DNA from: Bacteroidota bacterium
GTDB lineage: Bacteria > Bacteroidota > Bacteroidia > B-17B0 > Aurantibacillaceae
Direction of reading: 5' to 3'
Assembly (NCBI GenBank): GCA_013697245.1
Contig: JACCXH010000074.1
Span: 1-40,436 of the forward strand
DNA: 40,436 nt
Positions 1 through 40,436 of this stretch are shown here, in pieces. The notes under the pieces are model-generated. The model saw only the letters and a program-made list of their open reading frames with translations, was not told the origin of the DNA and did not search any database. Made by a program: the position numbers and the translations under genes. Position 1 is the stretch's first letter. Each line of letters opens with the position of its first letter.

Positions 1-3000
1 GTAGATGTTGCAGTAACGGTTAAAGAAGGAATAGGATTCACAATTAAAGTAATTGTTTTTGTATTTGAACAACCTAAAGAACTTGTTCCGATCACAGAAT
101 AAGTAGTAGTAACAGTTGGATTAACAATTACTGCCGGACCAACCAATGCACCGGGTAACCAGTTATAAGCAGCAGCACCACTTGCGGTTAAAGTAGCAGA
201 AGCACCGCTACAAATAGCAGTAGGTGTTGCGCTAACTGTTAAAGTAGGTAATGGATTAACATTAACGGTAACAGTTTGTGTGTTTGAACAAATACCATTG
301 GCGCCTGTAACGGTATAATTTGTGGTCGCTATAGGTGTAACGGTAATAGTTCCACCAACAATTGCACCAGGGTTCCAGGTGTAGGTAGTAGCACCGGTTG
401 CGGTTAATGTACTTGATGCGCCAACACAAATACTTACCGGTGAAGCCGATGCAGTAATAGTAGGATTAGGCGTCACAATTAAGTTAACCGTTTTAGTTGC
501 GGTACAACCAAAACCGTTGGAAGCAGTAACTGTATAAATAGTTGTAGTGGCCGGCGTAACAGTAATTGTTCCGCCAATAAGCGCACCAGGGTTCCATGTA
601 TAAGAAGTAGCACCGCTTGAGGATAAAGTAGCAGTGCTTCCTGCACAAATATTAGTTGGTGAAACAACTGCTGTAATAGTAGGGTTAGGATTAACAATAA
701 TAGCTAAAGTACTAGTACTTGAACAAATACCATTAGAGCCGGTAACAGTATATGTTGTATTAATAGCAGGAGAAACCGAAACGGTTGTTCCTACCAATGC
801 TCCTGGATTCCAGGTATAAGTAGTAGCGCCACTACCTGTTAATGTGGTTGAATTACCTGCACAAATAGTAGTTGGCGAAGCGCTTGCATTTACTGTTGGA
901 ATTGGTGTAACAATTAAATTAACAGTATTGGTTGTGGTACAGCCAAAACCGTTAGCGCCTGTAACAGTATAAAGAGTTGTTGCGGCAGGTGTAACAGTAA
1001 TGGTTCCTCCGGCTATTGCTCCTGGGTTCCATGTATAACTTGATGCGCCTGATGAGCTTAAAGTCGCAGAACTTCCAACACAAATGTTTGTTGGAGATGC
1101 AAAGGCCGTAATCGTTGGGTTAGGATTAACAATTAAATTCACTGTTTTTGTGGAAGTACAGCTTCCATTACTTCCTGTAACTGTATATAAAGTAGTAACA
1201 AGTGGATTAACAGTTATTGGATTTCCAACAATGTTTCCTGGATTCCATGTATAGGTTAATGCACCAGATCCGGTTAAGGTTGCAGAGTTACCGCTACAGA
1301 TAACTGTTGGTGAAACCGTTGCATTTACAGTTGGAATTGGAACAACAATAATTGAAATTGTTGCTTGCGAAGCGCAGCCTGATGTACTTCCAGAAACTGT
1401 ATAAGTAGTATTTATGATCGGAGAAACAACAACACTACTTCCTAATAAAGCACCCGGGTTCCATGTGTAAGTTGTGGCCCCAACTGCAGATAAAGTAGCA
1501 GAATTACCAATACAAATTGAAGCAGAAGATGAACTTGGAATAATTGTAGGGTTTGGTGTTACAATTAAATTAACTGTTTGTGTAGTTAAACAACCAAAAG
1601 CATTGTTTCCGGTTACCGAATACAATGTTGTTGCTGCCGGTGAAACAGTTACAGTTCCCCCAATTAAAGCCCCCGGATTCCATGTGTAAGATAGTGCGCC
1701 TGTTGATGATAATGTAGCGCTGTTTCCTGCACAAATATTTGTTGGGGAGGCAACGGCGGTCATAACCGGCCCATTATTAACTGTAACAGAAACAATTGCA
1801 GAGCTTGTACAGCTGGCAGAAGAACCTATAACAGTATAATTAGTAGTAACTAAAGGCGATACAACAACACTTGTTCCAACTAAATTCCCTGGGTTCCAGG
1901 TGTAAGTTGCAGCACCTGAACCTGTAAGGGTTGCAGAATTTCCTGAACATATAGAAGTTGTAGAAGTAGATGCTCCAACAGTTGGATTTGGAACAACGAG
2001 CAAAGTAGAAGTTGTTGAACTAGTACAAGTACCGTTACTTCCAATAATAGTGTAAACGGTAGTTACGGTTGGATTGACAACGATCGAAGGTCCGCTTAAA
2101 TTACCCGGGTTCCAAGTATAAGTCGTAGCTCCAGAAGCTGTAATTGTAGCTGAAGTTCCGATACAAATAGACGGAGACGCCGGTGATATGGTAATACTCG
2201 GTACCGGGTTTACAATTAAACTAATTGTATTTGTAGTGGTACAACCGGCAATATTAACACCGGTAACAGAATATGTTGTTGTAACTAAAGGAGAAACTGA
2301 AATAGAATTGGACACTGTTGCACCGGGATTCCATGTATAACTTAATGCGCCGGATGCACTTAGGGTTGATGAATTACCCGGACAAATTGCCGTTGGCGAT
2401 GCTACAACAGTCAATGTTGGGCCGTTACTAACCGGTACTAATATAGTTGCTGTGCTGGTGCAGCTCCCTACACCACCAACCACTGTATAAGTAGTATTTA
2501 CGGTAGGTGTAACGGTTATAATATTTCCATTAATATTTCCGGGGTTCCATGTAAAGGTTAAAGCGCCAGTTCCAACCAAAGTAGCAGTTGATCCGGAACA
2601 GATAGTACCGCTTAAATTAAATGCAGAAACCGTTGAAGGAGGAGTAACTGTTATTAAAATAGTTGTTGAACTTGTACATGCTCCACTAATTCCTGTTAAA
2701 GTGTACGTAGTATTTGTTGTAGGCGAAACTATAGCTGTAGAACCAATAATATTTCCGGGCTGCCATGTATATGTTGTAGCCCCAATTCCTGTTAATGTAG
2801 TAGAGTTGCCGCTACAAATATTTGTAGAACTTGCAGAAGCTGATACGGTTGAATTCACAACCACTTGTACGGTTTTGGTATCAGAACAAGAACCGTTTTG
2901 ACCTATTACAGTATATATAGTTGTTGCTGCAGGAGTTACCGTGACAGTTGAGCCCGTTAAATTGCCAGGCTGCCATGTATAAGTTGTAGCGCCTATTGCT

Positions 3001-4016
3001 GTTAATGTTGATGTTGCCCCGGCACAAATTGAAGTAGGTGAGGCTGATGCTACTACAGTTGGAGTAGTATTAACTGATACCTGAACGACAGAAGTGTAAT
3101 TTGTTAAAGTGCCACAATTAGATAAATTCATTGTTGCAGTATAATTGCCTGTTGCTGTTGGACACGGACTAGCTGTTAAGCCTGTTGCGGTAAAACCTGA
3201 AGGCCCGGTCCAGTTAACTGTAAATGTTGGTGCGCCGGTTGGGGTAAAACGCCAAGATTCATTTACTGCTGTCCATGGTGTAAGTACATTTCTGGTTGCA
3301 GGCGCAACAACAGTCGTCCCCGCTGCATTCTGAATACCAAGCAAGCCTTTACCATTTTGCCAGGCCGCACAAGCAGAACTGTTTTGGATATTTATCTCAA
3401 TAATATTTGAGGTTTCATGTAAAACGATTTGAAAAGTAGATTGAGGATTATTACACGAATAAAGCGGTACATTGCTCCAATAAGCAACAAATTTTCTACA
3501 AGGTGCAGAACCAGTGATATAAGTTCTTACAAATCCACCAACAGAAGGGTCTACGTCTCTGTAAGGACCACAAATAGTATTGCCCGGATGCTCAATCAAG
3601 TTCGGTAATAAATTATTTACTGAAAAATTTTCTCCTAAATTGGCATTAGCTAGATTAAAAGTGATCTCGCCATTACTACCGGTTAATAATTGGGTAAAAT
3701 TATTTCCAAAATAGCAAAAATTGAAACCGATATTTAATACAGGGCTCCATATATCATCAATAGGCCCAACAGAAGAAATACCTCCCGCGTATGGGAAAGG
3801 CGCATAAGGTATAGATGCAACAGAATAACTTGTTGTTGAATTTACCGGAACAACCGTTGCGGTTAAGTTAGCACATTGGCCCGAACAAATGGTGGTGCTT
3901 GGTCCAGTACCCGCTTGTGCATTAATAGTTGGGGTAGGGCAGGTTTGCGAATACCCAGCGGTTTGCATTAGAAATACTAATGCAAAAAACTGTATAACGA
4001 TTTTAAAATGACGCAT
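1..4016 (-). CDS. Giant secreted repeat protein, SprB/gliding-adhesin-like (3' end cut by window)
   Basis: This frame is open from the ATG at 4016 to the left window edge (about 1,338 codons), so the C-terminus is missing. The N-terminus is a signal peptide (MRHFKIVIQFFALVFLMQTAGYSQ) followed by about 300 residues of non-repetitive, Cys-, Gly- and aromatic-rich sequence. The rest is at least 14 tandem repeats of 70-73 residues with a recurring pattern of ICxGxSxTLTAxGAxxYTW, then NPG and a YTVTG-N-x-C segment. Such Ig/PKD-like repeats are known from cell-surface adhesins of Bacteroidota exported by the type IX secretion system, for example SprB-like proteins, which end in a T9SS sorting domain. 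That domain would lie outside the window, so the T9SS assignment is inference. The following gene on this strand cannot be seen. Confidence 0.85.
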   Translation of the reverse strand, partial: MRHFKIVIQFFALVFLMQTAGYSQTCPTPTINAQAGTGPSTTICSGQCANLTATVVPVNSTTSYSVASIPYAPFPYAGGISSVGPIDDIWSPVLNIGFNFCYFGNNFTQLLTGSNGEITFNLANANLGENFSVNNLLPNLIEHPGNTICGPYRDVDPSVGGFVRTYITGSAPCRKFVAYWSNVPLYSCNNPQSTFQIVLHETSNIIEINIQNSSACAAWQNGKGLLGIQNAAGTTVVAPATRNVLTPWTAVNESWRFTPTGAPTFTVNWTGPSGFTATGLTASPCPTATGNYTATMNLSNCGTLTNYTSVVQVSVNTTPTVVASASPTSICAGATSTLTAIGATTYTWQPGNLTGSTVTVTPAATTIYTVIGQNGSCSDTKTVQVVVNSTVSASASSTNICSGNSTTLTGIGATTYTWQPGNIIGSTAIVSPTTNTTYTLTGISGACTSSTTILITVTPPSTVSAFNLSGTICSGSTATLVGTGALTFTWNPGNINGNIITVTPTVNTTYTVVGGVGSCTSTATILVPVSNGPTLTVVASPTAICPGNSSTLSASGALSYTWNPGATVSNSISVSPLVTTTYSVTGVNIAGCTTTNTISLIVNPVPSITISPASPSICIGTSATITASGATTYTWNPGNLSGPSIVVNPTVTTVYTIIGSNGTCTSSTTSTLLVVPNPTVGASTSTTSICSGNSATLTGSGAATYTWNPGNLVGTSVVVSPLVTTNYTVIGSSASCTSSAIVSVTVNNGPVMTAVASPTNICAGNSATLSSTGALSYTWNPGALIGGTVTVSPAATTLYSVTGNNAFGCLTTQTVNLIVTPNPTIIPSSSSASICIGNSATLSAVGATTYTWNPGALLGSSVVVSPIINTTYTVSGSTSGCASQATISIIVVPIPTVNATVSPTVICSGNSATLTGSGALTYTWNPGNIVGNPITVNPLVTTLYTVTGSNGSCTSTKTVNLIVNPNPTITAFASPTNICVGSSATLSSSGASSYTWNPGAIAGGTITVTPAATTLYTVTGANGFGCTTTNTVNLIVTPIPTVNASASPTTICAGNSTTLTGSGATTYTWNPGALVGTTVSVSPAINTTYTVTGSNGICSSTSTLAIIVNPNPTITAVVSPTNICAGSTATLSSSGATSYTWNPGALIGGTITVTPATTTIYTVTASNGFGCTATKTVNLIVTPNPTITASASPVSICVGASSTLTATGATTYTWNPGAIVGGTITVTPIATTNYTVTGANGICSNTQTVTVNVNPLPTLTVSATPTAICSGASATLTASGAAAYNWLPGALVGPAVIVNPTVTTTYSVIGTSSLGCSNTKTITLIVNPIPSLTVTATS
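130..3060 (-). repeat. Tandem 216/219-bp protein-coding repeats (about 14 units)
   Basis: A conserved W-N-P-G codon block (read on the minus strand) recurs at about 159, 373, 592, 808, 1027, 1243, 1459, 1678, 1894, 2110, 2329, 2545, 2761 and 2971. Spacing is almost always 216 or 219 bp, i.e. 72 or 73 codons, with one unit of 210 bp. Every spacing is a multiple of three, so unit gain or loss by recombination would keep the frame. Units differ at many synonymous positions, so they are diverged rather than freshly duplicated. Confidence 0.9.
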
Positions 4017-4047
4017 AGAATAATTTATATTTTAGTGTTTAATAAGG

Positions 4048-4515
4048 TTATTGAATGGCAATGGTATATTTATTAAATAAGCTAGGGTCTTTAGTATCTA
4101 TTGCTTCAATAGACTTAAGCTCAGCATCAGAAAGGTAGCTATTAGCCGCTTGAATCGTTTTTTTTGCCCCTAATTTGGCTTTTTCTTCTTCGGTTACCTT
4201 ATAATAGTCGGTTGAGCCGGCAGAGTTCTTAGATAAGAATTCAACACTTTTTTCGCGCATTTCGGCGGCAGAACTATAACTTAATTCCTTATTGGTATTA
4301 TATGATTTAATAGAGATAAGCTGAAGCTTTAAAAGGTCTTTAAAATTTTCGGCTGCTTTGGCATCCGTCAATTTCATCGAGTTTTTTTGAACACTTCTTA
4401 ACGCTACACTGTTTTTATTGATAAAAGCCTTTAACAAATCAACATCCTGGGATTTTGAGGTAAAAAAGGTTAAAAAAAGCAAAGAGGCAAGTGCAGTCTT
4501 GGAAAAAATCTTCAT
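4048..4515 (-). CDS. Small secreted protein of unknown function
   Basis: 155 residues if started at the ATG at 4515, which begins a clear signal peptide (MKIFSKTALASLLFLTFFTSKSQ). The frame continues upstream to an ATG at 4596, but that adds 27 residues in front of the signal peptide and is less likely. The mature part is a charged, helical-looking domain of about 130 residues without cysteines; I recognise no motif or family. It lies 31 bp downstream of the start codon of the repeat adhesin, on the same strand, and is divergent from mutL. A periplasmic or secreted role is inferred from the signal peptide only. Confidence 0.65.
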   Translation of the reverse strand: MKIFSKTALASLLFLTFFTSKSQDVDLLKAFINKNSVALRSVQKNSMKLTDAKAAENFKDLLKLQLISIKSYNTNKELSYSSAAEMREKSVEFLSKNSAGSTDYYKVTEEEKAKLGAKKTIQAANSYLSDAELKSIEAIDTKDPSLFNKYTIAIQ

Positions 4516-4682
4516 AACTGTATTTTTATTTTGGATAAATGTAATAAAAAAAGTAATTATCAACAGGTTTTTAACAAATAAACTTTTTAAGTCCAATATC
4601 TCTTTGAGTAAGGCCTTTTTTTTAGTTATTTAGACAAATTTTAGATAATAAATATTAAGTATTTCAAACAATTTATTATCGT

Positions 4683-4690
4683 TACTTTTG
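4683..4690 (+). promoter_or_regulatory. Possible -7 box for mutL
   Basis: TACTTTTG fits the Bacteroidota -7 consensus TAnnTTTG and lies 8 bp before the mutL ATG, which would imply a very short or leaderless transcript. I see no good TTG -33 box at the expected distance, so this is weak. Confidence 0.3.
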
Positions 4691-4698
4691 ATTGATCT

Positions 4699-6531
4699 AT
4701 GTCGAATAATACTATAACACTTTTACCCGATCATGTAGCCAACCAAATAGCCGCTGGCGAGGTGGTGCAAAGGCCCGCAAGTGTTGTAAAAGAACTGTTA
4801 GAGAATGCAATTGATGCCGGCGCAACCCAAATAAAACTGATCATAAAAGATGCCGGAAAATCACTTATACAGGTAATTGATAATGGTAAAGGCATGAACC
4901 CTTTTGATGCCCGCATGTGCTTTGAAAGGCACGCCACATCTAAAATAAACACGGCCGACGACCTATTTGCTTTAACTACCAAGGGTTTTAGAGGAGAGGC
5001 ACTCGCAAGTATCGCTGCTATTGCCCAAGTAGAGCTAAAAACCAAAAAAAACGACGACCTTGTTGGGCAACATATTGAAATTGATGGCGGAAAATTTATT
5101 GCCCAAACAGAATGCCAATGTGCCACCGGAACCACATTTATTGTAAAGAACCTGTTCTTTAATGTTCCGGCCAGGCGAAACTTTTTAAAGAACGATCAGG
5201 TAGAACAAAAACATATTATAGATGAGATCGAACGGGTAGCAATTCCTCATACCGATATTCATTTTATCTTTCAAAGCAATGGCAACGAAATTTTAAATCT
5301 CCCTCCAGGAAATTTAATGCAACGCATAAAATCTTTAATAGGAAGTTACATTCAAAAAGAACTGGTTCCTATTAGCGAAGACACCAATTTTGTAAAGATC
5401 CGCGGATATGTTAGCTTGCCTGAAAATGCTATTAAAACAAGAAAAGAGCAGTACTTTTTTGTCAATAACCGTTTCGTAAAAAACCCATTTTTAAACCATG
5501 CCATTTACGAAGCCTATAAAGAATTAATTACCTACCAATCTCACCCAAGATATTTTTTGTTCTTAGAAATGGACCCAAAAAATATCGATATCAATATTCA
5601 TCCCACAAAAACCGAAGTAAAATTTACCGATGATAAAGCAGTTTACATGTTATTGGTAAGTTCTATAAAACGCGCGCTGGGCAAGGCAAACGTGGGGCCA
5701 TCGCTTGATTTTGACTCTGAAATGAGTATAACCTTAGATGCGCAATCCGAGAACAGGATCATTACTCAACCAAAAGTAAGTTATAATCAAAACTACAATC
5801 CTTTTAACTCTAATACATCAGTTTCTCAAGATAACACTTTACAAAAAGCAAATAAACAACATTGGGAAACCATGTTTGAAGGCTTTAAAAATACCCAGGA
5901 AAATACAATTACCACTACCGATACTTCGCAACAGAACGCGCTGGAAGAATTAAAAAGTGAAGCGGTTAATTTTATTTTTTTTCAACTAAATCAAAAATAT
6001 ATTGTTACAACCTATAATAAAAATGTGTTGATCGTAGACCAACAAAGGGCTCACGAGCGTATTGTTTATGAACATTATTTAAAAACAAAAAAAGAAACAA
6101 AGATCGCCTCTCAACAATTACTTTTTCCGGAGCAAATAGAATTAAGTGCTAATGATTTTACTTTAATGAAAGACCTTACAGATGAATTTAAAATTTTAGG
6201 TTTTGATTTTGAAATATTTGGTAAAAACAGTATTGTGGTAAACGGCACTCCAAGCGACCTGAAGGATTTTAAAATAGCCGAAACAATCGAAAGTATTTTA
6301 GAGACCTTTAAATTAAACACCATTGATACTAAGATAGAAAAACATGATAATTTATGCCGCGCCATTGCATATAATACTTGTATAAAATATGGCAAACACC
6401 TCGAGAATGAAGAAATGCGGCTGATCTTGGAGCATTTAATAAATTGCGAGGATCCTTTGCATACCGCTTCGGGTAAATCAATTATGATGGAAGTAGATCA
6501 CCTTGACATAGAAAAGTTTTTTAAAAAATAA
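4699..6531 (+). CDS. mutL: DNA mismatch repair protein MutL
   Basis: 610 residues, normal for MutL. It couples MutS mismatch recognition to strand removal. The N-terminal GHKL ATPase is complete: E32/N36 in KELLENAIDAG, DNGKGM at 61-66, TSKI at 80-83 and GFRGEAL at 96-102. The C-terminal dimerisation domain starts after a low-complexity linker (about 340-420). At the position of the metal-binding endonuclease motif DQHA(x)2E(x)4E it has DQQRAHERIVYE (447-458), so the motif His is Gln. The usual CPHGRP-like C-terminal motif is replaced around C583 by a sequence with ASGKS. Nicking activity is therefore doubtful. The gene is followed without any gap by a rhomboid protease gene (stop at 6529-6531, next ATG at 6532). 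Confidence 0.96.
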   Translation: MSNNTITLLPDHVANQIAAGEVVQRPASVVKELLENAIDAGATQIKLIIKDAGKSLIQVIDNGKGMNPFDARMCFERHATSKINTADDLFALTTKGFRGEALASIAAIAQVELKTKKNDDLVGQHIEIDGGKFIAQTECQCATGTTFIVKNLFFNVPARRNFLKNDQVEQKHIIDEIERVAIPHTDIHFIFQSNGNEILNLPPGNLMQRIKSLIGSYIQKELVPISEDTNFVKIRGYVSLPENAIKTRKEQYFFVNNRFVKNPFLNHAIYEAYKELITYQSHPRYFLFLEMDPKNIDINIHPTKTEVKFTDDKAVYMLLVSSIKRALGKANVGPSLDFDSEMSITLDAQSENRIITQPKVSYNQNYNPFNSNTSVSQDNTLQKANKQHWETMFEGFKNTQENTITTTDTSQQNALEELKSEAVNFIFFQLNQKYIVTTYNKNVLIVDQQRAHERIVYEHYLKTKKETKIASQQLLFPEQIELSANDFTLMKDLTDEFKILGFDFEIFGKNSIVVNGTPSDLKDFKIAETIESILETFKLNTIDTKIEKHDNLCRAIAYNTCIKYGKHLENEEMRLILEHLINCEDPLHTASGKSIMMEVDHLDIEKFFKK

Positions 6532-7389
6532 ATGAATTTTAACAATCAATACCGGCCGGGGGCATTTGGAGGGTTACCGGTAGTAACCAAGAACATTTTA
6601 ATAATAAATGTTGTGGTTTTTCTTTTAACCATTGCGTTACAAAGCACTCAAAATATTGATTTGGCAAAATATTTGGGTTTGCATTATCCAACCGCGCCCG
6701 ACTTTAAACCGCACCAGTTTGTTACCTATATTTTTATGCATGGTAGCTTCTCACATATTTTATTTAATATGTTGGCAGTATATATTTTTGGTCAGGTTTT
6801 AGAACAGGTGTGGGGCCCAAAACGTTATTTGATTTTTTACATTTTAACAGGTTTTGGTGCCGCATTGGCTCAATATATAGTAATATATTTTTCGGTTGGC
6901 CCTTTAATTGATTCTATTCAGGCAACTCAAAATAACTTAAATGGCGAGTCGATAAATGCATTACTAAATAGTTTAGAATTTCAAAACACTTTAAGTTCTC
7001 GAACATTTCCAATTTATGAGACCTTTGTGGAGCAATATAATAGAGCTATTCAGTCTAACTCGCCAAGAGCATTGAGCTTAGCATCACAATTTTTGTTAGA
7101 TTATAAGAATGAATATTTAAACGGACATGTTGTGGTTGGCGCTTCTGGCTCATTATTTGGATTGTTAGGCGCTTTTGGAATGCTATTTCCTAACCGCCAG
7201 CTGTATCTTTATTTTTTATTTCCCGTAAAAGCTAAGTGGTTAGTGATAGCATATGGCGCTTTTGAGTTATTTTCCGGTTTAAGAAGTAATCCGCAAGATA
7301 ACGTTGCCCATTTTGCGCACATTGGCGGGTTAGTAGTTGGAATTATAATTGTTTTATTATGGCGTAAAGACAAACAACACTTGTATTAA
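6532..7389 (+). CDS. Rhomboid family intramembrane serine protease (first of a pair)
   Basis: 285 residues with about six transmembrane segments. The catalytic dyad of rhomboids is visible: Ser205 in GASGSLFG and His263 in HFAHIGG; the HGSFSHILFNM segment (70-80) is the conserved region around TM2. Rhomboids cleave transmembrane substrates inside the membrane. A loop of about 75 residues (roughly 123-198) between the middle membrane segments is longer than in minimal bacterial rhomboids such as GlpG. It starts directly after the mutL stop codon and is followed 2 bp later by a second rhomboid, so the three genes are probably cotranscribed. The substrate is unknown. Confidence 0.92.
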   Translation: MNFNNQYRPGAFGGLPVVTKNILIINVVVFLLTIALQSTQNIDLAKYLGLHYPTAPDFKPHQFVTYIFMHGSFSHILFNMLAVYIFGQVLEQVWGPKRYLIFYILTGFGAALAQYIVIYFSVGPLIDSIQATQNNLNGESINALLNSLEFQNTLSSRTFPIYETFVEQYNRAIQSNSPRALSLASQFLLDYKNEYLNGHVVVGASGSLFGLLGAFGMLFPNRQLYLYFLFPVKAKWLVIAYGAFELFSGLRSNPQDNVAHFAHIGGLVVGIIIVLLWRKDKQHLY

Positions 7390-7391
7390 GT

Positions 7392-8195
7392 ATGAACTTT
7401 TTTCAAAAAATAAAAAATAACTTCCAGCAACAAGGTGTTCTTACACAGATCATTATTATAAATGTGGCTATTTTTTTAACACTTAATTTAGTTGGCAACC
7501 TTTCTCATTTAAATTTAACACCTTACGTGGCAATGACCATTGGCGTTGATTTTATCTATAAGTTCTGGACCATTTTTACCTATATGTTTGCCCATGAAAA
7601 CCTGGGCCATATTTTTTGGAACATGGTGCTTTTTTATTTTACAGCCCAAATATTTTTTACCATTCTGGGACAAAAAAAAATGCTTTATGTTTATGTTATG
7701 AGCGGTTTATGCGGCGGGGCACTTGTTTTAATTTTAGGCTTACTATTTCCGGCCTCGTTTGGACACTCTTTATTATTAGGGGCGTCAGCTGCAGTGCTTG
7801 GCGTTGGCGCTGTTATGGCCATTTATTCGCCTAATTACAAGGTTTATTTATTTGGCGTGGTAGAACTGCCCTATAAATACTTTTACCTTATCACTTTTGG
7901 GGTAAGCACTATTATTGATCTTTCGGTGAATACCGGTGGTAAGATCTCACATGTTGGCGGAGCATTATTTGGGGTTTTATACGGATATAATTTAAGAAAA
8001 GGGATAGATCTATTTAACCTGAATCTCTTTTCGAGTAAAAAATCAAAACTTAAAGTTGTAAGCAGAAATAACCCGGAGAGTTATAATTCTGAACAGGTTA
8101 TGAATGAAATACTGGATAAAATTTCAAAAAGTGGCTATGACAGCCTGACAAAAAAAGAAAAAGACGAGCTTTTTAAATTGTCACAAAAAAAATGA
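7392..8195 (+). CDS. Rhomboid family intramembrane serine protease (second of a pair)
   Basis: 267 residues. Six hydrophobic segments fill residues 17-200, with the nucleophile Ser132 in GASAAVLG and the partner His187 in ISHVGGALFG, so the enzyme should be active. HENLGHIFWNM (68-78) corresponds to the TM2 region. Unlike its neighbour it lacks the long internal loop but carries a soluble charged C-terminal tail of about 65 residues, probably cytoplasmic. Sequence similarity to the upstream copy is restricted to the core motifs, so this is an old duplication or two separate subfamilies rather than a recent copy. Cotranscription with mutL and the first rhomboid is likely from the 2-bp spacing. 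Confidence 0.9.
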   Translation: MNFFQKIKNNFQQQGVLTQIIIINVAIFLTLNLVGNLSHLNLTPYVAMTIGVDFIYKFWTIFTYMFAHENLGHIFWNMVLFYFTAQIFFTILGQKKMLYVYVMSGLCGGALVLILGLLFPASFGHSLLLGASAAVLGVGAVMAIYSPNYKVYLFGVVELPYKYFYLITFGVSTIIDLSVNTGGKISHVGGALFGVLYGYNLRKGIDLFNLNLFSSKKSKLKVVSRNNPESYNSEQVMNEILDKISKSGYDSLTKKEKDELFKLSQKK

Positions 8196-8231
8196 GGTTT
8201 ATTATTATTTTATTATATTAGTCCTCCGAAA

Positions 8232-9878
8232 ATGAACCAAAAATTCTCTGTCATAGTAATTATTTTATGTTTAAGCCTTGGCCTTTTTTCGCAATCCAAA
8301 AGCGGAAGTAAGAAACAAGACATATATGATGCCGATGAGCATTTTAAACATAAAAACTATTTAATGGCCATTCCCATCTACAAGGCCGAGCTAAAAAAAG
8401 ACAAGAACAATAAAAAAATAAAATATAATCTTGGTATCTGTTATTTAAACACAAAGATCAACCGCGAAGAATCTATAAAATATTTTGAAGATTATTCAAA
8501 AGAAGATAAAGGGGAAGAAGAAGTTTGGATAAACTTAGGCCGCGCTTATTTATTAAACAATCGCATTGAAGATGCAATTACCGCTTTTGAAAAATTTAAG
8601 AGCTTAAGGCCAAAAGAAGCAAAAAAAGTTAAGCGTTATCTTGAAAATTGTGATAACGCCGTAAAGTTAATTGATGGGCCAACAAATGTGACCTTTCAAA
8701 ATTTAGGAAAAGAAATTAATAGTGACGAGCCGGATTATTATCCATTTGTTAGCGCCGATGAAACTGTACTTGCATTTACATCCAGAAGAAAAGAAAATGT
8801 TGGCGGAAAAAAAGTAGAAATGGATGGCTATCACAGTAGTGATGTTTATTATAGTAAAATTGAAAACTCCAACTGGACAAAGGCTGTTAACGCCGGCAAA
8901 ACAATTAACACCGGCTTGGATGAGCAGGTTGTAGGTCTACGTCCTGATGGTTTAGAACTATATGTGTACCTAGATCATATCGATAAATTTGGAGATCTTT
9001 ATGTTTCGGCAAGAAAAGATGTTATTTCCGAATTCCCAAAACCAAAATTATGCGATCCATTAATTAACGCTAAAGTTGAAACCAGCGGATGTTTAAATGA
9101 AGATGGCAGTATAATGGTATTTGCGAGAAGAGATAAGGTTACTTCAACTAGCGATCTATACGTTTGTAAAAAGTTACCAAATGGTAAATGGGGTATGGCC
9201 CAAAAACTACCACCTGTTATTAATACAGAGTATAATGAAGACTTCCCTTACCTGTCTAACGATTGCGCTACTTTGTATTTTGCGAGCGAAGGACATAATA
9301 GTATGGGAGGATTTGATCTGTTTAAAACGGAGTGGAATGTAATAGAAAATACTTTTTCTGAACCGCAAAATTTAGGTTACCCAATTAACTCTACAGATGA
9401 TGATAGAAATATTTGTGTTACACCGGATGATAGGGTGGCATATATTAGTGCTTTCCGTCCGGGTGGGTTTGGCGATCTTGATCTTTACAGGATAAAATTT
9501 AATGAGAGCGATCAAATAAGTAAGATCTTTACCGGGCAAATATTTTTAGGAGATACAACTTCAAAAAGTAAACCAAAAAACTATACGGTATCTATGATTG
9601 TTACCAATGCACAAAATAAAATAGAGTATAATTTTACACCGCATTCAAAAACAGGGAGATTTGTAATGAGCCTGCCTGCCGGATTCTATAAACTTTCTAT
9701 CGTATCGCAAGGTTATATTGATTACAAAGAAGAAATAACTATTTCTGATTACGGAAAAGTAGATATTGAAAAGAATAGAAACTTTTTATTGAAACCTAAA
9801 CCAGGTTATGTTCCACCGGTTGAAAAAGTAGAAAATAATAAAAAACCAAAGCCTAAACCAAAAGCCGGCGTAAAATAA
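8232..9878 (+). CDS. TPR and PD40 beta-propeller envelope protein, PorE-like without OmpA domain
   Basis: 548 residues. A signal peptide (MNQKFSVIVIILCLSLGLFS) is followed by tetratricopeptide repeats (about 30-140), a WD40/PD40-type propeller (about 155-430; repeated units such as DEPDYYPFVSADETVLAFTS and EDFPYLSNDCATLYFAS), then a carboxypeptidase-regulatory-like beta-sandwich (about 435-525) and a Lys/Pro-rich tail. This order matches PorE, a T9SS-associated periplasmic protein, except that PorE ends in an OmpA-like peptidoglycan-binding domain and this one does not. A role in the envelope or in T9SS is inferred. It converges with hisIE, with only 2 bp between the stop codons. Confidence 0.85.
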   Translation: MNQKFSVIVIILCLSLGLFSQSKSGSKKQDIYDADEHFKHKNYLMAIPIYKAELKKDKNNKKIKYNLGICYLNTKINREESIKYFEDYSKEDKGEEEVWINLGRAYLLNNRIEDAITAFEKFKSLRPKEAKKVKRYLENCDNAVKLIDGPTNVTFQNLGKEINSDEPDYYPFVSADETVLAFTSRRKENVGGKKVEMDGYHSSDVYYSKIENSNWTKAVNAGKTINTGLDEQVVGLRPDGLELYVYLDHIDKFGDLYVSARKDVISEFPKPKLCDPLINAKVETSGCLNEDGSIMVFARRDKVTSTSDLYVCKKLPNGKWGMAQKLPPVINTEYNEDFPYLSNDCATLYFASEGHNSMGGFDLFKTEWNVIENTFSEPQNLGYPINSTDDDRNICVTPDDRVAYISAFRPGGFGDLDLYRIKFNESDQISKIFTGQIFLGDTTSKSKPKNYTVSMIVTNAQNKIEYNFTPHSKTGRFVMSLPAGFYKLSIVSQGYIDYKEEITISDYGKVDIEKNRNFLLKPKPGYVPPVEKVENNKKPKPKPKAGVK

Positions 9879-9880
9879 TT

Positions 9881-10477
9881 TTACCTCTTATTTCTTTCTT
9901 CCAGTATTGTAGTAACATCTTTTAAAGAAATATCTTTAGCGCGTAACAATATTAAATAGTGATATAGCAGGTCAGCGGCTTCATTTACAAAAAGCTCTTT
10001 ATTGTCATCTTTGGATTCTATAACCAATTCAATTGCTTCTTCACCAACTTTTTGCGCTATTTTATTTATTCCTTTTTTAAAAAGAGATGAGGTGTATGAA
10101 TCATTTTGTGGATCATCTTTTCTATTACTAATTATCTTTTCAAGCTCATTTAAAAAGTTTGCGGATCTGTTCTTCTCATTAAAACAAGTATCAGCTCCAG
10201 TGTGACAAGCAGGTCCTTCAGGTGTAACCTTAATTAAAAGTGTGTCTTCGTCGCAATCCAACAAAATGGAGTTTACATTTAAAAAATTTTTACTCTCTTC
10301 GCCTTTTGTCCATAAACGATTTTTTGAACGTGAGAAAAACGTAACATACTTTTCTTTTTGTGTTTTATCATATGCTTGCTGATTCATATAGCCCAACATT
10401 AAAATTATATTGGTGTTGTTATCCTGTATAATTACAGGGATTAATCCGTCAACTGATTTATTAAAATTTGGTTTCAT
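9881..10477 (-). CDS. hisIE: Bifunctional phosphoribosyl-AMP cyclohydrolase / phosphoribosyl-ATP pyrophosphatase
   Basis: 198 residues, the usual size of the HisIE fusion. It performs steps 2 and 3 of histidine synthesis: removal of pyrophosphate from phosphoribosyl-ATP and ring opening of phosphoribosyl-AMP. The N-terminal HisI part (1-105) shows [14 protein letters not shown], the metal-binding region [13 protein letters not shown], and CHTGADTCF with its cysteines. The C-terminal HisE part (about 108-198) is the all-helical MazG-like domain with [14 protein letters not shown] and [13 protein letters not shown]. Its start overlaps the hisF stop by 4 bp, so translation is probably coupled. 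It is the last gene of the operon. Confidence 0.96.
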
Positions 10478-11229
10478 GTTCTTATCTCTATGTTATTGTT
10501 TTTTAAATACTTTTTAAGGTCTTGTATCCCTATTTCCTTGTAATGAAAGATACTGGCCGCTAATGCCGCATCTGCTTTTCCGGCAGTAAAAACAGCTTTA
10601 AAATGTTCCACTGTCCCTGCACCTCCGCTTGCAATAACCGGAATATTTACTGCTTCAGAAATTTGTTTGGTTATATCAAGAGCAAAACCTTTTTTAGTGC
10701 CATCGTTATTCATTGAAGTTAGTAAGATCTCTCCTGCTCCAAATTCTGTAACTTGTTTTGCCCAGTCAATTGTTTTTAAACCTGTGTTAATTCTGCCGCC
10801 ATTTATATATACCCACCATTCGTTGTTATCAAATTTTGTGTCAATAGCTACAACTACACACTGACTTCCAAACTGGTTTGCTAATTCACTAATTAATTCA
10901 GGATTTTTTATTGCCGCAGAATTTATCGAAACTTTATCGGCACCTGAATTTAAAAGAGCAGAAACATCTTCAACAGAAGAAATACCTCCGCCAACTGTAA
11001 AGGGAATATTTATTTGTTTGGCAATTCGTGTAACTAATGCAGACAATGTTTTTCTTTTTTCGTTTGTAGCCGTAATGTCTAAAAATACTAATTCATCCGC
11101 CCCTTGTTTTGAATACTCTATTGCTAACTCAACAGGGTCTCCGGCATCACGAATGTTTTCAAAATTTACACCTTTTACGGTGCGCCCATCTTTAATATCT
11201 AAACAAGGAATGATTCTTTTAGCCAGCAT
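10474..11229 (-). CDS. hisF: Imidazole glycerol phosphate synthase, cyclase subunit
   Basis: 251 residues, a full-length (beta-alpha)8 barrel. With HisH it converts PRFAR plus ammonia from glutamine into imidazole glycerol phosphate and AICAR. The N-terminal [19 protein letters not shown] holds the catalytic Asp (D11), and VVAIDTKF holds the second catalytic Asp (about residue 130). Phosphate-binding loops appear as TVGGGISS and ASGGAGT. It overlaps hisA by 11 bp and hisIE by 4 bp. It lies three genes after hisH in the chromosome, with hisA between, the common order in this phylum. Confidence 0.97.
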
Positions 11230-11944
11230 AATTTAGACTTTTTAATTCTTTCATTGTTATTAACCCTTCGTAAATTGCTTTGCCAACAATGGCTCCGGAG
11301 CAACCAATTTCTTTTAGTGTTTCTAAATCTTTACTATTTGAAACGCCGCCACTGGCAATTAAATTAAGTTTAGGGAATGCCGATATTATTTTTTTATAAA
11401 GGTCAATCGAGGGGCCTTGTAATAATCCATCTTTAGCAATGTCTGTGCAAAAAATAGTTTTGATGCCTTCTGCCATATTTTTTTTAATAAAATCATTCAT
11501 TAATATATCTGTTGTTTCAAGCCAACCGTTAATGGCAATTTTCTCATCTTTAACATCTGCGCCTAAAAGAATTTTATCTTGTCCGTATTTTTTTATCCAT
11601 GAGAAAAATAACAGTTCGTTTTTAACTGCAATACTTCCTATTGTTGCAATACTTGCGCCAGATTCAAATACGCTCTTGACGTCCTCATTATTTTTAATGC
11701 CGCCACCAAAGTCAATGGTTAGCTTTGTTTTTGTAGCAATTTTTTCAAGAACTTTATAATTAACAATTTTACCTTGCTTTGCACCATCAAGGTCTACAAG
11801 GTGCAGGCGTTTAATACCAATATCTTCAAATTGAAGCGCTACTTCTAAAGGATTATCGTTGTATACTTTTTTCTGCGAGTAATCGCCTTGCGTTAAGCGA
11901 ATGCATTTACCATCAATAATATCTATAGCAGGAATAATTTCCAT
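11219..11944 (-). CDS. hisA: ProFAR isomerase HisA
   Basis: 241 residues, a (beta-alpha)8 barrel related to HisF. It catalyses the Amadori rearrangement of ProFAR to [25 protein letters not shown] contains the catalytic Asp8; [16 protein letters not shown] contains the second Asp (about 129). Phosphate loops are seen as DFGGGIKN and ASGGVSN. The start at 11944 gives the canonical N-terminus. The gene is separated by 2 bp from hisH and overlaps hisF by 11 bp, so it sits inside the operon under control of the attenuator in front of hisG. Confidence 0.97.
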
Positions 11945-11946
11945 AA

Positions 11947-12531
11947 TTACAATTTTATAAAATTTTCTAATATTTTTTGACCGGTCGGTCCTGATTTCTC
12001 AGGATGAAACTGAACGCCATAAAAATTATTTTTATTTAAAGCTGAGCTATAAGTAAGGCCGTAGTTTGTTTTGGCAATTGTGTTCACACCTAATTCTGCA
12101 TAATAACTGTGCACTAAGTATTGATATTCATTTTCTTTAACAGAACTAAATAATTCTGTTTTTAAATCAAGAATAGTATTCCATCCAATTTGCGGTACTT
12201 TTAATTCAGATCTGCTAAATAATTTCACATTCTGTTTAAATATTCCAAGGCAGTTAGTATTCCCTTCTTCAGAGTACTCACACATTAATTGCATGCCTAA
12301 ACAAATGCCTAAAATAGGTTGAGTCAAAGAACAAATTACATTATCTAGTTTTTTTTCTTGAAGGTATTTCATTGCGCTGCTCGCTTCACCAACACCCGGC
12401 AAAATAAGTTTATCTGCAGATAGTATTTCATCAACATCATCTGTAATTAAAGGAGTGATCCCAATCCTTTCAAGGGCAAAGGTTACCGAGCGTGTATTGC
12501 CGGCATTATACTTTATAATTACTGTTTTCAT
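11947..12531 (-). CDS. hisH: Imidazole glycerol phosphate synthase, glutaminase subunit
   Basis: 194 residues, a class I glutamine amidotransferase domain. It releases ammonia from glutamine and passes it to HisF. The catalytic triad is visible: Cys77 in GICLGMQLM, and His176 and Glu178 in FHPEKSG. The N-terminal MKTVIIKYNAGNTRSV matches the family, although the second residue block is usually DYGMGN and here is KYNAGN. The start follows directly on the hisB stop with no gap, and hisA follows after 2 bp. Confidence 0.96.
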   Translation of the reverse strand: MKTVIIKYNAGNTRSVTFALERIGITPLITDDVDEILSADKLILPGVGEASSAMKYLQEKKLDNVICSLTQPILGICLGMQLMCEYSEEGNTNCLGIFKQNVKLFSRSELKVPQIGWNTILDLKTELFSSVKENEYQYLVHSYYAELGVNTIAKTNYGLTYSSALNKNNFYGVQFHPEKSGPTGQKILENFIKL

Positions 12532-13638
12532 TTATAACAAACCCTTAGTGCTTGGTAAGCTCATATTATTACTATCTCTTTTTACGGCAATTTTAATTGT
12601 TTTTGCAAACGCTTTAAATATTGCTTCAATTTTGTGGTGTTCGTTTTGGCCTTCTGCTTTAATATTTAAATTACATTTTGCTGTATCGCTAAATGATTTA
12701 AAAAAGTGGAAAAACATTTCTGTTGGCATTTCTCCTATCTTTTCACGTTTAAATTCAGCCTCCCAAACTATCCAATTCCTTCCGCCAAAATCTAATGCTA
12801 CTTGTGCTAAACAATCATCCATTGGCAAACAAAATCCATATCTTTCAATGCCTTTTTTATTATCTAGTGCTTTCAAAAACGCCTCTCCTAAAGTTATACC
12901 AATATCTTCAATAGTATGATGCTCATCAATATGCAAATCACCCTTTGCATTGATCTTTAGGTCAATATTTCCGTGTTTGGCAATTTGTTCTAGCATGTGG
13001 TCAAAAAATGCAATTCCTGTTGAAATTGTTGACTTGCCAATGCCATCTAAATTAAGTTCAATAAAAATTTCCGTTTCTTTTGTTTTACGAGAATGTGTAA
13101 TTTTTCTTTCTGGTAATTTTAAGAAATTGTAAATTTCTTCCCAATGGCTGCACTGCAAAGCTATTTGATCTTCATAGCCAGCTGCTTTGTCGTTGTTTTG
13201 TATAAAAATTGCTTTTGAACCTATATTTTTAGCAAGCTGAACATCCGTTAACCTGTCACCGATAACAAATGAATTTACCAAATCATATTGCCTATTTAAA
13301 TATTTTGTCAGCATTCCGGTATTTGGTTTTCGTGTTGAGGCATTATCCTTCTCAAATGTTTTATCAATACACACTTCTATAAATTTAATACCTTCATCTT
13401 CCAGTGTTTTAATAATAAAATTTTGCACCGGCCAAAAAGTATTTTCCGGAAAAGAAGCTGTTCCTAAACCATCCTGATTGGTAACCATTACTAATTCATA
13501 ATCTAATTCTCTTTTAATTTTTCCCAACCAAGTTATTACTCCTGGTAAAAATGCTAATTTTTCAAAACTATCAATTTGCTCGTCTGCCGGTTCATTAATA
13601 AGTGTGCCGTCGCGGTCTATAAATAATATTTTTTTCAT
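12532..13638 (-). CDS. hisB: Bifunctional histidinol-phosphatase / imidazoleglycerol-phosphate dehydratase
   Basis: 368 residues, a fusion of two enzymes. Residues 1-165 form a HAD phosphatase (FIDRDGTLI at 6-14 with nucleophile Asp8; [20 protein letters not shown]) that makes histidinol from histidinol phosphate. Residues about 175-368 form imidazoleglycerol-phosphate dehydratase, with the metal-binding histidine motifs [24 protein letters not shown] and [17 protein letters not shown]. This E. coli-type fusion is common in Bacteroidota. Overlap with hisC is 4 bp, and hisH starts right after the stop. Confidence 0.97.
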
Positions 13639-14708
13639 GCTTTGTAATTTTGTAAAGTTTTTAGTAACATTTCATTTTCTTCCTTTGTCCCAATGGTAAT
13701 TCTTAAGCACCCTTCGCAAAGACTTACGTTACTTCGGTTACGAATAATAATTTTATTGTTTGCCAGGTAATTATATATCGAATTAGCATTTATTGTTTTA
13801 ACTAATATAAAATTCGCTTCGCTTGGATAAACTTTTGTAATTATATTTAGTTTGGCAAGTTCTAAACTTAATCTATTTCTTTCAAAAACAATTTCTTTTA
13901 TCCAGTTATTTACTTGATCTAAATTATCTAATGCATCTAAAGCAATTTTTTGCGAAACGGCATTTATATTATATGGCGGTTTTATTTTATTAAAGACATC
14001 AATTATTTGTTGTGATGCAAAAGCTGCACCAATTCTTATTCCTGCTAATCCCCAAGCCTTTGAAAGGGTTTGTAGAATTACCAGGTTTGGATAATTTAGG
14101 AGTTCGGGAATTAAGCTCATATAACGCGCAAAGTTGATATAAGCCTCATCAATAACAACCAGGCCTTTAAAATTTTCAAGGATCTTTTTTATGGAATCCC
14201 ATTTTACACCGTTGCCTGTTGGGTTATTTGGGCAGCAAATAAAAATTAATTTTGTAGTTTCATTTATTGCCAATAAAATATTTTCAATATCTAATTGAAA
14301 ATCTTCTTTTGTTAGATGTACTTTTACAATTCCAACGTCATTAATATTTGCAGACACTTCGTACATGCCATAAGTGGGCGGACATATAATTACTTTATCT
14401 TTTCCCGGTTCACAAAAAGCACGAAATAAAATATCAATTGCCTCATCACTTCCGTTTCCTAAAAATATATTTTCTGTTGGCAAGCCTTTAATTTTTCCTA
14501 ACTTGTCTTTTAGCGATAGCTGCATTGGGTCAGGGTAACGATTTAGGTTTAGTTCATTACCCTCAAAAAAAGAGGTAGGTGCACCAAATGGATTTTCGTT
14601 CGCATCTAAAAACACTCCTTCTTTTCCCTTGTATTCATCTCTTGCAGAAGAATAAGGACTCAAACTCTTTATATTATCTCTTAATATATTATTTAAATCG
14701 AATTGCAT
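13635..14708 (-). CDS. hisC: Histidinol-phosphate aminotransferase
   Basis: 357 residues, class I/II PLP aminotransferase. It transfers the amino group from glutamate to imidazole acetol phosphate. [12 protein letters not shown] at the N-terminus, [34 protein letters not shown] and the PLP-lysine motif [14 protein letters not shown] are all present; [11 protein letters not shown] near the C-terminus is the substrate carboxylate-binding region. It is preceded by hisD at 2 bp and overlaps hisB by 4 bp. Confidence 0.97.
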
Positions 14709-14710
14709 AA

Positions 14711-15988
14711 TTATTTTTTTAATCGTAATGTAACTGCATTTTTGTGTGCTTGCAAACCTTCCGCTTCTGCCATTAATTCAATGGCTGGCCCAATAGTTTG
14801 TATCCCTTTTTTTGTTAGTTTTTGATAAGTAATTTTTTTCACAAAACTATCTAACGAAACGCCACTATATGCTTTTGCGTAACCATTAGTTGGTAATGTG
14901 TGATTTGTTCCTGATGCATAATCTCCGGCACTTTCGCATGAATAATTTCCAAGAAATACAGAGCCGGCGTTTATTATTTTATCGGATAACTCTTCATCGT
15001 TTTTACAAGCAATAATTAAATGTTCGGGTGCATATTCATTTATAAGATCTATAGCTTCATTTATGTTTTTTAATAAAATAAATTTACTGTTTTCTAATGC
15101 TTTTGTGCAAATATCTTTACGAGGTAAAAGAGATAATTGTTTTTTTAATTCTGATATCACCTCTAAAATTACAGTTTCGTTGTCCGATACTAAAATAACT
15201 TGAGAATCTTCGCCGTGTTCAGCTTGTGATAGAAGATCTGCAGCTACAAAAGCCGGCGCGCAACTATTATCTGCTAATATTGCTAATTCTGATGGGCCGG
15301 CAGGCATATCAATGGCAATACCATTTTTATTTACTAGCTGTTTAGCGCAGGTCACATATTGATTGCCCGGACCGAAAATTTTAAAAACTTTGCTAACTGT
15401 TTCTGTGCCGTAAGCCATCGCAGCGATTGCTTGTACGCCACCAATCTTAAACACTTTAGTAACCCCCACTAATTTTGCCGTATATAAAATAGCGGGATTT
15501 AAATTTCCGTTCTTGTCGGGCGGACTGCAAAGAATAATTTCCCTACAGCCTGCTATTGTTGCCGGAACACCAAGCATTAAAATTGTGGAAAATAAAGGCG
15601 CAGAGCCACCGGGAATATATAGACCCACTTTTTCTATTCCTATCGAATTTCTCCAACATTTTACGCCGGGAGTGGTTTCAATAATTTTCACTTCTTCTTT
15701 TTGAGAAATGTGAAATTGTTCAATATTTTTTTTAGCCAAATTAATGGCTGCTTTTAATTCGTTGCTGCATAATTTTTCTGCGACATCAAATTCTTTTATA
15801 GAAACTAATGCATTTTCAATTGCCGAGCCATCAAATTGTGAGGTATATTTTTTTACCGTGGCATCACCATTTAATTTTACGTCAACCAGAATTTTAGTAA
15901 CAGTTTCTTCCAAATAAGAAGTATCTATTACCGGTCGTTTTAAAAGTTCTGGCCATTGAGTCTTTGCAGGGTATTTAATTATTTTCAT
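14711..15988 (-). CDS. hisD: Histidinol dehydrogenase
   Basis: 425 residues, full length. It oxidises histidinol to histidine in two NAD-dependent steps using a zinc ion. Visible family signatures are GLYIPGGSAPLFST, KIGGVQAIAAMAYGT, the conserved FGPGNQYVTCAKQLV and PAGPSELAIL, LLSQAEHGEDSQVIL with the catalytic Glu/His region, and SGTNHTLPTNGYAKAYSGVS. Its start codon shares one base with the hisG stop codon (15988), so translation is likely coupled to hisG. Confidence 0.98.
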   Translation of the reverse strand: MKIIKYPAKTQWPELLKRPVIDTSYLEETVTKILVDVKLNGDATVKKYTSQFDGSAIENALVSIKEFDVAEKLCSNELKAAINLAKKNIEQFHISQKEEVKIIETTPGVKCWRNSIGIEKVGLYIPGGSAPLFSTILMLGVPATIAGCREIILCSPPDKNGNLNPAILYTAKLVGVTKVFKIGGVQAIAAMAYGTETVSKVFKIFGPGNQYVTCAKQLVNKNGIAIDMPAGPSELAILADNSCAPAFVAADLLSQAEHGEDSQVILVSDNETVILEVISELKKQLSLLPRKDICTKALENSKFILLKNINEAIDLINEYAPEHLIIACKNDEELSDKIINAGSVFLGNYSCESAGDYASGTNHTLPTNGYAKAYSGVSLDSFVKKITYQKLTKKGIQTIGPAIELMAEAEGLQAHKNAVTLRLKK

Positions 15989-16848
15989 TATAATATCATT
16001 TTTTCTATCGGCACTACTAAAATTCCTTGTGCGCCATTTATTTTTAATTTTTCAATTATCTCCCAAAATTGGTTCTCTTCTACAACAGAATGAACAGAGC
16101 TCCAGCCTTTTTCTGCTAAAGGAATTATTGTGGGGCTTTTCATGCCTGGTAGTATTTTGCAGATAGCTTCTAATTTATTGTTTGGCACATTCAGTAAAAT
16201 ATATTTTGTGTTCTTTGATTTTCTAACAGCATTAATTCTGAATAATAATTTATTTAAGGTAATTTGATTCTCTTTACTTAATTTTTTATTGGAGATTAAT
16301 ACAGATTCTGATTTTAAAACAACCTCCACTTCTTTTAAGCCGTTTGTAAAAAGCGTACTGCCGGAACTTACAAGGTCACAAATAGCATCTGCTAGTCCAA
16401 TTCCCGGCGCTATTTCAACAGATCCGCTAATTTCTTGTATTTCTGCTTTAATTTTATTTTTCTTTAAATATTCGGAAAGAATATTAGGGTAGGATGTTGC
16501 GAAACGGCTTCCATTAAAATCTTTTAGGGACTTATATTTTTGATCTTTTGGAATTGCAATCGATAAGCGACATTTTCCAAAACCGAGTTTATCCACTAAT
16601 TTTACAGATCGGTTCTTTTCCAACATGACATTTTCGCCAACTATTCCGATGTCTGCCACGCCATCTTCAACATATTGCGGAATATCATCATCCCTCAGAA
16701 AAAATACTTCGAGGGGAAAATTAAATGCTTCTGCCTTCAGTTTATTCAAACCGTTATCAAATTCTATTCCACATTCTTTTAGTAATTTTAGCGAACTTTC
16801 GCTTAACCTCCCTGATTTTTGAATGGCTATTTTTAATTTTGTTTTCAT
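15988..16848 (-). CDS. hisG: ATP phosphoribosyltransferase, long form
   Basis: 286 residues. First and committed step of histidine synthesis: ATP + PRPP to phosphoribosyl-ATP. LKIAIQKSGRLSESSLKLL, DDDIPQYVEDGVADIGIVGENV and the PRPP-binding loop EISGSVEIAPGIGLADAICDLVSSGSTL are present. The length and the C-terminal ACT-like regulatory domain (about 215-286) identify the long form, which is feedback-inhibited by histidine and does not need HisZ. It is the first gene of the operon; its expression is probably set by the attenuator located 26 bp upstream. Confidence 0.97.
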   Translation of the reverse strand: MKTKLKIAIQKSGRLSESSLKLLKECGIEFDNGLNKLKAEAFNFPLEVFFLRDDDIPQYVEDGVADIGIVGENVMLEKNRSVKLVDKLGFGKCRLSIAIPKDQKYKSLKDFNGSRFATSYPNILSEYLKKNKIKAEIQEISGSVEIAPGIGLADAICDLVSSGSTLFTNGLKEVEVVLKSESVLISNKKLSKENQITLNKLLFRINAVRKSKNTKYILLNVPNNKLEAICKILPGMKSPTIIPLAEKGWSSVHSVVEENQFWEIIEKLKINGAQGILVVPIEKMIL

Positions 16849-16873
16849 TTTTTTCTAGTTAATTTTTTTGAAT

Positions 16874-16904
16874 AAAAAAAGGCTCACCGTTTGAGGTAAG
16901 CCTT
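16874..16904 (-). terminator. Attenuator terminator in front of hisG
   Basis: On the transcript AAGGCUUACC (16904-16895) pairs with GGUGAGCCUU (16888-16879), 10 bp with one G-U pair and a 6-nt loop, followed directly by a run of U. The 5' arm can instead pair over 8 positions with GGUAGGCU at 16958-16951 inside the leader peptide frame, giving an antiterminator. It probably also stops transcripts that read through from cysN. Confidence 0.88.
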
Positions 16905-16930
16905 ATATATTAAGTTTAGAATTATTTTGT

Positions 16931-17002
16931 CTAAAACACAATACACGCGCAGCCTACCTGTTGTAAGTTGTGATGTGGATGTATGTGCGTGTTTGTTTTC
17001 AC
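16931..17002 (-). CDS. Histidine leader peptide (hisL-like)
   Basis: A 23-codon frame starting with GTG at 17002 and ending with TAG at 16931. It begins MKTNTHIHPHHNLQQV, so four of codons 6-11 are histidine. An in-frame stop lies 4 codons upstream and there is no ATG, so GTG is the only reasonable start. A ribosome stalled at the His codons would leave GGUAGGCU (codons 15-18) free to pair with the 5' arm of the downstream terminator and so prevent termination. This is the arrangement of the enterobacterial his attenuator, here in a Bacteroidota-type genome. Confidence 0.88.
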   Translation of the reverse strand: MKTNTHIHPHHNLQQVGCACIVF

Positions 17003-17007
17003 TTGAA

Positions 17008-17038
17008 CAAATTAATGAATTATTCTTTTAATATCCAA
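17008..17038 (-). promoter_or_regulatory. Probable his operon promoter
   Basis: TTG at 17038-17036 and TTAATTTG at 17015-17008 (7 of 8 matches to TAnnTTTG when N is free) are separated by 20 bp. The promoter would lie in the 40-bp gap between the cysN stop and the leader start codon, leaving only a few nucleotides of 5' leader before the GTG. Confidence 0.5.
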
Positions 17039-17042
17039 ATTT

Positions 17043-18287
17043 TTAATTGATTGTTCCAGCTGCAATAGTATTATTGGTGTTCTCATTCACTAAAATAAAA
17101 GCGCCTATAGCCCTGTTTTCGGCGTAAGCGTCAAAAGTTACAGGTTCAGCGGTTTTAATTAAAACTTTACAAATGTCGTTCAGTTTCATCGAGCCATCAC
17201 TTTGTAATTCCATAAAAGAATGGATATCTATTTTACTAATGACCTCTTTTACGATAGCCTTTGTACGAAAGCTATTTTGTTGAAGCAGTATTTTTTGCCC
17301 CGGAATAAAAGCAGCATTGTCCATCCAGCAAATGGTAGCAGTAATTTCTTTTTCTGTTTTTGGCAAATGTTCAAGAGATACGATCGAATTCCCTCTGCTA
17401 ACATCTACATCGTCTTTTAAATGTATCACAACGGGATCATTTATTTCTGCAATTTCAACTTCTTGTTGATTGATCTCGATCTTTTCAATTTCAGATTCAA
17501 TACGCGAAGGTAGAACCAGCACACGCTGACCTTTTTTATAGGAGCCGCTTGTTATTTTTCCGGCAAAACCACGGTAATCATGTAATTCATCTGTTTGTGG
17601 ACGAATAATATATTGCACCTGAAAACGGGATGCTTCTGATCTTTTATCTTCTGCGATCTCAACAGTTTCTAAAAAATCTAAAAGCGCCGGCCCGTTATAC
17701 CAATCCATTTTATCAGACTTGGTCACCACATTATCTCCTGCCAAAGCGCTGGCAGGAATAAACGAAATAGTTTTTAATCCTAATTGCTGTGCAAAAATTA
17801 AGTAATCAGCTTCAATTTCTTTGTAACGCGCTTCAGAATAATTTACAAGGTCCATTTTATTGATACAAACCAATACGTGAGGCATTCCTAAAATTGCCGA
17901 AAGAATTGAATGTCGTTTGGTTTGATCAGTAATTCCATTTCTCGCATCTACTAAAATAATTGCCAGGTCAGCGTTAGACGCACCTGTAAACATATTACGC
18001 GTGTATTGAATATGGCCCGGCGTATCAGCAATAATAAATTTGCGTTTATCTGTTGTAAAATATTTGTAGGCAACATCAATAGTAATTCCCTGTTCGCGTT
18101 CTGCACGTAAACCGTCCGTTAACAGCGCAAGATCAATTTCAGAATTAGCACCGGTAGTTTTACTCTGGCGCGTTAATGTTTCAATAATATCTGTTGAGAT
18201 AGAATTGCTATCGTATAATAAACGTCCGATGAGTGTGCTTTTACCATCATCTACGTTTCCTGCTGTAAAAAATCTTAATAACTTCAT
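17043..18287 (-). CDS. cysN: Sulfate adenylyltransferase subunit 1 (GTPase)
   Basis: 414 residues, EF-Tu-like GTPase subunit of ATP sulfurylase. GTP hydrolysis drives formation of APS from sulfate and ATP by CysD. The G1 motif GNVDDGKSTLIGRLL is at 10-24, G3 DTPGH and G4 NKMDL follow, and beta-barrel domains fill the remainder. The length shows no fused APS kinase (CysC), which agrees with the APS-type reductase encoded upstream. It is the last gene of the sulfate-reduction cluster; 73 bp separate it from cysD. No own terminator is seen after it, only the his attenuator. Confidence 0.97.
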   Translation of the reverse strand: MKLLRFFTAGNVDDGKSTLIGRLLYDSNSISTDIIETLTRQSKTTGANSEIDLALLTDGLRAEREQGITIDVAYKYFTTDKRKFIIADTPGHIQYTRNMFTGASNADLAIILVDARNGITDQTKRHSILSAILGMPHVLVCINKMDLVNYSEARYKEIEADYLIFAQQLGLKTISFIPASALAGDNVVTKSDKMDWYNGPALLDFLETVEIAEDKRSEASRFQVQYIIRPQTDELHDYRGFAGKITSGSYKKGQRVLVLPSRIESEIEKIEINQQEVEIAEINDPVVIHLKDDVDVSRGNSIVSLEHLPKTEKEITATICWMDNAAFIPGQKILLQQNSFRTKAIVKEVISKIDIHSFMELQSDGSMKLNDICKVLIKTAEPVTFDAYAENRAIGAFILVNENTNNTIAAGTIN

Positions 18288-18360
18288 TTTTGTTTAATTT
18301 GTTTTTTTTTATTCTCGACTTTAACCTGATAGAACAGCATCTGTTTCTGCCAACTGCGAA

Positions 18361-19269
18361 TTAAAAATACCCACCTTTTTTGCGGTCTTCCATAGCTGCC
18401 TCACTGACTCTATCATCCATTCTTGTAGCGCCACGCTCGCTTATTTTCGCTTCTTTTATTTCGTTGATGATATCATCAATTTTATATGCTTCACTTTCAA
18501 CAGCTGCGGTACATGTCATATCACCAACTGTTCTGTACCTTACATTTTTTGTAACGATCACATCTGTTTCATCTAATTTTAAAAATTCGTTGGTGCACAT
18601 AAGTTGACCATGTTCTGTAACAACACATTCTCTTTCGTGTGTGAAATAAATAGATGGCAATTCTATTTTTTCGCGTTTAATATAATTCCATACATCTAAT
18701 TCGGTCCAGTTACTTATTGGGAACACACGTACATTTTCGCCTTTATTTATTTTTCCGTTATAGATGTTCCATAACTCGGGGCGTTGCATTTTTGGATCCC
18801 ATTGTCCGAATTCATCTCGTACTGAAAAGATCCTTTCTTTGGCGCGGGCTTTTTCTTCATCTCTGCGGGCGCCACCAATGCAGGCATCAAATTCAAATTC
18901 TTCTATCACATCCAAAAGCGTGTAGGTTTGTAAGCCGTTCCTGCTCGGGAATTTTCCTTTGGCATCCTGCAACTTTTTTGCTTTGATAGTATCTTCAACC
19001 TTTCTTACAATTAATTTTTCGCCAAGTGCTTTGGCTAAATTATCTCTATACTCTAATGCTTCCGGAAAATTATGCCCTGTATCAACGTGCACCAAAGGAA
19101 AAGGGAATTTACCGGGGCGAAATGCCTTTAATGCCAAGTGTACTAAACAAATACTGTCTTTACCGCCACTAAATAATAATGCAGGGCGATCAAATTGCCC
19201 GGCCACCTCGCGCAGAATATAAATTGCTTCTGCTTCTAACTCATCTAAATAATCAAATTTTTTACTCAT
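18361..19269 (-). CDS. cysD: Sulfate adenylyltransferase subunit 2
   Basis: 302 residues, the catalytic subunit of ATP sulfurylase of the PAPS reductase/ATP pyrophosphatase fold. The PP-loop SGGKDSICLVHLALKAF, HVDTGHNFPEALEYRD, GGARRDEEKARAKERIFS and FPISNWTELDVWNYI are family signatures; the C-terminal RTVGDMTCT and DDRVSEAAMEDRKKGGYF are typical. It acts with CysN. The 71-bp gap to cysH contains a small hairpin-forming sequence (CCACTT near 19289 can pair with AAGTGG near 19313 on the transcript). Confidence 0.97.
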   Translation of the reverse strand: MSKKFDYLDELEAEAIYILREVAGQFDRPALLFSGGKDSICLVHLALKAFRPGKFPFPLVHVDTGHNFPEALEYRDNLAKALGEKLIVRKVEDTIKAKKLQDAKGKFPSRNGLQTYTLLDVIEEFEFDACIGGARRDEEKARAKERIFSVRDEFGQWDPKMQRPELWNIYNGKINKGENVRVFPISNWTELDVWNYIKREKIELPSIYFTHERECVVTEHGQLMCTNEFLKLDETDVIVTKNVRYRTVGDMTCTAAVESEAYKIDDIINEIKEAKISERGATRMDDRVSEAAMEDRKKGGYF

Positions 19270-19340
19270 GTTTTATTTTTTTTCTTAACCACTTAGTACA
19301 CAAAGCTTCCACAAGTGGCACAATGTTTTTAGCTATTCGT

Positions 19341-20045
19341 TTATTTTATTGTATGAAGGCCACATTCTTTTTTATCATTCTGTTCCCACCACCAGCGCCC
19401 GGCTCTAAAGTCCTCTCCTTCTTTTATCGCTCTTGTACATGGCGCGCAGCCAATGCTTACAAAACCTTTATCGTGTAAACTGTTGTAAGGAATATTATGT
19501 TTTGCAATATAATTTTTTACTTCCTCTAATGTCCAGTTAATAATTGGATGAAATTTTATGATCTGGTTTCCTTCATCCCATTCCAATGCAGGCATATCTT
19601 TTCGGTTTCCCGATTGTTCTGCCCTTATGCCGGTGATCCAGATCTTATTTCCTTTCAATGCACGTTTTAATGGTTCAACTTTTCTGATATAACAACATTC
19701 TTTCCTGTTATCAAGTGACTCATAAAAACTATTTGGACCTTTTTGAGAAACTAATTTTTCTATTTCTTCAGTTTGCGGATAATAGGTTTTAATTTGTTTT
19801 TTATAACGTTGTAACGTACTTTCTAAAACCGAATAGGTCTCAGGAAATAAACGGCCCGTATCTAATGTAAAAATTTCTATAGGTAAATTCGTCGAAAAAA
19901 TTAAATGGGTAATAACCTGATCTTCGTATCCAAGGCTTGTAGAAAATACAACATCACCGGGAAATTCGTTAGCTAAAAGCGCTAAAGATCCTTCAGGAGA
20001 TTGATCATGGATTAATTTTTCTATTTTATTAATTTCCTCGTTCAC
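19341..20045 (-). CDS. cysH: Assimilatory adenylyl-sulfate (APS) reductase
   Basis: 234 residues. It reduces APS to sulfite with thioredoxin. FSTSLGYEDQVITHL is the substrate-binding loop and ECGLH near the C-terminus carries the catalytic Cys228. Cys117-Cys118 in KECCYIRK plus Cys200 and Cys203 in GCAPCT are the four ligands of the [4Fe-4S] cluster that marks APS reductases, as opposed to cluster-free PAPS reductases of E. coli type. This fits the lack of an APS kinase. The start is a GTG at 20045 that overlaps the TAG stop of metZ by one base, so it is probably translated by coupling. Confidence 0.94.
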   Translation of the reverse strand: MNEEINKIEKLIHDQSPEGSLALLANEFPGDVVFSTSLGYEDQVITHLIFSTNLPIEIFTLDTGRLFPETYSVLESTLQRYKKQIKTYYPQTEEIEKLVSQKGPNSFYESLDNRKECCYIRKVEPLKRALKGNKIWITGIRAEQSGNRKDMPALEWDEGNQIIKFHPIINWTLEEVKNYIAKHNIPYNSLHDKGFVSIGCAPCTRAIKEGEDFRAGRWWWEQNDKKECGLHTIK

Positions 20046-21211
20046 TAGTCCAATGCTTGTAAAATGTCGTTTAAAATATCTTCTTTATTTTCTAACCCAA
20101 TTGAAATGCGTATTAAGCCCGGGGTTATACCAACTGTTTTTCTTTCTTCCTCAGAAAGTTTGCAGTGTGTGGATGAAGCCGGATGTGTTACAATAGATCT
20201 TACATCGCCAAGGTTAGGAGAGATCTTGATCATTTGTAATTTATCTAAGAACTTTTTCGCTGCTTCATAACCGCCTTTAACTGTGATCGTAATTATTCCA
20301 CCGCCGGCTTTCATTTGTTTTTTTGCAATGTTATGATTAGGATGTGACGGTAAGAATGGATAAGATACATTCTCTAATTTGGAATTTCCTTCTAATGACT
20401 CTGCAATGTATAAAGCGTTCTCGCAATGACGATCCATTCTTAAAGCTAAAGTTTCTAAACTCTTGCTTAAGGTCCAGGCATTAAACGGACTTAACGATGG
20501 CCCTGTTAACCTTCCAAACAAATAAATATCATTTATTAACTCTTTTTTTCCAACCGTAACTCCACCTAATACCCGTCCTTGTCCATCCATGTATTTTGTT
20601 GCTGAATGGAGAACAAGATCGGCACCATATTTTATAGGTTGCTGTAAATAAGGTGTTGCAAAACAATTATCCACAATAAAAAGTAGTTTGTTTTTTTTCG
20701 CGATCTTATTTACTACTTCAAGATCAATTAATTCTATTGCAGGATTTGTTGGCGTTTCTAAATAAATAAAACGTGTTTCGGGTTTAATTAATTTTTCTAT
20801 TTCAGAAACATTATTTGTATTGAAATATGAATGAGTAATATTTAATTTTGGAAAATATTTTGTAAAAATAGCATGCGTTGCTCCAAATACAGAAGAGCAG
20901 GAAACAATATGATCTCCTGATTTTAACAGAGCCATAAATGTTGTGTAAATGGCTGCCATCCCTGAGGCGAAAGCAACTCCTGCTTCCGCATTTTCGAGAA
21001 GACAAACTTTATTTACAAATTCGTTCAAGTTAGGATTTGTATAACGCGAATAAATAAAATCTTCTGATTCGTCATTAAAGGCAGCACGCATTTCTTCTGC
21101 AGTATCAAATACAAAGCTGGATGTTAAATAGAGTGGGGCAGAGTGCTCGTTGTTCTGACTGCGCTCCATTTGCGCTCTTATGGCTTTTGTTTCAAAATGT
21201 TTATTTTCCAT
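20045..21211 (-). CDS. metZ: O-acylhomoserine sulfhydrylase (MetZ-like, PLP)
   Basis: 388 residues, Cys/Met metabolism PLP-dependent enzyme. YSRYTNPNLNEFVNKVCLLENAEAG, SGMAAIYTTFMAL, YLETPTNP, VDNCFATPYLQ and the PLP-lysine motif LHSATKYMDGQGRVLGG are conserved. The GQGRVLGG segment resembles O-succinyl/O-acetylhomoserine sulfhydrylases, which add sulfide directly to an activated homoserine to give homocysteine. Since the window also encodes MetX, the likely substrate is O-acetylhomoserine. Its place inside the sulfate-reduction operon fits a role in fixing the sulfide made there. Cystathionine gamma-synthase activity cannot be excluded. Confidence 0.88.
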   Translation of the reverse strand: MENKHFETKAIRAQMERSQNNEHSAPLYLTSSFVFDTAEEMRAAFNDESEDFIYSRYTNPNLNEFVNKVCLLENAEAGVAFASGMAAIYTTFMALLKSGDHIVSCSSVFGATHAIFTKYFPKLNITHSYFNTNNVSEIEKLIKPETRFIYLETPTNPAIELIDLEVVNKIAKKNKLLFIVDNCFATPYLQQPIKYGADLVLHSATKYMDGQGRVLGGVTVGKKELINDIYLFGRLTGPSLSPFNAWTLSKSLETLALRMDRHCENALYIAESLEGNSKLENVSYPFLPSHPNHNIAKKQMKAGGGIITITVKGGYEAAKKFLDKLQMIKISPNLGDVRSIVTHPASSTHCKLSEEERKTVGITPGLIRISIGLENKEDILNDILQALD

Positions 21212-21213
21212 AA

Positions 21214-21627
21214 TTAATTAACTGATACTTTATAAGTTATTTTTGCTGTTGGCTCAAGTGTTTTAGATACTGAACAATATTTGTCTACCGATAACTGCAC
21301 GGCACGCTCTGCTTTATCTTGGTCTACTTTTCCTTTTATTTTAAAATGCAGAACGATATTTTTAAATAAAGAAACGTCGCCTGTTTTTTCGCGATTACCA
21401 TCTACTTCAATTTCAAATGATTCTATTTCTTGCTTTTGTTTTTTTAAGATCAGGATCACATCAATAGCGCTGCATCCTCCTAAAGCCGAAAGGAGTAGTT
21501 GCATTGGCCGCATACCTTTGTCGTTACCACCAATATCAGGTGCGCCATCCATTAATATTGAATTACCCTGCTCGTTGGTAGCTTCCATATTCAAGGCATC
21601 ATCTATTCGTTTAATATTTATTTTCAT
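21214..21627 (-). CDS. OsmC/Ohr family protein
   Basis: 137 residues with the OsmC fold. The two conserved redox cysteines are present: one in LLSALGGCSAIDVILILKK and one in SVDKYCSVSKTL. Family members reduce organic hydroperoxides with thiols; other members have unknown roles in thiol or sulfur metabolism. It lies 2 bp before metZ and 31 bp after the ferredoxin-NADP reductase in the sulfate-assimilation operon, which suggests a role linked to sulfur or redox balance, but this is context only. Confidence 0.85.
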   Translation of the reverse strand: MKINIKRIDDALNMEATNEQGNSILMDGAPDIGGNDKGMRPMQLLLSALGGCSAIDVILILKKQKQEIESFEIEVDGNREKTGDVSLFKNIVLHFKIKGKVDQDKAERAVQLSVDKYCSVSKTLEPTAKITYKVSVN

Positions 21628-21658
21628 TTGTTTATTATTTCTCTAAATATACTTTATT

Positions 21659-22669
21659 TTAAAATGAATTTACACCATTTACAGTTGTATATTTCATAGT
21701 ATACTTTACCCCGGGGTTAATATATTTGTAGGCACTATGGCTCATAAGCGCCGCTTCGTGAAAACCACACAAGATCAATTTTAATTTATTTTTGTATGTA
21801 TTGATATCTCCTATTGCATAAATACCTGGAATATTGGTTGAATAATCTTCTGTATTTACTTCAATAGCATTTTTATCAATATTTAAACCCCAATTTTCTA
21901 TAGGCCCTAACTTCGGACTCAAACCAAATAAAGGGATCAGGTGATCTGTATCAATAATGCTTTGCTCATTTGTTTTACTATTCGTCATGGCTACGCTGTT
22001 TAATTTACCGTTGCCATTTACATAATTCAAGTTGGTGTTAAGGTGTAGTTTTATTTTGCCTTCTTCCGCCAGTTTAAAAACTTTGTTCACACTATCTGGT
22101 GTTCCTCTAAATGATTCGCTGCGGTGAACAAGCGTTAATTCGGAACATACTTCACTTAAAAATATGGTCCAGTCCAAAGCACTGTCTCCACCACCTGCAA
22201 TTACCATTTTTTTACCACGGTATTTTTCGGGATCAAGGATCATGTAATTAATACCTTTTCCGTTCTCAAATTTTTCCAAACCTTCTACTTCCGGTTTACG
22301 AGGTTCAAAACAACCCAAACCTCCTGCAATAACAATTACCTTGGCTTGTATCTGTGTTCCTAAATTAGTTGTGAGAAGAAAATCTTTTTCTCCGCGCTTT
22401 TCTAAACTTTCAATGCGTTCACCTAAAGTATAACCCGGACCAAAAGGCTCAGCTTGTTTCACCAAATTATCTACCAGCTCTTGCGCTAATACACTTGGAA
22501 AACCCGGAATATCGTAAATAGGTTTTTTAGGATAGATCTCTGAAAGCTGCCCTCCCACTTGCGGTAAATAATCAATTAAATGACAGCGCATTTTTAAAAG
22601 TCCTGCTTCAAAAATCGCAAATAATGCTACGGGTCCTGCGCCTACAATGGCTATATCTGTTGTTATCAT
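21659..22669 (-). CDS. Ferredoxin-NADP+ reductase, thioredoxin-reductase-like type
   Basis: 336 residues, FAD/NAD(P) flavoprotein. The FAD-binding GAGPVALFAIFEAGLL is at the N-terminus, followed by YLPQVGGQLSEIYPKKPIYDIPGFP, the second nucleotide-binding motif IAGGGDSALDW and GIYAIGDI. There is no CxxC redox pair at the position used by thioredoxin reductases, which is typical of this FNR type. It would supply reduced ferredoxin to the sulfite reductase encoded upstream. Overlap with the preceding gene is 4 bp, indicating coupled translation. Confidence 0.88.
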   Translation of the reverse strand: MITTDIAIVGAGPVALFAIFEAGLLKMRCHLIDYLPQVGGQLSEIYPKKPIYDIPGFPSVLAQELVDNLVKQAEPFGPGYTLGERIESLEKRGEKDFLLTTNLGTQIQAKVIVIAGGLGCFEPRKPEVEGLEKFENGKGINYMILDPEKYRGKKMVIAGGGDSALDWTIFLSEVCSELTLVHRSESFRGTPDSVNKVFKLAEEGKIKLHLNTNLNYVNGNGKLNSVAMTNSKTNEQSIIDTDHLIPLFGLSPKLGPIENWGLNIDKNAIEVNTEDYSTNIPGIYAIGDINTYKNKLKLILCGFHEAALMSHSAYKYINPGVKYTMKYTTVNGVNSF

Positions 22670-24165
22670 TTTAATAAAGAGGTTATAATTGTTTTTAAAC
22701 TGATTGCTATTACCAAAAAGCCAACAAAAAGCAATCCTTTTTTTGTTGGGATCTTATTTGAAAAATAAATTGATATTGGTGCGGCCACCATGCCACCAAT
22801 AACTAAGCCTAATATAATTTGCCAATGGCTTAATCCAATAATAAAGAAGAATGTCAGTGTACTAATTAATGCAACAAAAAATTTTGCTAAATGCGATGAG
22901 CCGATAGCATATCTTAAGTTTCTTCCACCGGCTACTAATGAAGTTGTAACAATTGGTCCCCAACCACCACCACCAACCGAATCTAAAAATCCGCCGGTTG
23001 CAGCCACAATACCAACCTTTTTTATTTTAGATACTTTTTTCAAATGAATGTCTTTGGCTCTAAAAATTATCATTACACCTAGTATTAAAGTATAAATAGA
23101 AACCAAAGGTTTTATTATTGAAAAGTAATCTTTGCTGATAAACGAAATGGCAGCAGCGCCTATAATTGCCCCTATAATACCTGGCCAAACTAGTTTTTTG
23201 AATAATTTCATATTCACATTTTTGTAACGCATATATACTAAAGAGGATGAACCGGTTGTAAATACTTCCGAAGCATGCATACTAGCGCTTGCAACTGCAG
23301 GTGTAATTGCAGGAATGCCTAAGCTCAATAAAAAAGTTGTAACAGTTACGCCATAAGCCATACCTAAAGCCCCATCTATCATCTGGGCAATAAAGCCGGC
23401 TAAAACATAGATCCAGATGTTTGGATCAAAACTTTGAAATGTTGCACTCACAAACGAAGCAACATCACTAAACGGCACATAAGTTAATACCAAATGTCCA
23501 AAGATCATGATCAAGATCACCGCAAAAGAATATAAAGTGGCGACACGTATTTTTTTAAGAAGCGTATTTTTTTCGAGCGGTTTAGCAGATAGATTTGCTG
23601 TTATCTTGTTTAGTTCAGATACCTTGTGTGAGAAATCACCATCTAACCGGGTTCTGATCTTATATAAATTCTCTAACACTTCCTGCATTTCATCAGGAAA
23701 TGATTCTTCGAAAACTTCACGCACACGCTTGGCAATTGTTGGCGATTTTCCATTGGTAGAGATCGCTATCTTAAGATCACCTTTCTGAACAATAGAACCT
23801 AAATAAAAATCACATTGTTCTGGTGTATCTGCCACATTGGCCAGAATATTTCGTTTTTGAGCTTCTGCCTTAATAAGTAGACTGATCTCTTTATTATTAA
23901 CTGCTACAATAACCAAATCGATATTCTCAAGGTCCTCGTTTTTAAAACCACGTTCTTTAATAATTAAATTAGAATGCAAAAACGAGAACGCTTTTATCTC
24001 CTCACTAACAAGAGTTGCTACAAGTGTAACCTTTGTTGCGGGACTATTATTTAAAACTGCACTTACTTTTTCCAACCCAACTTTCCCACCGCCAACGATC
24101 AGTACCCTGAAATTTTCTAACTTCAAAAAAACGGGAAATAATTTGTTTATACTTTCTGTGTTCAT
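22666..24165 (-). CDS. Fusion: precorrin-2 dehydrogenase / sirohydrochlorin ferrochelatase + TauE/SafE (TSUP) transporter
   Basis: 499 residues with two unrelated parts. Residues 1-200 match the N-terminal half of CysG (also Met8/SirC): LIVGGGKVGLEKVSAVL (NAD-binding), VNNKEI, NVADTPEQCDFYLGSIVQKGDL and ISTNGKSPTIAKRVRE. This part oxidises precorrin-2 and may insert iron to make siroheme. Residues about 205-499 are a polytopic membrane domain of about eight segments with GFIAQMIDGALGMAYGV, typical of TSUP (sulfite, sulfonate or thiosulfate exporters/importers). The fusion joins siroheme synthesis with transport of a sulfur compound and is continuous in frame. It overlaps both neighbours by 4 bp. 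Confidence 0.9.
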   Translation of the reverse strand: MNTESINKLFPVFLKLENFRVLIVGGGKVGLEKVSAVLNNSPATKVTLVATLVSEEIKAFSFLHSNLIIKERGFKNEDLENIDLVIVAVNNKEISLLIKAEAQKRNILANVADTPEQCDFYLGSIVQKGDLKIAISTNGKSPTIAKRVREVFEESFPDEMQEVLENLYKIRTRLDGDFSHKVSELNKITANLSAKPLEKNTLLKKIRVATLYSFAVILIMIFGHLVLTYVPFSDVASFVSATFQSFDPNIWIYVLAGFIAQMIDGALGMAYGVTVTTFLLSLGIPAITPAVASASMHASEVFTTGSSSLVYMRYKNVNMKLFKKLVWPGIIGAIIGAAAISFISKDYFSIIKPLVSIYTLILGVMIIFRAKDIHLKKVSKIKKVGIVAATGGFLDSVGGGGWGPIVTTSLVAGGRNLRYAIGSSHLAKFFVALISTLTFFFIIGLSHWQIILGLVIGGMVAAPISIYFSNKIPTKKGLLFVGFLVIAISLKTIITSLLK

Positions 24166-24884
24166 AATTGAAGCGTGTGATAAAAGTTAAAACGAATAAC
24201 TTCTGTTCTTAAAAAAGTGTTACCTGAAGATAACTGCTGCCAGATATGCATATATTGTAATTGAAGAGTGAGTTTTTTATTCAGCTCAAGATTTACGCCA
24301 ACATAAGCCCTGTTTTGATCAAAATAATTATAGGTAATATTTTTTCCGGCGTTTATCATTAATTCATTTCCAACAAGTGCAACTAGATTTTTCCCATTCT
24401 CATTAAGTTTAATCAATCTAAAGCGCAGATCAAGTTTATACCGAAACCTGTAATTAAATATATATTCATTTGTAGGTTCGTTACTTTTTACCTGTTCGCT
24501 AAAACGTTCTTCGAGCCTGAAACGATGTGTGATTTTAATAGTTGTTAATTTGTCATGAACTGCAATTTCCTGCCAAGGACGCCATTCGCCCCGGGTTTTC
24601 TCATTCGTAATAAAATACCGAAAATGCGCTATTCCGGCTGTGACAGTTATTTTATCATTAATGGAAAAAGCAAGCCCGCTTCTTATAAGCGCCTGTGAAT
24701 AATCGTTGTACCAATTCTTAGTTCTGAATTGAATATCGCTGTTCACACTCCACTTTTGATTGAGATGGATAGCATTATAATAACCGATCCAAAGCATGTT
24801 ATCTTTTAGTATTAGCGGCTTTAAACTTTGTGAAAAAATAAGCACAGGCAAAAGAATATTAAATATTGTTAGCGCTGCTTTCAT
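24162..24884 (-). CDS. DUF2490-like outer-membrane protein
   Basis: 240 residues. A signal peptide (MKAALTIFNILLPVLIFSQ) is followed by amphipathic beta-strand-rich sequence with many aromatic residues (MLWIGYYNAIHLNQKWSV, YNDYSQALIRSGLAFSI, TAGIAHFRYF, RFRLEERFSEQ) and ends in VIRFNFYHTLQL, like a beta-barrel terminus. This is the pattern of DUF2490 proteins, of unknown function. It overlaps the fused siroheme/TSUP gene by 4 bp and shares one base with cobA, so it is firmly part of the sulfur operon. It may be an outer-membrane channel for a sulfur compound, but that is only context. Confidence 0.8.
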   Translation of the reverse strand: MKAALTIFNILLPVLIFSQSLKPLILKDNMLWIGYYNAIHLNQKWSVNSDIQFRTKNWYNDYSQALIRSGLAFSINDKITVTAGIAHFRYFITNEKTRGEWRPWQEIAVHDKLTTIKITHRFRLEERFSEQVKSNEPTNEYIFNYRFRYKLDLRFRLIKLNENGKNLVALVGNELMINAGKNITYNYFDQNRAYVGVNLELNKKLTLQLQYMHIWQQLSSGNTFLRTEVIRFNFYHTLQL

Positions 24885-25654
24885 TAGTTAAATAAATACC
24901 TCGAATTAACCCTGCTTAAAGAAAATGCCCTGTGCTGTTTTACAACTTCACCAATAATGATGACGGCAGGCGCTTGTATATTTTCTTTTTCGGAAATCCC
25001 CACAATTGTATCAATTGTTCCTAATGCAATTGCCTGATTTGGCAAAGAACCATTTTGAATTAATGCTACAGCAGTATTTCCTTTATTTTCTTTTTTAAAT
25101 ACCTCTGCTATCTCTTTTAATTTCGATAGTCCCATCAAAATAACTACTGTAGCATTTGTTTTGGCAGCCAATAAAACATCTTGAGACAATTTATTTTCTT
25201 TTGTTGTACCTGTAATTACCCAAAAACTTTCGCTTACACCACGATGTGTTACGGGTATACCACTTAATGCAGGAACACCAATGGAGCTAGAGATCCCCGG
25301 CACAACCTGTGTTTCAATATTAAACGCATAAGCATAATCTATTTCTTCCTGGCCACGGCCAAAAACAAAAGAGTCGCCACCTTTTAAGCGTACAACGTGA
25401 CCATGCGTAAAAGCAAGGTCAATTATCAAGGAGTTAATTTGTTCTTGTGTATATGCATGTTGATGATTACGCTTGCCAACATAAATTTTTAAAGCATTAG
25501 CAGGTGCAAAGTTTAATAGTTCTTTATTTACAAGTGCATCATATAAAACAACATCTGCCGTTTTTATAGCATTAAGGCCTTTAAGTGTTATTAATTCAAT
25601 ATCGCCGGGACCGGCACCCACAAGGGTTAATTTTGGATTTATAGTTTGTGACAT
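24884..25654 (-). CDS. cobA: Uroporphyrinogen-III C-methyltransferase
   Basis: 256 residues, SAM-dependent methyltransferase that makes precorrin-2, the first step to siroheme. LTLVGAGPGDIELITLKGLNAI, VVLYDALV, VRLKGGDSFVFGRGQEE, VPGISSSIGVPALSGIPVTHRGVS and VILMGLSKL are the family signatures. With the CysG-like domain encoded two genes downstream it supplies siroheme for the adjacent sulfite reductase. It is separated from that gene by 136 bp that hold a Cys-rich leader peptide and two interleaved hairpins, so its expression may be adjusted independently of the upstream part of the operon. Confidence 0.95.
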   Translation of the reverse strand: MSQTINPKLTLVGAGPGDIELITLKGLNAIKTADVVLYDALVNKELLNFAPANALKIYVGKRNHQHAYTQEQINSLIIDLAFTHGHVVRLKGGDSFVFGRGQEEIDYAYAFNIETQVVPGISSSIGVPALSGIPVTHRGVSESFWVITGTTKENKLSQDVLLAAKTNATVVILMGLSKLKEIAEVFKKENKGNTAVALIQNGSLPNQAIALGTIDTIVGISEKENIQAPAVIIIGEVVKQHRAFSLSRVNSRYLFN

Positions 25655-25679
25655 GATTTTTTTATTTAACTGTTTATAA

Positions 25680-25734
25680 TTTGAATTTCGGTTTAATGTT
25701 TAACTGAGCAGCCGAAATTTCAAACTCAGTTAAA
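25680..25734 (-). promoter_or_regulatory. Two mutually exclusive hairpins between leader peptide and cobA
   Basis: Hairpin A: UUUAACUGAG (25734-25725) with CUCAGUUAAA (25708-25699), 10 perfect pairs. Hairpin B: UUUGAAAUUUCGG (25724-25712) with CCGAAAUUCAAA (25691-25680), 12 pairs with one bulge. The arms interleave (A5', B5', A3', B3'), so only one can form at a time, as in an attenuator. Neither is followed by a U-run, so control of cobA translation or Rho access is as likely as intrinsic termination. Confidence 0.75.
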
Positions 25735-25788
25735 TTAGTTTTTGTGCCAACAGCAACAACAACTATACATATAAATATATTTTTTCAT
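25735..25788 (-). CDS. Cys-rich leader peptide between sulfite reductase gene and cobA
   Basis: A 17-codon frame, MKKYIYMYSCCCCWHKN, starting at 25788 only two nucleotides after the sulfite reductase stop codon and ending at 25735, right at the foot of hairpin A. Four consecutive Cys codons followed by Trp would stall ribosomes when Cys-tRNA is short. Its position lets it act on cobA and the genes downstream only. The peptide itself probably has no function. Confidence 0.75.
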   Translation of the reverse strand: MKKYIYMYSCCCCWHKN

Positions 25789-25790
25789 TT

Positions 25791-27920
25791 TTAAGTATTT
25801 ACTAACTTATTTTCTGTAACAGTTTTGTTTCTTATTTCTTTAACTTCGTTAATAAATCTAACTGCCTGCGAAAAATATTCTGCCGCAAAAAATTCTGTTG
25901 GCTCATGCTTATTAATTTGCAAAATCAATTCTTTAAAAGAAGTATCGTAACTAAATGGTTTTTCTGTTTCAAATAATTTATCAAAGTCTGCAATTACACC
26001 ATGCTGTGTGTTCACGTGAATCGACCTGTCTAACAATAATGCTTTAGCGGCATTAATAAAAGCGGCATAAGAAAAATAAATACTATCGCCAAAAGATTTT
26101 TCTTCAAAAGCTTCTGCAGCAAACCCTAATTTTTCTTCTGCTTCAAAAAATAAAGTTGCTACAAGATCAATGACTACGCCGGCACATTCGCCAATTCCAA
26201 TGGCTGTTGCAAATTTTTCATCCTGCCCCCAATCAATAAGGTCTTCCGGTTTTAACATTGAATTATCGGCCAAAGGTTTTAATAACTGATAAAAATAATC
26301 TTTCCCCTGTTTGTCGTAATACGAATTAAAGTATTCGCCTTCAACGGCATTTTTTTCAAAATCGGTGAATAAAGAACGTAATACATCGGGGCCACGTTTG
26401 CTTGCCACTTTAATTATTTTATCGGAGATCCTTCCTTCGCCGTTTCCAACAGTGCCCCCGCCCAACAAAACCTGTAGGGCAGGAACAACAGTTGTACCAA
26501 CTTTAAAAGAACTACCGTGAAAACCTATTTGTGCTAAGCCATGTTGCCCACAAGCATTCATACAGCCGCTAATTTTAATTTTTATATCATGATTATATAG
26601 AAGATCCGGAAACTCGCTATATATAACTTCTTCCAACGCAACAGAAATGTGTGTGCTATTTGAGATCGCTAAATTACAAGTGTCGGTACCGGGGCAAGCG
26701 GTAATATCGCCCACAGAATCAAAACCCGCTGTAGCTAAATTAATTTTATCGAGTTCATTAAATAAAAATGGTAATTCACCCATAGCAATATTCCGTAATA
26801 AAAATCCTTGGTTAATCGTAATTCGTATGTCTTCACTATCAGCATATTTTTTTACAACTTCAGCAAGTAATCTTGCGTCTTCGCTTGAAATATTACCTAA
26901 TTGGATCTTAATATATACACCAGCAAGATCTTTTTGTTTTTGGGCAAATGTATTTGTGTTTAGCCATTTAACATAATCTGCTTGGTTAATTACCGGTTTT
27001 TCTTTTAAAAGTGAAAGCCTGGAAATTGTTTGTACTAAACGGTTTTCGGTATCTATCTTAAATTCTTTAACTAACAATGCTTTCTCTTCTTCTTTTGTTA
27101 ATTCTAAGAACCTTTCTAACCCAATTTTATTTATCAGGTATTTTAAACGTGCTTTATGTCGACTGGCTCTTTCGCCATTTCTGTCGAATACTCTTAAGGT
27201 TGCCTCTACAAAAGGAATTAATTTATCTTCATGTAAGAACTCAAAAGCTGTTTGTGCTAAAAAGGGTTGAGCTCCAAGGCCACCGCCAATTAAAACTTTA
27301 AAACCTCTTTGGTCATTCTCAATCTTTGGAATAAAACCAAGATCATGGATGTAAGTAAAAGCTGTATCCCTTTCGTTATTAGAAAAAGCCATTTTTATTT
27401 TTCGGCCCATTTCCTGGCAAAAAGGTTTGCGTAAAAAATAGTTGAATAATGCATGGGCGTAGGGCGAAACATCAAACAATTCGTTCGGATCTATTCCTGC
27501 TTCAGGCGAAGCTGTAATATTCCTCACAGTATTGCCACAAGCTTCTCGCAAAGTAATGTCATCCTGCTCTAATTTTGCCCAAAGTTCGGGTGTGCGATCT
27601 AAGCTCACGTGATGGATCTGAATATCCTGACGCGTGGTTAAATGCAAATTTCCGTTTGAATATTCATCACTAATATCGGCAATACGTAATAATTGTTTCA
27701 CGCTTAATTTACCAAAGGGTAATTTAATACGGATCATTTGTACACCTTGCTGACGCTGGCCATAAACGCCACGTGCTAAACGAAGGCTGCGAAATTTTTC
27801 TTCATGGATCTTTCCTTCTTTGAATTCACGAATTTTTTTGTCGAGATCGATTATGTCCTTCTCGATCAAAACTTTTGATGCGGAGTTTATATTTTCTAAT
27901 TCTGTTCTAAAGCTTTGCAT
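25791..27920 (-). CDS. Ferredoxin-type sulfite (nitrite) reductase with C-terminal HEPN-like domain
   Basis: 709 residues. Residues 1 to about 560 contain the duplicated ferredoxin-like and siroheme/[4Fe-4S] domains of assimilatory sulfite/nitrite reductases: GVYGQRQQGVQMIRIKLPFG, LTTRQDIQIHHV, and the cluster ligands Cys409 and Cys415 (ACPGTDTCNLA) and Cys453 and Cys457 (GCMNACGQHG). It would reduce sulfite to sulfide with six electrons from ferredoxin; the operon favours sulfite over nitrite. Residues about 570-709 are an extra all-helical region (FFEAEEKLGFAAEAFEEKSF, SYAAFINAAKALLLDRSI) resembling HEPN domains, absent from enterobacterial or plant enzymes. It is 5 bp downstream of the aldo/keto reductase gene. 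Confidence 0.9.
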   Translation of the reverse strand: MQSFRTELENINSASKVLIEKDIIDLDKKIREFKEGKIHEEKFRSLRLARGVYGQRQQGVQMIRIKLPFGKLSVKQLLRIADISDEYSNGNLHLTTRQDIQIHHVSLDRTPELWAKLEQDDITLREACGNTVRNITASPEAGIDPNELFDVSPYAHALFNYFLRKPFCQEMGRKIKMAFSNNERDTAFTYIHDLGFIPKIENDQRGFKVLIGGGLGAQPFLAQTAFEFLHEDKLIPFVEATLRVFDRNGERASRHKARLKYLINKIGLERFLELTKEEEKALLVKEFKIDTENRLVQTISRLSLLKEKPVINQADYVKWLNTNTFAQKQKDLAGVYIKIQLGNISSEDARLLAEVVKKYADSEDIRITINQGFLLRNIAMGELPFLFNELDKINLATAGFDSVGDITACPGTDTCNLAISNSTHISVALEEVIYSEFPDLLYNHDIKIKISGCMNACGQHGLAQIGFHGSSFKVGTTVVPALQVLLGGGTVGNGEGRISDKIIKVASKRGPDVLRSLFTDFEKNAVEGEYFNSYYDKQGKDYFYQLLKPLADNSMLKPEDLIDWGQDEKFATAIGIGECAGVVIDLVATLFFEAEEKLGFAAEAFEEKSFGDSIYFSYAAFINAAKALLLDRSIHVNTQHGVIADFDKLFETEKPFSYDTSFKELILQINKHEPTEFFAAEYFSQAVRFINEVKEIRNKTVTENKLVNT

Positions 27921-27925
27921 GATAT

Positions 27926-28804
27926 TTATTTTGTAGCATTATATAAATGATACCAGTCTTCATTACTTAATTTTATTGCATATGCTGTTGCAGCATTTTT
28001 AATACGTTTTTTATCAGGACTACCAATTATTGGTAATGCACCTAATTTATGTAACCAGGCCACAGCAGCTTGCTCAATATTGATATTGTGTTTTTTTGCA
28101 ACTTCCGTTAAAGCTTTTCTAACTTTTATTGCTTTTTTATCTTTACCGCTTAAGATGCGCCCACCTGCTAGTGGCGCATAGGCCATAGGTTTGCTATATT
28201 GCTCTTTAATAAAATCTAAACGACCATCGTCAATGGCAGCAGTTTGCAATAAATTTAATTCAAGATGGTTAGTGATGATGGGTTGAGATAAATGAGATGC
28301 CAATAAACGATGCTGAAACACATTAAAGTTTGAAACGCCAATAAATTTTATTTTCCCGTTTATTAAAAGTTTGGTCAAAGCAGAAGCCGTTTCTTCAGCA
28401 TTATAAAGCGGATCATAATGTTCTAACAAAAAAATATCAATATAATCTGTTTTTAATCTTTTTAATGAGTCGTTCACACTTTTGGTAATGTGCTCGGCAG
28501 TCAAATCATAATACTCTGCCTTTTTATTCTTTCCTGAAAATTTTCGGATGCCTGCTTTTGTGGAAATGATCACATCTTCTCGCTTAATAGAGCTTGAAGC
28601 AAGGGCCTTTCCGAAAAGTTCTTCAATTTTTCCATCAAAATAATTATCACTGTGATCAAATGTATTTACACCTAATTCGAGGTTATAATTAACAATGTCC
28701 TCGATCTTTTTTTGGTTTGCCAGTGCTGCTGTGCTGTATCTCCAGAAACTGTAAATTGCCGCCGATACTTCAGGGCCTGATTCGCTTATATAAATTTTTT
28801 CCAT
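27926..28804 (-). CDS. Aldo/keto reductase, first gene of the sulfate-assimilation operon
   Basis: 292 residues, NAD(P)H-dependent (beta-alpha)8 oxidoreductase. The catalytic tetrad of the superfamily can be placed: Asp50 and Tyr55 in FDHSDNYFDG, Lys83 in STKAGIR and His129 in LLEHYDP. IGVSNFNVFQ, QAAVAWLHKLGALPIIGSP are further family signatures. It resembles the YdhF-type subgroup. No aldehyde or ketone substrate is known in sulfate assimilation, so its place directly behind the cysteine attenuator and 5 bp before sulfite reductase is unexplained. Confidence 0.88.
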   Translation of the reverse strand: MEKIYISESGPEVSAAIYSFWRYSTAALANQKKIEDIVNYNLELGVNTFDHSDNYFDGKIEELFGKALASSSIKREDVIISTKAGIRKFSGKNKKAEYYDLTAEHITKSVNDSLKRLKTDYIDIFLLEHYDPLYNAEETASALTKLLINGKIKFIGVSNFNVFQHRLLASHLSQPIITNHLELNLLQTAAIDDGRLDFIKEQYSKPMAYAPLAGGRILSGKDKKAIKVRKALTEVAKKHNINIEQAAVAWLHKLGALPIIGSPDKKRIKNAATAYAIKLSNEDWYHLYNATK

Positions 28805-28843
28805 TTTAATTTCTTTTAGTTTGATGTTTTAATTTTTGGTTGT

Positions 28844-28875
28844 AAAAAAAGCCCCACCGCGCGAACGGAGGGGCT
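28844..28875 (-). terminator. Attenuator terminator in front of the cys operon
   Basis: AGCCCCUCCG (28875-28866) pairs with CGGUGGGGCU (28859-28850), 10 positions with one mismatch and a 6-nt loop, followed by seven U. CGGAAGG at 28899-28893, just after the leader peptide stop, can pair partly with the CCUCCG part of the 5' arm and is a candidate antiterminator. Confidence 0.88.
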
Positions 28876-28899
28876 CAATATTTATGCAATATCCTTCCG

Positions 28900-28971
28900 T
28901 TAACAACAACGCATCCAACAGCACATCATTTGCTTTGAATAATTTTGACTATTTAAAATTATTGTTTTCAT
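28900..28971 (-). CDS. Cys/Met-rich leader peptide of the sulfate-assimilation operon
   Basis: A 23-codon frame from ATG 28971 to TAA 28900. It starts MKTIILNSQ and ends QMMCCWMRCC, so the last nine sense codons contain four Cys and three Met. The stop codon lies 24 nt upstream of the terminator hairpin, the expected distance for ribosome-mediated attenuation. Low Cys-tRNA (or Met-tRNA) would stall the ribosome before the hairpin and allow transcription of the sulfur genes. Confidence 0.82.
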   Translation of the reverse strand: MKTIILNSQNYSKQMMCCWMRCC

Positions 28972-28982
28972 TTTTGTTGGTG

Positions 28983-29013
28983 CAAAATAATGCATTGTTT
29001 TTTTAATATGCAA
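28983..29013 (-). promoter_or_regulatory. Probable promoter of the cys operon
   Basis: TTG at 29013-29011 and TTATTTTG at 28990-28983 are separated by 20 bp, the same geometry as the his promoter. The transcript would start about 5-10 nt before the leader peptide ATG. Confidence 0.5.
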
Positions 29014-29036
29014 GAAAAAAATGATTTATTTTCTTA

Positions 29037-29050
29037 ATTCCTATAGGAAT
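29037..29050. promoter_or_regulatory. 14-bp palindrome, candidate operator for the Rrf2 regulator
   Basis: ATTCCTATAGGAAT is a perfect palindrome, with a further TTCCTAT direct repeat 9 bp away on the minus strand. It lies about 24 bp upstream of the -33 box of the cys promoter, a position more typical of an activator than a repressor. The ATTCCTA half also occurs in the inverted repeat in front of the rrf2 gene. Confidence 0.5.
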
Positions 29051-29068
29051 AATAGGAAATAAACCCTT

Positions 29069-29530
29069 CTATTTCATTGTTTTCAATGCTTTTGTTTTTT
29101 TAGAAAGTTTATTTTCTCTAAATAAAATATCTTTTAAACTTGTTTTAGAGAGTATTTTTATGCTGGCCTCTCTAACTTCTAGTATCACATTTCTTAAGCC
29201 GCATATTTCTTCATTTAGGCATTCTATGCAGGGTTCGTAAAAATTGAGGCTTACACAAGGTAATAGTGCTATTGGCCCGCCTGTTAGGCGAATAACATTG
29301 CTTAGCATGATTTCTTCGGGGTGTTTTATTAAATAATAGCCCCCAGTTGAACCCATTTTACTTCCTACCAACCCATGATGTCTTAATTCTAGCATAATAG
29401 CTTCTAAAAACTTTCTTGGTATAGCCTCTTTTTCTGCTATAACCGAAATTTTCATTGGTTTATTTTCTTTGTATTCCCTTGCCAGAGCCAGTAAAGCCTT
29501 AATAGCATATTTTGTTTTTTTCTGTAGCAT
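29069..29530 (-). CDS. Rrf2 family transcriptional regulator (CymR/IscR-like)
   Basis: 153 residues. An N-terminal winged helix (KYAIKALLALAREY at 7-20, KISVIAEKEAIPRKFLEAIMLELRHHGLVGSKMGSTGGYYL at 27-67 read as recognition helix and wing) is followed by a cysteine-rich loop with Cys92, Cys101, Cys104 and Cys110. IscR uses three Cys and one His here to hold an [2Fe-2S] cluster; CymR lacks such a set and instead senses cysteine synthesis through CysK. The cysteines suggest an Fe-S or redox sensor. The gene lies between the methionine and sulfate-assimilation operons, on the same strand, so control of one or both is likely. Confidence 0.85.
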   Translation of the reverse strand: MLQKKTKYAIKALLALAREYKENKPMKISVIAEKEAIPRKFLEAIMLELRHHGLVGSKMGSTGGYYLIKHPEEIMLSNVIRLTGGPIALLPCVSLNFYEPCIECLNEEICGLRNVILEVREASIKILSKTSLKDILFRENKLSKKTKALKTMK

Positions 29531-29562
29531 TTTTCTATAAATTAGAATATGCCATAAATATA

Positions 29563-29577
29563 CTACTATATTAGTAG
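29563..29577. promoter_or_regulatory. Inverted repeat upstream of the rrf2 gene
   Basis: CTACTA-TAT-TAGTAG, six perfect pairs around a 3-bp centre, lies 33-47 bp upstream of the rrf2 start codon. On the minus strand it is preceded by ATTC, so ATTCCTA is shared with the palindrome in front of the cys operon. It is a candidate autoregulatory site. Confidence 0.45.
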
Positions 29578-29596
29578 GAATTAAATTATTTTAATA

Positions 29597-30232
29597 TTAA
29601 ATATTTGGTTGCGGTGTTGTTCTTAAGTAGGACTTAATTTCTTTAAATCCTTTTGGGAACTTTGCGGGAATATCCTCAGTCTTTATAGAAGGAATTACCA
29701 CTACGTCTTCACCATGTTTCCAGTTAGCGGGTGTTGCTACGCTATATTCTGCCGTTAACTGTAACGAATCTATTACACGCAATATTTCATCAAAATTTCT
29801 ACCGGTTGAAGCAGGGTAGGTGATTAATAATTTTACTTTTTTAGCTGGGTCAATAATTACAACGGATCTTACCGTAAATTTATCTGACGCGTTAGGATGA
29901 ACAAAACCATAAAGTTTAGAAACTTCAAAAGCAGGATCGGCAATGATCGGGTAATTTACTTTTGTATCTTGTGTTTCGTTAATGTCGTCGATCCATTTTA
30001 AATGTGACTCAACCGGATCTACACTTAAAGCAATAACTTTAACATTTCGCTTATCAAATTCCAATTTTAACTTGGCAACAGTGCCAAGTTCTGTAGTACA
30101 AACGGGTGTGAAGTCGGCAGGGTGCGAAAATAATATCCCCCAACTGCTTCCTAAAAATTCGTAAAAATTTATTTTTCCTTCGCTTGATTCTGAAGCAAAA
30201 TCCGGTGCTGAATCTCCTAATCTGATTGACAT
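29597..30232 (-). CDS. 1-Cys peroxiredoxin (Prx6-like)
   Basis: 211 residues, thioredoxin fold. HPADFTPVCTTELGTVAKL contains the peroxidatic Cys in the TxxC motif; the resolving Cys of 2-Cys enzymes is absent, and the long C-terminal part with RSVVIIDPAKKVKLLITYPASTGRNFDEILRVIDSLQL and NWKHGEDVVV is typical of the Prx6 subfamily. It removes hydrogen peroxide and organic peroxides with an external thiol. The gene is 12 bp after hom, so it is the last gene of the methionine operon and under the same riboswitch and leader. Confidence 0.93.
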   Translation of the reverse strand: MSIRLGDSAPDFASESSEGKINFYEFLGSSWGILFSHPADFTPVCTTELGTVAKLKLEFDKRNVKVIALSVDPVESHLKWIDDINETQDTKVNYPIIADPAFEVSKLYGFVHPNASDKFTVRSVVIIDPAKKVKLLITYPASTGRNFDEILRVIDSLQLTAEYSVATPANWKHGEDVVVIPSIKTEDIPAKFPKGFKEIKSYLRTTPQPNI

Positions 30233-30244
30233 AATTTTATTTTT

Positions 30245-31495
30245 TTAAGTGGTTGCTAATTGGTTTTCTTTTTTAATGCTTTGAATGTTTTTTATATTTA
30301 AACTTATTTTGTCATTTACTAATGAAATAAATAAGCTGTTCGTTAATATATAATCTCTGTTCTTTATGATATTTTCCAGATTCACTTTACCTACAACGTA
30401 GTTGTAATCGCCGCTGTTATATTTTTCTGAAATTTCTTCAAATTTTATTTTTTCGAGGTCAGCATTTGAATTGTATCTAAAATAAGCCGTAATAATTACA
30501 TCGTTCGTAAAATCAGAAGCGTGTTTTTGCACATGTTTTTTATACTCGTATTTGTAACCATGAGAAAGAGCTGAAATGTCAGACAGCACTGCGGCTCCTG
30601 TTGGATAACTTCCCGCACCCCTTCCTTGTAAAAATTGTTCTCCCGAGAATTTACCTTCTACTATTACGCCATTGAACTCGTTCTCTACATTAAACAATTG
30701 GTTTGTGTCTTTTACAAAACGTGGCGTAACTAATACACCAACTTTATCACCATCTAGTCGCTGAATAACCGGAGTTAATTTTATTTTGTATCCTTTCTCT
30801 GAAGCATATTTAATATCATTTTCGTGTAAAGTAGTTATACCAAGATTTAATACCTCATCGGGTTTAATAATTAAGCCAAAAGCGTGAAGGGCAATAATTA
30901 CGGCTTTAAATTTAGGGTCAAAGCCTTCAACATCGTTTGTTGGGTCGCTTTCTGCAAAACCTTTTTCCTGGGCTTGTTTTAGCGCAACCGGATAAGATAG
31001 TTTTTCGTTAATAGTTTTGGTTAAAATATAGTTGGTTGTCCCATTAAAAATTCCCGACACTTTTTCTAATTCTTCATTATCAAAATATTCTTCAAGCGTT
31101 CTTATGATGGGAATGCTGCCACCCGCAGAGGCTTCGTACAATAAGGATACATTGTATTTTTGTTGTAACGCATAAAGTTCCTCTAAATGAATGGCTAACA
31201 TTTTTTTGTTAGCGGTTACCACATGCTTACCTTTTTTTAATGCCTCGCTCACAATATTAAATGCCTCTTCAGCATCATCTATTAGTTCAACGATCACATC
31301 GATCTCGGGATTATTTAATATCTCGTATTTATCAAAAGTAATAAGGTCTTTTGAAACACTGCGTTCTTTGGTTTTGTCTTTAACCGCAATTTTTATGATA
31401 TCTGCCTTAAAGCCGGTGCTATTATTTAACACATAGTGCAAACCCTGGCCAACACAGCCAAAGCCGAATAAACCTATTTTTAATTTCTTTGCCAT
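30245..31495 (-). CDS. hom: Homoserine dehydrogenase
   Basis: 416 residues. It reduces aspartate semialdehyde to homoserine. The nucleotide-binding GLFGFGCVGQGL is at 8-19, followed by VVTANKKMLA, YEASAGGSIPIIRTLEEY, GIFNGTTNYILTK, AESDPTNDVEGFDPKFKAVIIA and GRGAGSYPTGAAVLSDI, all family signatures. The C-terminal 80 residues may be a reduced ACT-like regulatory part. There is no fused aspartate kinase. It lies 12 bp after metX, so homoserine formation and its acetylation are co-expressed. Confidence 0.95.
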   Translation of the reverse strand: MAKKLKIGLFGFGCVGQGLHYVLNNSTGFKADIIKIAVKDKTKERSVSKDLITFDKYEILNNPEIDVIVELIDDAEEAFNIVSEALKKGKHVVTANKKMLAIHLEELYALQQKYNVSLLYEASAGGSIPIIRTLEEYFDNEELEKVSGIFNGTTNYILTKTINEKLSYPVALKQAQEKGFAESDPTNDVEGFDPKFKAVIIALHAFGLIIKPDEVLNLGITTLHENDIKYASEKGYKIKLTPVIQRLDGDKVGVLVTPRFVKDTNQLFNVENEFNGVIVEGKFSGEQFLQGRGAGSYPTGAAVLSDISALSHGYKYEYKKHVQKHASDFTNDVIITAYFRYNSNADLEKIKFEEISEKYNSGDYNYVVGKVNLENIIKNRDYILTNSLFISLVNDKISLNIKNIQSIKKENQLATT

Positions 31496-31506
31496 TTTTT
31501 TAAGTA

Positions 31507-32577
31507 TTAATTATTAGTTTTTTGTAAATTATATTTATTTTTTTTTATTTTTTCATTCTCGTAATAATCTAAAATTACTTTTGTCAGTTTTTCAGTCTCA
31601 ATTAAAAAGCCATCATGACCAAAGGCCGAATCGATTTCTGAGTAAGCTGCGTTCTTAATGTTCTTTGCAAGGAACTTTTGTTCTGTTAGCGGAAATAGAA
31701 TATCTGTTGTTAATCCAATTACCAAAGTATTGGCTTTAATTTGTTTTAAAGCTTGCTCTTTTGTTTCGGCTCTATTTCTCGCAACATTATGGCTATCCAT
31801 AGCATCTAGCAATCTTACATATGAATAGGCATTAAAACGGCTCACTAATTTTTCGCCCTGATAACGCTGATATGAAGCAGAAGCATAATTGCTTGTTTTA
31901 TTATAATTCTTGTCTTCTTGCGTTTCATCATACGTTGCATAACCCCTGTAACTTAACAGAGCAATACTTCGTGCTGCTGAAAGCCCTTTTCTTGCCGCAT
32001 CAATTGTATTTGAATAATACGTTCTGTCTGCTTTTATTGCCAGGCGTTGCGATTCGTTAAAGGCTATTCCCCATGGAGAATGCTGGGCGTTGGTGGCTAT
32101 CAAAATTAAATTTTCAACGAGGTCTTTATTTTGAAGCGCCCATTCCATTGCAATTTGTCCGCCTTGCGAACCACCTATTAACGTGTGGATCTTATCAATT
32201 CGTAAATGATCTTTTAAAAGTTCTAACGAAGCAACAATGTCTTTAATTGTTATCTGTGGAAAATAATTGAACCAGGCTTCTTTCGTTTCGCTATTGGTAC
32301 TTAAAGGACCGGTGCTGCCATAGCATGAACCTAAATTATTGGCGCACACAATAAAATGCTCTTTTGGATTGTAAAGATCGTTCTCGCCAAATAAACCTTT
32401 CCACCAATCAAACACATTGCTGTTTGCGGTTAAAGCGTGTGCCACCCAAATAACATTGTTGCGCTCTTTATTAAGTGTACCAAATGTTTGATAGGCGATT
32501 TCAATTCCGGGAAGTGATTGCCAGTTTTCTAATTGAAAGCGTTTGGTATATGTAAAAGTTGATAAGCTCATTTTCAA
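31507..32577 (-). CDS. metX: Homoserine O-acetyltransferase
   Basis: 356 residues, alpha/beta-hydrolase fold. It transfers an acetyl group from acetyl-CoA to homoserine, opening the methionine branch. The oxyanion/N-terminal region HALTANSNVFDWWKGLFGEN, NNLGSCYGSTGP and the nucleophile Ser137 in LIGGSQGGQIAMEWAL are present; the Asp is in TTDILFPLTEQ and the His in SAFGHDGFLIE. The first two codons (MK) could be skipped for an ATG two codons later. The acetylated product is probably used by the MetZ-like sulfhydrylase of the cys operon. Succinyl-CoA specificity cannot be excluded from sequence alone. Confidence 0.93.
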   Translation of the reverse strand: MKMSLSTFTYTKRFQLENWQSLPGIEIAYQTFGTLNKERNNVIWVAHALTANSNVFDWWKGLFGENDLYNPKEHFIVCANNLGSCYGSTGPLSTNSETKEAWFNYFPQITIKDIVASLELLKDHLRIDKIHTLIGGSQGGQIAMEWALQNKDLVENLILIATNAQHSPWGIAFNESQRLAIKADRTYYSNTIDAARKGLSAARSIALLSYRGYATYDETQEDKNYNKTSNYASASYQRYQGEKLVSRFNAYSYVRLLDAMDSHNVARNRAETKEQALKQIKANTLVIGLTTDILFPLTEQKFLAKNIKNAAYSEIDSAFGHDGFLIETEKLTKVILDYYENEKIKKNKYNLQKTNN

Positions 32578-32585
32578 ATGTTTTT

Positions 32586-32825
32586 TTAGTTATTAAATAT
32601 ATTACCCGAAAAAATTAATTGTTTTTTTTCCTGCGAGGTTAAAAAATTTATATCACTCGCCAAGCGGTTAATGTGCGAAGGAATAATATTATGAGGAAAA
32701 GCACCACCACGTTGAGCGATCCCAAATTCTGCCTGAACTTCTAAAAAATTTCTATGTTCTTTTTCGCCAAGTAAATTAATACTGTTCAATGCGCTTATGT
32801 ATTTTGGTTTATTATTGTTATTCAT
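32586..32825 (-). CDS. 79-residue protein of unknown function upstream of metX
   Basis: The frame starts with an ATG at 32825 after an A-rich stretch and ends 8 bp before the metX start, which is operon-like. The sequence has an Asn-rich start (MNNNNKPKYI) and a patterned body (LLGEKEHRNFLEVQAEFGI, PHNIIPSHINRLASDINFL). No signal peptide, membrane segment or cysteine pair is seen, and I recognise no family. Its position directly behind the SAM riboswitch and leader peptide makes it the first full gene of the methionine operon. It could also be a degraded fragment. Confidence 0.6.
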   Translation of the reverse strand: MNNNNKPKYISALNSINLLGEKEHRNFLEVQAEFGIAQRGGAFPHNIIPSHINRLASDINFLTSQEKKQLIFSGNIFNN

Positions 32826-32846
32826 GATTTCTTGTTTTTATTTGAG

Positions 32847-32926
32847 TGAAGTGATCTTGCTCTACTTCATTCTGATTAATAAATTGTAATTGAAGAGATG
32901 CGAAATTCTAAACTGTCGAATGCATC
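32847..32926 (-). other. Structured untranslated region between leader peptide and first met-operon gene
   Basis: On the transcript GATGC-ATTC (32926-32918) can pair with GAAT...GCATC (32908-32897), nine pairs with a 3-nt bulge. Further on TGAAGT (32869-32864) pairs with ACTTCA (32852-32847), 22 nt before the start codon at 32825. Neither is followed by a U-run. Just upstream, 32922-32952 reads as TTGGCAACCTGGGGCAAA within a longer G/C-rich block that stands out from the AT-rich surroundings. Confidence 0.45.
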
Positions 32927-32986
32927 AAAATTTGCCCCAGGTTGCCAAGGTTAAATTTTCCAATAAAATTTTTGAGGAAAACTAGC

Positions 32987-33097
32987 TTAGCAAATGCAGC
33001 AACAGCAACATATACAACAAGCCATCATTAAAAAAGAATTAGAATTAAATCTTTTTGACTGAGCGTCGTTTTGTTTTTTTGAATTTGTGTGTTTCAT
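32987..33097 (-). CDS. Cys-rich leader peptide behind the SAM riboswitch
   Basis: A 36-codon frame from ATG 33097 to TAA 32987. It begins MKHTNSKKQNDAQ and ends with MMACCICCCCCIC, i.e. eight Cys codons and two Met codons in the last thirteen. Its start codon lies 9 nt after the 3' arm of the riboswitch closing stem, so riboswitch state may influence its translation. Stalling at the Cys run would signal shortage of Cys-tRNA to the methionine operon. Confidence 0.8.
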   Translation of the reverse strand: MKHTNSKKQNDAQSKRFNSNSFLMMACCICCCCCIC

Positions 33098-33106
33098 TTT
33101 TTCTTA

Positions 33107-33240
33107 TTTAATTTATTTTTCTCCGTTTTTCATCGGAGTAGGAGTTGGCACCTGTTTTCCAATTTCGTTTTATCGAAACTTTTAGTTGGTTGCCAGTGGG
33201 TTAATGAGCCTATTCTCTCGCCACTTCTTAATAAATTAAA
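33107..33240 (-). ncRNA. SAM-I (S-box) riboswitch
   Basis: Transcript order: P1 5' arm UUUAAUUUAUU (33240-33230); AAGAAGUGGCGAGAGA; GGCUCAUUAACCCACUGG; the invariant-looking GGCAACC; P3; AGGUGCCAACUCCUAC, matching the S-box GGUGC-AA-UCC core; P4 CUCCG/CGGAG (33138-33134 with 33125-33121); P1 3' arm AAUAAAUUAAA (33117-33107). All eleven P1 pairs are perfect. The kink-turn region reads CAUUAA instead of the usual GAUGA, a divergence from consensus. No U-run follows, so it probably does not work as a simple intrinsic terminator. It controls the metX-hom operon. Confidence 0.88.
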
Positions 33241-33268
33241 ACACACATTGGGTGGTTTTAATCTTCCA

Positions 33269-33300
33269 CAAATTTAAGCTATTTATTTTTACACTTCCAA
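33269..33300 (-). promoter_or_regulatory. Probable promoter of the methionine operon
   Basis: TAAATTTG (33276-33269) is a full match to TAnnTTTG; TTG at 33300-33298 lies 21 bp upstream. The start site would fall about 20 nt before the SAM riboswitch. From 33301 to 33447 I see no further feature. Confidence 0.55.
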
Positions 33301-33447
33301 ATAAATTTTAAAATAAATTGCTTTTTGTAGTATTAGCGGGCGCTTTGGGCGATAAAGATCCGGTTAGAAAATCACCTTTTTAGATCTTTTTTTGATGAAT
33401 TGAGGGTTTGGGTTTTTTTGCCTGCTTAAAATTTTGTAAATTGAAAT

Positions 33448-33843
33448 ATGAAGTTTTTTTACCTATTAATACTATTTGCCTGTTTTATTAATGGATCTTC
33501 TCAAATAGATTCAGCTAAAACTGAGACCGGCACTGCTAGTTTTTATGCTAAGAAGTTTGAAGGCAGAAAATGTAGTAGTGGGCTAAGATTTCATCACGAT
33601 AGTTTAACGGCAGCACACAAGATGCTAAAGTTTGGCACAAAAGTTAAGGTTACTAATTTAAAGAATGATAGTGTTGTATTTGTGACCATTAACGACCGTC
33701 TTCCAAAAAACTCGAGGCGTAAGATCGACCTCACCCTTCGAGCTGCAAAACAATTAAATTTTGTAAGAAGTGGTTTAACTAAAGTAAGGATAGAAGTTTT
33801 AAAAGATTCAATCCCCTTAGCCCCCTTCAACAATGGGGAATAG
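33448..33843 (+). CDS. RlpA-like double-psi beta-barrel protein
   Basis: 131 residues. A signal peptide (MKFFYLLILFACFINGSSQ) precedes a single RlpA-type DPBB domain: GTASFYAKKFEGRKCSSGLRF, LTAAHKMLKFGTKVKVTNLKN, VTINDRLPKNSRRKIDLTLRAAKQL, VRIEVLK. RlpA proteins are septal or envelope lytic transglycosylases acting on denuded peptidoglycan; the catalytic Asp of the NDR motif is kept. The SPOR domain of longer RlpA proteins is absent. It is transcribed away from the methionine operon and followed 28 bp later by a lipoprotein gene. Confidence 0.88.
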   Translation: MKFFYLLILFACFINGSSQIDSAKTETGTASFYAKKFEGRKCSSGLRFHHDSLTAAHKMLKFGTKVKVTNLKNDSVVFVTINDRLPKNSRRKIDLTLRAAKQLNFVRSGLTKVRIEVLKDSIPLAPFNNGE

Positions 33844-33871
33844 GATGATTTAAATTTATTACCTTAGTTGT

Positions 33872-34651
33872 ATGAAAAATTACATTTACATTTTTGCCAT
33901 TTTACTTTTGGCTTCGTGTTCTAATAATAACAAAGAACAAAAAGGACAAACAACAACTACCGATACTTTAGCGGTAAATAATACAGGAAATGCTTTTGCT
34001 TTCAACGAAGTTGAATTTAAAAAGCAAAGCCTGCCTTTTACAATTGATACTTTGTTTATTCAAAAGGTTGACACCAATAATAGAATAACATACCAGCAGG
34101 TTCGTGCGCTTGGAATTAATTTTTTGAATGGTGAATTGGGCGACGGGCTAAGTTATGATCTAAATACTTTTTGCTTAATCGATTCGTTAAAGCAACGGAA
34201 CAAATACGTGGATTATATAAACCACCTTGATATTGGCATGACAAAAACCTGTATCGCTTACAAAGTTTGTTTAATAAATTTACCTGAGAACAATAAATTA
34301 TTTATTTGGGGAATTACAAATGCAAGTTATGAAGCTTGTCCATTCTTTTCGGGCACATTATTAATAGGAACTTTTGTAAATAGTAATAAAGAAGCAACAC
34401 ATTTTAATATTGCAGAACTTTCCGGTGGTGGAGATCCGCCTTCGATGATGAATACTCAAACAACTGCAAATATAGGCGCAGATGGAAAAATTGAGATCAT
34501 TTCTATTGTCAATAGCGATGATATGGATGTGCCGGGCGAAGGAATTGAAAGAACAACTTATAAACTGGAAATAAAAGGAAATGTAATTTCACTAGTAGAT
34601 ACAAAAAAAGAAGTTTTAAGTAAAGAAGACGAGGCGAAACAGGATCAATAA
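33872..34651 (+). CDS. Lipoprotein of unknown function
   Basis: 259 residues. The lipobox LLASC at the end of a short hydrophobic stretch (MKNYIYIFAILLLASCS) marks a lipidated envelope protein. A Thr/Asn-rich linker (about 20-45) leads to a globular domain with a conserved-looking VINLPENNKLFIWGITNASYEACPFFSGTLLIGT type pattern (several aromatic residues and cysteines); I recognise no family. It shares an orientation with the RlpA-like gene and overlaps the convergent miaA by 7 bp at the stop codons. Confidence 0.75.
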   Translation: MKNYIYIFAILLLASCSNNNKEQKGQTTTTDTLAVNNTGNAFAFNEVEFKKQSLPFTIDTLFIQKVDTNNRITYQQVRALGINFLNGELGDGLSYDLNTFCLIDSLKQRNKYVDYINHLDIGMTKTCIAYKVCLINLPENNKLFIWGITNASYEACPFFSGTLLIGTFVNSNKEATHFNIAELSGGGDPPSMMNTQTTANIGADGKIEIISIVNSDDMDVPGEGIERTTYKLEIKGNVISLVDTKKEVLSKEDEAKQDQ

Positions 34652-35565
34652 CCAAATTCTGAATTTACTTCTTTAAGCAGATCTTTTATATCCACATCTC
34701 TCTTTATCCAATTAATTTTTACCCCTTCTTTTTCCATTTTACGGAACCAGGTCATTTGTCGTTTAGAGAATTGGTTAATTGCAGTGCTTAATTGAATTAT
34801 TAATTCTTCTTTTGAAATTTTACTTTGGAGGTAATTCGAAACAAATTTATATTCCAAACCTAAAAATTGTAAACGCTCATGTGTTATTCCTGTTTTTAAT
34901 AAACTCTGTGTTTCTTCGATCAGGCCATTATTTACGCGATGGATAAGTCTTTTGTAAATATTTTCTTTTCTTTCTTCAATAGCGATCTTAATACCTATGA
35001 AATAAGGTTTGTATGGCAATTCGGTCTTTATTAATGCGGTTTTAGTAGTTCTTAAATGCTCTGCAATTTCAATTGCACGAATCAATCTTTTTTTTGAATT
35101 AATATCAACGGTAGTTAAATTTTCATTTTTGTAAGCTATTAATTTTTTCTGCAACTCTTCTTTTGAGAGTTTTTCGAGTTCTTTTCTCAGATCAATGTTC
35201 TCTTTTATTTGTGTAAACGAAAAATCTTTTCTTAAAACATCTAAATACAACCCTGTGCCACCACAAATGATCGGTAATTTACTTTTAGAATTAATTTTAT
35301 CAAAAGCAGTTTTTAATTCACGTAAAAAATCATGCAAATAAAATTGCTCGCCCGGCTCAACAAGATCTATTAAATGGTAATTTATTTTTTTGCCCTTCAC
35401 TTCATATTCTTCAAGATCTTTACCGGCGCCAATAGTTAAATGTTTATATACTTGTCGCGAATCGGCAGAAATGATCTCGCCATTTAAATGGTAAGCCAAT
35501 TGGCAGGCGAGCTTTGTTTTGCCGCTTGCTGTTGGGCCAAGTATAACCAGACAATTATTTTTCAT
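34645..35565 (-). CDS. miaA: tRNA dimethylallyltransferase
   Basis: 306 residues. It adds a dimethylallyl group to A37 of tRNAs reading UNN codons. The P-loop GPTASGKTKLACQLA, SADSRQVYKHLTIGAGK, GGTGLYLDVL and the C-terminal QFSKRQMTWFRKM are family signatures. Those tRNAs include tRNA-Cys and tRNA-Trp, whose decoding matters in the leader peptides of this window, but no direct link is shown. It overlaps the upstream GNAT/Mom-like gene by 11 bp, so the two are probably translated together. Confidence 0.95.
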   Translation of the reverse strand: MKNNCLVILGPTASGKTKLACQLAYHLNGEIISADSRQVYKHLTIGAGKDLEEYEVKGKKINYHLIDLVEPGEQFYLHDFLRELKTAFDKINSKSKLPIICGGTGLYLDVLRKDFSFTQIKENIDLRKELEKLSKEELQKKLIAYKNENLTTVDINSKKRLIRAIEIAEHLRTTKTALIKTELPYKPYFIGIKIAIEERKENIYKRLIHRVNNGLIEETQSLLKTGITHERLQFLGLEYKFVSNYLQSKISKEELIIQLSTAINQFSKRQMTWFRKMEKEGVKINWIKRDVDIKDLLKEVNSEFGY

Positions 35566-36310
35566 TTGGCGTATAGATCATTTTTGCATTTCCTAAATTC
35601 TCTACTCTGTAAAATAGCGTTGCATCAAAATTTTCATCTTTGTTTTTTAGTAAAGTACGTTTAAATGTTTTTTTGTTGACAAGAAAAGAGAGTGGAGGAG
35701 TATCACTATGTTTTTTAAATCCGGCTTTTATGAAGGAGTCGCCGTTTGAGAATTGTTTATCAACGTAGGTCATTATATCTCCTGCTTTTTTCTCATCATA
35801 AAAATGTTTCATCAATTTTGACAGGCCGCCGGTAACTGTAATTCCACTTTTGCAGCAAAAGCGGATGAGTTCAAATGATTGTTTTCCAATTGCCAAACGA
35901 TTCATGCTTCTACCTTTAGAAAAAGAGGCGGCGCCAACCAATTCGTTTTTATAAAATAAACCGTAATTATAAGCGCTGGTAGTTGAGCCAAAAAAATGCC
36001 ATTTATCAAAAAAATATTTTGCTGTGGTTTTATCAATTTTTTGGACTATGCAATTTCTTGCAAAGATGGTTTTATTTAAATTTAATTTTGATAAGATAAT
36101 TGGGATTATCTTCTCGTGACGACTGATTATATGATCAATTGGAACCGTAACAGTGCTTGTGTTTTTATTTAAATCGTTACTATTAAAAGAAATACTAACA
36201 GTATTTTCTTTTGACGAAACAACAAGGCTTTCGTTTTTAAAAACGCAATCTATCGAAAGTTCTTTTAAAGCTTTAATTAAGGGAGAGAAATATTTTTTAA
36301 TATCGTGCAA
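35555..36310 (-). CDS. Mom/GNAT-like acyltransferase-fold protein
   Basis: 251 residues. An N-terminal part of about 95 residues is followed by a region (about 105-200) reading KYFFDKWHFFGS, YNYGLFYKNELVGAASFSKGR, SFELIRFCCKSGITVTGGLSKLMKHF and GDIMTYVDKQFSNGDSFIKAGF. This order (W/H pair, LVGAxxF, ELxRFCxKxGxxVxGGxSKL) is known from phage-encoded Mom-type and related GNAT-like proteins, some of which modify DNA bases. The assignment is by pattern memory, so treat as tentative. It overlaps miaA by 11 bp. The strong terminator of the preceding gene ends 12 bp before its start. Confidence 0.6.
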   Translation of the reverse strand: MHDIKKYFSPLIKALKELSIDCVFKNESLVVSSKENTVSISFNSNDLNKNTSTVTVPIDHIISRHEKIIPIILSKLNLNKTIFARNCIVQKIDKTTAKYFFDKWHFFGSTTSAYNYGLFYKNELVGAASFSKGRSMNRLAIGKQSFELIRFCCKSGITVTGGLSKLMKHFYDEKKAGDIMTYVDKQFSNGDSFIKAGFKKHSDTPPLSFLVNKKTFKRTLLKNKDENFDATLFYRVENLGNAKMIYTPNEK

Positions 36311-36321
36311 CTCGTAAATTT

Positions 36322-36362
36322 AAAAAAATAAAAAATCCACCCATTGTATTCAAAAGGTGGAT
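36322..36362 (-). terminator. Terminator after the DegT/DnrJ aminotransferase gene
   Basis: On the transcript AUCCACC (36362-36356) pairs with GGUGGAU (36341-36335), followed by UUUUUAUUUUUUU. It ends 12 bp before the start of the GNAT/Mom-like gene. Confidence 0.8.
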
Positions 36363-36381
36363 CTTGAAATATTAATTGTAA

Positions 36382-37590
36382 TTAAACTTTTTCGGGCTGC
36401 ATAGCTTTAACCACACAGTCTGAAATTTTGGTGGCGAGTGCTTTCACTTCATCTTCTGTCCACGTGCAACGAATTCCAAAAGAAATTAACCTACCCACAA
36501 CATCTTGAGTTTTAGGAATACTTAAATTGTTATAATCTTGAGGAGCCCCTAAAACTTGAATAGCAAGTTTAGAAGCAGTTTTTAATTGTTTAATATGGTC
36601 CCATTGGTTGATAAAGTGATACATATTGGTAAACCAGTAATTAAAACCACCAACGCCGGCTTTATTCATTTCATCCACGGTGCGTCTTGCAATTTCAGTA
36701 CTTGGCATCAAAATATTTAAAAAAGTACCCGAATCGCCATTATCATCACCTAGTTTTGAAAAACTAATACCTTCTGTTTTAGATAATTGTGTTTGCAGTG
36801 CTTTTTTGATCTTTAAATTTGATTCACGTATAAATGGAACTTTACGGGTTTGAGCTGCACCAACCGCCGCATGTAACTCACTAATTCTAAAATTAAATCC
36901 AATTACAGGATGATTTTCCATTCCGCGATTACTTCCAACGTGGTCATGACCATGATCGCAGTAATTATCGGCTAATTTAAATGTCGTTTCATCATTGGTA
37001 ACCAAAATTCCACCCTCACCGGCAGTTGCGATCTTAAAAAAATCGAATGAGTAAGCCCCTGCTTTACCAAAACAACCTGTGGCAATACCTTTATATGAAG
37101 CGGCAAAGGCCTGGCCGGCATCTTCCACCAAAATAAGATTATGTTCTTTAATAACAGCCATTATCTCATCCATATTAGCGTTACCACCACACATATGTAC
37201 TAAACAAACCGCTTTTGTTTTTGGAGTAATGGCGGCTTTGATACCTGAGGCGCTTAAACAAAGTGTTTCGTCAATTTCTGCAAAAACGGGTAAAGCGCCT
37301 AATAATAAAACGGCTTCAATTGTAGCAATGTAAGTAAATGGCGGGCAAATAACCTCATCGCCGGTACCAATGCCAGAGGCCGCAAGGGCTGCCATTATAG
37401 CTGCCGAACCGTTGGAAACAGCAAGGGCATATTTTGCCTTGGTTATTTTTTTAGCTTCTTCTTCAAAATCTTTCGCTTTCCAGATGTTATTGCGCTGAGC
37501 ATCGTGGTTAAAACGGAACATGATTCCGGTAGATAAAACGTCTTCAATTTCTTTACGCTCTTCGGCGCCAAATAATTCTGTTCCAGGCAT
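36382..37590 (-). CDS. DegT/DnrJ/EryC1/StrS family PLP aminotransferase
   Basis: 402 residues. The family acts on nucleotide-linked keto sugars and related ketones. VSNGSAAIMAALAASGIGTGDEVICPPFTYIATIEAVLLLGALPVF is the N-terminal core (58-103, quoted in parts: VSNGSAAIMAAL, GDEVICPPFTY), Asp157 in VEDAGQAF binds the PLP ring nitrogen and Lys186 in SFDFFKIATAGEGG forms the Schiff base. Sugar biosynthesis neighbours are missing here, so the substrate is open. It is a single-gene unit with its own terminator. Confidence 0.9.
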   Translation of the reverse strand: MPGTELFGAEERKEIEDVLSTGIMFRFNHDAQRNNIWKAKDFEEEAKKITKAKYALAVSNGSAAIMAALAASGIGTGDEVICPPFTYIATIEAVLLLGALPVFAEIDETLCLSASGIKAAITPKTKAVCLVHMCGGNANMDEIMAVIKEHNLILVEDAGQAFAASYKGIATGCFGKAGAYSFDFFKIATAGEGGILVTNDETTFKLADNYCDHGHDHVGSNRGMENHPVIGFNFRISELHAAVGAAQTRKVPFIRESNLKIKKALQTQLSKTEGISFSKLGDDNGDSGTFLNILMPSTEIARRTVDEMNKAGVGGFNYWFTNMYHFINQWDHIKQLKTASKLAIQVLGAPQDYNNLSIPKTQDVVGRLISFGIRCTWTEDEVKALATKISDCVVKAMQPEKV

Positions 37591-37709
37591 GAGATTAAGG
37601 TTTAAAGGTTTAAAGTTACAATTTATTAGTCTTTTCTCAAAAACGGGTACTTCACATGTTTATTGCGTTTTGCTGGCAGAGAATGCCAAATATGGGCTGT
37701 TTATGGACC

Positions 37710-38171
37710 TTAATTAGGGAAATAATAAAAATTATTTTCAGCATCTACCACGCCAAAGTTGGCTGAAACAAGTTTGTGATTTTCGTAGTAGCAGTCTAAC
37801 CCGGCGTTATCAAAACTTATGCGTTTTTCGCCCCACTCGTGTGTTTCTGTATCCGTTAAAGCAAAACCGTTGGCTTTCATTAATTCGATCAATTCTTTTT
37901 CTTTTAACGAGAATAATTTCACATCAAAAAGCAAAGTGTCTTTGTTGTCAATTTCTACACTCGAAAATGTTTGGTTCTTGTTATTATCAAAAAATAAAGA
38001 AAAGCCCAGGTCCCAGTAATGATAGACCAAAGAAGAAGTGTTGAGAATATCATCAGTAAGCGTTTGCATCTCTTCGGGTTCGCCGAAAATAGCTTTAATA
38101 TTTTCCCTTGTTTCGCCAAAAGATATGGAGCAAAAACCTTTGAGAAGTTTAATTATAGGGGGTTCGGGCAT
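37710..38171 (-). CDS. Small protein of unknown function
   Basis: 153 residues, acidic, without signal peptide or membrane segment. The start (IIKLLKGFCSISFGETRENIKAIFGEPEE) looks like the fold of small proteins with an FGxxxxxIxxxxGxP motif followed by LGFSLFFDNN; such proteins are sometimes annotated as immunity or SMI1-like, but I cannot assign a family. It is separated from the aminotransferase by 119 bp in which I see nothing, and from the tRNA promoter by about 70 bp. Confidence 0.65.
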   Translation of the reverse strand: MPEPPIIKLLKGFCSISFGETRENIKAIFGEPEEMQTLTDDILNTSSLVYHYWDLGFSLFFDNNKNQTFSSVEIDNKDTLLFDVKLFSLKEKELIELMKANGFALTDTETHEWGEKRISFDNAGLDCYYENHKLVSANFGVVDAENNFYYFPN

Positions 38172-38240
38172 AACAAGGCTAATGTATAAAAACTGTTGAA
38201 AACAATGAAAAAAGAAATATTAAATATTTACAAAAATTAT

Positions 38241-38271
38241 TTTGGAAATGACTAAAATGAAAGTATATTTG
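38241..38271 (+). promoter_or_regulatory. Promoter of tRNA-Lys
   Basis: TTTG at 38241-38244, 19 bp spacer and TATATTTG at 38264-38271: a textbook Bacteroidota sigma-ABfr type promoter about 85 bp upstream of the mature tRNA. Confidence 0.8.
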
Positions 38272-38356
38272 CACTCCGATTTTGAAAATTTCAGTAAGAA
38301 TCGGGCCCGCACACGAAATGCCTCTTTACAGGGGCGGTTCCTGCGAAAAGTGAGAT

Positions 38357-38429
38357 GATTCCGTAGCTCAGCTGGTAGAGCATTACACTTTTAATGTAGG
38401 GGTCCTGGGTTCGAATCCCAGCGGGATCA
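38357..38429 (+). tRNA. tRNA-Lys (anticodon UUU)
   Basis: 73 nt cloverleaf. Acceptor GATTCCG pairs with CGGGATC (one G-U pair); D arm GCTCAGCTGGTAGAGC; anticodon loop CTTTTAA gives TTT, hence Lys; T arm CTGGGTTCGAATCCCAG. The discriminator is A and CCA is not encoded. Its 3' half is a typical integrase target, and a tyrosine recombinase gene starts 260 bp downstream. Confidence 0.96.
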
Positions 38430-38441
38430 CAGCATACACTT

Positions 38442-38478
38442 AACCCAGCAAATTTATTTTTGTTGGGTTTTGTTTTTT
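38442..38478 (+). terminator. Terminator after tRNA-Lys
   Basis: AACCCAGCAAA (38442-38452) pairs with TTTGTTGGGTT (38459-38469) with one G-U pair, followed by TTGTTTTTT. The rest of the gap to the integrase start (38479-38689) shows no clear feature; it may contain the left attachment region. Confidence 0.85.
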
Positions 38479-38689
38479 CTAACAGTTACAAGGCTTTTAG
38501 GGCTAGTTGACAAAAAACAAATAATTAAAATTACTCTGTTTTTAGTCCTTTTGCGCCCCCAATGTGACCCCAAAGTATTTCCGTTACTTATACGTCCCCC
38601 TCCAATTATATCTTATAGACTACCAGTTAAGAAAATTTAGTGAAATAACTATACTTATTCTCATTTATAAACGTATTACATATTAAATC

Positions 38690-40129
38690 ATGAGCGCAAA
38701 AATTCATTTTTATTTAAGACTAGAACGACCATCCAAAGATGGGTCTGTTCCAATTTATTTGATGATGTCTTTATCAAGAGATCAACGTGTAAAAATTAGC
38801 CTTGAAAAATATATTCCAATTAAAAAAGAATATTCTAAAGTCAGTAATTCTGAATTATTAAAATTATCATTTGAAGAGCGAAGTCAAGCATATTTTTGGG
38901 ACTTAGACAAAGAAAGAGCATCTAAAGGTTTCGCTAATTGGGAAAGCCTGAATATGTTTTTAGACAATGAAAAATACAGGGCTAATCAGATCATATTAAA
39001 ATATGAGCAATTAAATAAACCCATTACAGTAGATTTATTTAAACAAGCATTTCTAAAACCAAATGCAACGGATGTTTTTTCTGATTATTTCTTAGCGGAG
39101 TTAGAAAAGAGAAAGCCTCAATTAGCTGAAGGCACATATCGTGGAATAAAGGGCCAAATCTCTAAAATAAATAAATTTAAACCAACCCTTACTTTAGGCG
39201 GTATTGACTATAAATTCCTTACTCTGCTCGAAAGTCACATGCTCAAACCAGTTTCCGAAAAAGGCTTAGGTAACCAGCAATGCACGGTGGCAAGAACAAT
39301 GAAGGTTTTGAGAGCTTTAATACAAATTGCCATTAAAAACGGTGATTTTCCAAAGGATGCTTATCCATTCAAAGACTATCGCATTAAACACGTCGATCCC
39401 GTTTTAACAACAAGAGATTATTTAGAACCGGAAGATCTCTATAAGGTTGAGCAATTGCTTTCTGCTGAGAAAATTTGTGAATTGACGATAGGTGAAATTA
39501 AGGCGGTAAAACGTTTCTTATTTAGTTGCTACACGGGACTGCGTTTTTCTGATGTAAATAATTTAAAACGCAAACATCATATTTTTGGTAAGTGGATTCA
39601 AAACCCACAATTAAAAGAGATGGTTTTTAAATATTACATTGAGATTAGGATGGGCAAAACAGATCAGCCTGTCTTTATTCCACTTATTGATCGGGCATTA
39701 GAGCTAATTAATGAAACCCAGGAAGATCAGGTTTTTGAAATAATTTCAAATCAAAAAGTGAATGAACACCTAAAATCAATAAACAAAAAGGCAAAGTTGA
39801 ACAAAAAATTATCGTTCCATGTCGCACGACATAGTTTTGCAACCATTTGTTTTTTACATGGCATTCCTGAAAATGTCGGTCAAAAACTCTTAGGCCATAA
39901 AAACAGAAAGTTTACTGAGGTTTATACTCATTTGTCAAAAAACAAACTGTTCTATGAAATGGATAAGTTCAGTCGTGGACTGAGCAGCTTTGAATTATTA
40001 TCAGAAGAAATGGATGTCAAGAGAAATGATATGAAAGAATTAATGCCAATGTTACAAAACTTAAACCAAAGCGAATTGGATCAGATTAAAGGATTAGTAA
40101 AGCTTCTAGGCGGCGGAAAAGCGGCTTAA
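38690..40129 (+). CDS. Tyrosine recombinase / integrase of a mobile element
   Basis: 479 residues. An N-terminal arm-binding region (1-110) and a SAM-like core-binding domain (about 115-215) precede the catalytic domain with all active-site residues: Arg285 (YTGLRFSDV), His377 and Arg380 (HVARHSFAT), His403 (LGHK) and nucleophile Tyr412 (YTHL). This architecture is common in integrases of Bacteroidota conjugative or mobilisable elements. The gene lies right after tRNA-Lys and points away from it into the presumed element, whose remainder is outside the window. The ATG at 38690 is the first in-frame start; the protein is full length for the family. Confidence 0.95.
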   Translation: MSAKIHFYLRLERPSKDGSVPIYLMMSLSRDQRVKISLEKYIPIKKEYSKVSNSELLKLSFEERSQAYFWDLDKERASKGFANWESLNMFLDNEKYRANQIILKYEQLNKPITVDLFKQAFLKPNATDVFSDYFLAELEKRKPQLAEGTYRGIKGQISKINKFKPTLTLGGIDYKFLTLLESHMLKPVSEKGLGNQQCTVARTMKVLRALIQIAIKNGDFPKDAYPFKDYRIKHVDPVLTTRDYLEPEDLYKVEQLLSAEKICELTIGEIKAVKRFLFSCYTGLRFSDVNNLKRKHHIFGKWIQNPQLKEMVFKYYIEIRMGKTDQPVFIPLIDRALELINETQEDQVFEIISNQKVNEHLKSINKKAKLNKKLSFHVARHSFATICFLHGIPENVGQKLLGHKNRKFTEVYTHLSKNKLFYEMDKFSRGLSSFELLSEEMDVKRNDMKELMPMLQNLNQSELDQIKGLVKLLGGGKAA

Positions 40130-40242
40130 AAGAATAAAAAATCCAATGAAAGAACAAGGTTTAACCATTGGTAACGCATAGCAAGTTCAAAGTTAAACCA
40201 AGGATCGCTCAGCGAAGAGCCAAGGTTTAGCCAATGAAAACA

Positions 40243-40268
40243 CAAGGGAGTGCTAAAACACTCTCTTG
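40243..40268 (+). terminator. Probable terminator after the integrase
   Basis: CAAGGGAGTG (40243-40252) pairs with CACTCTCTTG (40259-40268), ten pairs with one G-U, loop CTAAAA, followed by TTTAAT. The U-run is short. Between 40130 and 40242 there are short imperfect repeats of CAAGGTTTA and CCAATGAAA without an open frame. Confidence 0.6.
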
Positions 40269-40317
40269 TTTAATACTAAAAAGTTATAAATATGGAAAAT
40301 TTCAGTTTAAATTGGAT

Positions 40318-40413
40318 ATTCTCATCTAATATAGGCCACCCATTCTCATTTATATTAGGCCAGTCATTCTCATCCAAAATAGGCCAGTCGTTCTCATTTT
40401 AATTAGGCCACTT
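40318..40413. repeat. Four tandem 24-bp repeats
   Basis: Units start at 40318, 40342, 40366 and 40390, each exactly 24 bp. Consensus: wTTCTCATyTAwwwTAGGCC followed by A and a variable end (CCC, GTC, GTC, CTT). The TCTCAT and AGGCCA blocks are kept in all four. Precise spacing of just over two helical turns suggests a protein-binding array, such as a transposase binding region near an IS end or an origin-type iteron array. Confidence 0.85.
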
Positions 40414-40436
40414 TTTTGGGTTGTTTTGTAAAGCAA

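Follow-up and report, generated by a model that had tools for sequence, protein, structure and literature searches.

Why does a SAM-I riboswitch stand directly in front of a short frame that ends in a run of Cys codons, and how might such a pair control the methionine genes behind it? The question arises on the minus strand of a 40 436-nucleotide contig (JACCXH010000074.1, hereafter the window) from a bacterium of the Aurantibacillaceae (Bacteroidota), where a predicted promoter, a SAM-I aptamer, an A-rich linker, a Cys-rich leader frame, a gap of 161 nt between the leader stop and the next ATG, a frame of 79 amino acids, metX and hom follow one another in this order (Table 1). The Rfam covariance search matched RF00162 over its full length (67.4 bits, with the gathering score at 44.4), and membership of the SAM-I class rests on this score above the curated threshold and on the methionine genes metX and hom downstream. 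A first-pass annotation had drawn the aptamer at 33107-33240, followed by a 36-codon leader with eight Cys and two Met at 32987-33097 and by metX and hom, and the Rfam match (E 9.5e-14), the open reading frame and the NCBIfam and Pfam matches agree with it on all of these points; the idea would have been refuted by the lack of a score to the SAM model, which the 67.4 bits exclude. It had also placed the leader ATG 9 nt behind the aptamer, and here the close spacing stands but the figure does not, the distance being 12 nt from the Rfam end (the annotated aptamer ended slightly later). The 79-amino-acid frame was missing from its list.

The leader reads MKHTNSKKQNDAQSKRFNSNSFLMMACCICCCCCIC, with the C-terminal end MMACCICCCCCIC, its eight Cys and two Met residues lying near the end. 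The predicted promoter lies about 170 nt upstream of the leader AUG, the 5' end of the message being predicted from sequence only. A motif of this type (TTG-N17-23-TAnnTTTG) was found 27-37 nt upstream of the aptamer in 44 of the 48 leader loci of the window's family, against 0.42 expected from shuffles, and TAnnTTTG is the Bacteroidota promoter consensus as printed in PMC9723704. The same genome contains a second RF00162 match (L002, 60.9 bits) before a metH-like frame, with a hairpin and U-run readable downstream of the aptamer; no leader was found behind it.

Table 1. Features of the locus within the window (all on the minus strand).
Feature	Position	Sequence or detail	Basis
Bacteroidota-type promoter (predicted)	33269..33301	TTTG 33298-33301, 21 nt, TAAATTTG 33269-33276	Read from sequence
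SAM-I riboswitch aptamer	33110..33237	RF00162	67.4 bits, E 9.5e-14
P1 3' arm and A-rich linker before leader AUG	33098..33117	AAUAAAUU, then 12 nt AAAUAAGAAAAA	
Cys-rich leader frame	32987..33097	36 codons	ORF; comparable leader at 47/49 metX/metY sites of the family
Likely sensing codons	32990..33028	Met-Met-Ala-Cys-Cys-Ile-Cys5-Ile-Cys	Sequence; third-position bias in family leaders
Start-closing helix (predicted), 5' strand	33016..33028	AUGAU and CUUGUU	Duplex −12.3 kcal/mol with 79-aa start region
Start-closing helix (predicted), 3' strand	32824..32836	AACAAG and AUCAU, covering AUG of 79-aa frame	
Three possible hairpins, leader stop to 79-aa frame	32897..32981	UUUUCC/GGAAAA; CCUUGG/CUGGGG; GAUGCAUUC/GAAU..GCAUC	Reading by eye and single folds; absent from RNAalifold output
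79-aa frame	32586..32825	First frame 3' of leader; no Cys, no internal Met	
metX, homoserine O-acetyltransferase	31507..32571		NCBIfam TIGR01392, E 3.3e-100, under its curated cut-off
hom, homoserine dehydrogenase	30245..31495		Pfam PF00742; NCBIfam NF004976 over cut-off

The arrangement is shared by the relatives of the window's genome. Of 87 genomes searched for RF00162 in the window's family, 77 gave a match (under stricter filters, with some weak matches lost). A single script sorted all 130 listed matches, 8 of which fell short of the cut-off. A leader was scored where an ATG lay within 30 nt of the aptamer end and opened a frame of 9-79 codons whose last 20 include three or more Cys; gene names were given by motifs of our own choosing, ten examples being compared with NCBIfam. 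Leaders were found at 35/37 metX and 12/12 metY sites (47/49 together), at 0/58 metH and 0/4 CGS-like sites, and at 1/19 sites left unnamed by the motif rule, the exception (L006) having a next frame that is metX-like by eye. The two leaderless metX sites comprise one with a run of N in the frame (L017) and one with a related frame containing two Cys (L045). The Cys frame is thus conserved in relatives, where its absence would have spoken against the first-pass annotation, and chance is a very unlikely explanation because the leader recurs behind 47 of 49 aptamers of this kind.

Behind the aptamers of metH and CGS-like sites a terminator-like hairpin was found instead by a rule of our own (55/58 and 4/4 sites respectively), although the same rule was also positive at 13/48 family leader loci and is therefore permissive. 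MetH uses homocysteine and fixes no sulfur, and for this reason an aptamer with a hairpin only, as found at metH sites, fits the general picture. Three other loci (L011, L193 and L198) combine a SAM-I aptamer, a hairpin and U-run and a protein that looks by eye like a methyltransferase. A further one (L062, G032:C34:1852-1976) has a leader-type aptamer, behind which no Cys leader was found, and a next frame with a start like that of a secreted protein; it resembles a relic of duplication.

In the 48 family loci the leader ATG lies 3-15 nt (median 13) from the aptamer end, and the leaders are 29-54 codons long with 3-9 Cys (mean 6.7) and, in 48/48, a Met within the last 14 residues. If the short frame encodes a leader peptide, it should be conserved upstream of pathway genes and hold several codons in a row for one of the pathway's amino acids, as the 47/49 sites do, and it should be under selection as a peptide and not only as RNA. 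The latter is borne out by the last ten codons of close family leader pairs, which showed 481 third-position differences against 200 and 207 at the other two positions, and 350 silent changes against 200 that were not (the pairs are not independent, and no formal test was made). Both Cys codons are in use, with 329 TGT and 282 TGC in the 98 leaders collected overall. Similar in-frame inserts (IGDV.IAIAS.ASR) occur in the leaders of L049 and L067 but not in that of L066, which is close to L067; perhaps a small repeat has moved in here and left the reading frame intact.

How a stalled ribosome on this leader could reach the genes behind it was left unsaid by the first-pass annotation, which offered no output mechanism; the start-codon helix described below was added by the present analysis. 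Between the leader and metX or metY a frame of 60-85 amino acids is present in 41/48 family leader loci, the window included. These 41 frames, 68-81 amino acids long, are devoid of Cys over 3126 residues and have a single internal Met, compared with a crude background of 1.23% Cys and 1.21% Met in frames of at least 180 amino acids of the window, and the gene behind the 79-amino-acid frame is likewise poor in both (0.59% Cys, 0.49% Met). The protein had no Pfam match and no NCBIfam match worth keeping, and its single-sequence fold was poor (mean pLDDT 51). Homologues were detected in 10/395 genomes of the class, nine of them from the window's family; the sole match outside (L384, G097:C10, about 24940-25146) lies behind a different short frame in a genome whose one listed aptamer match is on another contig.

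In the window, the region around the first Cys codon is predicted to pair with the start of the 79-amino-acid frame through an interrupted helix of two pieces, 5 and 6 pairs long. In the family, pairing probabilities placed the partner segment mostly at −15 to +5 relative to the first Cys codon, and helices that differ in sequence occupy the same two places (e.g. L028, L042, L049 and L061). Pairing of this kind was evaluated in 97 loci by a duplex test in which the first Cys codon and the 33 nt upstream of it were set against windows along the untranslated region (L125, with a miscalled next start, was left out from this test onward; L118, with a 358-nt gap, was left out of the pairing-probability, cluster-permutation and ribosome-model analyses). 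The gain in duplex energy of a locus's own leader over foreign leaders peaked at the AUG, and in the family the own leader gave −9.0 against −4.9 kcal/mol for foreign ones and was better in 92% of 48 loci. When loci were grouped by average linkage on whole-UTR identity (48 family loci, 13 clusters), own and cross energies were −8.58 and −5.62, with 10/13 clusters in the expected direction and three against it (permutation p<=5e-5 with 20 000 permutations; rank test 0.007). This clustering replaced an earlier one of only three clusters, with which the pairing test gave p=0.17.

The energy of the window's own helix is equalled by 13% of codon shuffles of the leader segment (p 0.13), and p<=0.05 was reached in 18/48 family loci. 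The RNAalifold output for 22 family loci contained only weak local structure, without any long-range helix. A ribosome was then represented by 28 closed nucleotides, with the opening energy of the start region as readout. The family mean was 4.82 for the naked RNA and 2.89 with the ribosome at the first Cys codon, compared with 4.46 at the stop, 5.05 fifteen codons upstream and 4.56 in mid-intergenic position; a drop of at least 2 kcal/mol was seen in 19, 2, 4 and 1 of 48 loci with the ribosome at the first Cys, at the stop, fifteen codons upstream and mid-intergenic respectively. The window followed the same course (5.3 naked, 3.0 with the ribosome at Cys, 4.2 at the stop). Taken as a prediction from sequence comparison and folding models, the start-codon helix is well supported in the window's family.

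Beyond the family the evidence for this pairing is weak, and other outputs are likely there. The duplex test on 49 loci of other families gave no group effect (−6.32 against −6.11; own better in 41%), and the cluster test (48 loci, 35 clusters) gave −7.09 for own and −6.27 for cross pairs, with 19/35 in the expected direction, a permutation p of 0.004 and a rank test of 0.14. The effect of a ribosome at Cys was small (3.60 to 2.99), 6/48 loci being opened. In single folds of three of nine named records, leader sequence adjoining the Cys codons does pair with the next gene's start (L189, 12 bp; L113 and L084, 8 bp each, by our own count), and nine helix examples from other families, picked for pairing in earlier folds, serve as illustration and not as a count.

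SAM is the last product, Met the direct product and Cys the neighbouring sulfur amino acid, and the locus may be read as testing them in turn. Unless SAM is low, the SAM-bound aptamer would stabilize P1 about 12 nt before the leader AUG and block ribosome entry; at low SAM, P1 would not be held and the leader would be translated. Without a ribosome on the leader, or with quick passage, the first-Cys region would pair with the start of the 79-amino-acid frame and close the operon's first start. A ribosome waiting for Cys-tRNA (or Met-tRNA) at the Met and Cys codons would cover the 5' strand of the helix and free that start, and full expression of the operon would require both low SAM and a shortage of Cys or Met. 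We give a probability of roughly 0.6 to this reading of the locus as a two-step sulfur sensor acting on translation, in which SAM binding, blocking by P1, stalling and the coupling of the 79-amino-acid frame to metX are inferred and expression is untested; the aptamer, the frame, their spacing, the association with metX and metY and the species-specific pairing in the family are established, as far as sequences can establish them. Pairing between leader and start is a likely output of the tandem in the window's family, and is newly proposed here.

The nearest competitor keeps the SAM gate and the Cys sensing and moves the output to transcription, with Rho or a weak hairpin stopping the polymerase before metX when the leader is either not translated or translated without hindrance, and stalling preventing this stop. 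Space for this exists, since 78-196 nt separate the leader stop from the next start in the 48 family loci, with possible hairpins where these were read; the permissive terminator rule was positive at 13 of these loci, and in L384, from another family, the homologue of the 79-amino-acid frame is preceded by a short frame containing three Cys and by a hairpin with U-run. Against it, a terminator behind P1 or behind the leader was looked for in the window and discarded, a scan of 32500-33400 for intrinsic terminators having returned no site, and the GC-rich hairpin with U-run before the structural gene that marks trp/his-type attenuation was not found there. The first-pass annotation had likewise seen no U-run behind P1 or P4, which the empty scan bears out only in part: loops of 3-8 nt alone were considered and the longer-looped hairpin of L002 was missed, so the test is a weak one. 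An output through transcription would moreover leave the start-codon pairing without a role, and we regard it as unlikely, if the least unlikely of the alternatives.

It is a good deal less probable that the aptamer acts alone, P1 closing the leader start and thereby lowering message stability or coupling, while the Cys frame merely hands ribosomes on and its Cys codons sense nothing. Control by a riboswitch through a small upstream frame has been published for a B12 riboswitch, by re-initiation from stop to start (PMC11260477); in the window, however, the 161 nt between leader stop and next start are too far for such a stop-start overlap. That Cys runs recur across families while the remaining peptide varies, and that they are written with both Cys codons, also tells against a leader without a sensing role. 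A Cys-rich peptide that is itself the product, e.g. a small metal- or thiol-binding protein, would agree with the 3-9 Cys per family leader, but the Cys run at the frame end, the variable N-terminal part and length (29-54 codons) and the tie in cis to a position behind the aptamer make it very improbable.

Each part of the preferred reading, the two-step sensor acting on translation, has precedents. In erm-type translational attenuation a ribosome stalled on the leader frees a closed start codon. This agrees with our reading in the opening of the start and differs in the trigger, an antibiotic in erm and not a missing charged tRNA. Control of translation by SAM-I through P1 is a described mode (PMC2258182), and the present aptamer resembles RF00162 members in score for sequence and structure and in the methionine genes downstream, while the start next to P1 is here that of a short regulatory frame and not of an enzyme gene. 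Cys leader peptides are known in Actinobacteria, in Mycobacterium without a conserved terminator hairpin (PMC1262725), and polycysteine leaderless short ORFs are known in mycobacteria (Canestrari et al., 2020). They share with our leaders short frames upstream of sulfur genes in which Cys codons form runs towards the end; unlike the leaderless ORFs, the frame of the window, judged by its predicted promoter, would not be at the 5' end of its message, and it lies behind a riboswitch and belongs to another phylum. The uORFC-8-2 before cysS in Rhodobacterales also contains Cys codons, two in tandem, with an intrinsic terminator and, in the accessible part of the paper, no mention of a riboswitch (PMC8632094). 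For Flavobacterium psychrophilum, leader-peptide attenuation before amino-acid operons has been stated in general terms (PMC9723704).

The closest relay is that of ppe2 in M. tuberculosis, where a B12 riboswitch controls a translated uORF on which the downstream gene depends (PMC11260477). The likeness lies in this dependence; in ppe2, however, translation re-initiates at an overlapping stop and start, an arrangement that the window does not have, and no run of amino-acid-sensing codons is noted in the accessible part of that report. The view of the first-pass annotation that no case with this logic had been described therefore survives within the literature searched only, with the B12 relay through a uORF already in print. 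No paper visibly joining a SAM riboswitch to a Cys leader was found in that search, which left out most subscription papers. SAM-I, Cys leaders and the relay from riboswitch to uORF are known, and their arrangement in series is absent from the literature searched.

None of the 29 new RF00162 loci that scored best across 395 genomes of the class has a Cys leader (0/29), and most of them lie before metH-like frames. A dedicated covariance model, covering the leader-type aptamer and the leader start and built from 37 sequences, was therefore run against the same genomes, 254 of which gave a match, metH-type aptamers included. Eighty loci of other families (20 returned by the model search and 60 hand-picked, with some better scorers skipped, hence not a random sample) were inspected for a leader on lenient criteria: a start no more than 60 nt away and three or more Cys, including an adjacent pair towards the end of the frame. 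A Cys-rich leader was present in 41/80, a few of them weak (e.g. L266 and L295), and these 41 loci span 14 families (f2, f5, f15, f20, f29, f31, f34, f35, f40, f41, f45, f48, f49 and f63). A pattern scan of named genome contigs gave at least 118 stretches and at least 19 short Cys-rich frames behind the core motif, nine of which were used, all with RF00162 above gathering (9/9), the other 10 being excluded on a rough criterion or by visual inspection, without an Rfam check. The named records with a leader, at least nine, include Pontibacter sp. E15-1, Cesiribacter andamanensis, a Fluviicola, a Lewinella and Saprospirales. As best NCBIfam matches over the curated cut-off, the next genes encode O-acetylhomoserine sulfhydrylase (L042) and, in other families, PAPS reductase (L248) and a YfhL-type ferredoxin (L145); below the cut-off they resemble MetX (L016 and L189), O-succinylhomoserine sulfhydrylase (L113) and NirA/sulfite reductase (L118). 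The tandem is common but not universal, because in other families a clear Cys leader is missing from some metX, metY or CGS-like loci (e.g. L241, L260, L281 and L290).

The same type of P1 also occurs directly before the ATG of long frames, at 7 nt (L259), 9 nt (L305) and 19 nt (L243), which fits the expectation that P1 closes an adjacent start. With the spacing, the contrast to metH sites and the starts of L259 and L305, gating of leader translation by the riboswitch rather than termination, as first inferred from the window alone, is the best-supported reading. The recurrence of aptamer and Cys frame suggests that two sulfur signals are read in succession before the genes switch on. That this is a composite of the whole phylum Bacteroidota, in which SAM-I gates an amino-acid-sensing leader in a serial test of SAM and then of Cys- or Met-tRNA, with the Cys-free small protein belonging to the window's family, we hold to be an evenly balanced proposition. 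If true, a riboswitch and a leader-peptide attenuator, usually treated as alternatives, would be wired in series in a large bacterial group, with no protein regulator needed to combine the SAM and cysteine signals that bear on metX, metY and sulfate assimilation. This would be an RNA gate with two inputs found in nature, and it would draw attention to short regulatory frames of a kind that is easily overlooked. One locus of another family (L279, f54) has, behind a leader-type aptamer and before a metY-like gene, a frame ending MCSPSMRMRMPMSCFSYMCA that is rich in Met and not in Cys, possibly a switch of the sensed amino acid.
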